A DNA stretch of 24,731 nt, taken from a virus. The stretch is from IMG/VR virus record IMGVR_UViG_3300025674_000368, positions 1 to 24,731 of that record; one strand, 5' to 3'. The position numbers were made by a program, and so were the translations under genes. A model generated the notes under the pieces. That model was not told the origin of the DNA. It worked only from the letters and a program-made list of their open reading frames with translations, and did not search any database. Below, piece by piece: positions 1-24,731 of the stretch; the stretch's first letter is position 1, and each line of letters opens with the position of its first letter.

Positions 1-73
1 TGATAGTTCCATCGTAGAACTTGACGGGGTAGAAGTCAACAACCATGTTGCCATCTTTGGAGGTGAGTTGCAT
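1..73 (-). CDS. 5' end of a hypothetical protein, cut by the window edge
   Basis: Only the first 24 codons are visible, starting at the ATG at 73-71 and beginning MQLTSKDGNMVV. The frame is open to the window edge. The start is supported by an AAGGA ribosome-binding stretch about 9 nt upstream and by the promoter-like block that ends just before it. I do not recognise the protein from so few residues. It is the first gene after the repeated intergenic cassette at 82-156 and so probably starts its own transcription unit. Confidence 0.6.
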   Translation of the reverse strand, partial: MQLTSKDGNMVVDFYPVKFYDGTI

Positions 74-81
74 TTGATGCG

Positions 82-156
82 ATTCCTTTGACTCTTATAG
101 TATTGCACCGATCGGTGCGGAAATCAAGCGATGGTGGACAGCACGGCGACTGTCAC
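82..156 (-). promoter_or_regulatory. Intergenic hairpin-promoter cassette, copy A
   Basis: Read on the minus strand, this begins with a hairpin-forming GTGACAG...CTGTCCAC stretch (156-133). Next comes a conserved ATCGCTTG block, then the perfect 14-bp palindrome GCACCGATCGGTGC (118-105), then TGCAATACTATAAGAGTC, which resembles an extended -10 element. The last 27 bases (108-82) are identical to copy C at 7264-7238. The hairpin and ATCGCTTG blocks recur in copy B at 1838-1908. The -10-like TATAAG lies 21 nt before the ATG of the downstream gene. I infer a terminator- or processing-site-plus-promoter unit; no start site is shown. Confidence 0.6.
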
Positions 157-160
157 AATT

Positions 161-388
161 TTACTTTGCTAACCCATTCAATTTGAGGTAGATAGTGCTA
201 CACTTCTGCAACTGCGTTTCATGATAGTCCGTCCACTCTTTTACCTCTCCAAGAATATCATCCAGGAAATCTTGTGGGGTTAGATCATCATCAGTCAAAT
301 ACTCTGCTACAAGATCTGCAATACTATTACGCAACTGTTTTCTATATGTACCTTCAGCGATTACTGTATCCATGTGAAACGAATCCAT
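161..388 (-). CDS. Small acidic hypothetical protein
   Basis: A 75-residue acidic protein with no family I recognise. The middle is rich in Asp, Glu and Leu (LTDDDLTPQDFLDDILGEVK) and looks mainly helical. The ATG at 388 is preferred over a GTG one codon earlier because AGGAGG lies at the right distance. It also overlaps the TGA of the upstream gene as TGATG, a typical coupling arrangement. The stop is followed within 5 nt by the hairpin of cassette A, so this is probably the last gene of its unit. No signal peptide or membrane segment is seen. Confidence 0.7.
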   Translation of the reverse strand: MDSFHMDTVIAEGTYRKQLRNSIADLVAEYLTDDDLTPQDFLDDILGEVKEWTDYHETQLQKCSTIYLKLNGLAK

Positions 389-624
389 CACAATCCTCCT
401 GCTTGATTAACAAAATCTTTTGCATCACACACAGTGTTAAAGTGTGCAATAGTCTGCATAATTGCAGAGTGTCCAACTTTAGTCAGTTTGCGAAGATTGT
501 ATCCTTCGCCATCAATGTTAGTGAAGATTTCACCGATAAGAGCACCATCCTGATAGATGTGTTCTTGATACCAAACCAGTTCATTCTGGTTTCGAGTGTA
601 AAGCAAACCGTTGTTGTTGTTCAT
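388..624 (-). CDS. Hypothetical protein, 78 residues
   Basis: A 78-residue protein beginning MNNNNGLLYTRNQNEL. The sequence suggests short beta strands (ELVWYQEHIYQDGALIGEIF) followed by a helical C-terminal half, and there is no signal peptide. I do not recognise the family. The gene begins 5 nt after the stop of the gene at 629-967 and ends in a TGATG overlap with the next gene, so the three form a coupled string. There is no strong Shine-Dalgarno sequence before its start, which also suggests coupling to the upstream gene. Confidence 0.7.
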   Translation of the reverse strand: MNNNNGLLYTRNQNELVWYQEHIYQDGALIGEIFTNIDGEGYNLRKLTKVGHSAIMQTIAHFNTVCDAKDFVNQAGGL

Positions 625-628
625 GATT

Positions 629-967
629 TCAGTTAGCGATCAGTTCCATGTTGAGGTTGTTGACACACTGCACACCGCAGTAATATGCATCCAACCAGTT
701 ATCAAAACTCTCGACAGGATTGTTCTCAGTAGAGAGAACATTGCCACTCTCGTGATAAGCAGTCACAGTGCGATGATAAACAACAAACTGATCAACCCAT
801 TCGTTATTCTTACGAACGGCAGTGTGCTTAATCGAGATGTCGTTATTCTCGATGAAACGATAGACAGAAGCAGACCGCATGTGAGTAGCAGTCAACTCGC
901 TGCCCCAGTATTGCTCGAACTTGATACCTTGAGAGAAGAGAGTCACTTGAGTTGCGTTGTTTTCCAT
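629..967 (-). CDS. Hypothetical protein, 112 residues
   Basis: Starting at the ATG at 967 gives MENNATQVTLFSQGIKFE and 112 residues. The frame stays open another 19 codons, but that part reads through the intergenic hairpin region. An AGGA lies directly before the 967 start, so I use that one. The protein is mixed alpha/beta with many aromatic residues and no membrane segment. I recognise no family. It heads the string 967-161 and lies after a 60-nt gap containing the hairpin at 1009-1033. Confidence 0.65.
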   Translation of the reverse strand: MENNATQVTLFSQGIKFEQYWGSELTATHMRSASVYRFIENNDISIKHTAVRKNNEWVDQFVVYHRTVTAYHESGNVLSTENNPVESFDNWLDAYYCGVQCVNNLNMELIAN

Positions 968-1008
968 GATCCTAATATGACACAGAATCGACCCCAATGG
1001 GGGAAAAG

Positions 1009-1033
1009 GTGTGCAGTACGGCAACTGTCACAC
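1009..1033 (-). promoter_or_regulatory. Stop-codon hairpin, copy D of the GTGACAG element
   Basis: Minus-strand GTGTGACAGT and ACTGCACAC flank a 6-nt loop and can form a 9-bp stem with one bulged A. The TGA stop of the gene at 1028-1264 lies inside the left arm. Copies A and B share the GTGACAG arm but are followed by a TATAAG block, which is missing here. A second tiny hairpin, CCCCAATGGGG, lies at 992-1002. There is no U-tract, so this is not a textbook terminator; RNA processing or 3'-end protection is an inference. Confidence 0.45.
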
Positions 1034-1264
1034 TACCAATTTGCTTATACTAATTGACAAAAGAAATGCCAACATGATAACAACGTCCCATGATTTAGTA
1101 CGAACAAAGTATGGAACAGAGATCACATCTGCAACCAAGTTAATAGCGACTCCTGCAATAGTGTTGACGTGTAGAATAACAAAGTAGGCAGTAATGACAA
1201 GAAAACTGCCTACAATTCTCATAGGGACATCAACATGTCCCCTGTAACTTACAAATCTGTTCAT
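1028..1264 (-). CDS. Small membrane protein
   Basis: A 78-residue hydrophobic protein with about three potential membrane spans (roughly residues 16-33, 36-50 and 60-75). It is probably an inner-membrane protein of unknown role. The start at ATG 1264 has a GAAGGAAAGGA stretch before it. A second possible start at ATG 1222 would give 64 residues beginning MRIVGSFLVI. It would then follow the upstream 43-residue ORF without overlap, and that ORF starts similarly (MRIALGTIII). The TGA stop is embedded in the hairpin at 1009-1033. No family is recognised. Confidence 0.6.
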   Translation of the reverse strand: MNRFVSYRGHVDVPMRIVGSFLVITAYFVILHVNTIAGVAINLVADVISVPYFVRTKSWDVVIMLAFLLSISISKLVV

Positions 1265-1361
1265 TCCTTTCCTTCATCATTTTAGTCATGTCAGAGTTAA
1301 GAACACTCACAAGAATGTTTGCTCCGAGGAGGATAATGATAGTGCCTAGTGCAATTCTCAT
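1230..1361 (-). CDS. Putative 43-residue single-span membrane protein
   Basis: This short ORF starts in an ATGA overlap with the stop of the gene at 1358-1795 and has GAAGGAG about 10 nt upstream. The protein begins MRIALGTIIILLGANILVSV, one clear membrane segment, and ends in a short charged tail (KMMKERNEQICK). It overlaps the ATG at 1264 of the next gene by 35 nt, or not at all if that gene starts at 1222. Overlap logic and the hydrophobic N-terminus support it; without homologues it remains tentative. Confidence 0.5.
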   Translation of the reverse strand: MRIALGTIIILLGANILVSVLNSDMTKMMKERNEQICKLQGTC

Positions 1362-1795
1362 ACGGCAAGTGCTCCTTCGGGAATTGCAACAATCTCTGGA
1401 CCTTTACGATCATCAAACTCATTCATATTATAACAAATCCACTCACCTTTGCGGAAGATGTAGGAGTATTCTTCACCTTGACTTAAGAACTCTTCCACAG
1501 TCTGATCATAACGAGGAGGGCAAGATTCTCCGCGTCCAGAGTAATACTGAGGACCATACTCTTCGGACTCTTTTTGCTCAATCACATAGGGAGCAATTTG
1601 CTTACCAGTCCAACGATCTTTAGTCCAGCAAGTTGACATGTCACCACCATCAATCAGTTCGGATGCTTTATCCTTGCTGTTGTAATGTGTGGTGAGAATA
1701 CGACCCAACCACTCAGGATAACCGTCCCAGTGGTGATAAACAGACAGGATAGAATCGTCTGCAAGTTGAATACCAATGCGGGAACGAGTTGCCAT
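1358..1795 (-). CDS. Conserved phage hypothetical protein (MATRSRIG type)
   Basis: A 145-residue protein beginning MATRSRIGIQLADDSILSVY and continuing HHWDGYPEWLG. That opening is typical of a small soluble family I have seen annotated as hypothetical in many phages and some bacteria; no function is known to me. The remainder is rich in Gly, Tyr, Glu and Asp, with no membrane segment. It is preceded by cassette B (1838-1908) and by a leader hairpin at 1819-1839. There is no clear Shine-Dalgarno sequence next to the ATG. The stop is shared in an ATGA overlap with the short membrane ORF downstream. Confidence 0.8.
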   Translation of the reverse strand: MATRSRIGIQLADDSILSVYHHWDGYPEWLGRILTTHYNSKDKASELIDGGDMSTCWTKDRWTGKQIAPYVIEQKESEEYGPQYYSGRGESCPPRYDQTVEEFLSQGEEYSYIFRKGEWICYNMNEFDDRKGPEIVAIPEGALAV

Positions 1796-1818
1796 AATGA
1801 AAGAGGAAATGTGTGGAG

Positions 1819-1839
1819 GGGAGAATTAACCTCTCCCCT
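1819..1839 (-). promoter_or_regulatory. Leader hairpin before the MATRSRIG-type gene
   Basis: GGGGAGA and TCTCCCC form a perfect 7-bp stem with a 7-nt loop, 24-44 nt before the ATG at 1795. The minus-strand left arm runs into GGGGAGAGG, the only purine-rich Shine-Dalgarno-like stretch in this leader. Copies A and C place the TATAAG block about 20 nt from the start codon; copy B has this hairpin inserted, giving 51 nt. A role in translation control or mRNA stability is an inference. Confidence 0.4.
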
Positions 1840-1908
1840 TGACTCTTATAGTATTGCACTGATCACCGCCCTTTGCAAGCGATGGTGGACAGTGCCTCAA
1901 CTGTCACT
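1838..1908 (-). promoter_or_regulatory. Intergenic hairpin-promoter cassette, copy B
   Basis: On the minus strand GTGACAGT...ACTGTCCAC (1908-1885) forms an 8-bp stem with one bulged C. It is followed by CATCGCTTG as in copy A, a TGATCA-centred imperfect palindrome, and TGCAATACTATAAGAGTC (1858-1841). The TGA stop of the upstream gene at 1904-2146 is part of the left arm of the hairpin. The downstream gene is the one at 1358-1795. The conserved spacing of the blocks between copies A and B argues for one functional unit. Confidence 0.6.
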
Positions 1909-2146
1909 CTCTAATGAAATTATATGTTGCATTGGGGTCAATATGCACTTCCTCCGCTTCAGCGGCAGGTGCAACTTCTTCACGTTCTGCTACTTCTTCT
2001 TCGATAAGTTCTTCGTATGCAGTAGTATCTTCATCTACAGTTGGCGATTCAGTTACTTCTACGGTTTCGGGTGCAATTTCAGGTGCAGCGGCGGGTGCAG
2101 GTGCTTCTGGGCGCTTTCCACCCAGCAATTCTCCAAATCTTGTCAT
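1904..2146 (-). CDS. Late small acidic Pro/Ala/Glu-rich protein
   Basis: 80 residues starting MTRFGELLGGKRPE, then a low-complexity stretch of Ala, Pro and Glu (PAPAAAPEIAPETVEV) and a very acidic helix-prone region (YEELIEEEVAEREE). It is strongly acidic overall. The ATG at 2146 is preferred over a TTG at 2158. A NATAAATA late promoter lies 24 nt upstream, so expression is probably late; this would suit a virion, scaffold or assembly protein, but no function can be assigned. The stop lies in the hairpin of cassette B. It may be mostly disordered. Confidence 0.7.
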   Translation of the reverse strand: MTRFGELLGGKRPEAPAPAAAPEIAPETVEVTESPTVDEDTTAYEELIEEEVAEREEVAPAAEAEEVHIDPNATYNFIRE

Positions 2147-2169
2147 TTTTGTGAACAAATACGTCGATA

Positions 2170-2177
2170 TATTTATT
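2170..2177 (-). promoter_or_regulatory. T4-like late promoter
   Basis: Minus-strand AATAAATA matches the NATAAATA late motif of T4-like cyanophages. It overlaps the TAA stop of the ligase-like gene at 2176-3069 and ends 24 nt before the ATG of the acidic protein at 2146. The same arrangement is found at 6789 and 20291. Confidence 0.7.
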
Positions 2178-3069
2178 ACCAGTCCTTCTTTTTAGTGAAG
2201 TTACGGTAGGAGAACTCTCTACGGTTGACCAGTTTGTAAGTACCAAACTTGTTGGTCATAACGAAACCCTCATGAGCACAATCTACACCCTCAAACTGAC
2301 ACTGAACGTTCTCCTCGGAGGTGATACCTTGCATGAGAAGATGCTTGATCTGGATGATAAGTTTGTACAGCAAAGTCAGTTGGATACCCATACCTGCATT
2401 GGAAATATCTTTCTGTCCACGAATACACTTATTGACGGCAATCTTCAGTTCTCGTCCTCTTTTGATGTCAGGTAATCTAACAACAGACGCAACCAAAGTA
2501 GCAAGACCAATAAGGTAGTCAACTCTACGACTACGGGAGGTAATTGTTGCATGAGTATCTAAGTATTTGGTATCACTACTGCCACAAGCATATCTATCAA
2601 ATTGTGCATCAAAATTAGCAGATAATGTCTTTAGATCACCACCAAGGTAATTAGTATGAACTGCTACAGCAATACCCTCTTCAATCTCTTGATCAAACTT
2701 ATATGTAATAGTGTTGGGAGTATATGTGTCAGTGCCACCGTAACCTATAAAATCACCCTGCCAAATACCAGCAGTCCGACGCAAACAATCAAAACAAGTG
2801 TGCAGAATAGCAGCAACCTTGTAGTTGTTGCTGTGATTTATATCAATATCATGATGACTATAGTTAATCTTGACTTTTACTTTATTAAATACAGACTTTG
2901 TACCAACAAACCAACGACCTTTATAAGTTCCGAAGACAATAGCAGGTGCTCCGTCCCACTTTACAGTGGCAGTGCTGTTACGATCACGCAGAAACTGCAG
3001 CATATTGTTGAAAGCATCACGACCTGATAAAATCGCGTCTTCGGGATGCTCTAGGTGTGTGTTTTTCAT
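2176..3069 (-). CDS. KxDG-type nucleotidyltransferase (RNA/DNA ligase-like)
   Basis: A 297-residue protein with the pattern of covalent nucleotidyltransferases (ATP-dependent ligases and capping-type enzymes). Residues 36-43 read VKWDGAPA, so Lys37 would be the adenylated lysine of motif I (KxDG). A GDF element at 105-107 and a hydrophobic EGIAVAV stretch at 131-137 could be motifs III/IIIa. HEGFVM at 266-271 fits motif IV, and TYKLVNR at 277-283 fits motif V with Lys279. The ATG at 3069 is chosen because the upstream extension to a TTG lies in a hairpin. I do not recognise a named ligase. RNA repair, DNA joining or protein modification all remain possible. The gene stands alone between terminator-like elements and a late promoter. 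Confidence 0.7.
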   Translation of the reverse strand: MKNTHLEHPEDAILSGRDAFNNMLQFLRDRNSTATVKWDGAPAIVFGTYKGRWFVGTKSVFNKVKVKINYSHHDIDINHSNNYKVAAILHTCFDCLRRTAGIWQGDFIGYGGTDTYTPNTITYKFDQEIEEGIAVAVHTNYLGGDLKTLSANFDAQFDRYACGSSDTKYLDTHATITSRSRRVDYLIGLATLVASVVRLPDIKRGRELKIAVNKCIRGQKDISNAGMGIQLTLLYKLIIQIKHLLMQGITSEENVQCQFEGVDCAHEGFVMTNKFGTYKLVNRREFSYRNFTKKKDW

Positions 3070-3092
3070 GAGTATATAATAACCCACGAAAA

Positions 3093-3138
3093 ACCCCAAA
3101 ATCAAGGGGTAGTGTGACAGTTTTTATATAGTCACACT
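3093..3138 (-). promoter_or_regulatory. Inverted repeat around TATATAAA plus weak terminator-like hairpin
   Basis: AGTGTGAC (3111-3118) and GTCACACT (3131-3138) are a perfect 8-bp inverted repeat. The 12-nt centre reads TATATAAAAACT on the minus strand. Directly after it, ACCCC...GGGGT (3110-3093) followed by five T forms a short terminator-like hairpin. Only 24 nt separate this from the ATG of the ligase-like gene. The block may be an operator-like site or an attenuator; both are inferences. Confidence 0.45.
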
Positions 3139-3169
3139 CCAAAACGATGATGCTGCTGTTTTTTGAATG

Positions 3170-3183
3170 CTTTTATATAAAAG
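3170..3183. repeat. AT-rich perfect 14-bp palindrome
   Basis: CTTTTATATAAAAG reads the same on both strands. It lies in the 155-nt gap between the genes ending at 3225 and starting at 3069, between the strong terminator at 3195-3218 and the inverted repeat at 3111-3138. It could be a protein-binding site or promoter core; nothing else supports a specific role. Confidence 0.4.
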
Positions 3184-3194
3184 GCAATTTGCAC

Positions 3195-3218
3195 AAAAAA
3201 AAGCACCCTTGCGGGTGC
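3195..3218 (-). terminator. Rho-independent terminator
   Basis: Minus-strand GCACCC-GCAA-GGGTGC forms a perfect 6-bp GC-rich stem with a tetraloop, followed directly by eight T. It lies 7 nt after the stop of the 55-residue gene at 3225-3392 and so would end the long transcript coming from the helicase unit. Confidence 0.85.
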
Positions 3219-3224
3219 CATGTG

Positions 3225-3392
3225 TTATTCTTCAATGCGTCTCATCTTATCCGATAATATATCCTCAACCTGTTCTAAGATAATCACATCCTCATCCATA
3301 TTGGCATCTGATAGTGTCTCACTGTAGTGGTACAATGCCTCACATAAGAGGTTGTATTGATCATGATTCAGATGACAATTTAGATGGTACAT
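3225..3392 (-). CDS. Small hypothetical protein, 55 residues
   Basis: The ORF runs from ATG 3392 to TAA at 3227-3225 and encodes 55 residues beginning MYHLNCHLNHDQYN and ending in an acidic, helix-prone stretch (DEDVIILEQVEDILSDKMRR). It starts one base after the stop of the preceding small ORF, with AGG in the CTAGGTAAC just before the start. A strong terminator follows 7 nt after its stop, which supports it as the last gene of a unit. No family is recognised. Confidence 0.65.
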   Translation of the reverse strand: MYHLNCHLNHDQYNLLCEALYHYSETLSDANMDEDVIILEQVEDILSDKMRRIEE

Positions 3393-3393
3393 G

Positions 3394-3525
3394 TTACCTA
3401 GACTTTGGTTTGCGAACTTTGAACTTTGGGTTTCGTTTTAGATCCCGTTTTAGTTGGTTTAAGTATTTAATATGTTTTGATGCTGAGGGTAATAGTTTCT
3501 CAGGATCTTTGTTGTCTTTAGTCAA
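3394..3525 (-). CDS. Putative small basic protein with TTG start
   Basis: A 43-residue frame fills the space between two genes and would be unusually Lys/Arg-rich (LKRDLKRNPKFKVRKPKSR at the end). There is no ATG. The best start is a TTG at 3525 that overlaps the stop of the gene at 3518-3751, with GTGTGGAA upstream. It stops one base before the next ATG. Tight packing and lack of stops suggest a real gene, perhaps a nucleic-acid-binding peptide, but the start codon is weak evidence. Confidence 0.4.
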   Translation of the reverse strand: MTKDNKDPEKLLPSASKHIKYLNQLKRDLKRNPKFKVRKPKSR

Positions 3526-3751
3526 TTTGATTCCACACAATGTGAGCAATATCTTCGTCGGAGAACTCAGTTAGATCATCAATGAAATCTGTGACACGTT
3601 CTTCATCATCCATTCCTTCGATTGACATCTCAGAAACAATAGCACGAGCGTCTTCGTATTGTTCTTCATTGACAAGAATTTCAAGACGTGCCATATATTG
3701 TTCTTCCATGACTTCAATGCATTTGTCACGGATTTTGTCGATCATTCTCAT
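3518..3751 (-). CDS. Small acidic helical hypothetical protein
   Basis: 77 residues from the ATG at 3751 (MRMIDKIRDKCIEVMEEQ). The sequence is strongly amphipathic and predicted mostly helical, with an acidic C-terminal half (DFIDDLTEFSDEDIAHIV). The start at 3751 has GAGAGGTG 6-7 nt upstream and forms an ATGA overlap with the preceding gene; a GTG three codons earlier is less likely. No family is recognised. It is similar in style to other short acidic helical proteins in this region. Confidence 0.7.
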   Translation of the reverse strand: MRMIDKIRDKCIEVMEEQYMARLEILVNEEQYEDARAIVSEMSIEGMDDEERVTDFIDDLTEFSDEDIAHIVWNQID

Positions 3752-4062
3752 TGGAAACACCTCTCTAATGGGTTAAGATTGAGTTGCATTGCTGAATATG
3801 GAGTTGTGAGGTTAAAGTCTACCTCATCTCCAACTTTTGTTGAGTTGATTGGAGCGTGGAAGGTTCGTTTCTTTGTATTATAGAATCCCCAGATACAACG
3901 AGATTCATCACCATTATTGTAGATCCACCGACGAGTAGATACAATCCAAATTGCAATAACATTACTTTTGTAAGGAATTGCCTCGTATTTGTAATCATCT
4001 GGTGGTGCATGTCTAAAACCGATTTCTCTAAGTTCATGTGGACATTTGGATAAAGTTGTCAT
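3748..4062 (-). CDS. Hypothetical protein, 104 residues
   Basis: 104 residues starting MTTLSKCPHELREIGFRH. The middle looks like a beta-rich domain (NVIAIWIVSTRRWIYNNG, then SRCIWGFYNTKKRTFHAP) and may be a small beta barrel or binding domain. No family is recognised. The ATG at 4062 is used; a TTG two codons earlier is weaker. The start lies within the last 29 nt of the preceding 58-residue gene, and the stop is shared in an ATGA overlap with the next, so translation is probably coupled. Confidence 0.65.
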   Translation of the reverse strand: MTTLSKCPHELREIGFRHAPPDDYKYEAIPYKSNVIAIWIVSTRRWIYNNGDESRCIWGFYNTKKRTFHAPINSTKVGDEVDFNLTTPYSAMQLNLNPLERCFQ

Positions 4063-4210
4063 AAACAATGTTGCAGATTTCTTTCTGTTGTTCTAATACA
4101 TCAGGATCAGTTCGTTGCTGTTCCATGAGTGCATACTTAACTTCAGATTGAATCAAAATGCGTAAGAGTGAGAGTTGTTGTTCATTGAGAATTGACTGTG
4201 GGTTTAGCAT
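4034..4210 (-). CDS. Small helical hypothetical protein, 58 residues
   Basis: The frame from ATG 4210 to TGA 4034 encodes 58 residues beginning MLNPQSILNEQQLSLLR, rich in Gln, Leu and Glu and probably helical (DPDVLEQQKEICNIVYDNF). The start overlaps the upstream stop as TAATG and has TGAGAAG directly before it, which is good evidence for translation. It overlaps the next gene by 29 nt in another frame. No family is recognised. Confidence 0.65.
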   Translation of the reverse strand: MLNPQSILNEQQLSLLRILIQSEVKYALMEQQRTDPDVLEQQKEICNIVYDNFIQMST

Positions 4211-4455
4211 TACTTCTCAATTTTCCAGTCCATAGATCCACCCTCAGGAACCCAAAAGAAGTAGTTACCGTTAAGAGATTTGAGGAACATCCACTGTTTT
4301 CCACCTAACTCACGAGTCGATTCTACAGTGCAAGTGTGGAAAGAATCCATCTCATTTGCAAAGCGATTCTTTGCTTTACGAGAGACAGGACTGACACAGA
4401 TTCGCTTCAGTTTCGTAGTCATGTGTTTTGTGTCGATACGATCATTGTAGGGCAT
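4210..4455 (-). CDS. Hypothetical protein, 81 residues
   Basis: With the ATG at 4455 the protein is 81 residues and begins MPYNDRIDTKHMTTK. The N-terminal half is basic; the C-terminal half is beta-like and aromatic (KQWMFLKSLNGNYFFWVP). Other in-frame starts exist at 4503 (overlapping the previous gene by 62 nt) and 4422 (no overlap). None has a convincing Shine-Dalgarno sequence, so the start is uncertain. The family is not recognised. It lies in a string of small overlapping genes downstream of the helicase. Confidence 0.6.
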   Translation of the reverse strand: MPYNDRIDTKHMTTKLKRICVSPVSRKAKNRFANEMDSFHTCTVESTRELGGKQWMFLKSLNGNYFFWVPEGGSMDWKIEK

Positions 4456-4780
4456 CAAGCAGGGGATTTCCCGTTGACTGTGCCACTTTGTTGGACTGTC
4501 CACTTGATTTCCTTTTTTTCTTTGTTTTAGATGCAGTGGACGGGGTAGAGGTCGCTTTCTTGGGAGATTTCCTCTTTTTGTATTTTTCTACCTTACTCAT
4601 GGCACTTTGGAATGTGCGTGATACATCACTGAGCACACTTCCATTGTGAATGATAACCCACTCTTTCTCACCAATGCATGGCACTACTGCCCACATGCCG
4701 TCTGGTGAGACATAATCTCTCACGCAAACTGGGTCTAACATAGTAGAGTTAAAGTTGTAATACTTTTGCTCTTTACCCAT
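4442..4780 (-). CDS. Hypothetical protein with basic Lys/Ser-rich tail
   Basis: 112 residues. The first about 60 look like a small folded domain (MWAVVPCIGEKEWVIIHNG). Residues of roughly 62-100 are a lysine, serine and threonine-rich tail (KYKKRKSPKKATSTPSTASK) that may bind nucleic acid non-specifically. The gene overlaps the preceding one by 8 nt and the next by about 14 nt. No family is recognised; the DNA/RNA-binding idea is an inference from composition only. Confidence 0.65.
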   Translation of the reverse strand: MGKEQKYYNFNSTMLDPVCVRDYVSPDGMWAVVPCIGEKEWVIIHNGSVLSDVSRTFQSAMSKVEKYKKRKSPKKATSTPSTASKTKKKRKSSGQSNKVAQSTGNPLLDALQ

Positions 4781-4976
4781 ACGTCCTCATGAACTCATCT
4801 AGAGTGAAGATGTCATCGGTTGATGTCTCCTCCACCAACTCATCATAGGATAGTTGTTGTAGCATATCTAGATGTTCTTCCATTGTCAGATCTTCATCAG
4901 GATCGAAATCATCGTGGCATAACCACTCATACTCCCGTTGAAGTGCATCAATTAGTTGTTGTTTAGTGTAGTTCAT
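4773..4976 (-). CDS. Small acidic hypothetical protein
   Basis: 67 residues, very acidic, with regular helix-forming segments (LIDALQREYEWLCHDDFD, then MEEHLDMLQQLSYDELVE). It begins in an ATGA overlap with the end of the helicase gene, so the two are probably co-translated. It overlaps the next gene by 8 nt. The family is not recognised. An acidic small partner encoded directly after a helicase could be a regulator or DNA mimic, but nothing in the sequence proves that. Confidence 0.7.
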   Translation of the reverse strand: MNYTKQQLIDALQREYEWLCHDDFDPDEDLTMEEHLDMLQQLSYDELVEETSTDDIFTLDEFMRTYG

Positions 4977-6211
4977 TTGCGAACCTCAGAGATGGCAGGT
5001 TCACCCTTCTCGAAGATAATGTCCACAACAGATTGCAGACGTTTGTGTGTACTGATGCCGACGTTAGAGTAGACAGGGACACACAATTTGCCGAAGGGTT
5101 TGCGATAGGTCTCCAACTTACCAGGAGTGATGACACCAGTGCGGAGATCTTTTGCGTCTTCCTTGTTCAAACGAATGACACGACCGATAGTCTGTGCCAT
5201 GGTAATGTAGTCCATGTTACGCATAAGAATACATGCAGAAAGACCACTGACGTTGATACCCTCAGAGAGAATAGAGTGGTGGAACATAACAAACTTGCGG
5301 TCTGGATCACCACCCCAGGCATTCATAGTGTCAAAGAATACCTCACGATTGACCTTCTTACCATTAACAAATGCACCATACTTGCTGGTGATCCAGAGTA
5401 CATCACGACCCTCAAGATTGCACTTAGCAACAAACTCAGTTTGAGTCACGAGATTGTTAATGTCTTTGGTCTTACGTGCTGCTACCATGACCTTCTCCAT
5501 GTTGTCTTCGTTGTGAAGCAAATTGAGAATCATATTGCAGTCACGCACAGCAACATCACCGATTGCAGTGTGCATCTTGACTGCGGTAACTTTAGGGGGA
5601 ATGATAAAACCACCGTTGATCAGTTCAGGTGCAGGAACCTTGCAAATTACCTGACCATAAACCTCAACATCGTTCATGCCTGGTTTGCGATGAGTGAGGG
5701 AATGTTTGGGAGTTGCAGTAAAGAAATAACAACGATCTGCCTCATGAGAGAAGAACTCAGTCGCAGGGAAAAAGTTCTTCTGGACACTATTATGTGCCTC
5801 ATCAAAATAGATGTTATTGACCTCAATGTCTGCCTCCATCACACGATGAAGAGAATTGTAGGTGGTGAAGATAATAACGTTCTCACCAACAGAACGGGCA
5901 GTGTTAGCGAACAGGTGAATCTGTTCGGGTTTGGTAGAAGAATAGTGATGAGTTTCACCACTATGAACGTGCATTACATGAGTGTAGGTAGTATCAAGAA
6001 CCTCCAAGAACTCAGAGCACAGTTGTTCTGCAAGAAGGATGCGGGGTGCTACAACAACTGTAGTGATTCCTTTCTTGATAATATCGTGATTGACCTGAAC
6101 ATCAACGATCATCGTTAGAGTTTTGCCACCACCAGTAGGTACAATGATTTGACCTTTATGGTGAGCAAACATTGCATCGACTGCACGTTGTTGATGGGGA
6201 CGGAGTTGCAT
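4973..6211 (-). CDS. SF2 DNA/RNA helicase (UvsW/Res-type)
   Basis: A 412-residue superfamily 2 helicase. RPHQQRAVDAM at residues 4-14 is the Q-like entry motif. PTGGGKT at 25-31 is Walker A (motif I), FDEAH at 136-140 is motif II, TATP at 165-168 is motif III and QTIGRVIR at 340-347 is motif VI. It would unwind or remodel branched nucleic acid using ATP. In T4-like phages the comparable enzyme is UvsW, which is longer (about 500 residues, from memory); here the helicase core begins at residue 1, so an N-terminal domain is absent. I therefore leave the symbol empty. The ATG at 6211 is used, not the TTG one codon earlier. A terminator and promoter-like TGCAATGATATATG lie just upstream. Confidence 0.85.
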   Translation of the reverse strand: MQLRPHQQRAVDAMFAHHKGQIIVPTGGGKTLTMIVDVQVNHDIIKKGITTVVVAPRILLAEQLCSEFLEVLDTTYTHVMHVHSGETHHYSSTKPEQIHLFANTARSVGENVIIFTTYNSLHRVMEADIEVNNIYFDEAHNSVQKNFFPATEFFSHEADRCYFFTATPKHSLTHRKPGMNDVEVYGQVICKVPAPELINGGFIIPPKVTAVKMHTAIGDVAVRDCNMILNLLHNEDNMEKVMVAARKTKDINNLVTQTEFVAKCNLEGRDVLWITSKYGAFVNGKKVNREVFFDTMNAWGGDPDRKFVMFHHSILSEGINVSGLSACILMRNMDYITMAQTIGRVIRLNKEDAKDLRTGVITPGKLETYRKPFGKLCVPVYSNVGISTHKRLQSVVDIIFEKGEPAISEVRK

Positions 6212-6227
6212 CAATTAACCTTCGATA

Positions 6228-6240
6228 CATATATCATTGC
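6228..6240 (-). promoter_or_regulatory. Promoter-like block before the helicase
   Basis: Minus-strand GCAATGATATATG directly follows the T-run of the terminator at 6243-6273 and lies 17 nt before the helicase ATG. It resembles the TGCAATACTATAAG block of cassettes A-C in sequence and position, so it is probably the same promoter class in a variant form. Confidence 0.45.
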
Positions 6241-6242
6241 AT

Positions 6243-6273
6243 AAAAAAAGTCCACCGTCAAGAGACAGTGGAC
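6243..6273 (-). terminator. Rho-independent terminator
   Basis: Minus-strand GTCCACTGTC-TCTT-GACGGTGGAC forms a 10-bp stem with one G-U pair and a tetraloop, followed by seven T. It ends the unit of the 48-residue gene at 6298-6444. Overlapping its upstream side, CAGT-TTGCCGT-ACTG (plus strand 6273-6287) resembles the hairpin at 1009-1033 in inverted orientation. Confidence 0.85.
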
Positions 6274-6297
6274 AGTTTGCCGTACTGGCACATGGTA

Positions 6298-6444
6298 TCA
6301 GAATTGATTGAGAAGTTTCAGAGTTTCAGTATCAAACTGTTCTTTAACTCCACAAGAAGGCAACCAATCTTCGGGACCAGTTTCCATCATCGACTCGTAA
6401 AGTTCATCGAAATCGTTGTACTCAAAATCGAAATCGTTGTTCAT
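6298..6444 (-). CDS. Small acidic hypothetical protein, 48 residues
   Basis: The frame from ATG 6444 to TGA 6298 encodes 48 residues, beginning with an Asp/Phe-rich repeat-like stretch (MNNDFDFEYNDFDELYES) followed by a short helical tail. A strong terminator follows 25 nt after the stop, which supports it as a real last gene. No clear Shine-Dalgarno sequence is seen. The family is not recognised; its acidity and aromatic spacing would fit a DNA-mimic or adaptor peptide, but this is speculation. Confidence 0.55.
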   Translation of the reverse strand: MNNDFDFEYNDFDELYESMMETGPEDWLPSCGVKEQFDTETLKLLNQF

Positions 6445-6492
6445 GATGTAGTGTTGTGTACTCAGTTAGATTAGATTAGTTTGTGGTGGTTG

Positions 6493-6768
6493 TCAACCCT
6501 GTGGTGCCACTTCTTCAGGTGGTGCAGTTGGGATCTGAGCAGGCATGCCGTCTAGATCAAACTTTTCTGCCGCCTCTCTTGCTTCTTTAACTTCGGAAAT
6601 CATGTTAAAGAGAGCAATTTGATCCACTTGCATTTTCTTGAAAGATGCAAGCACAAGCGCCTCTAGTTCGTTGATGCGCTTATCTACTTCACCCAGAGAA
6701 CTCATGGTTTGTTTGAGTTGTTTCTGGAGAATCTCTTGTTTGTGAATAGAAAACTGTTGGTCTGCCAT
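6493..6768 (-). CDS. Late coiled-coil protein, 91 residues
   Basis: 91 residues beginning MADQQFSIHKQEILQ. Residues of about 5-70 form a long amphipathic helix with heptad-like hydrophobic spacing (LGEVDKRINELEALVLASF), probably a coiled coil. The tail is Pro- and Ala-rich (AQIPTAPPEEVAPQG). A GATAAATA late promoter lies 21 nt upstream, so it is probably made late and may be a structural or assembly protein. It is followed by a 48-nt gap. The family is not recognised. Confidence 0.7.
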   Translation of the reverse strand: MADQQFSIHKQEILQKQLKQTMSSLGEVDKRINELEALVLASFKKMQVDQIALFNMISEVKEAREAAEKFDLDGMPAQIPTAPPEEVAPQG

Positions 6769-6788
6769 AATGTTATCAGATGTCGTTT

Positions 6789-6796
6789 TATTTATC
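6789..6796 (-). promoter_or_regulatory. T4-like late promoter
   Basis: Minus-strand GATAAATA fits NATAAATA. It contains the TAA stop of the gene at 6792-7232 and ends 21 nt before the ATG of the coiled-coil protein at 6768. Confidence 0.7.
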
Positions 6797-7232
6797 GGAC
6801 GTAGAGGTAACTACCTGCCCAATCTGCCCGCATCATGCACTCTTCACGGGAAGAGATGATGAGAAGATTGTAGCGAACACCCTTTGCGGGTGATTTCCAT
6901 GATGCAGACTTGTAGACTTCGCCAGTCATACGATCCACAAATGCATGGACAGATCGAGAACCACTAGAATCAATCATGATGATTTTGTGATACTTACGAC
7001 CAGACTCGATCACATACTGATAGATGCCAATCTCATCTTTGATGTCATCAATACAACGATTGTGATAATCTATCGTGGATTGATTGTCACCCTCTTGAAT
7101 TGCACGAGCAATAGAAGCAAAGTGTGCCTTGATAGAATAACGTTTGAAGTCATCCTTCAATGCTTCACACAGTTGTTCAGTATGTCTGAGAACCTTAAGA
7201 GAGATTTTCTCTTTAGCGAGTGTTGCAGTCAT
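6792..7232 (-). CDS. Conserved-looking phage hypothetical protein, 146 residues
   Basis: 146 residues. The N-terminal half is helical (LAKEKISLKVLRHTEQLCEA). The C-terminal half carries a beta-rich segment, SVHAFVDRMTGEVYKSASWK followed by SPAKGVRYNLL. I recall that segment as recurrent in phage hypothetical proteins annotated without function. No catalytic motif or membrane span is seen. It is headed by cassette C, with TATAAG 18 nt before the ATG, and ends inside the late promoter of the next gene. Confidence 0.75.
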   Translation of the reverse strand: MTATLAKEKISLKVLRHTEQLCEALKDDFKRYSIKAHFASIARAIQEGDNQSTIDYHNRCIDDIKDEIGIYQYVIESGRKYHKIIMIDSSGSRSVHAFVDRMTGEVYKSASWKSPAKGVRYNLLIISSREECMMRADWAGSYLYVR

Positions 7233-7237
7233 GCGCC

Positions 7238-7316
7238 ATTCCTTTGACTCTTATAGTATTGCACGTCTGAGACCCCTCTAGGAGCGTCTGTGTGCAGGTT
7301 GTTTGACTGTCACAGT
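7238..7316 (-). promoter_or_regulatory. Intergenic hairpin-promoter cassette, copy C
   Basis: Read on the minus strand, ACTGTGACAGT (7316-7306, a near-perfect palindrome) comes 5 nt after the stop of the membrane protein gene at 7322-7744. A divergent middle section follows, then the 27-nt block with TGCAATACTATAAGAGTC that is identical to copy A. The conserved ends with a variable centre suggest two functional parts: a 3'-end element of the upstream gene and a promoter for the downstream gene. Confidence 0.6.
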
Positions 7317-7321
7317 ACAAT

Positions 7322-7744
7322 CTAGTTCAACCACTCATAACGACGCCTCAGAGGTAATTTAATGGACCATGGCAAATATGATACAAATACTGAGATAAGT
7401 CCTCGGATGACATCTCTTTTCCTCCACCATCTGATAAACCAAATGATAAAGATTGTGAGTGTAATAGGCCAAAAGATAATAGCAAGTCCACCAATGATTA
7501 AGAACCCAAAATCAGATTCAGTAAAGGCAGTTCCTGCACCTGCAGCAACACTAGCAGCAGTAGCAACAGCAGGTGGGATCTTTGGTGCTGGTGCTGGATC
7601 TTGCGTGGGATATAGTGAGACATACTTAGCACCAGTGCGTGATGCAACTTCTGCTGTTGCATCATGTATATTGTTGTTGAGAGTAGTAAATGTAGAGGAC
7701 TCAAGTCTGTTCGACTTGGTTCTAATCCAACCAATCCAGTTCAT
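7322..7744 (-). CDS. Single-span membrane protein with basic tail
   Basis: 140 residues. The first about 45 are polar, then there is an Ala/Pro-rich stretch (PAPAPKIPPAVATAASVA). Next is one strong membrane segment at about 79-105 (FGFLIIGGLAIIFWPITLTI), then a basic anchor (RWWRKRDVIR) and an amphipathic tail. It probably sits in the host inner or thylakoid membrane. It is the last gene of the oxygenase operon and starts in a TAATG overlap with the gene before it. The family is not recognised. A lysis or membrane-remodelling role is possible but unsupported. Confidence 0.7.
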   Translation of the reverse strand: MNWIGWIRTKSNRLESSTFTTLNNNIHDATAEVASRTGAKYVSLYPTQDPAPAPKIPPAVATAASVAAGAGTAFTESDFGFLIIGGLAIIFWPITLTIFIIWFIRWWRKRDVIRGLISVFVSYLPWSIKLPLRRRYEWLN

Positions 7745-7956
7745 TATTCAAATACAGGTATTACGGGAGGATTCCATTCATCTCGGTGTGCTTTCATGAC
7801 ACTCTTGGGTACACCATAGTAACCCATATGCATCCACACACAATCAAGATAACGCAAATCTTCATGATCTGCATGTAATGTGAAAGAATCACAGTATTGT
7901 ATAATATCTGCAGGCACTTCTTCCTGCTTAAATGTAATAGGATTTTCTACAAACAT
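7744..7956 (-). CDS. Hypothetical protein in the oxygenase operon, 70 residues
   Basis: 70 residues starting MFVENPITFKQEEVPAD, with several His, Cys, Tyr and Trp residues (CVWMHMGYYGVPKSVMKAH) and no membrane segment. It starts 2 nt after the stop of the adjacent oxygenase gene and ends in a TAATG overlap with the membrane protein gene, so it belongs to the same operon. The family is not recognised. It could be a small accessory protein of the oxygenases; there is no direct evidence. Confidence 0.65.
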   Translation of the reverse strand: MFVENPITFKQEEVPADIIQYCDSFTLHADHEDLRYLDCVWMHMGYYGVPKSVMKAHRDEWNPPVIPVFE

Positions 7957-7958
7957 AA

Positions 7959-8666
7959 TTATTCAAAGTCAGGTCTAAACCATATCTTATTTGTACGTCT
8001 TTTGTCAATAACTTGTGTTCTATCTTCGTTACTCAGTCTCTCAACTTTCCACCCATAATCACCATTGGTCATCATTTTAGGCATGACGTTGATGGCGAGA
8101 GTAATACGATTGTCTTCATGGTTAGTTTTATATCCATGAATGATAGTAGAAGGCCATAAGAATAGATCACCCTCGTTAGGTCTAACTTCGTCCATCTGAT
8201 TAAACCTAGTATTGTTAGTATGAGGCAGAGTCAGATTGGCGGTGTTAGGATAGATCTGAACACCAGTTGTTTTAGCAAAGTATGTGGGTGTGTGATTCTC
8301 ATTGAAGTTCACATAATACAGTGCAGTGACATACGAATTGGTATGATAGTGTGGTGCTTGTGTACCACCATCGTCACAGATATTGATCCAACTGTCTGTA
8401 ACTATCACACCTTCTTGCACATACTCTCCCATAACATTCTCTAGGAAGATGGCACTCTGTTCTTCTACCCAGTCTCTCAACTTGTGGAACTCAGGTTTAT
8501 CGAGGACAGAATAATGATCAATGTGGACTAACTCATCAGTATTTGGATTAGACTCTAGATTACTCTGACCTTTTGTGATTTCTTTTTTAATTAGTGCCTT
8601 AACTTCATCATGAAAGGGACAAGGAACAATCCCCAATGGTTGTGGCAAAATCTCTAATACTTCCAT
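7959..8666 (-). CDS. 2OG-Fe(II) oxygenase-like protein (TIGR02466-like), paralogue 1
   Basis: 235 residues with the double-stranded beta-helix pattern of a 2-oxoglutarate/iron oxygenase. SWINICDDGGTQAPHYHTNS at 92-111 carries His106 and His108 before the strand ALYYVNF. WPSTIIHGYK at 171-180 carries the distal His177, followed by Arg187 in NRITLAINV, the expected 2OG-binding position. The metal site reads HxH rather than the common HxD. It shares its opening (PLGxxxCPFH) and ending (PDF) with the gene at 9337-10041, so the two are paralogues. The substrate is unknown; protein, amino-acid or sugar hydroxylation are possible. Confidence 0.75.
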   Translation of the reverse strand: MEVLEILPQPLGIVPCPFHDEVKALIKKEITKGQSNLESNPNTDELVHIDHYSVLDKPEFHKLRDWVEEQSAIFLENVMGEYVQEGVIVTDSWINICDDGGTQAPHYHTNSYVTALYYVNFNENHTPTYFAKTTGVQIYPNTANLTLPHTNNTRFNQMDEVRPNEGDLFLWPSTIIHGYKTNHEDNRITLAINVMPKMMTNGDYGWKVERLSNEDRTQVIDKRRTNKIWFRPDFE

Positions 8667-8668
8667 GA

Positions 8669-9340
8669 TTATCCTAGTTCAGTGGGAGATACTGGGTCCA
8701 TTGTGATATGACTATTCAGAGAAATATCTCCAGCGATTGATATTCTATATCCGTCACCAGTTTGATGTGGATATACAACATGATTTAGTGTACTAGGAAA
8801 CAATAACATCGTGCCCTCAAAATCAGGAGTTAAAACCCAATCTTTCCTTTCAGTTGTACCACATATATCAGTGTAAATTATACTGAAATCTCCTGCCTGT
8901 GGTCTAAAACCACCTTGTATGTTCCTCTCTACATTACCATCGAAAGGGATACGCATCCATACAACAAAACTAAAGACTCCTTGATGACTGTGAAGAGTCT
9001 GATAATCATTGACTTCCGCTGCTCTCACCCAGAACCTATTCAGTGAAAGATCATGATAGTGAGTAGTCCTATGTATGAAAGGCAATACACCTGTGCTGCA
9101 GAACTTCTCAAAGTAGTCTGATATCAATGGCATCAAAACACTTTGAGTGAATGAATCATCGTCATCACGCATAGCATATTGTTTCTGTTCTAGTGGAATA
9201 TCCAATAATTCATTACCATCCCACTTAGAATCTTCGGGTGCATACTTACGAGCAAGTTTCCACAAATTATCAACTTGATCTTTATCAAGTTTGATTTGTA
9301 AGATGCCAGGATTAGGTAAATCTACAATTTGTACTTTCAT
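8669..9340 (-). CDS. 2OG-Fe(II) oxygenase-like protein
   Basis: 223 residues. The core reads TLHSHQGVFSFVVWMRIPF (115-133) with His117 and His119, then FEGTMLLFPSTLNHVV with the distal His187, then GYRISIAGDI with Arg199. This is the same fold pattern as its neighbours but more divergent: the N-terminal PLG/CPFH block is missing, and the core runs TxxTL-HSHxG. It starts in an ATGA overlap with the paralogue upstream and ends 2 nt before the paralogue downstream. It therefore sits between two copies of a closely related pair. The substrate is unknown. Confidence 0.7.
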   Translation of the reverse strand: MKVQIVDLPNPGILQIKLDKDQVDNLWKLARKYAPEDSKWDGNELLDIPLEQKQYAMRDDDDSFTQSVLMPLISDYFEKFCSTGVLPFIHRTTHYHDLSLNRFWVRAAEVNDYQTLHSHQGVFSFVVWMRIPFDGNVERNIQGGFRPQAGDFSIIYTDICGTTERKDWVLTPDFEGTMLLFPSTLNHVVYPHQTGDGYRISIAGDISLNSHITMDPVSPTELG

Positions 9341-10041
9341 AAGAAATCAGGAGAGTCCCAAAGTTGACCAGATCGTTGTGCAGAAACTTGTTTATTTCTA
9401 TCTTCCGTTGACAACGGAGAGATTTTATATGATCCTACTCGTGTAGGCATTAGATTGGTAGAGAATGTAATTCTATCACTGGAATCGGTATTGTTTCTCT
9501 TATATCCATGGACAACATTAGAAGGCCATAGTATAAGAGTTCCCTCCATTCCTACCACTTCGTTAGGGCAATTATACTTGGTTTGATTCTTCTTTGTCAA
9601 CATGAATACCATGTCATCCCTATACTGTTGGGCAGGATTAGGTTGATAGAAGTATGTGGGCGGATCAACTTCATCATCAAAACTTACATAGTACAAGGCA
9701 CAGATAACAGAATTACAGTGGGCATGTGGATATTGATAACCACCAGGATGACACACATTCAACCAACTGTCAGTGATCATCATCTCACCAATATCATACT
9801 TAAGTATATCGTGAGCATATATCTCCGCCTGCAATTCTATCCAGTGTCTTAATTCAGTATACTTATCTGCATGAATTGGTGAGTAGTAGTCTAGATGTTC
9901 TAGATTCCTATCATTTAATTTTTTATGCCTATTGTCACTACGATGTTCTTCAATTTCATCAAGAACTAATTTCTTGACATTCTCATGAAAGGGGCAGACT
10001 TCAACACCTAGGGGAATAGGACAAATGTCACGAATTTCCAT
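9337..10041 (-). CDS. 2OG-Fe(II) oxygenase-like protein (TIGR02466-like), paralogue 2
   Basis: 234 residues, clearly a paralogue of the gene at 7959-8666: same length, same N-terminal IxPxPLGxxxCPFH block and similar C-terminus (WDSPDFL). The putative iron site is His106 and His108 in YPHAHCNS plus His178 in WPSNVVHGYK. Arg190 in SDRITFSTNL would bind the 2OG carboxylate. It overlaps the preceding gene by 14 nt and the next by 4 nt, which indicates coupled translation. The substrate cannot be read from the sequence. Confidence 0.75.
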   Translation of the reverse strand: MEIRDICPIPLGVEVCPFHENVKKLVLDEIEEHRSDNRHKKLNDRNLEHLDYYSPIHADKYTELRHWIELQAEIYAHDILKYDIGEMMITDSWLNVCHPGGYQYPHAHCNSVICALYYVSFDDEVDPPTYFYQPNPAQQYRDDMVFMLTKKNQTKYNCPNEVVGMEGTLILWPSNVVHGYKRNNTDSSDRITFSTNLMPTRVGSYKISPLSTEDRNKQVSAQRSGQLWDSPDFL

Positions 10042-10654
10042 TTAGATTATCCATATAGTCAATGAATCCAGGAGAATCATGATTATTATCCAGGTAAGTA
10101 TTGAAACTTACTGTGATCCTATCCTCATCACTCTCATTTGGTTTGCTACCATGTTCCAACCAACTTGGGAAAATATATAACCAGTTCTCTTGCAAATTCA
10201 TCTCTGCAGCAGAGTTCTGATAATAGTTTGGTTTAACGTGCATCTCACACATGCGATATTGTTGCAGTGGAGATATAAAATAGAGATTTCCGCTGTTTTC
10301 TGGCAGTTTCAGGTAGAAAGCACCGCTGATGACACTAGATTCATGTCTATGTCTCTCAGTATAACCTCCAGGAGGCAGTACATTATACCAACCACCAGAG
10401 ATTACAGTAGGCCATGATGCAACTTTGGTTGAGTAATCCTGCACACAACGTTGAAAGATCTCCAACAAAGGTCGAGACTTAGGATCAGTCAGTGGATCAT
10501 ATCCTCCATGACTACTTCTACCATTGACAGCAAGAGAATGATCACTATTCTTCTTATTCTCAATGGCATCCATTACAACACCACGAAAAGATCTCACCTC
10601 CTCAGTAAAGGAAGTGAGATCGTATGCTTCAACTAATGTGGGAAAGAGATCCAT
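10028..10654 (-). CDS. 2OG-Fe(II) oxygenase-like protein (TIGR02466-like)
   Basis: 208 residues matching my memory of the TIGR02466 family: it starts MDLFPTLVEAYDL, then has a SGGWYNVLPPGGYTERHRHE block (86-105) with His102 and His104. GAFYLKLP is the core strand, IFPSWLEHGS carries His168, and DRITVSF carries Arg179. HGGYDPL near residue 49 is also reminiscent of this family. It starts in a TAATG overlap with the upstream gene. Of the four HxH-type genes this looks the most typical of the family. The reaction is inferred, not shown. Confidence 0.8.
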   Translation of the reverse strand: MDLFPTLVEAYDLTSFTEEVRSFRGVVMDAIENKKNSDHSLAVNGRSSHGGYDPLTDPKSRPLLEIFQRCVQDYSTKVASWPTVISGGWYNVLPPGGYTERHRHESSVISGAFYLKLPENSGNLYFISPLQQYRMCEMHVKPNYYQNSAAEMNLQENWLYIFPSWLEHGSKPNESDEDRITVSFNTYLDNNHDSPGFIDYMDNLNGNS

Positions 10655-11154
10655 TACATGAAATTGATATTAAGTACGACCCTGAGGTCAGCGTCAGTAG
10701 TAGATGTTCCTGCGTGTTTTAGATCTCCCGTGAAGAAGACTGCCCTATTGGCAACTGAAGGAACCACATCACCCTGTTCAAAATATGTATATCCGTCACA
10801 GGTATTCAAATAATAGATGCAGATTTTACTTTGGATAGGAACCTCTCCATTCATGTCACTTGTGATGTCATAGTGGAGAGGTTTCTTGACGATTTCATGA
10901 GTTCTTGCAGTAGCATTGAACTTAACTCTCATCAGTCCATATGGATTGATCCTAGAAATAATAGGAGCAACGTTCTGCCATATTGGAGAGACTGGTTCTA
11001 AGTTATCGTAACAAGTGTGGGAGAACTGTGGACAACCATCGTCAAGATGTACTGAAGATGATGCCCAGAACCAAGGAAGTCGCCCTCCTAGGGCGAGATC
11101 CTTGAGTCCTTCAAACTCCCCTTGGGGGAGGAAATCGTCAACGATTTCTATCAC
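10654..11154 (-). CDS. 2OG-Fe(II) oxygenase-like protein, canonical HxD type
   Basis: 166 residues with the usual HxD...H...R site: His94 and Asp96 in KPLHYDITSD, distal His147 in GDLKHAGTS, and Arg158 in DADLRVVLNINF. ICIYYLNTCDGYTYFEQG is the core strand region, where the equivalent of GGxxxF would lie. It resembles prolyl-4-hydroxylase-like proteins of phages, and the substrate is unknown. The start is a GTG in a GTGA overlap with the stop of the DUF262-HNH gene, with GGAGAAGAG at good distance. It is the first of five oxygenases behind the nuclease-like gene. Confidence 0.75.
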   Translation of the reverse strand: MIEIVDDFLPQGEFEGLKDLALGGRLPWFWASSSVHLDDGCPQFSHTCYDNLEPVSPIWQNVAPIISRINPYGLMRVKFNATARTHEIVKKPLHYDITSDMNGEVPIQSKICIYYLNTCDGYTYFEQGDVVPSVANRAVFFTGDLKHAGTSTTDADLRVVLNINFM

Positions 11155-12698
11155 GAATCACTCTTCTCCAAGTTTGCGTCTGCGAGGACAAGTTGCATGT
11201 TCTCGAAGATCGTTTGTCCACCCTTTGCGTGTGCCTTGATGTGATCCATGTGAGTCTTTTCACCGTCTTCAACCCACTCGAAGGGGATGATTTCACCAGT
11301 GAGAGCACACTTCTGATCCTGTTGAGACCACAGTGGAATCCTCCACTCTTGAGGTGCATAACGCACGGGATCTTTCTTGACAAAGATACCACGTTCTTGC
11401 ATCACAGGCATAACAACATTGTCCAGGAATGCCTTGCGGTGCTTCATCTTGTAGTAAGTATTAGCACCGTAGAGGTCAACGAACGTACACATGTTGGTCT
11501 GTCCGTTTGCACTGGTTTCATACTTTGCAGTGGTATCAGACCAGAAGGGTTTGATGAGTTCCTTGTATGTCTGGAAGAAAGCGTCGTAGTTCAACTTACG
11601 CTTACTGTCCCGTGCAAGTTCACCACCAGACTTGTACACATCGACCAAGAGAATATAAAGATCGATCAGACGATTGCGACCCTTACCACCAGCACCGAAG
11701 TTAGTGCCATACTCCATCAGATAGTCACGAACAAAGGGAATAAAGATACCCTCAAAGAACTCTTTGAACTCAGGGAACTTCTGTTCAGTAATAGAGTTGG
11801 GACTATACTCTTCATCAAGAACCTTGGACTGCCAAGGATCATTCGAGGTGGAAACACCTGCAGCATAGTAGTTTGCAAGTGATGCAAGATATGCACAGAA
11901 CTTGTAGCGAAGTGTATTGGACTTCGTTACAAACGAGATCTTGTCATTAGAGAGACAGAAGGTCTCTTTGTAGAGGTCATTCATGTCACGAATCCAACCA
12001 CAAATATCTGCGGTGGAACAGTTACGAAGTTCCTCAGCATTGAGGTTCTCGTTGTCATTCAGTTTGCGGAATAGATCAGAACGCTCATCACGAGTCAGAT
12101 CCTTGTACTCAATGAACAGGAACAGTTGGTTATCAATAGAATCAGACAACAGAAGGAAATCTCCACCCTCTGCAATCAGATTCTCACGGGTGTAGTAGTT
12201 AGTCTTGCACAGAGCAACAATAACATCATCACCATTGACGTTGATAATATAGTTGCCAGGTTCAAGACAGACCTTGTTGTCATACCAATCAATCAAAGTA
12301 TCAGATCGGTTACCACCATCAATGTGGATGTGAGTGTAACCCTGATCAATGAAAGATTGCATGTGATCGATGAACTGAATGTCACGGGGATTCCCGTAAC
12401 GAGATGCCATCGGTTGCAAGTTGTTGATAGTCTCTACCAGATTCACAAGGTGAAAGAGAGTAGTAGAGGAGAAACCATGAGCAACTGCACTCATGTAAGA
12501 AGACTGTTTGCCAGGAATAGAACGCCACACAGATTCGCGTTGCACAGTGCGGTCACGTCCACAATTCCGTAGAATGTCGATGAACTTAAATGCAGGTGTG
12601 TGATGCATCTTCATCGCGAGTTTGCGATAAGTTGTCAGCGAAGATTTCGCGACAGTATCGACCTTACCGAAACCGATGTTCTCTTTTTTGCTAGACAT
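11151..12698 (-). CDS. DUF262 plus HNH nuclease-like protein
   Basis: 515 residues. The N-terminal half fits DUF262 (ParB/sulfiredoxin-like fold, as in GmrSD-type restriction proteins). It has VQRESVW at 52-58, HIDGGNR at 125-131 in place of the usual DGQQR, and LFRKLNDNENLNAEELRNCS at 209-228, a typical DUF262 signature. The C-terminus is an HNH nuclease: CALTG at 464-468, HMDH at 483-486, His490, Asn500 and Asn509. DUF262 proteins with nuclease domains usually sense or cut modified or foreign DNA using nucleotide hydrolysis. In a phage this could attack host or competitor DNA, but the target is unknown. It has its own sigma70-like promoter and an AAGGAG 9-10 nt before the ATG, and is coupled to the oxygenase array. 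Confidence 0.8.
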   Translation of the reverse strand: MSSKKENIGFGKVDTVAKSSLTTYRKLAMKMHHTPAFKFIDILRNCGRDRTVQRESVWRSIPGKQSSYMSAVAHGFSSTTLFHLVNLVETINNLQPMASRYGNPRDIQFIDHMQSFIDQGYTHIHIDGGNRSDTLIDWYDNKVCLEPGNYIINVNGDDVIVALCKTNYYTRENLIAEGGDFLLLSDSIDNQLFLFIEYKDLTRDERSDLFRKLNDNENLNAEELRNCSTADICGWIRDMNDLYKETFCLSNDKISFVTKSNTLRYKFCAYLASLANYYAAGVSTSNDPWQSKVLDEEYSPNSITEQKFPEFKEFFEGIFIPFVRDYLMEYGTNFGAGGKGRNRLIDLYILLVDVYKSGGELARDSKRKLNYDAFFQTYKELIKPFWSDTTAKYETSANGQTNMCTFVDLYGANTYYKMKHRKAFLDNVVMPVMQERGIFVKKDPVRYAPQEWRIPLWSQQDQKCALTGEIIPFEWVEDGEKTHMDHIKAHAKGGQTIFENMQLVLADANLEKSDS

Positions 12699-12724
12699 AA
12701 TAAAAACTCCTTGGAGTGTAGGTT

Positions 12725-12755
12725 AGATGTCTTCGTGGGTCGTAACCCGTCCGAC
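12725..12755 (-). promoter_or_regulatory. Possible leader hairpin of the DUF262-HNH gene
   Basis: In the leader, ATGTC...GACAT can pair around an inner GGGT-TACG-ACCC stem (minus strand). The structure lies between the predicted transcription start and the AAGGAG of the nuclease-like gene. It may tune expression or stability. The pairing is modest and unproven. Confidence 0.3.
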
Positions 12756-12762
12756 ATGAGTA

Positions 12763-12791
12763 AGTATGTCAGATTCTGGCAGTATTGTCAA
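12763..12791 (-). promoter_or_regulatory. Sigma70-like promoter for the nuclease-oxygenase operon
   Basis: A perfect -35 TTGACA (12791-12786) is separated by 17 nt from CATACT (12768-12763), a 4/6 match to the -10. It lies downstream of the terminator at 12814-12839 and about 65 nt before the ATG at 12698. It is the only window element with a perfect -35 at ideal spacing, so host RNA polymerase could transcribe the unit early. Confidence 0.65.
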
Positions 12792-12813
12792 CCCCCTAAA
12801 CCCATAAGAAATT

Positions 12814-12839
12814 AAAATGGGTCGGCACTTGACCGACCC
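12814..12839 (-). terminator. Rho-independent terminator
   Basis: Minus-strand GGGTCGG-TCAAGTG-CCGACCC forms a perfect 7-bp GC-rich stem followed by ATTTTAATTTC. It lies 33 nt after the stop of the coiled-coil gene at 12872-13039 and insulates it from the nuclease-oxygenase operon. Confidence 0.75.
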
Positions 12840-12871
12840 TAAGCATTCTCGTATAATAACTCTGTCAGAGT

Positions 12872-13039
12872 TCAATCAGCATCCATAGCTGCTTCTTTAT
12901 CAAGAATCTCTAGCATTTCAATAGCACCTAGAATCTTGAGAAACTCTTCTTTCTTTACTTCAAACGCTTTAGACATTTCTTGAATCTCTTTTTCTAAAGC
13001 ATCTTTGCGTTTTGTTAGATATTCTTTGTGGTCAGACAT
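12872..13039 (-). CDS. Small coiled-coil protein, 55 residues
   Basis: The frame from ATG 13039 to TGA 12872 encodes 55 charged residues (MSDHKEYLTKRKDALEKEIQ, then SKAFEVKKEEFLKILGAIEM), almost certainly one or two long helices. It is a single-gene unit: a CTAAATA late promoter 22 nt upstream and a terminator 33 nt downstream. This isolation suggests an abundant or separately timed late product, possibly a virion or assembly component. There is no Shine-Dalgarno sequence. The family is not recognised. Confidence 0.7.
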   Translation of the reverse strand: MSDHKEYLTKRKDALEKEIQEMSKAFEVKKEEFLKILGAIEMLEILDKEAAMDAD

Positions 13040-13060
13040 AATAAATCATCGAGTCATTTT

Positions 13061-13078
13061 TATTTAGAACACTAAATA
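13061..13078. promoter_or_regulatory. Divergent late promoter pair (palindromic CTAAATA)
   Basis: TATTTAG-AACA-CTAAATA is a perfect palindrome of two late-type boxes back to back. CTAAATA pointing left lies 22 nt before the ATG of the coiled-coil gene. CTAAATA pointing right lies 26 nt before the ATG of the adhesin at 13104. The distances match those of the three NATAAATA promoters in the window (20-24 nt), supporting a promoter role. Confidence 0.6.
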
Positions 13079-13103
13079 GGGCAGGAAATACTATCTTATT
13101 TGT

Positions 13104-14768
13104 ATGGAAAGGGAAGTACAAACAAATCAAGAATGGGTTCGTATGCAATCGGACCTTGAAAGAAAATGTGATTCGGATGCTGCTTCTGGAACTAATATAA
13201 CTGAGTGGACTCCTGTAAGATATAATATCAAGTGTCACGAAGAAGTATATAAAACACTAGCAACCCAAGGAGATTTTCCTTGTAGGATATATTATAGAGA
13301 AGAAGAGTTAGATCCTGAAAGAACATCTGGAATCAGATCTATTGTTGTGCTTACTACTGAAGAGTTTCTAGATCCAGTAGGAGATCACGAAAACAAAGAG
13401 TTTACAGCATGGTTCTCAAAACCAGGAACAATTCTTGTAAACGCGATTTGCAGATGTCCCGCTGAAGGACAATCTATCACCAGCACAAGAGACTGTAGAG
13501 ATTGTGTCAAGTGGTTGTCTGCACAAGATTTTCTTGCACAATTCAACGGCAATAAAGATAAAATTTATGTTGTAGATGAGAATAATTCAGTTGTTCTTAT
13601 GAACTATGATTCTCTATCTGCATCATTATCTGTCAACGAACCAATTAGTTTTGATATTTGGGATAATGAAGTTCCTTTCCCTGGTAATGAGGATCTATTA
13701 TCACCAGCGTCTTCATCATCGAGTACTGAACTTCCATCAGATATTATTGGAAATGGATCTGTCAGTCTAGTTTATAATACTCTGTTCGGTAGTGGTTCTA
13801 TTTCTTTCTCTGCACTAAAGAGTAATTTTGGTGGAGGAAATTCCATCAACACATATTATCGTGGCGGAAACGCTGTTGTTAATGTATCCAATAATAACAA
13901 TGTTCCTACTGGAGGAACTATTAGTTTCAGTCAATTTAGAAACAGTACTAATAAAGTAAGTGGTCACTGTAATGGCAACTTCTCTCATCTACAAATGAGA
14001 TGGGAAGTTTATGGTGACACACTTTGGACAAGTAAATTAAACAAAACAACCAGACTAAGTGGACATGCAGGTGCAATCAATATTAATAATCCTGCTCTTA
14101 GATTCAATAATTCTGGTCAAGGCACGATTGAGTTAGAAACTGCTGGTAATGGATTTGCTATGGGTGAACCAGGACAACCAGGCAATGGTGGTGGCGGTAG
14201 AGGAAATGATGGCGGTTGGGCAATTCACCTCGCAAGTCCAACAAAGATTAGCGATTCTGTATGGGTAGGCAGAGTAAAAGGTGCCGGCGGCGGTGGCGGC
14301 GGTGGAGGAAATGGCGGCAGAGGTGGCGGTGGAGGTCACTCTGGAGTCATTAAATGTACTGGTTGGTTCTGTAATGGTAGGGCAAGAGATTGCCGTAGAG
14401 ATGGTGGCAATGGTGGTGGTGGCGGAAATGGTGGACGAGGTGGATGGGGCAGAGGATATGCCTGGAATGGATCATCATGGGTTGACACTGCCGTGTGGCA
14501 AGGCGGTCAGGGCGGCAATGGCGGCGGTGGAGGTAACGGCAGAGCAGGAGGAAATGGCGGCGGTGGAGGTAGCGGCGGCAGTGGCGGCGGTTGGGGTGCC
14601 TCTGGTGCCGGCGGCAATGGCGGCGGTCGTGGTAACGATGGCGGAGGCGATCAACACGGTTGCGGATATAATGGAGACCGCAGTGGTAGAGGAGGAAACG
14701 GTGGCGGAGGCGGTGGAAATAACCGTGCCAAGTTCACTACTTCCGACAATGGTTATAGATATGCCTAA
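13104..14768 (+). CDS. Glycine-rich tail-tip adhesin-like protein
   Basis: The only plus-strand gene; 554 residues. Residues of about 1-220 are a Cys-containing, non-repetitive domain. Then come two repeats with an ISFS core, SGSISFSALKSNFGG and GGTISFSQFRNSTN (about residues 229-245 and 269-282), a motif I associate with tail-fibre proteins. Residues of about 354-545 are dominated by glycine runs (GGNGGGGGNGGRGG type) separated by short variable segments. This is like the polyglycine-II adhesins at the tips of T-even long tail fibres (gp38-like), which set host receptor range. Third codon positions switch to GGC/GGT, raising local GC. A late-type CTAAATA box lies 26 nt upstream and a terminator lies downstream. 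Receptor binding is inferred. Confidence 0.75.
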   Translation: MEREVQTNQEWVRMQSDLERKCDSDAASGTNITEWTPVRYNIKCHEEVYKTLATQGDFPCRIYYREEELDPERTSGIRSIVVLTTEEFLDPVGDHENKEFTAWFSKPGTILVNAICRCPAEGQSITSTRDCRDCVKWLSAQDFLAQFNGNKDKIYVVDENNSVVLMNYDSLSASLSVNEPISFDIWDNEVPFPGNEDLLSPASSSSSTELPSDIIGNGSVSLVYNTLFGSGSISFSALKSNFGGGNSINTYYRGGNAVVNVSNNNNVPTGGTISFSQFRNSTNKVSGHCNGNFSHLQMRWEVYGDTLWTSKLNKTTRLSGHAGAININNPALRFNNSGQGTIELETAGNGFAMGEPGQPGNGGGGRGNDGGWAIHLASPTKISDSVWVGRVKGAGGGGGGGGNGGRGGGGGHSGVIKCTGWFCNGRARDCRRDGGNGGGGGNGGRGGWGRGYAWNGSSWVDTAVWQGGQGGNGGGGGNGRAGGNGGGGGSGGSGGGWGASGAGGNGGGRGNDGGGDQHGCGYNGDRSGRGGNGGGGGGNNRAKFTTSDNGYRYA

Positions 14769-14923
14769 TGTTTCTTAGTGAATGGTTCCCAATGTTCCCA
14801 ACCATATTTGTGAACTGCCCACATTCCTAAGATAGGAACAAATACCAAACAAAACCCCATTGCTCCTAAAGCGATGGGGTTTTCCATTACTATTCTTGCA
14901 ATATGTCCTAGTTGGTGCATCAT
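14765..14923 (-). CDS. Putative 52-residue single-span membrane protein
   Basis: This frame starts at ATG 14923 in an ATGA overlap with the preceding short gene. It encodes one membrane segment (IALGAMGFCLVFVPILGMWA) and a His/Trp-rich tail (HKYGWEHWEPFTKKH). It ends tail-to-tail with the adhesin gene, overlapping it by 4 nt. A strong hairpin with flanking T-runs lies inside the frame (14851-14883), which either puts a terminator within the gene or means the ORF is fortuitous. Its protein-like composition and coupling favour a real gene. Confidence 0.5.
   Translation of the reverse strand: MMHQLGHIARIVMENPIALGAMGFCLVFVPILGMWAVHKYGWEHWEPFTKKH
14851..14883. terminator. Bidirectional terminator at the convergent junction
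   Basis: AAAACCCCAT and ATGGGGTTTT form a perfect 10-bp stem. The inner TGCT/AGCG can extend it with one G-T pair, leaving a 5-nt loop. Read on the plus strand it ends in a T-run about 80 nt after the adhesin stop. Read on the minus strand the same symmetry gives TTTTGTTT. It would stop transcription of both converging units. Confidence 0.65.
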
Positions 14924-15084
14924 CGTAGGTTGAGATTTTCTGGTTTATTTGGATTACAAACTAATAGATCATATGTCGGTTGTTGGCAAAAGTATTGTGG
15001 TGGTGGTTCAGGTAATCTAGACAGTGTTACTAAAGCAATGATAACTTGAAAGAATGGAAGAATGAATATAATTTTATCTCTCAT
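14920..15084 (-). CDS. Putative 54-residue membrane-anchored protein
   Basis: The frame starts at ATG 15084 in an ATGA overlap with the zwf stop and ends in an ATGA overlap with the next short gene. The protein begins MRDKIIFILPFFQVIIALVT, a signal anchor or membrane segment. A Pro-rich region with two Cys follows (RLPEPPPQYFCQQPTYDLLV), perhaps exposed outside the cytoplasm or in the thylakoid lumen. The family is not recognised. Double overlap supports translation; the link to zwf is only by operon. Confidence 0.55.
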   Translation of the reverse strand: MRDKIIFILPFFQVIIALVTLSRLPEPPPQYFCQQPTYDLLVCNPNKPENLNLR

Positions 15085-16427
15085 GATGGATAATCCCAGT
15101 TAGTTATTCTTTCGGTTTTGTATTGTGGACCCCAAGTGCCAGGATGATAAAGGTAAGGAGCAGTGCGAATCGGGCAAGAGTTGCCAGTACATAGAAGGTC
15201 ATTAACGATTCTCCAAGATTCTAATACTTCATCTGCGTGGACAAAGTTAGATTGATTACCACTAATTGCATCATATAAAAGTTTTTCATATCCATCAACT
15301 GCCAACCAATCAGGATAACGATGAGTTAAAGTGGCAGTTTCAACATGATCTGTTAATCCTGGTGCTTTAATATCAATTCTCATATCGAGGTGGGGGTGTG
15401 GTTGTAATCGAATCACAATACGATCATTAACTTCACCTTCGAATAATTGTAATGGTGGTGCTTTTAGTTTAACAACCACTTCTACACACCCATAAGGCAT
15501 ATTTTTACCTGTCATGAAGTGGAATGGAACACCTTGCCATCTCCAGTTATCAATATAAAGATCACCAGCAACAAATGTAGGAGTATTACTTTCTGGATCA
15601 ACTCCCTCCTCATCTTTATATCCTATGTACTGTCCACACACTAACCTCTCACCCAATCTAGTTGCAGCAAGAACTTTAGTTTTTTCACGTCTTATTTCAT
15701 TAGACTCCATTCTACATGGTGCTTCCATAGCAATCAATGCAAGAACCTGCAACATATGGTTCTGCAACATATCACGAACTGCACCAGCAGTTTCATAGTA
15801 TTGTGAACGACCTTCACAACTGATAGTTTCAGTTGCATAGATCTGTATTTCATCTATGAAGTTGCGGTTCCAAAGTGGTTCCAATAAAGTATTGCTAAAA
15901 CGGGTGGCAAGGATATTATTAACAGTATCTTTGCCGAGATAATGGTCAATGCGATATACTTGTTTCTCGCGTAGATGTCTAGCAACCACAGATTGTAGAG
16001 AATCAGCAGATTTATAATCGTACCCAAAGGGTTTCTCGATAACCACACGGGAAATATCTGGGTCGTTGAGGAGTCCTGTTTCTTTGAGATTGGTGATGGC
16101 ATTTTCATACCTCTCTGGTGGTACAGATAAAAAGTAAGTATTATCGTGAATATAATCTGGCAAATGTCTCAACGTATCGACATTATCAAGATCTGCCGAG
16201 ATATAATCTAGGTGGTGAAAAAACTCTTCTGGATAGTCCCCGAGAGATTCTTTCCACTGTGCTGGAGTAGGTGATCTTCTAGAACACCCTGTGATTAAAA
16301 AGTTATGTGGGAGAAGATCTTTCTTCCACAATTCAAACAATGCGGGTATTAGTTTCTTCTTGCATAGATCCCCAGTGGCACCGAAGATAACGATGCCACT
16401 TGTTTGCGGTTCAGTGTGCTGTTCCAT
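15081..16427 (-). CDS. zwf: Glucose-6-phosphate 1-dehydrogenase
   Basis: Oxidises glucose-6-phosphate to 6-phosphogluconolactone with NADP, the entry to the oxidative pentose phosphate pathway. Starting at ATG 16427 it has 448 residues. GATGDL at 16-21 is the dinucleotide-binding loop, EKPFG at 131-135 contributes to the substrate site, and RIDHYLGK at 159-166 is the catalytic signature. The frame is open further to an ATG at 16529, but those 34 residues look unlike the family. They also overlap the short membrane ORF at 16411-16539, whereas AAAGGAA precedes the 16427 start. Phage copies are known in cyanophages with gnd, where they are thought to boost NADPH and pentose supply. It is expressed with gnd behind a late promoter. 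Confidence 0.9.
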   Translation of the reverse strand: MEQHTEPQTSGIVIFGATGDLCKKKLIPALFELWKKDLLPHNFLITGCSRRSPTPAQWKESLGDYPEEFFHHLDYISADLDNVDTLRHLPDYIHDNTYFLSVPPERYENAITNLKETGLLNDPDISRVVIEKPFGYDYKSADSLQSVVARHLREKQVYRIDHYLGKDTVNNILATRFSNTLLEPLWNRNFIDEIQIYATETISCEGRSQYYETAGAVRDMLQNHMLQVLALIAMEAPCRMESNEIRREKTKVLAATRLGERLVCGQYIGYKDEEGVDPESNTPTFVAGDLYIDNWRWQGVPFHFMTGKNMPYGCVEVVVKLKAPPLQLFEGEVNDRIVIRLQPHPHLDMRIDIKAPGLTDHVETATLTHRYPDWLAVDGYEKLLYDAISGNQSNFVHADEVLESWRIVNDLLCTGNSCPIRTAPYLYHPGTWGPQYKTERITNWDYPS

Positions 16428-16539
16428 TTCCTTTATAGTCCTCTGAGTCGTAATACGATACCTCACCTCTAAATCTTCCAAATGCGAGGGTGGCACATAC
16501 AAAGGGTATTGCCAAGATTGCAAGGGCATGTCCTAACAT
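16411..16539 (-). CDS. Putative 42-residue single-span membrane protein
   Basis: The frame from ATG 16539 has TAGGAG ending 6 nt upstream, one of the best ribosome-binding sites in this region. It encodes MLGHALAILAIPFVCATLAF, one membrane segment, and a polar tail with tyrosines (RFRGEVSYYDSEDYKGNG). It ends 17 nt inside zwf. In size and layout it is similar to the tiny single-span subunits of photosynthetic or respiratory complexes, but I cannot match it to one. It is an unassigned candidate accessory protein in the gnd-zwf operon. Confidence 0.55.
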   Translation of the reverse strand: MLGHALAILAIPFVCATLAFGRFRGEVSYYDSEDYKGNGTAH

Positions 16540-16548
16540 AATCCGCTC

Positions 16549-16740
16549 CTAAAGGTTTTGTGGGTCAATTCCAAGGTCAATAAGATAGTCTCTCCACCAT
16601 TGTGGGTTTTTATTCATCTTCCAATTTGGAACTTCTAGTCCCTTTTCGGAGTAATATTCCCACAAGGCATTATCTATGGTTTCTTTTACCCATAGTTGTT
16701 TTTTACGCTTCTCTAGTTGATCCATGTGCATGTCCCACAT
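16549..16740 (-). CDS. Small Trp-rich hypothetical protein, 63 residues
   Basis: 63 residues starting MWDMHMDQLEKRKKQLWVKE, with a helical N-terminal half and an aromatic C-terminal half (VPNWKMNKNPQWWRDYLIDL). It lies 17 nt after gnd with AGGAAAG upstream; its stop TAG forms part of the ribosome-binding site of the next small gene. The family is not recognised. Position between gnd and zwf suggests co-expression, not a known enzymatic role. Confidence 0.7.
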   Translation of the reverse strand: MWDMHMDQLEKRKKQLWVKETIDNALWEYYSEKGLEVPNWKMNKNPQWWRDYLIDLGIDPQNL

Positions 16741-16757
16741 ACAGATACTTTCCTACT

Positions 16758-17795
16758 TTATCTAACGTGATGTCCTCCAAACATATATCTCATTCCGTTT
16801 AGAACCTTGGACGCGAAAGCGCCAAGACGGCGCGAGTTAAAACGTTCATACAACGCAGTGCTGATGACAGGAGCGGGTACGCCAAGATCCACAGCAGCGT
16901 GAACCGTCCAACGACCCTCACCACTGTCGCTAACTCCCCCATCGAATTTGCTAAGTTCTCTATCACTCCGTAGAACATCAGCGGTAAGGTCAAGTAACCA
17001 AGACCCAACAACACTACCACGACGCCATAACTCAGCCACCTCAGCACAGTTAATGTCATAACAATAATCGGCAGGGTTGTCCATCGGGGCAACTTCTGCA
17101 TCTCCTGCTTTGACATACTTGGCACCAGCATTTGCTTCGTGTAGGATGTTAAATCCTTCTGCATATGCTTGCATTATACCATACTCAATACCATTGTGAA
17201 CCATCTTAACAAAATGACCCGCTCCAGGTCCACCACAATGTAACCAACCCTTCTCTGCTTGACTTACCCATGAGTTAGGTTGAGTCCTGGGGGCAGCATC
17301 AATTCCTGGGGCGAGGGCATCAAAAATGCCTTCACAAGTGGTGACCGCAGTATTTCCGCCACCAACCATAAGACAGTATCCACGGTCCAAACCATAAACA
17401 CCACCGCTAGTGCCACAATCAATATATTGGATGCCCAATTTTGCAAGACGTTCTGCTCTTTTCCGACTGTCCTTAAAATTGCTATTGCCATGATCAATAA
17501 TAATATCGCCTTCACGACAATATCGTAGTAACTCATTGATCGTCTCCTCTACTGTTTCTGCTGGTACAACCATCATGAAGATGCCTGGTTTCCTATCAGA
17601 AACAGACTTATAACTATGAATTACTTGAACAAGGCTTTCAATAGAAGTGGTACATCCACTGATATAACCCTTTTCATATTGCTCATTTGCTTTTTCATAG
17701 TTGTTCCTATACCCCCATACTTCGTGTCCTGCTGCAATAAGACGACGGGACATTCCTTCTCCCATGCGTCCTAAACCGATCATTCCAACTTTCAT
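16758..17795 (-). CDS. gnd: 6-phosphogluconate dehydrogenase, decarboxylating (short form)
   Basis: Converts 6-phosphogluconate to ribulose-5-phosphate with CO2 release and NADPH production. At 345 residues it belongs to the shorter YqeC-like class (about 300-340), not the 470-residue form. GLGRMG at 7-12 is the Rossmann loop, DCGTSGG at 126-132 is a substrate-binding loop, and GPGAGHFVKMVHNGIEYG at 189-206 contains catalytic Lys197, Asn201 and Glu204. All key residues are present. It starts 3 nt after the preceding gene. Together with zwf it gives both NADP-linked oxidative steps (the lactonase step in between is absent from the window), as known for several cyanophages. Confidence 0.92.
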   Translation of the reverse strand: MKVGMIGLGRMGEGMSRRLIAAGHEVWGYRNNYEKANEQYEKGYISGCTTSIESLVQVIHSYKSVSDRKPGIFMMVVPAETVEETINELLRYCREGDIIIDHGNSNFKDSRKRAERLAKLGIQYIDCGTSGGVYGLDRGYCLMVGGGNTAVTTCEGIFDALAPGIDAAPRTQPNSWVSQAEKGWLHCGGPGAGHFVKMVHNGIEYGIMQAYAEGFNILHEANAGAKYVKAGDAEVAPMDNPADYCYDINCAEVAELWRRGSVVGSWLLDLTADVLRSDRELSKFDGGVSDSGEGRWTVHAAVDLGVPAPVISTALYERFNSRRLGAFASKVLNGMRYMFGGHHVR

Positions 17796-17798
17796 ACA

Positions 17799-18965
17799 TT
17801 AACTATTCGTAGGTTGAGGTCCTCCTTTTGGTCCACTGTATCCAAATGCATCAGTAACTTCTATGCCATTATTATCGACAATTATAGTCATAACACCATG
17901 AATATTCTCAGCAATGTTAGAATTCTCCCATTTAGAGATTTCTTCGGACCAATTATCGGGTAACCACTTATATGTAGTGCCAGAAGACACTATATGTGAC
18001 ACTGATCTGTCATGAGATGCACACTTTTCATCATATCTTCTCTGGTTATCTGAAGCTGGTTGTCCCAATGGTGCAACTTTAGATGTCCAAGAAGCAACTT
18101 GGAACTCAAAACGTGGTCTTAGTCCCTCGGCAGTAAACTCCAATGCAATACTAGATGCAATGTCTTCACTTTGGAAATAATCGCCATCCATGATATTAAG
18201 AACACTCTGTACGTTTCTATAGATTGATGTATTTTCATCAAACATGTGAGAGATGGCATTCCTTAGTCTGTCTGCGTTTTCACCCGATTTCTTAGACAGA
18301 ACAACCTTAAATGTCTTTCTATAAACATCAATAACAATGGTGTCGATGTCATAATCCCACACAAAATTTTCTTCTTCTTCGTGTGTATCGCTGTGATTAT
18401 CTTCGATATTATATGGTCTAGGTGGGGGATCAGTTTCACCCTGATTAGTTTTATGTGGATCCGCATTGGGAACCTCAAACACATCCACCTCAGAGAAATC
18501 TAAGTAAGATAAAGCATCCTTTAATGGTTGTGTATTGTTATTTCCCGTAACATTTGCAGCAAATGCAGCAATGCAATCAATGGTTACCTTGAATAGTGGT
18601 AAGTCACCATTGAATGACAAATATTCTAGTGGTTGGTCTGGATTAGAAGCGTAAAACTTATATCCTAAGATATACCCAAGATACTTAAAGATCTTATTAT
18701 GGAAGATAGTTCCATTATGTGCTTGATACTGTTCAATATTCGTAGGAATCTTCTTTCTAAACCCATATGATTTTTCATTAGTAGTTGATACTTCAAAGTA
18801 ACAACCTTCATCAAATCTAACAGATCCTTTATCATACCAAGGTTTGGCAAATAAAGACTCATTAGAATCTACAATGCGCTGGATATTATCAACATCTTCT
18901 TGTCCGATTAGATTTGGATATTCACCAGACTTAATGAGTTTTTGTAGAAGTTCTAAATTGACCAT
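17799..18965 (-). CDS. Hypothetical 388-residue protein in the gnd-zwf operon
   Basis: 388 residues and no family I recognise. It appears to be two folded parts joined by a Pro- and Asp/Glu-rich linker at about 165-200 (GETDPPPRPYNIEDN, then HSDTHEEEEN). The N-terminal half has aromatic beta-rich segments (IFKYLGYILGYKFYASN). The C-terminal half includes a helix-strand pattern (NADRLRNAISHMFDENTSIY) and ends in a Gly/Pro tail. There is no membrane segment. It overlaps the oxygenase gene before it by 13 nt and is 3 nt from gnd. It may be a substrate or partner of the oxygenases or a virion protein; neither can be shown. Confidence 0.75.
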   Translation of the reverse strand: MVNLELLQKLIKSGEYPNLIGQEDVDNIQRIVDSNESLFAKPWYDKGSVRFDEGCYFEVSTTNEKSYGFRKKIPTNIEQYQAHNGTIFHNKIFKYLGYILGYKFYASNPDQPLEYLSFNGDLPLFKVTIDCIAAFAANVTGNNNTQPLKDALSYLDFSEVDVFEVPNADPHKTNQGETDPPPRPYNIEDNHSDTHEEEENFVWDYDIDTIVIDVYRKTFKVVLSKKSGENADRLRNAISHMFDENTSIYRNVQSVLNIMDGDYFQSEDIASSIALEFTAEGLRPRFEFQVASWTSKVAPLGQPASDNQRRYDEKCASHDRSVSHIVSSGTTYKWLPDNWSEEISKWENSNIAENIHGVMTIIVDNNGIEVTDAFGYSGPKGGPQPTNS

Positions 18966-19513
18966 GTTTCTCCTTTTTGATTCCCAAACCAGGCGATTAC
19001 ACTATATCTAATTCCCTTTGTTACTGGTTTAACCTCATGTGGGTAGAGTAAATTACTCGGATATACATGCATTGAGTTAGCAACGTTATGCAAGTAAGTG
19101 TCTTTCCAGAAACACAATTCACCGCCTTCATAATTATCATTTATATGATATGATAATGTTAAAGACGTAGCATCACCATCAGAGTCTGAATGTGATGATA
19201 AAAACCCATTCTCTGGGTATTTACATAACCAGTAACCGCTATATTTATCGTAATCCTTAGGCAATAGGTCACCAAAATCCCTGTAAACTTTGGGCATGGT
19301 TCGCATTACTGCTTTATGTACTAGATCATATATCTCGCCATGGACAGGTTCTAATGCAACTTGATATCTGTATCCATCTAAGTTATAAAATTCACCTTCT
19401 GGTTTCTTTACTTCCTCAAATTGAAAAGTATCACACAGATATAACAATCTATCATGATCAACATCAGTTAAAACTTTCTCATAATGAAAGAAATAATCAG
19501 AAAGAAGTCTCAT
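18953..19513 (-). CDS. 2OG-Fe(II) oxygenase, prolyl-4-hydroxylase-like
   Basis: 186 residues with a full canonical site: His108 and Asp110 in SSHSDSDGD, distal His159 in YPHEVKPV, and Arg169 in KGIRYSVIAWFG. The core strand is SLTLSYHINDNYEGGELCFW, with GGEL as in prolyl-4-hydroxylase-like proteins. It is common in T4-like cyanophages, where it is annotated as 2OG-Fe(II) oxygenase without a known substrate. It starts in an ATGA overlap with the upstream gene and overlaps the 388-residue gene by 13 nt, so the three are strongly coupled. Confidence 0.85.
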   Translation of the reverse strand: MRLLSDYFFHYEKVLTDVDHDRLLYLCDTFQFEEVKKPEGEFYNLDGYRYQVALEPVHGEIYDLVHKAVMRTMPKVYRDFGDLLPKDYDKYSGYWLCKYPENGFLSSHSDSDGDATSLTLSYHINDNYEGGELCFWKDTYLHNVANSMHVYPSNLLYPHEVKPVTKGIRYSVIAWFGNQKGETWSI

Positions 19514-20271
19514 AGAAAGTAGTCAGCAGCAACAAATCCAGACATGGATACTCTTGGGTTATCTTTAAACCACCCTGGTCTAACAACAGCATGATGCCAA
19601 ACATATGATGGATAAATTACAAGTCGATTGAACTTCATGGGAACCATAAGTTCTTCTACGTATTCATCTTCAATTAGAGCAGTGTCTAGTTCAATCTCAT
19701 CATCTTTCTTTTGATTATAGAAATCATATTGCCACTCTTTATAGTTCCAGTAATTCTCTGTTCTTTTAAATCTCTTGTCTACATTTTCCATGTTCACAAT
19801 ACCACACTGTTTGTGTTCATAGAATGATGTACCACCCTTACATTCTTCTTCTGGGTTTAGGTACAGAACATAAGCGAACATTGCAGGATCAACATGTGGT
19901 TGAAGTTGCAATCGTTTGCATTTAACATCAGTGTACATGATATTAATTTGATGACTGAATCGCATTTGCTCTTCAACACAGTCATTGAAGTCTGTATACT
20001 TATTGATAAACAGAGTGACTAATTTCTGTATATCAGAGAAACCTATACTTAAATGTGCCTGATATCCAGGAAATACTTCTTCTGGATTACTCAGATCATT
20101 AAATTCTGCAGGTGCTTTTTCTACAATATTTTTAATAAATTGGTCTGGATTTGCCAGAACATTATCTACAGTGATAATGGGATGATTCTGATCTGGTCCG
20201 ACTTTTACACAGTCAAATTGAAGATCATCATTTACTCTAAGATCATCTGGATTTACAAAATTTAAATTCAT
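19510..20271 (-). CDS. 2OG oxygenase-fold protein (DUF6445-like)
   Basis: 253 residues. QPHVDPAMFAYVLYLNPEE at 125-142 gives an HxD pair (His126, Asp128), followed by GGTSFYEHKQ, and FNRLVIYPSYVWHHA with His226/His227. Arg240 in NPRVSMSGFV is the candidate 2OG ligand. The layout fits a cupin/2OG oxygenase fold, and I think of DUF6445, a family found in cyanophages and marine bacteria; this name is from memory. It is the first gene behind the late promoter at 20291, so the whole gnd-zwf unit may be driven from here. There is no strong Shine-Dalgarno sequence. Confidence 0.7.
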   Translation of the reverse strand: MNLNFVNPDDLRVNDDLQFDCVKVGPDQNHPIITVDNVLANPDQFIKNIVEKAPAEFNDLSNPEEVFPGYQAHLSIGFSDIQKLVTLFINKYTDFNDCVEEQMRFSHQINIMYTDVKCKRLQLQPHVDPAMFAYVLYLNPEEECKGGTSFYEHKQCGIVNMENVDKRFKRTENYWNYKEWQYDFYNQKKDDEIELDTALIEDEYVEELMVPMKFNRLVIYPSYVWHHAVVRPGWFKDNPRVSMSGFVAADYFL

Positions 20272-20290
20272 CGTAAGGCATCATTTCAAG

Positions 20291-20298
20291 TATTTATT
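20291..20298 (-). promoter_or_regulatory. T4-like late promoter of the oxygenase-gnd-zwf operon
   Basis: Minus-strand AATAAATA lies over the TAA stop of the gene at 20297-20506 and ends 20 nt before the ATG at 20271. No other promoter-like element is evident between here and zwf, so the pentose phosphate genes are probably expressed in the late programme or by read-through. Confidence 0.7.
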
Positions 20299-20506
20299 AC
20301 ATGTTATGGAACTTGTGATCTAGTATGCATCTGTATAGATCGTTCTTTAGATCTAATAAATGTTCTTGCTCAGCAGGATGTCGGGAGGGAAATCCCTCCC
20401 AATTCTTTATCCTTTCGTTCACACAGTAATATAGAAGATGTATATCTTCTATTGAAAAGTCAAGGACGAAGGCATCTTCTTCGTCCCGAAACTCTTCGTT
20501 ATCCAT
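20297..20506 (-). CDS. Small acidic hypothetical protein after the tail gene
   Basis: 69 residues, acidic at the N-terminus (MDNEEFRDEEDAFVLDFSIE), then helical (DIHLLYYCVNERIKNWEGFP, HLLDLKNDLYRCILD). It starts in a TAATG overlap with the stop of the large tail protein, so it is translated from the same mRNA. Such small proteins of the style 'S-x-E-D-I-x-L-L' occur in cyanophages as hypothetical proteins. A tail-fibre assembly chaperone is a reasonable guess from position but not supported by a motif. Confidence 0.7.
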   Translation of the reverse strand: MDNEEFRDEEDAFVLDFSIEDIHLLYYCVNERIKNWEGFPSRHPAEQEHLLDLKNDLYRCILDHKFHNM

Positions 20507-23500
20507 TATTCGCCTCTTTCGAGTTCCTCAATTCTACCACGCAACTCCTCAATTTGGTTCTGTTGTTCCTTAATAGATTCGATAAGTAGTGGAACAAGTC
20601 TATCATACTGTACGGTCAGGTATTCATCAGCGGCACGTCTCTTGACTGCCTCAGGAACAACTTTCTGGACATCTTGTGCAGATAGACCAATTTGTAGTTC
20701 TCCTGGGTTGAATCCAAGTTCTACACCCTTCTCATTCCAGGTATAATTGAATCCAGTCAGAGTCAACAGTCTCTCTAGAGATTTCTCTAAAGTTTGAATG
20801 TTGGTCTTCAGTCTGATATCAGAAGCGTATGCAGTAATGTTACCACCAACGGATAGGTTAGATCCATCGAAGGAAAGATTACTTGTGGTGGTGGTATTGT
20901 TATTGGAGGAGTTGTAAAGGACTCTTCCACCAGAACCAACAACGTCTGTTGCGAGAGATGCAGTTGCAGCATTACCACTAACAGTACCAGTAAACGTTCC
21001 ATTAACAGTCATGTTTTGAACTGTTAATGTAGTTCCATTGAACTGAAGATTGCTACTGGTTGTAGTGCTGTTCGTGGAACTGTTGTATGGAATACGACCA
21101 CCAGTACCTGCAACGTTTGCAGCAAGAGTTGCATTGGTTGCATTACCGTTCAGGTTACCATTAATCTGAGTACCAGAACTCATTGTGATGTTTCCACTGA
21201 ATGTAGTGGCCTTCAGAGTAGAGTTACCAGTGATATTCAGAGAAGAACCAGTAAATGCACCACCGTTGAAGGAGTTTGCATATACAACATCAAACTTAGA
21301 ATCACCGTTTTGTCTTACAACAACAGTGTTTCCTGATTGATCATCCCAGGATGTAGTATATCCATCAAGTAGGTCAGCGTTCAAGTTAGTAACTTTGGTG
21401 TTTGAGGCAACAATAAATGGTGCAACACCGTTACCAGCAACAGAGGTGTATGTGAACGCCCTCATTGTACCTTGGTCACCAGCATTGATCGTCATGTTCT
21501 TGCTGTTACCACCAGCAGACAGATCAGTGATGATACCAACGTTGGCATACAGGTTCTGTGTAGTAACCTTACCGCCTGGTTTCATGTTGATGTCCTGCAT
21601 GGTGCAGGCAGAACCAACCAGAGAGGTGATAATACCAGAGTTGACGTTAATCTCCAGGGATGCCTGACCAGGACCAGGATTACCTAGACCACCAATATAT
21701 CTGGATCTTAGACCAGTAATGATACCTGCCTGAATATAACAATCAGGACCAAACAGGTCATCAGTGAAGTGCAGGTCTGTAGCAGTAACTGCAACACCAG
21801 AGATATTCTCAGAAACAATATTGGTAGATGTTAGGTTAGTAACAATACCAGATTGTGCATAAAGTTGTGGAGTAATTGCATGGTTGGAAATACTCAGGTT
21901 TGTAACGATGCCAGTGAAGATTCTGTTCTCGTTAACATATTGTGTACCAACATGTGCAAGAGTTGTAATACCAACATCAGTGTACGCTCTGGTGAAGGAC
22001 GCATCCGTTGCCTTAAAGTCAGTAGAGATACCACGTTTTGCGTAGAAGTCTTCTCTAACAGAGAGAGTATCAATACCAGATTGAACTGCGGTTAGGAATG
22101 TAACGTTGACAGAACCACCATCACACTCCAGATTACCAACATCAAGTGTACCAGCATGTGTACTTACACCAGTGTAGGTAGAATCGAATGGACCTTCGAT
22201 CTTAATGTGTGCGGCAGGTTTGAAGGTTACATATGTACCAACGATCTCAATATTGTTGAGTCTCGATGTGCCACCTTCATCAACAATGGTGTAGTATCCA
22301 TAGTTCTCCCAGGGAATACCCTGTTGAGAAATACCACCAGTTGTGTTATAACCCCAAAGATTGACAAGTTGTCTAACAACAATGTTATCGTAAGTAACAC
22401 CAGAGAAGGTCTGGTTAGAAGCGAAGGTAACAATACCAGAAACATAGAGGTCTTTGATCTTAGCAACACCATTGACTTCCAGTGCGTCTCTGAAGTTAAA
22501 GACGCCAATACCAGATTGACCAATACCCAGTTGATCAAACTTGTAGAAGGATCTATCTCTTTCTTGAGAAACTGCACCAAATCTTCTCCACTCACCCTCA
22601 GCATAGATGTGACCAAGGTAACCGCCAGCATCAGGAATACCGACGAAGGATAGGTCACCAGATCTCTTAGATCCAGTTGGAGTAGAAATACCAACCGTCA
22701 GAAGTTTACCCTGTGGAGCATCACCTCTGAGGAAGAAGTTAACGGTTTCAATACCCTCGTTAGAGTTGTTGGTTAGTTTCTGAGTGAAGTTGACAGGACC
22801 GTAGAACTGAGAAGTTCTGTTGTTGTTATCGCCACCCTCAACAGTGATCGACTCTCTAACAAGAACTTCATCAAATACACCAGAGGTTCTCTTAGATGCC
22901 TCTGCCTCAGCATCATCACCTGTATATGTAAATACTGGTGCCTCGATAACTTCTTCTTCACCAGTAATAGAGGATAGTCTCTTATAACCCGTGTAGAAGT
23001 CACCAGAGTCGTTCATACCAGTGTAGACGACTGTACCACCATCTAGTTCCTTCTTCTGTGCCGCAAGGGTCTCCTCGTCCGTTAGAACGCGATCCTGTTT
23101 CTGTGGCAGAGAGGTTGAATAGTTACCAGAACCATAACCAAGATATTCAAATGTGTGACCAGATGCACGAAGAATAGAAGGTCTACGAAGTTCCATTGGA
23201 AGAATCGTAATCTTCTTGATCGTTGTTCCTACTAGAGCAGGAGCAGATAGTGTACCGAACTGACCACGAGTAACTTTGTTAATGTTATCGTTGACGAATC
23301 TAACGATCTCACCGTTAATCATGCAGTAGTCTCCCTTACGGAAACCATCAGTTGCAGTCAGAGTGATAGTTGTATCAGTTGTAGTTAATGGTGCAGCAAG
23401 AGTTGTGGAAATACCTGCATAGAAGTAAGATGCCCTACCAGCAAGGTTGTTCTCACCAAGACCAAGAGTCTTACCGTTTGCACTGATACCAGTACCAAAT

Positions 23501-24731
23501 AGTTTAGCGTCTGTAACTGAATATGCAGTTGCAATACCTGCAGTATGAATACCAACCTTAAAGTGGATTGCTCTTAATGGATTATTAGCATCAACGTCAT
23601 CAACGATGAAGGTTCTGTCATCAAATAGAGTGTTGCCCGTTCCTTGAATGACAAAAGCATTACCAGCAACTAGAGTATGATTATCTCTAGTAATGACTTG
23701 GCAATCACCAGTGGTTCTATCGAGAACATCAATGTAGGTAATACCAGCACCAACATTGGCATGAGTATATGTTGGATATCTTCTATCGTCTCTATCCAGA
23801 TAGTATGGATCTAGTCTTCTAGATGTGCCGATCTCAACAGAGATGGACTTAGCAGTAGGAATATCAACGATCTTGAATGTACCGTTGAGTTTCTTATCTT
23901 CAAAACCAGATAGTGTTAGACCATCACCTTTATTGTCAAAGATAGATGTAACTTGAACAACAGCATTAGTAGTGGGAGCACCTGCAGGGAAAGCAGATAC
24001 GGTCATGGTGTTACCTACACCATAATTTGTGCCACCATCAATTAGTTTGACACTGGTAACAGTACCAGATGCAGAAACTTGAACTTCTGCGGCAGCATTA
24101 GCACCACTCAACTGGTTGTTCTGTAGGTCTGCAGAGTAAATTACCGTGGCAATACCAGAACCATTGTTATATCCAGAACCAGGATCAATGATAGAAATCG
24201 ACCTAATCTGATTGAACTGGTGTTCAATATCAGTATACATTGTCAGGGTGGTGTTACCAGTACCAGAGATGACGGCACCAGTTACAGCGTAACCAACCTG
24301 ATGTCCATGCATGAAGTAACTCAGTGCCTCACGAGTAACTGAGTTCTTTCTATCGTTTGTAATAACATTACCAATAACACTAGCATCTGCATATGTTACT
24401 GCTGGTTGTGGATCGGATTCGTAGTTGTCTCTATCCTGTTGTGGGTAGAGGTTTCTAACGTCCTGAGAGAATGATTTGAACGATACACCAAATCCAAGAT
24501 CTTTATCAAGTGGAATAGATCCACAAACCATGGTGATGTTATAGATACCATCTTGACCAGAGATACCAGGAACGTGTGGTTTTGCTTCTTGGACTCTATA
24601 GACAGTAAATGTATCAGTAGACTTTGCTCTCTGAACAGTTGGTAGAGACTCAATTTGTTGTTGAGTAGTTCTCTGGTTTACTTGGTTCTTGAATACACCA
24701 GGATCCGTACTGATTCCAGCGACAGTAAACT
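20506..24731 (-). CDS. Large tail fibre-like protein with S74 chaperone, N-terminus outside window
   Basis: The frame is open to the window edge, so at least 1407 residues are encoded and the start is outside. The visible N-terminal part carries Gly-rich beta segments (SISIIDPGSGYNNGSGIATV). The middle has at least eight short repeats with a GI(I/V/T/S/D)T core. Near the end are two tandem 50-57-residue repeats (20974-21144 and 20824-20973). The last 105 residues (20509-20823) are an S74 intramolecular chaperone: SDIRLKTNI at its start, GLSAQDVQKVVPEAV in the middle, and a coiled-coil end (QQNQIEELRGRIEELE). In this family the chaperone trimerises the fibre and cuts itself off at the Ser of SDxRxK. 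It probably forms a virion fibre or spike involved in host contact. Confidence 0.85.
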   Translation of the reverse strand, partial: FTVAGISTDPGVFKNQVNQRTTQQQIESLPTVQRAKSTDTFTVYRVQEAKPHVPGISGQDGIYNITMVCGSIPLDKDLGFGVSFKSFSQDVRNLYPQQDRDNYESDPQPAVTYADASVIGNVITNDRKNSVTREALSYFMHGHQVGYAVTGAVISGTGNTTLTMYTDIEHQFNQIRSISIIDPGSGYNNGSGIATVIYSADLQNNQLSGANAAAEVQVSASGTVTSVKLIDGGTNYGVGNTMTVSAFPAGAPTTNAVVQVTSIFDNKGDGLTLSGFEDKKLNGTFKIVDIPTAKSISVEIGTSRRLDPYYLDRDDRRYPTYTHANVGAGITYIDVLDRTTGDCQVITRDNHTLVAGNAFVIQGTGNTLFDDRTFIVDDVDANNPLRAIHFKVGIHTAGIATAYSVTDAKLFGTGISANGKTLGLGENNLAGRASYFYAGISTTLAAPLTTTDTTITLTATDGFRKGDYCMINGEIVRFVNDNINKVTRGQFGTLSAPALVGTTIKKITILPMELRRPSILRASGHTFEYLGYGSGNYSTSLPQKQDRVLTDEETLAAQKKELDGGTVVYTGMNDSGDFYTGYKRLSSITGEEEVIEAPVFTYTGDDAEAEASKRTSGVFDEVLVRESITVEGGDNNNRTSQFYGPVNFTQKLTNNSNEGIETVNFFLRGDAPQGKLLTVGISTPTGSKRSGDLSFVGIPDAGGYLGHIYAEGEWRRFGAVSQERDRSFYKFDQLGIGQSGIGVFNFRDALEVNGVAKIKDLYVSGIVTFASNQTFSGVTYDNIVVRQLVNLWGYNTTGGISQQGIPWENYGYYTIVDEGGTSRLNNIEIVGTYVTFKPAAHIKIEGPFDSTYTGVSTHAGTLDVGNLECDGGSVNVTFLTAVQSGIDTLSVREDFYAKRGISTDFKATDASFTRAYTDVGITTLAHVGTQYVNENRIFTGIVTNLSISNHAITPQLYAQSGIVTNLTSTNIVSENISGVAVTATDLHFTDDLFGPDCYIQAGIITGLRSRYIGGLGNPGPGQASLEINVNSGIITSLVGSACTMQDINMKPGGKVTTQNLYANVGIITDLSAGGNSKNMTINAGDQGTMRAFTYTSVAGNGVAPFIVASNTKVTNLNADLLDGYTTSWDDQSGNTVVVRQNGDSKFDVVYANSFNGGAFTGSSLNITGNSTLKATTFSGNITMSSGTQINGNLNGNATNATLAANVAGTGGRIPYNSSTNSTTTSSNLQFNGTTLTVQNMTVNGTFTGTVSGNAATASLATDVVGSGGRVLYNSSNNNTTTTSNLSFDGSNLSVGGNITAYASDIRLKTNIQTLEKSLERLLTLTGFNYTWNEKGVELGFNPGELQIGLSAQDVQKVVPEAVKRRAADEYLTVQYDRLVPLLIESIKEQQNQIEELRGRIEELERGE
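20824..21144 (-). repeat. Two tandem repeats in the tail protein
   Basis: Protein-level repeats of about 50 and 57 residues share the pattern AxAxxVxGxGGRxxYNSS, then N-x-TTT-x-SNL-x-F. They lie just before the S74 domain. The nucleotide sequences have diverged, so the duplication is not very recent. Such repeats extend fibre length. Confidence 0.7.

Follow-up and report, generated by a model that had tools for sequence, protein, structure and literature searches.

Comparison of the window (the whole 24,731-nt stretch analysed, IMG/VR record IMGVR_UViG_3300025674_000368) with related phages suggests that the interval between two genes, p55 and oxA, is a slot in which nucleases directed at non-self DNA are exchanged, a reading that we hold with somewhat better than even confidence. 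Among these phages, a group of large cyanophages of T4-like type, the interval would work as a single-cassette exchange site that carries one nuclease cassette at any time. Unrelated cassettes would replace each other, we infer, when the conserved sequences on either side recombine by homology, and the occupant would cut non-self DNA (of competing phages, satellites or the host) while the phage itself is spared. Since the enzyme at this site has repeatedly been swapped for unrelated ones, it looks less like a partner of the oxygenases encoded downstream than like a replaceable weapon aimed at foreign DNA.

The slot lies at the head of a single operon that runs on the minus strand from 12791 to 7322 and in which a nuclease gene is followed by five genes of oxygenase fold, one gene of 70 aa and one for a probable membrane protein. 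The eight ORFs (515, 166, 208, 234, 223, 235, 70 and 140 aa, in order) overlap or are separated by no more than 2 nt (−4, −1, −14, −4, +2, +2 and −1 nt), in agreement with the tight operon described in the initial annotation. The promoter and upstream terminator that it had placed ahead of these genes stand on mixed ground: the relatives Sf-FS3 and L004 have kept both the hairpin and the promoter-like site, but the promoter-like match by itself was not above chance (15 sites found against 19 expected). The features are as follows.

12872–13039, minus strand: p55, small conserved gene of 55 aa, upstream edge of the slot; nearly every locus has a homologue (p64/p65) at this place.
12819–12839, minus strand: hairpin resembling an intrinsic terminator, between p55 and the operon.
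12763–12791, minus strand: sigma70-like promoter (TTGACA-17-CATACT); the upstream edge of the cassette maps near here.
11151–12698, minus strand: slot occupant, nuclease of 515 aa with a ParB/DUF262 fold, a helical middle and a C-terminal HNH domain (Pfam and predicted fold).
10654–11154, minus strand: oxA, oxygenase fold with H-x-D...H...R (alignment), matching phrog_274 (labelled endonuclease V); downstream edge of the cassette, where its GTG start and the stop codon of the nuclease gene share bases (GTGA).
10028–10654, minus strand: oxB, PF13759 2OG-Fe(II) oxygenase family (E 3.7e-23; TIGR02466 above cut-off).
9337–10041, minus strand: oxC, PF13759 family (Pfam), a paralogue of oxE (39% identical).
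8669–9340, minus strand: oxD, PF13759 family (Pfam), missing from the other mapped arrays, even from that of the near-identical L005.
7959–8666, minus strand: oxE, PF13759 family (Pfam).
7744–7956, minus strand: 70-aa gene (PHROG match to phrog_9456).
7322–7744, minus strand: probable membrane protein of 140 aa, with one long hydrophobic stretch; Pfam and PHROG searches gave no family.

Near-identical genomes were found to differ solely at the nuclease cassette. Thus, the flanks of L059 and L062 were 99.7 and 99.4% identical whereas their occupants shared 28% identity, and near-identical flanks also enclosed unlike occupants in L053 (HNH) versus L054 (GIY-YIG) and in L071 (GIY-YIG) versus L078 (HNH). 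The converse was seen between the window and L004 (nuclease 95% identical, oxB 53%, uvsW 59%), the oxygenases and helicase of the phage that shares the HNH allele at 95% being merely 47–59% identical, while L002 and L004 differed in the nuclease (52%) and agreed in oxB (95%) and uvsW (98%). The dN/dS of the window nuclease against its L004 counterpart was 0.13. Breakpoints fell close to the promoter on one side and, on the other, precisely where the nuclease gene stops and the oxygenase gene starts, delimiting a gene-sized conversion tract at one constant site. Judged by these alignments, the nuclease has been exchanged by itself, with the oxygenases staying in place.

To survey the occupants we examined 60 IMG/VR contigs picked by oxA, many of which may derive from related populations and are then not independent. 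Immediately upstream of oxA there was an HNH gene in 26 contigs, a GIY-YIG–ParB gene in 23, a two-gene cassette in 10 and an MjaI-type restriction enzyme in one; that is, a recognisable nuclease preceded oxA in 50 of the 60. Within a set of nine loci all classed as GIY-YIG, the gene is 421 aa long in those that were looked at again. The two-gene class, a candidate nuclease, matched no clear family in Pfam or PHROG. A ParB-like motif was read by eye in this class. The adjacency of nuclease and oxygenases noticed in the initial annotation is, therefore, highly conserved, but unrelated nuclease types interchange within it, and the phages that carry it are not the unrelated ones in which such linkage would have been telling, because they share synteny.

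The initial annotation had labelled the window nuclease DUF262-HNH. In Pfam searches the protein itself gave an HNH match just below the cut-off and no match to PF03235 (GmrSD_N/DUF262), but PF03235 was matched by 4 of 23 members of the nuclease family (best E 4e-8), and the predicted fold agrees with the label. D127, N130 and R131 were invariant across the 23 members. Residues ~29–217 of the predicted model resembled ParB (Z 8.2), SspE (Z 7.1) and BrxU (Z 7.1), and residues 448–515 a Cas9-type HNH (GeoCas9 HNH, Z 8.5). These folds were assigned through VIA re-alignment (Z about 7–8.5) together with motifs and Pfam, as Foldseek alone gave E <0.001 for neither of the two models. The family shares with GmrSD, BrxU and SspE an N-terminal ParB/Srx-fold domain of GmrSD_N type with a D-G-x-x-R motif (here D-G-Q-Q-R-like) and a C-terminal HNH-superfamily nuclease. 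It differs from them in its C-terminus, which is a Cas9-type HNH (matches among members to PF01844, HNH_4 and HNH_5) and not DUF1524, the HNH of GmrD, which was absent among the Pfam matches listed, and in being encoded by a phage, at an exchange site that precedes an array of oxygenase genes. From this likeness, which is one of sequence and predicted fold, the window protein may be an NTP-gated, GmrSD/BrxU/SspE-like nuclease that would depend either on modified DNA or on a long, rare site missing from these phages. We considered RGCY as a possible HNH target, since the window has just 9 such sites where 88 would be expected, a strong depletion. It was rejected because avoidance of RGCY is shared by almost all of the related phages, independently of what fills their slot. 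No depleted site peculiar to the HNH occupant was found. Searching with the single protein retrieved one HNH relative and searching with an alignment retrieved 26; the search of cellular genomes gave a single contig, which equals in length one of the viral contigs of IMG/VR and is probably phage DNA binned in error.

Exchange tracts of gene size with edges at the nuclease gene would also fit a homing site, at which free-standing homing endonucleases cut phages that lack or differ at this interval and spread themselves by being copied in through gene conversion, marker exclusion being a possible by-product. Both HNH and GIY-YIG enzymes count among the classical homing families, and the GIY-YIG domain matched I-TevI (Z 7.2) and PHROG 'homing endonuclease' families. 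Homing genes, however, are usually sporadic in occurrence, whereas all 60 contigs of the oxA sample were occupied and the only empty sites known (L052, L060 and L061) are in divergent phages. In addition, both the HNH and the GIY-YIG occupants are predicted to contain a ParB fold, a domain which, to our knowledge, is unlike any in known homing enzymes. Finally, one occupant is by family a Type II restriction enzyme, and the phages with this enzyme have been purged of its 4-bp site; homing needs no such purge. Phage nucleases at the boundaries of genetic exchange are documented (PMC10448857) and have been suspected in cyanophages (PMC3037559). The slot resembles the documented phage homing endonucleases (T4 HEGs, ICP1 T5orf172, IPA-HNH; PMC10448857) in its nuclease families and in their location at the edge of an allele-exchange tract, but differs in its one constant, nearly always filled site and in the interchange of unrelated classes, ParB-fold and restriction enzymes included. 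Overall, we regard homing as possible but rather unlikely.

The restriction enzyme provided a readout of activity. The L135 occupant matched PF09568 (RE_MjaI) at E 3.7e-46 (157 bits; cut-off 22.7). In MjaI-type phages CTAG was absent where it was expected tens of times: 0 observed of 95 expected in G001 (outside one 2.8-kb tail-fibre tract, which holds all nine remaining sites), 0 of 30 in L200, 0 of 23 in L213 and 0 of 85 in S-SM2. No PF01555 methyltransferase was found in the complete S-SM2 genome or in the 45.6- and 46.4-kb G001 and L200-contig fragments; S-CAM3 and S-H9-2 have this methyltransferase and retain CTAG (24 observed of 114 expected and 10 of 95, respectively). The loss of CTAG from phages in which no methyltransferase was found suggests that the MjaI-type occupant is active as a DNA-cutting enzyme in vivo, the phage being spared through loss of its sites. 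This evidence of activity comes from three slot contigs plus S-SM2, whose enzyme sits outside the slot, and is limited to the MjaI-type occupant as opposed to the HNH. CTAG loss must have additional causes, because L105–L109, L113 and L115 likewise lack CTAG and an MjaI homologue was not found in the fragments searched. Compared with the MjaI Type II restriction-modification system, which acts on CTAG, site depletion appears to stand in for methylation here. Our literature search found no paper on CTAG and cyanophage restriction enzymes.

Self-sparing by site loss would also suit a nuclease that degrades the host chromosome for nucleotides or to stop host transcription, the exchange being drift among interchangeable host-DNA nucleases; a short-site enzyme of the MjaI type would cut the host too, if host CTAG is unmodified. 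Nevertheless, this explanation leaves the diversity of ParB-coupled nucleases and their frequent swapping unexplained and lacks direct evidence, and we give it very little weight. Returning to the weapon slot, a fuller version can be offered tentatively, and with more doubt than conviction: a site dedicated to competition with mobile DNA, holding ParB-fold nucleases, probably NTP-gated, whose cutting part can be changed (HNH, GIY-YIG or perhaps a subunit of its own), and methyltransferase-less restriction enzymes, with self-immunity through genome-wide target loss or dependence on foreign modification, and diversity kept by frequency-dependent selection. Phage-borne nucleases at exchange hotspots are already known; what goes beyond them is one constant slot common to unrelated ParB-coupled nucleases and to a methyltransferase-less restriction enzyme whose cut site is purged from the phage genome. 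Such purging offers a natural readout of nuclease gene activity in wild marine viruses, and supplies defined genes with which competition of marine viruses with each other, or with satellites, can be tested. A precedent for sequence-specific phage nucleases that substitute for each other is ICP1, in which odn, encoding a GIY-YIG nuclease that targets a satellite, alternates with CRISPR-Cas (PMC8263062); the present slot lies in other phages, involves other folds and is joined to an oxygenase operon, and a satellite is one of its proposed targets.

The initial annotation had proposed that nuclease and oxygenases form one system, the oxygenases modifying a target, be it DNA or something else, which the nuclease would then recognise or be kept from. 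The shared promoter and the overlapping genes speak for it, as does the finding that almost every related contig has a gene of nuclease type ahead of oxA, and ParB/DUF262 nucleases can be modification-dependent (PMC4619093). Functional coupling was not borne out, since the nuclease is swapped without the oxygenases and between unrelated types, and each is found without the other. Window-type HNH genes lack the downstream array in L007, L019, L011 and L012. Oxygenase relatives numbered 134–258 phage records per gene (HNH: 4), and about 250 phage records carry them without the nuclease, often adjoining tail-fibre genes, as in S-CAM4, P-RSM6, Syn30, P-HM1, S-ShM2 and S-SM2. Moreover, three of the four CTAG-depleted MjaI-type phages carry oxygenases (oxA-oxB-oxE in L135, L200 and L213) and still lost CTAG, which argues that the oxygenases give no protection for that occupant. 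A role of the nuclease against foreign DNA is favoured, and oxygenase-based protection is unsupported for the MjaI type. We consider a joint system improbable, although the constant operon structure could still reflect a functional link blind to nuclease type; the locus cautions against inferring a joint pathway from the way that phage genes are arranged in operons.

As to the oxygenases, the best explanation is that they share the slot promoter yet are functionally separate from the nuclease. The products of oxB, oxC, oxD and oxE (genes 3–6) scored above the curated Pfam cut-off for PF13759 and carry H-x-H, like two solved relatives (2rg4 and 3bvc), and on this basis 'oxygenase' is used here as a family annotation. 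oxA (gene 2) had no significant Pfam match; its H-x-D...H...R was invariant in five aligned family members. The canonical 2OG-Fe(II) oxygenase signature is an H-x-D/E...H metal triad plus an Arg that binds 2OG. None of the five oxygenase-fold genes matched the Tet_JBP family at E 0.1 in Pfam, which speaks against the proposed joint system. Their likeliest substrate would be a virion or tail-fibre protein, judging from the tail-fibre neighbourhood seen on inspection of about seven genomes. oxB–oxE belong to the widespread cyanophage 2OG-Fe(II) oxygenases PF13759/TIGR02466 (PMC3037559), and differ from other members in that one to five oxygenases stand here in tandem behind a nuclease slot.

Judged from its sequence, the window is a piece of a T4-like cyanophage genome, with a fibre carrying an S74 domain, gnd, zwf and a UvsW-type helicase (names by homology to annotated phages). 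The features considered here are:

12791-7322, minus strand: operon of nuclease, oxA to oxE, 70-aa gene and membrane protein
10654-11154, minus strand: oxA
8669-9340, minus strand: oxD
7322-7956, minus strand: 70-aa gene and membrane protein
13104-14768, plus strand: 554-aa protein

The operon described in the initial annotation was borne out by ORF calling, which gave eight minus-strand ORFs from 12791 down to 7322, joined at -4, -1, -14, -4, +2, +2 and -1 nt and lying behind a terminator-like hairpin and a sigma70-like promoter. By Pfam, the window nuclease showed HNH alone; in its family, GmrSD_N/DUF262 was found in 4 of 23 members (best 4e-8) and HNH in 22. In an AlphaFold model (pLDDT 83, pTM 0.71), the re-aligned N-terminal domain (residues ∼23-219, with a wider span for BrxU) matched ParB (Z 8.2), SspE (Z 7.1) and BrxU (Z 7.1), while residues 448-515 matched Cas9-type HNH domains (Z 8.5). 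GmrS/DUF262 has been placed in the ParB/Srx fold, with a D-G-Q-Q-R motif proposed to bind NTP (PMC4619093). Comparison of the window copy with that of IMG/VR locus L004 gave a dN/dS of 0.13 (0.026/0.20), which indicates purifying selection on the protein.

Among 50,697 phage records, the nuclease was carried only by Sf-FS3, S-SSM7 (two records) and S-SSM6a, in the first two at the same locus as in the window, and an IMG/VR scan with alignment yielded 26 nuclease loci. The mapped order is fibre, two oxygenases, p388, a glycine-rich gene on the opposite strand, p55/p64, nuclease, one to five oxygenases, gp69, slyX and uvsW. The oxygenase array is absent downstream of the nuclease in L007 and L019, and in L011 and L012 a single oxygenase-like gene upstream of the nuclease replaces it.

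Sequence comparison indicates that the slot between p55 and oxA undergoes exchange of its occupant. On either flank, L004 matches Sf-FS3 at 95-97% identity; from promoter to nuclease stop it matches the window at ∼95%. At the protein level, identity between L004 and the window is 95% in the nuclease, compared with 53% in oxB, 59% in uvsW and 44% in ox20; between L004 and Sf-FS3 the corresponding values are 52, 95, 98 and 98%. Likewise, Sf-FS3 and L009 share 75% in the nuclease, 52% in oxB and 56% in uvsW. Scans with oxB and oxA revealed other occupants: divergent HNH proteins, a GIY-YIG plus ParB-fold protein (model matches to I-TevI, Z 7.2, and ParB, Z 8.3), a two-gene cassette (a candidate nuclease) whose first gene varies and whose second, of ∼180 aa, is conserved, and a single restriction enzyme of the MjaI type (PF09568, E 3.7e-46). 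In 60 oxA-sampled contigs, not dereplicated by population, these numbered 26 HNH, 23 GIY-YIG, 10 two-gene and 1 MjaI. Different occupants stood between similar or near-identical flanks in L059/L062, L053/L054, L071/L078, L064/L090, L077/L083 and L084/L100, with breakpoints near the promoter upstream and at the nuclease stop/oxygenase start overlap downstream. A plain homing gene, the main rival reading, accounts for such exchange tracts but leaves unexplained both the near-full occupancy (truly empty slots, of 161 bp, were observed in L052, L060 and L061 alone) and the ParB fold common to occupants.

For the MjaI-type occupant, site counts give evidence of activity. CTAG, the recognition site of MjaI, occurs 9 times against 107 expected in the 45.6-kb contig holding L135 (IMGVR 3300020472_000055). 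All nine copies fall within a large tail-fibre-like gene region, in a single 2.8-kb stretch (19.85-22.6 kb; L196-L198) that may have been imported recently or stem from a mixed assembly; outside it there are 0 against 95 expected. Two relatives with the same occupant type have 0/30 and 0/23 (observed/expected). In isolate S-SM2 (NC_015279), an MjaI-type enzyme lies directly upstream of uvsW, no PF01555 methyltransferase was found in the complete genome, and CTAG counts are 0/85 in 50 kb and 0/34 in a further 24 kb. Where an adjacent methyltransferase accompanies the enzyme, CTAG is partly kept (S-CAM3 24/114, S-H9-2 10/95, L205 18/32). Most sites remain in related phages that lack the enzyme: Sf-FS3 41/41, S-SSM7 34/48 and the window, itself only a fragment, 53/58. 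The enzyme was absent from five complete control genomes (S-SSM7, Sf-FS3, S-ShM2, S-SCSM1 and S-RIM2). As a caveat, seven oxB-relative contigs (L105-L109, L113 and L115) have zero CTAG, yet no MjaI-type enzyme was detected in the fragments searched. MjaI has been assigned to CTAG systems from the clustering of M.MjaI with 4mC CTAG methyltransferases (PMC5867850). Since slot phages L135, L200 and L213 possess oxA, oxB and oxE, self-protection from this occupant appears to be loss of CTAG rather than modification by the oxygenases. Separately, RGCY (AGCT, AGCC/GGCT, GGCC) is strongly avoided in the window (9 observed, 88 expected), as in nearly all these cyanophages independently of slot occupant.

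Homing, which possibly contributes to cassette spread, likewise does not explain a restriction enzyme accompanied by site loss across the genome. The initial annotation had proposed one possible system in which the oxygenases would modify a molecule that the nuclease recognises or is barred from. Such a system requires nuclease and oxygenases to travel together, which they do not, and on this evidence it is wrong; the suspicion of foreign-DNA attack was right, its tie to the oxygenases was not. We therefore favour the slot as an exchangeable site for nucleases aimed at non-self DNA. Because the window allele moved into an Sf-FS3-like genome, it is unlikely to target a frequent, unmodified short site. 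Precedents include nucleases at genetic-exchange boundaries (PMC10448857), cyanophage cassettes linked to endonucleases (PMC3037559) and ICP1 odn (PMC8263062), and we class the locus as a phage nuclease exchange site.

The initial call of five oxygenase-fold genes stands with two refinements: oxA was recognised by its invariant H-x-D...H...R pattern, not through Pfam, and oxB-oxE, which carry an H-x-H motif, belong to the PF13759/TIGR02466 type. Given the oxA pattern, the label 'DNA endonuclease V' that PHROG 274 gives this family, copied by several phage records, is probably an annotation error. Each oxygenase queried had relatives in 134-258 phage records. Among genomes inspected, those of oxA, oxB and oxE adjoin tail-fibre genes without a nuclease (S-CAM4, P-RSM6, Syn30, P-HM1, S-ShM2, S-SM2), and those of oxD lie near replication or head-tail genes; this neighbourhood suggests a virion protein as putative substrate. 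Among the mapped arrays, only that of the window contains oxD, whose relatives lie elsewhere, between gp43 and uvsX (P-SSM2) or beside gp3 (S-H35), so that it looks like a recent addition. The oxygenases are shuffled too, since L005 matches the window at 100% in oxE and uvsW and at 53-76% in oxA-oxC, and lacks oxD. In this near-identical strain, an extra 170-aa gene (L005 2896-3408) also separates the 70-aa gene from the membrane protein. The 554-aa protein, very glycine-rich in its C-terminal half and encoded on the opposite strand, is conserved at the slot's upstream border and is possibly a tail adhesin.
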